Part shown: positions 1 through 5,127 of the stretch, one piece after another | How the letters are laid out: every line of letters begins with the position of its first letter | Position numbering within the stretch: the first letter of the stretch is position 1 | DNA from: Flavobacterium sp. | GTDB taxonomy: Bacteria; Bacteroidota; Bacteroidia; Flavobacteriales; Flavobacteriaceae | Length of the DNA stretch: 5,127 nt | Direction: 5' to 3' | Assembly (NCBI GenBank): GCA_030682755.1 | Contig: JAUXNR010000006.1 | Location: 1-5,127, forward strand | Translations under genes and position numbers: made by a program | Notes under the pieces: generated by a model | The model's database searches: none | What the model saw: the letters and a program-made list of their open reading frames with translations, nothing else | Told to the model about the DNA's origin: nothing

Positions 1-335
1 GTCCAAAATTCACATGTTATAAAATCAGAATTGGTAATAAAAAAAGTAAACAACTTCTTGTTTTTTGACTTTTGATTCAGAATAAAATGAATTCCTTGAT
101 TTTTACAGGCATTATAAATAACAGCTACTAGTTTAGTAAATTCATTTTCTCGAATGATAAAATCAAAATCGCCATGAAAATATGACTCTACAGATGTTAT
201 ACGTTTGGGTCGTAATGAAAGTAAATCAAATTGTGACTGTAAATCAGTTTCTAATTCTTTAAAAAATGCTATTAGTGTATTCCGATTAATATCGGAAGAT
301 ACGCTTTTTAAGAGCTTTGAAGAAACGGTCTGCAT
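1..335 (-). CDS. Partial gene (3' end beyond window): unrecognised protein with nucleotidyltransferase-like GDxDF motif
   Basis: An open frame starts with ATG at 335-333 and stays open for 111 codons to the left edge, so its C-terminus is missing. The start lies 7 nt after the stop of the preceding gene, as expected for the next gene of the operon. The visible protein begins MQTVSSKLLKSV. It has an N-terminal helix-like stretch with FFKELE at residues 24-29, then SVESYFHGDFDFIIRENEF at about 48-66, and later QKSKNKKLFTFFIT and CEFW near the edge. The HGDFDFII segment (54-61) resembles the acidic GDxD strand of nucleotidyltransferase-fold domains. Such domains sit at the N-terminus of some large proteins in polysaccharide loci, where a kinase-like domain can follow. 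Membership of that group is an inference from one motif and the context. The frame is certainly open and its base composition (about 27% G+C) is low. No signal peptide or membrane segment is visible. Confidence 0.7.
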   Translation of the reverse strand, partial: MQTVSSKLLKSVSSDINRNTLIAFFKELETDLQSQFDLLSLRPKRITSVESYFHGDFDFIIRENEFTKLVAVIYNACKNQGIHFILNQKSKNKKLFTFFITNSDFITCEFW

Positions 336-342
336 AGCGGAA

Positions 343-1659
343 TTAATATGTATTTGCAAAAGTCGCTTTAAATTGAAGGTAGGGTGGCATTGCAATAATT
401 CGTTCCCACCAACTTGCAATATCTACAGTATTTAAATGTGTAACTAAACTTTCAATAGTGATATGAAGTACTTGCTGTTCTAAAAAAAAATCATAAAAAG
501 GTTTAATAATTTCTGTGGGTTGATCATTGGTAAGTAACCCAACTATAGGAAAATCAACATGGATACACTCCAAAAAAATGGTTGCAGGAATAACTGGTGT
601 TATAACAACACTCACCTGTTTCATCTCTTCCTGTATCCTTTTCAAACCTGAGGTAAGAGTGAAACAGGAAGGAACAACATTTTTAAAACTGCTTTTTCTG
701 GAAAAAACTTTATTGGTAGGTCTTGGCCTCGCAAGCAAAAGCTTGTAGTGATCCATATCTAAATTTGCTTCAAGATAGTCTAAAACTGGTGCATTTTGTT
801 TCTTAATTGCTTGAGGTCGTAAACCTGTTAAGGGAATCAAAATCCCTGAAGTGGCACTAGTTACGCTAATTGAATCAAATCTTTCCTTGAACTTTATAAG
901 CCTGTAGGCTTTCCATGGCTCATCTTTTTCATCTAGTTTCCAACCCCAGGTCCTGTAAACATCTGCTAACTTTCTTTCACTTACATGTACACCATAGTTC
1001 ATTTCCCCATAATAAGCTCCATGCTGGTACCAAAATAGTTTAGCCCCATTTTCGGTATACTTAGCAAGTACCCATTTATGAAAATTGGATCCCAAATGAT
1101 AGTGAAAAATTTTTTCAGTAGGGTTGAACAATGGAATTCTATTGAAAACAGTCTCAAATCCTTCCAACAACTCCGCAGGGATTCCGTTAATTAAATTTGA
1201 TAAATTAGAGTCATACAAAGAGCAAATTTCAAGCAACCGTTCTCGGGTTTCTTTTTTGAAACGTACTTTTAAATCCCACATATAATAAGGCAAGGCTTTA
1301 CCAAGATCGTCATCAACTTCTGATAATTTAGGAAAGCCAATATGTAAGGAGTTATGATTTTTTATTACATTGTAAACCTCGTGACTTTTTGAACGTTTAA
1401 ATAAAACTTTGAAGGTATGGATAAGTTTTTTTTTCCATAGATCCGTTTTTTTAATTGCATTTGATTTATTTTCTACTCCTGCTTGCTTAGTTATATAACC
1501 TTGTATGTAGTCAGATAAAATAAAACTCCAAAACCTGATAGAATAATTTACCCCATGAAATTCATTTAATACTTCTACCAATACAGGGAGATAGTTGCTA
1601 AACAGAGCGTGTCGTTCAGGAGAAAAAGTGCTTTTTAAATCTGTAACAGTATGAATCAT
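343..1659 (-). CDS. LIC12162-family putative transferase, candidate pseudaminic acid transferase
   Basis: A complete 438-residue protein resembling the LIC12162 family of putative transferases found in LPS and polysaccharide loci. Recognisable landmarks are LNEFHGVNYSIRFWSFIL (31-48), the aromatic/His motif FWYQHGAYYGE (209-219), YRTWGW (235-240), and a late PATIFLECIHVDFPIVGLL segment (358-376) that corresponds to the family's TTFLEALA-P region, where an activated donor would bind in a GT-B-like fold. No signal peptide or membrane segment is visible, so a cytoplasmic or peripheral location is likely. As I recall, many relatives are longer (over 550 residues) with extra N-terminal sequence; this one begins only about 30 residues before the LNEFHG block, so it looks like a short version. 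Its ATG forms an ATGA overlap with the pseI stop, implying translational coupling. That position makes it a candidate for moving pseudaminic acid from CMP-Pse to a glycan. The family call is fairly secure; the substrate is inference. Confidence 0.75.
   Translation of the reverse strand: MIHTVTDLKSTFSPERHALFSNYLPVLVEVLNEFHGVNYSIRFWSFILSDYIQGYITKQAGVENKSNAIKKTDLWKKKLIHTFKVLFKRSKSHEVYNVIKNHNSLHIGFPKLSEVDDDLGKALPYYMWDLKVRFKKETRERLLEICSLYDSNLSNLINGIPAELLEGFETVFNRIPLFNPTEKIFHYHLGSNFHKWVLAKYTENGAKLFWYQHGAYYGEMNYGVHVSERKLADVYRTWGWKLDEKDEPWKAYRLIKFKERFDSISVTSATSGILIPLTGLRPQAIKKQNAPVLDYLEANLDMDHYKLLLARPRPTNKVFSRKSSFKNVVPSCFTLTSGLKRIQEEMKQVSVVITPVIPATIFLECIHVDFPIVGLLTNDQPTEIIKPFYDFFLEQQVLHITIESLVTHLNTVDIASWWERIIAMPPYLQFKATFANTY
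1656..1659 (-). other. ATGA stop/start overlap coupling pseI to the LIC12162-family transferase
   Basis: The TGA of pseI (1658-1656) and the ATG of the next gene (1659-1657) share bases. This is the typical arrangement for termination-reinitiation, and it argues that synthase and transferase are produced together. The same arrangement occurs at 4265-4268 between the NeuB-like and YhcH-like genes. Confidence 0.8.
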
Positions 1660-2699
1660 ATACCAGTAAGCATATCAAAAGTTAAACGGGTGCCTTTTTC
1701 TAAAGCTTTTATAGCCTTTGTGCCCAAAACTTCGGGTAAATGCTTCGGATGCATACCAAACCCGGGGCGAATGGAGCGTACGTTATTTGCTGTAATCACT
1801 TCTCCTTTCTTGATGTCTTCCACTACGTATAACGAACGACAAAAATCTTTTCCTTTTTGTTGCTTGTCCGTCAAGCTATAATCCACCACCCCTATCGCTT
1901 GTTCCGCTTCACGAACCGCTTTGACCATGGCCGTAAATTCTGCCTCATTCATTGAAAAAGAGGCATCCGGACCACCAATAGAACGATCCAATATAAAATG
2001 CTTTTCGATAATTTTACCACCAAAACAAGTGGCCACTATTGGAGCCGTACTACCCATCGTATGGTCCGACAAACCGGTAATGACCCCAAATTTTTCGGCC
2101 ATGTCTCTCACCATAACCAAATTGGCTTCGTTTAGAGGTGCAGGATAACTGGAGGTACATTTTAACAAAGCAATATCATAATTCCCCATACGATGACACG
2201 CATCCAAAGCCAAACGGATATCAGCTTCTTCAGCAATACCGGTAGAAATAATCACTGGTTTGCCTTTAGAAGCAACCAACTCAATCAACGGAATATCCGT
2301 AATTTCAAAAGAAGCTATCTTATAAGCCGGCGTGTTTAATGCTTCCAAAAGAGCTACCGAAGTGGGATCAAAGGGGGAAGAAAAACAAACCAAACCTTCT
2401 TCGGCTGCTGCTTTAAAGAGGGTTTCGTGCCACTCCCATGGGGTATAGGCCTCCTCATACAATTCATATAAATTCTTCCCTTCCCAGATGGTACCTTTGA
2501 TTAAAAAATCGTCTTTCTTAGAATCAATAGTAATCGTATCTGCCCGATAGGTTTGCAATTTAATGCAATCTGCACCGGCTCTTTTGGCTGCCTTTATGGT
2601 TTCCAGGGCTACGTCAATACTACCATTATGATTTGCGGAGAGTTCCGCTATGATAAATACTTTTGAAGTAGCATCTATATTATGAGTACCTATTTTCAT
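1656..2699 (-). CDS. pseI: Pseudaminic acid synthase PseI
   Basis: PseI condenses 6-deoxy-AltdiNAc (2,4-diacetamido-2,4,6-trideoxy-L-altrose) with phosphoenolpyruvate to give pseudaminic acid, in the cytoplasm. The 347 residues match full-length PseI. The N-terminal TIM-barrel domain carries FIIAELSANHNGS (15-27), KLQTY (47-51), YTPWEWHETLF (85-95), AYKIASFE (125-132), LLKCTSSYPAP (178-188), the metal-binding His of GLSDHT (H213) and of IEKHF (H234), and GGPDASFSM (242-250). The C-terminal SAF (antifreeze-like) domain has FCRSLYVVEDIKKGEVIT (286-303, substrate Arg R288) and RPGFGMHPKHLPEVLG (311-326). The SFE and GMHPK wording separates PseI from NeuB and LegI. All catalytic positions I can judge look intact. 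The ATG lies 20 nt inside the end of the upstream acetyltransferase, and the stop forms ATGA with the next start, so expression is probably coupled. Its first half has about 44% G+C by hand count, the highest in the window. Confidence 0.95.
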   Translation of the reverse strand: MKIGTHNIDATSKVFIIAELSANHNGSIDVALETIKAAKRAGADCIKLQTYRADTITIDSKKDDFLIKGTIWEGKNLYELYEEAYTPWEWHETLFKAAAEEGLVCFSSPFDPTSVALLEALNTPAYKIASFEITDIPLIELVASKGKPVIISTGIAEEADIRLALDACHRMGNYDIALLKCTSSYPAPLNEANLVMVRDMAEKFGVITGLSDHTMGSTAPIVATCFGGKIIEKHFILDRSIGGPDASFSMNEAEFTAMVKAVREAEQAIGVVDYSLTDKQQKGKDFCRSLYVVEDIKKGEVITANNVRSIRPGFGMHPKHLPEVLGTKAIKALEKGTRLTFDMLTGI

Positions 2700-3261
2700 T
2701 TTCTTTTACTGCTTTTATTTCTTCTTCTGAAAAATACTTTGGATTGTAACAACCCACTAAAATGCGGTCTTCATTTTTTTCCTCTACCCAATAGAAACCT
2801 TTCAATCGCCCTTCAATAATCCAGCCTGCTCTGGTGTAAGCTTTGATGGAGGGGATATTGGATGCATACATGCCACCATATAACTTCCTGATGTCAAATT
2901 TTTCAAATGCCAATTGATTTCCCAATTGAATGGCATCGACCGACAATCCTTTACCTAAGTAATCCCGGTTACCAATTAAGGCGACCAAATCCGACGTTTT
3001 ATGAACAAAATGAATTGGCCCTAATTTAATGGTTCCGATTAAGGTATCGGTATCATTGGTAAAGATACCATAGGTGAATAGATTACCTGATTTTTTACCC
3101 TCTTCAAGAGAAGCTAATAATTTTTCTTTGGTAATTTTATTTTTGGAATTGGTATAATATTTCATCAACTCAGCATCATCAAACCACGCCATTACAGTAG
3201 CATCGATGTCTGCATCGGTTATTTCTTTGAGGTAGAGTCGGTCTCCTTTAAATACTTCCAT
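2680..3261 (-). CDS. GNAT family N-acetyltransferase (RimJ/RimL-like), probably in the pseudaminic acid pathway
   Basis: A 193-residue GNAT acetyltransferase that would move an acetyl group from acetyl-CoA to an amine. It opens with GDRLYLKEITDADID (6-20), the usual beta-1 of RimJ/RimL-like GNATs. LIGTIKL (74-80) is the central strand, followed by VALIGNRDYLGKGLSVDA (93-110), in which the LGKG loop is the CoA pyrophosphate-binding turn. KLYGGMYASNIPSIKAYTRAGW (126-147) is the standard C-terminal motif with Asn and the AY-x-x-AGW ending. The acidic, Lys-rich tail (177-193) overlaps the pseI start by 20 nt, and the upstream acetyltransferase ends only 2 nt before this ATG. The location points to a small-sugar substrate rather than a ribosomal protein. 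It could be the PseH that acetylates the 4-amine of UDP-4-amino-4,6-dideoxy-AltNAc, or it could modify the finished nonulosonic acid. The family is clear, the exact substrate is not. Confidence 0.88.
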   Translation of the reverse strand: MEVFKGDRLYLKEITDADIDATVMAWFDDAELMKYYTNSKNKITKEKLLASLEEGKKSGNLFTYGIFTNDTDTLIGTIKLGPIHFVHKTSDLVALIGNRDYLGKGLSVDAIQLGNQLAFEKFDIRKLYGGMYASNIPSIKAYTRAGWIIEGRLKGFYWVEEKNEDRILVGCYNPKYFSEEEIKAVKENENRYS

Positions 3262-3263
3262 AA

Positions 3264-3809
3264 TTAATTGATTTTACTATGTATTACCACATCTATAAAT
3301 TTATTTTCAAAATAACAATGCTCTTTTAATCGGGCTTCTTCCAGATAACCAGCTGATTCAAAAACGACATACAAATGGGGCCGCAAATCAAAGGCATGGG
3401 TGTAAATTTTATGAAATGATAGCTCTTGAAAAGCCACCTGTTCCAACAACTGCAAATAAGCCATCCAAATCTCATGAAACCGTTCCGCTTCCAAAGACGT
3501 ATTCATAATAAATGAAATTTCGGCGTTTTTATCTACCCAATTGATGTGAACTAATCCACCATAACCAATGCAAACTTCATTTTCAAGAAAAGAAAAAAGC
3601 AGTTGGTTGGGTTGTTCTTGTTCAAACAATTGTGCGACAGTAGTGGTGAAATACTGTTCCTGATCGATTTCCGTCAGCGGTTTTTGCTGCCGCAAATGAT
3701 ACAATTGTTCATTCCGCCACTGCATGATTTTTAATTTATCCTCAAATCTGATAGGAACAATCGAAAAGTTTTCTTTTGTAAAAACCTGATGTTGGAGTAT
3801 TTTGTACAA
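3264..3809 (-). CDS. GNAT-like acetyltransferase, possible PseH, TTG start
   Basis: A 181-residue GNAT-fold protein. The segment FSIVPIRFEDKLKIMQWRNEQ (15-35) resembles the KWRN motif near the N-terminus of PseH, which acetylates the 4-amine of the pseudaminic acid precursor. IGYGGLVHINW (81-91) is the central strand, AEISFIMN (96-103) follows, and HKIYTHAFDLRPHLYVVFESAGY (133-155) corresponds to the C-terminal GNAT motif. The usual Gly-rich CoA loop (xxGxG) after the EISF strand is absent; NTSLEAERFHEIW stands in its place. The first codon is TTG (3809-3807), preceded in frame by ATT and the TAG of the yhcH-like gene. The first ATG is codon 29 and would remove the first strand, so TTG is preferred. 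The stop lies 2 nt before the next ATG. Assignment as PseH rests on the N-terminal motif and on position next to pseI; the second acetyltransferase is the alternative. Confidence 0.78.
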   Translation of the reverse strand: MYKILQHQVFTKENFSIVPIRFEDKLKIMQWRNEQLYHLRQQKPLTEIDQEQYFTTTVAQLFEQEQPNQLLFSFLENEVCIGYGGLVHINWVDKNAEISFIMNTSLEAERFHEIWMAYLQLLEQVAFQELSFHKIYTHAFDLRPHLYVVFESAGYLEEARLKEHCYFENKFIDVVIHSKIN

Positions 3810-3815
3810 AATCTA
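3807..3815 (-). other. In-frame TAG-ATT-TTG junction between yhcH-like and acetyltransferase genes
   Basis: Read on the minus strand, the yhcH-like gene ends in TAG, followed by ATT and then TTG TAC AAA in the same frame. No ATG lies near the start of the acetyltransferase, so TTG (or less likely ATT) must initiate, probably helped by ribosomes finishing the gene before. No Shine-Dalgarno sequence is visible; the preceding bases are A/T-rich. Confidence 0.65.
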
Positions 3816-4268
3816 TTTTATTATTGGAATCTTAAAAACAATTTTCTTTACATATTCGCATCCTTTACTCATTGCCATATGAGCAGAATCAGGTGAAATC
3901 AAACAAAAGGTATTCTGACTAATTTCGAATTTTTGATCATAATTGTCTTCATAGAGAATATAATCAGAAGATTCATTATAAGCTTCTTTAATTGAATTAC
4001 AATCTTTGACTGATTTAGAAACAATAATATCTACACCTGATAGAGTATAATGTAAATCATAATGCTCTCTGTGAGCTTCTAGAATATCTTTATATTCGGC
4101 ATTAAAAGAACCTTCTAAAAAAATAGCAGTTATATCATTATCCAAAATATATTTTTTCCCTATTACCTCATTTGCAAGATCATTTTGAAATAAATACCTG
4201 TAGATGACTCCCCAATGTTCTTTATTCAAATAAACTTTATAATCGTTAAAATTTTTTGATACTATCAT
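3813..4268 (-). CDS. YhcH/YjgK/YiaL (NanQ-like) family protein, probable sugar anomerase
   Basis: A 151-residue protein of the YhcH/YjgK/YiaL (DUF386) family, about the usual length, with a cupin-like single domain. The family signature E-x-H-x(4)-D is present in EAHREHYDLHYTLSGVDII (64-82; E64, H66, D71), and the second signature lies in CLISPDSAHMAMSKG (122-136, with H130 as a likely active-site or metal residue), followed by KKIVFKIPI. The best-studied member, NanQ of E. coli, speeds interconversion of sialic acid anomers; other members are linked to beta-galactosidase or pentose catabolism. Here the gene shares an ATGA overlap with a NeuB-like synthase gene, so it more likely acts on that enzyme's product or substrate in a biosynthetic setting. 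No signal peptide is visible. The stop is TAG, 3 nt before the TTG start of the next gene and in the same frame. Base composition is very AT-rich (about 27% G+C), like its upstream partner and unlike the genes downstream. Confidence 0.85.
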   Translation of the reverse strand: MIVSKNFNDYKVYLNKEHWGVIYRYLFQNDLANEVIGKKYILDNDITAIFLEGSFNAEYKDILEAHREHYDLHYTLSGVDIIVSKSVKDCNSIKEAYNESSDYILYEDNYDQKFEISQNTFCLISPDSAHMAMSKGCEYVKKIVFKIPIIK

Positions 4269-5127
4269 GAAGAAATATATAAGATTGGCTGGTCTTCTTT
4301 TACTTCTTGTAAAAGCGATTTTCCAACAATATCATCAGAATAGATAAATCCACTCTCACTCTCTATCATCTTAAATTTTAAATCTTTTTCAGTAATAACA
4401 TGACTGGAATTAAGATTCTGAGAGGCGACTGCTTTCAACTGTCTTGATGTATATTTAATTTCTGATTCATTCAATTTATTCAAATCGGCATATTCAACAT
4501 TTAACTCATCCAATTTAGCAATATCAGAAACCATAAACCTGATTTGTTCTGGTGATGATGAAGTTATATAGTCGAATCGTTCTTCTCCCGCAACCAATGC
4601 TATGTGTTTTTCAAACATTCTGGCTCCAAGCATATAAGCAACTGATTGTAAATCTACTCCCCAATGGCTATCAAAGGGAGAATGATCGGCGTAACCTATT
4701 ATTAAATTAGTAAATTTTTCTTTCAAAAGAACTATTTTTGCAATTGAACTTTGGTGCAATTGAGTAGGAAATGCCTGGTGACCAAACATTAATACTTTAA
4801 TTTGATTACCATAAAAATCAATTTTATTTTCAATTTCTCCTAAAGTTCTACCACCTACTCCAATAATGATATCAATACCAGATTTTTTTATTATGTCCAA
4901 AATTGGTTGATAAATAAAATTTATCGGATGAATATCAATAAATTTTATGAAATGCTTCCATTCATTTACCGCTAATTCCGCTGCTAATTCATCACAAGGC
5001 ATATAGATAACATCCAATTTCAAAGTAGAACATAATTTAAATACAATCTCCCAATCAGATTTATGTATCATTGCTTTAATAAATGGTTCATAATTAGGAT
5101 TTGCCTTTGAAACAAAGGAGTCGTAAT
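4265..5127 (-). CDS. Partial gene (5' end beyond window): divergent NeuB-like sialic acid synthase homologue
   Basis: The frame is open to the right edge, with 286 visible residues starting YDSFVSKANPNYEPFIKA before the internal Met at 5071. By alignment with the PseI in this window, roughly 65-80 N-terminal residues lie outside. NeuB-family landmarks (visible numbering) are SDWEIVF (23-29), the barrel strand DIIIGVGGRTLGEI (85-98), GHQAFPT (115-121) where PseI has TSSYPAP, GYADHS (144-149; H148) and FEKHI (171-175; H174) for the metal-binding histidines, D185 for the sugar-binding Asp, and a C-terminal SAF domain from about 222, with R228 matching PseI R288. The family joins PEP to an N-acyl amino sugar, but positions expected to hold PEP are changed: the YKIAS Lys is Asp (D64), Glu is Asn (N69) and the GLSDH Ser is Ala (A146). 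It may therefore use another substrate or chemistry. It overlaps the yhcH-like gene as ATGA. Composition is about 26% G+C in the sampled part. Confidence 0.82.
   Translation of the reverse strand, partial: YDSFVSKANPNYEPFIKAMIHKSDWEIVFKLCSTLKLDVIYMPCDELAAELAVNEWKHFIKFIDIHPINFIYQPILDIIKKSGIDIIIGVGGRTLGEIENKIDFYGNQIKVLMFGHQAFPTQLHQSSIAKIVLLKEKFTNLIIGYADHSPFDSHWGVDLQSVAYMLGARMFEKHIALVAGEERFDYITSSSPEQIRFMVSDIAKLDELNVEYADLNKLNESEIKYTSRQLKAVASQNLNSSHVITEKDLKFKMIESESGFIYSDDIVGKSLLQEVKEDQPILYISS

What the first reader, a model, noticed from the sequence alone, without database searches (positions are those of the whole stretch)
4265..5127. NeuB-like synthase that keeps the metal and sugar residues but has lost the expected PEP-binding residues
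Ungapped stretches align this protein with the PseI in the same window. Retained: both metal-site His (H148, H174 visible numbering, matching PseI H213 and H234), the sugar Asp (D185 matching D245) and the SAF-domain Arg (R228 matching R288). Changed: SSP to YMP (S108 to M42), the YKIAS Lys to Asp (K127 to D64), the next Ser to Pro (S130 to P67), Glu to Asn (E132 to N69), ISTG to IGVG (S152 to G89), and the SDH Ser to Ala (S211 to A146). As I recall from the Neisseria NeuB structure, those Thr/Lys/Ser positions bind PEP. Losing all of them while keeping metal and sugar sites suggests a three-carbon donor other than PEP, a different reaction, or a regulatory partner, rather than simple decay; the frame is intact over 286 residues. 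This may be an undescribed branch of nonulosonic-type chemistry.
Basis: partly seen in the sequence, partly recalled or inferred. Interest (0 to 1): 0.72.

Follow-up and report, generated by a model that had tools for sequence, protein, structure and literature searches.

The report
Repurposed sialic-acid synthase beside CMP transferase
This bacterial gene looks like a sialic-acid synthase, but the pocket for its usual three-carbon donor is rebuilt with other conserved residues, and in relatives it sits directly beside, or (in cousin proteins) is fused to, a transferase likely to load finished nine-carbon sugars onto CMP, so it is predicted to handle the finished sugar rather than make it.

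Summary
Window 4265-5125 (-) encodes the last 286 residues of a NeuB-fold protein cut by the contig end. It keeps the metal histidines and loses PEP-pocket residues.

It is no lone decayed copy. It belongs to a distinct branch (one side of a tree branch, SH-aLRT 99, PEP columns removed) with its own invariant residues at the barrel mouth. In 32 of 34 branch ORFs an SpsF-type cytidylyltransferase gene lies within 26 bp; the two exceptions are at contig ends, and another contig of this genome ends in that partner. A cousin family (120 of 120 listed) fuses a PEP-site-altered NeuB-like domain to SpsF. Of 32 genomes with the branch, 31 also hold a strong ordinary NeuB match. Ordinary pockets have two Lys and no acid; the branch and the fusions each have one Lys and one acid, at different positions.

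Best reading: a PEP-independent, metal-dependent enzyme or subunit acting on the finished nonulosonic acid at CMP activation. The reaction is untested. New variant of a known family.

The parts
4265..5125 (-). NeuB-like protein with rebuilt PEP pocket, 286 aa, N-terminal ~45 residues missing at the contig end
5000..5002 (-). M42, NmNeuB T110 position
4934..4936 (-). D64, NmNeuB K129 position
4928..4930 (-). H66, position 131, new branch-conserved His (shared with the fusions)
4859..4861 (-). G89, NmNeuB S154 position
4847..4849 (-). R93 of the branch-conserved GGR motif
4775..4777 (-). Q117, NmNeuB N184 position
4688..4690 (-). A146, NmNeuB S213 position
4682..4684 (-). H148, metal His (H215)
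4604..4606 (-). H174, metal His (H236)
4571..4573 (-). D185 (D247)
4367..4369 (-). M253 at the catalytic cap-arginine position (R314)
3813..4268 (-). YhcH/DUF386 protein, possible anomerase
   Evidence: PF04074 85.6 bits; anomerase model NF040884 only 33.5 of 160 bits
3264..3809 (-). GNAT acetyltransferase, weakly PseH-like
   Evidence: PseH model 26.3 of 93.1 bits
2680..3261 (-). second GNAT acetyltransferase, weakly PseH-like
   Evidence: PseH model 30.3 of 93.1 bits
1656..2699 (-). PseI, ordinary pseudaminic acid synthase
   Evidence: TIGR03586 501.6 bits, cut-off 340.25
343..1659 (-). LIC12162-like transferase
   Evidence: TIGR04331 85.9 bits, below cut-off 225

Best explanation
This is a NeuB-fold protein whose PEP pocket has been rebuilt, and it is predicted to act not as a PEP-dependent synthase but on the finished nonulosonic acid (NulO; in this genome likely pseudaminic acid), together with the SpsF-type cytidylyltransferase encoded directly beside it in its relatives, at the step that likely makes CMP-NulO. 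Shown: the residue swap, the branch, the gene pairing, the cousin fusions, the kept metal site, the ordinary synthase alongside. Inferred: the new pocket holds one carboxylate (C1 of a free NulO, by the remaining Lys and perhaps the new GGR arginine) where PEP with phosphate and carboxylate would sit. Least sure: the metal and the new acid/His pair do aldol-type acid-base chemistry around C3-C4 of the open-chain NulO, so the protein would be an isomerase, most simply a retro-aldol C4 epimerase, whose product SpsF would then activate. The Pse genes beside it (PseB, PseC, acetyltransferase, PseI) would supply the substrate.
Against: SpsF-type enzymes occur without the branch: 97 of 102 phylum genomes with SpsF (a few of these carry a fusion or a deep relative), the second SpsF of L042, and B. 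subtilis, whose spsF deletion moreover could not be complemented. The link between branch and fusions rests on SH-aLRT 90 with long branches, plus shared residues. In the SpsF tree the window-type SpsF groups with those of L006/L008/L010/L117 while the NeuB-like partners do not: partners were exchanged. R314 loss is not unique: 32 of 94 ordinary rows show no R there (25 another residue, 7 a gap), and four deep branch members keep R. The move between Pse and Leg contexts needs 3 changes on the tree, but well-supported forks force only 1 (contexts assigned by hand). The A5 profile was built mostly from paired SpsF, which favours them. No assay, ligand or coordinates were available; the epimerase step is mechanism by analogy.
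Confidence: 0.5

Rival explanations
1. Non-catalytic partner: the protein binds free NulO (or only SpsF) and helps the SpsF-type cytidylyltransferase as a substrate-presenting or regulatory subunit, without chemistry of its own.
For: Pairing, and cousin fusions, with SpsF; loss of the PEP pocket and, in most members, of R314.
Against: E25, K53, H215, E234, H236 and D247 are invariant where present over 151 members, and new near-invariant residues stand at the catalytic face; a pure binder would be expected to let the metal site drift.
Confidence: 0.22
2. Synthase with another three-carbon donor (pyruvate, oxaloacetate or similar), making a second ulosonic acid that the neighbouring SpsF activates.
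For: NeuB fold and metal site kept; SpsF stands beside an ordinary synthase in other loci (L125, L126, L132, L138-L140, L142, L143), so SpsF may activate its neighbour's product; one Lys plus Arg could hold a monocarboxylate.
Against: An ordinary synthase is also present in 31 of 32 genomes, and in 10 of 24 genomes only one cytidylyltransferase besides a full-length one taken to be KdsB would have to serve both products. Aldol synthesis from pyruvate is less favourable than from PEP (general knowledge).
Confidence: 0.13
3. Ordinary PEP-dependent NulO synthase with an unusual but working pocket.
For: Family membership and metal site; K53 kept.
Against: Acid at 129; T110, S154 and S213 replaced; R314 replaced, and R314A NmNeuB (PMC6795526, passages) and R322A C. 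crescentus NeuB (PMC7591256, passages) are inactive. NCBIfam synthase models score 69.2 and 50.1 bits against cut-offs of 399.65 and 340.25.
Confidence: 0.08
4. Decaying duplicate of PseI.
For: Second NeuB-family gene in the same cluster.
Against: Intact frame, 34 relatives at 55-69% identity, a separate branch, strict conservation.
Confidence: 0.01

Closest known systems
NeuB / PseI / LegI nonulosonic acid synthases (PF03102; PDB 1XUU, 8H2C)
   Same: TIM barrel plus antifreeze-like cap domain in the model; metal histidines, E25, K53, Q55 (mostly), E234, D247
   Different: Positions 110, 129, 131, 154, 182, 184, 213 and (mostly) 314 changed; accompanied by an ordinary synthase in 31 of 32 genomes
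B. subtilis SpsE-SpsF pair (PMC7439481, passages)
   Same: NeuB-family gene with an SpsF-type cytidylyltransferase gene in one NulO pathway
   Different: SpsE is the synthase of that pathway and keeps the Lys, Ser and SDH residues (alignment); here the SpsF-paired protein is an additional, altered one
NeuB-like/SpsF fusion proteins, named 'N-acetylneuraminate synthase family protein' or 'SpsE/SpsF' by sources
   Same: PEP-site-altered NeuB-like domain tied to SpsF; share ExAFxH, H131, G182, A213
   Different: Keep K129 and lose K53; acid at 154; one polypeptide; no SAF domain in the Pfam column of the 120 listed
Acinetobacter Ela/Aci modules for NulO epimers (PMC5595891, PMC9676051, passages)
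   Same: Extra enzymes beside a complete NulO pathway change the NulO isomer
   Different: The ones described in the passages (ElaA, AciB, AciE) are oxidoreductases, and CMP-Leg is the proposed substrate; a NeuB homologue is not mentioned in the passages seen

Membership tests
NeuB family (PF03102) | Score over Pfam's curated cut-off | tested here: met
   74.5 bits against 22.1
NeuB family (PF03102) | NeuB fold (barrel plus cap domain) | tested here: met
PEP-dependent NulO synthase (NeuB/PseI/LegI) | NCBIfam equivalog cut-offs TIGR03569 / TIGR03586 | tested here: not met
   69.2 of 399.65 and 50.1 of 340.25 bits; the window protein lacks about 45 N-terminal residues
PEP-dependent NulO synthase (NeuB/PseI/LegI) | PEP pocket T/S110, K129, S154, S213 | tested here: not met
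   M, D, G, A in the window protein; likewise in nearly all of the branch
PEP-dependent NulO synthase (NeuB/PseI/LegI) | Cap-domain Arg (R314) | tested here: not met
   M253 in the window protein; note 32 of 94 ordinary rows also show no R
PEP-dependent NulO synthase (NeuB/PseI/LegI) | Two metal-ligand histidines | tested here: met
   H148, H174; 151 of 151 in the branch
PEP-dependent NulO synthase (NeuB/PseI/LegI) | PEP condensation activity | not testable with these tools
   Needs purified protein
SpsF-paired PEP-altered NeuB-like branch (defined here) | Adjacent SpsF-type cytidylyltransferase gene | tested here: inconclusive
   Met in 32 of 34 branch ORFs; for the window itself inferred across two contig ends
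Metal-dependent NulO aldolase/epimerase (proposed activity) | Turnover of free NulO | not testable with these tools
   No assay; residue logic only

The most novel reading that the evidence does not exclude
A whole class of database 'sialic-acid synthases', stand-alone or fused to SpsF, are PEP-free NulO isomerases coupled to CMP activation: the synthase fold was turned round to rework its own product, through a one-Lys-one-acid pocket reached by two different routes, and it sets which NulO isomer reaches the cell surface.
Probability: 0.25. Interest if true: 0.85.

Novelty: new variant of a known kind. Interest (0 to 1): 0.62.

Why it matters
NulO isomers decorate flagella, capsules and spores, and their structures are predicted from gene clusters partly by typing NeuB homologues. 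If hundreds of NeuB homologues do not use PEP, those predictions and the label 'N-acetylneuraminate synthase' are wrong for them, and an unrecognised late step in NulO biosynthesis becomes testable with a defined two-gene pair.

Tried and rejected
Decay and chance: rejected by conservation and tree. 'Sugar site fully kept': rejected, the R314 position is Met. Replacement for the missing LegG: considered because PF02350 gave no match in genomes G404, G411, G415 and G417, which carry Leg-type clusters; set aside because the branch also occurs beside LegG (L117, L006, L010) and in Pse clusters. YhcH as obligate partner: rejected, typed in 15 of 33 loci (add L065 and L115). Strict co-evolution with one SpsF lineage: not supported. 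The viral-contig scan gave 8 distant relatives, 22-29% identical. A paper on a NeuB-SpsF fusion or a PEP-less NeuB was sought; none was seen in the listings, which cover open-licence PMC papers only. Papers: PMC7371886 section 7 in full plus passages; passages only of PMC6795526, PMC7439481, PMC9676051, PMC3438082, PMC5595891, PMC13317340 and PMC7591256. The roles of S154 and K53 in PEP binding are recalled (Gunawan et al. 2005), not read. Rows dropped: proteins under 260 aa; rows with under 200 filled columns and rows 72% or more identical to a kept row (114 rows kept), and nine columns. The listed fusions come from one search seeded with one fusion (only the 7996 candidates sharing most words were scored).

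Full report
What is in the window. The window is C225:1-5127 of a fragmented draft genome (950 contigs), and the gene of interest is cut by its right end. The main genes read on the minus strand: NeuB-like protein, YhcH/DUF386, two GNAT acetyltransferases, PseI, and a LIC12162-like transferase. About 45 N-terminal residues of the NeuB-like protein are missing; full-length relatives have about 330 aa.

Residue check. Two things change the picture. The cap-domain arginine that completes the sugar site in NeuB (R314 in N. meningitidis; R314A inactive, PMC6795526, passages; R322A inactive in C. crescentus, PMC7591256, passages) is Met here. And Lys53, outside the window, is kept in relatives (149 of 149 that reach it). 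A published structure comparison places positions 110, 129, 131, 132, 182 and 184 around PEP, less conserved, and says the area round PEP and C1 of the sugar analogue is conserved in the Neu, Leg and Pse enzymes (PMC7371886, section 7). In the branch 110, 129, 131, 182 and 184 differ from NmNeuB in nearly all members and 132 in 41 of 151; 184 also varies among ordinary enzymes.

A real branch. Searches gave 51 proteins at E <= 0.001 (the window's own included) and then, with an alignment, 323 at E <= 1e-10, of which 120 were listed. In 249 NeuB-family proteins compared, a set rich in the branch by choice, 151 have an acid at 129, which I use to define it. With that column and eight other PEP or cap columns removed, 40 representatives are one side of a tree branch (SH-aLRT 99). 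Residues fixed here and rare elsewhere include A12/F13, H110, G133, R137, G159, Q161, A190, R227, Y269 and R272 (P0002 numbering). By the predicted secondary structure H110, G133-R137, G159-Q161 and A190 stand at the catalytic ends of barrel strands. The model is a confident NeuB fold. This looks like a rebuilt site under selection.

The partner. Neighbourhoods of 33 loci show one constant: an SpsF-type cytidylyltransferase gene next to the NeuB-like gene, in 32 of 34 ORFs within 26 bp, usually overlapping (stop codons not counted). The two exceptions sit at contig ends. In the window's genome a second contig, C761, carries ABC transporter - PseB - PseC-type aminotransferase - aldo/keto reductase - two Gfo/Idh oxidoreductases - SpsF-type gene, whose last sense codon ends 29 bases from the contig end. 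The nearest locus read, L034, has that order (from the aminotransferase on) continuing into the NeuB-like gene and YhcH. So the pair very likely exists here too, but it spans a gap. In an even sample of 395 genomes of the phylum, 5 have the branch and all 5 have the paired SpsF (for the window's genome across the gap). In 10 of 24 genomes the paired SpsF and one other full-length PF02348 protein, taken to be KdsB but not scanned as such, are the only ones; in G163 and G227 the paired SpsF is the only one. It is therefore the best candidate for the CMP-NulO synthetase there.

The cousins. NeuB-like/SpsF fusions are numerous: 336 proteins at E <= 1e-20, 120 listed, all 120 with PF03102 and PF02348. 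Their NeuB-like part also lacks the ordinary PEP site, in its own way. Five loci with fusions (L153-L156) or with the deep relative L009 (L157) were read; each also holds a NeuB-family gene typed as LegI or PseI (residues checked only for the one in L129/L153). In L156 the fusion is the only SpsF-type gene typed in an otherwise recognisable Pse cluster (PseB, PseC-like, PseG, PseI); its genome has two PF02348 matches in all.

Charge logic. Ordinary pockets carry Lys53 and Lys129 (92 of 94; the other two are gapped at 53) and no acid at 110 or 154. The branch keeps Lys53 and has, by definition, an acid at 129. The fusions keep Lys129 and have an acid at 154 (120 of 120). Two deep members, L009 and L027, keep both Lys and have an acid at 110. 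In each case a pocket that in NeuB takes a phosphate and a carboxylate now holds an acid. This argues against PEP and for a ligand with one carboxylate, such as a finished NulO. This step is inference.

Pathway logic. 31 of 32 genomes with the branch also have a strong ordinary NeuB match (one of them, G399, with a stop in frame; G277 and G405 are evidently the same assembly); the exception, G764, has only a fragment at a contig start. The branch occurs in Pse-type and Leg-type clusters, whose early intermediates differ. The label needs 3 changes on its tree, of which well-supported forks force 1. Its substrate is thus more likely downstream of the synthase and recognised by the part common to all NulOs. 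YhcH, a family that includes a sialic-acid anomerase, is typed in 15 of 33 loci, which fits handling of free NulO.

Mechanism and limits. I commit to an enzyme acting on free NulO, coupled to SpsF. The most economical chemistry for a NeuB barrel without a phosphate site but with metal, Lys, acid and His is aldol-type, so a C4 epimerase or lyase. 4-Epilegionaminic acid is a known natural NulO (PMC5595891, passages). The chemistry is unproven. A non-catalytic partner is the strongest rival. 97 of 102 phylum genomes with SpsF lack the branch, some of them (G006, G011, G363, G169) having a fusion or deep relative instead, so SpsF does not need it in general.

Known or new. Sources that name these proteins call them N-acetylneuraminate synthase family, sialic acid synthase SpsE or N,N'-diacetyllegionaminate synthase. 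No paper describing the branch or the fusion was seen. I rate it a new variant of a known kind.

Noticed in passing
L036-L049, L051, L052, L054-L056, L065, L115, L116, between LegH (or LegB) and LegI, e.g. L037:6532-7368 +: A ~280-aa protein (22 ORFs typed; the one scanned has no Pfam match) sits where LegG would be. In the clusters proper it and LegG did not occur together (LegG in L117, L006, L010); LegG-like ORFs also lie at the far edges of L037 and L039. Its model is GT-A glycosyltransferase-like (pLDDT 90.6). It may replace LegG or be an ordinary glycosyltransferase.
   Followed up: partly
L036, L045, L052, L055: Clusters with LegB, the GT-A-like protein, LegI, SpsF, NeuB-like and PtmE but no LegC or LegH typed; the sugar may lack the C4 amino group, or the genes lie elsewhere.
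   Followed up: no
window 4265-5125: None of the 20 same-genus genomes listed has the branch, so the cluster was probably acquired horizontally.
   Followed up: partly
L113:30-800 and window 4265-5125: SpsF and NeuB-like trees disagree on the window's lineage, which points to partner exchange between NulO clusters.
   Followed up: partly
window 343-1659: LIC12162-like transferase follows PseI and may transfer the NulO to the surface; 85.9 bits, below the family cut-off of 225.
   Followed up: no
L017, L058, L060, L062-L064, L066, L068-L070, L072-L074, L084, L086: A separate group of ~500-550-aa NeuB-family proteins keeps K129 and S213 (S154 in all but L068) but has T (L in L063 and L084) instead of D before the first metal His, and no R at the 314 column.
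   Followed up: no
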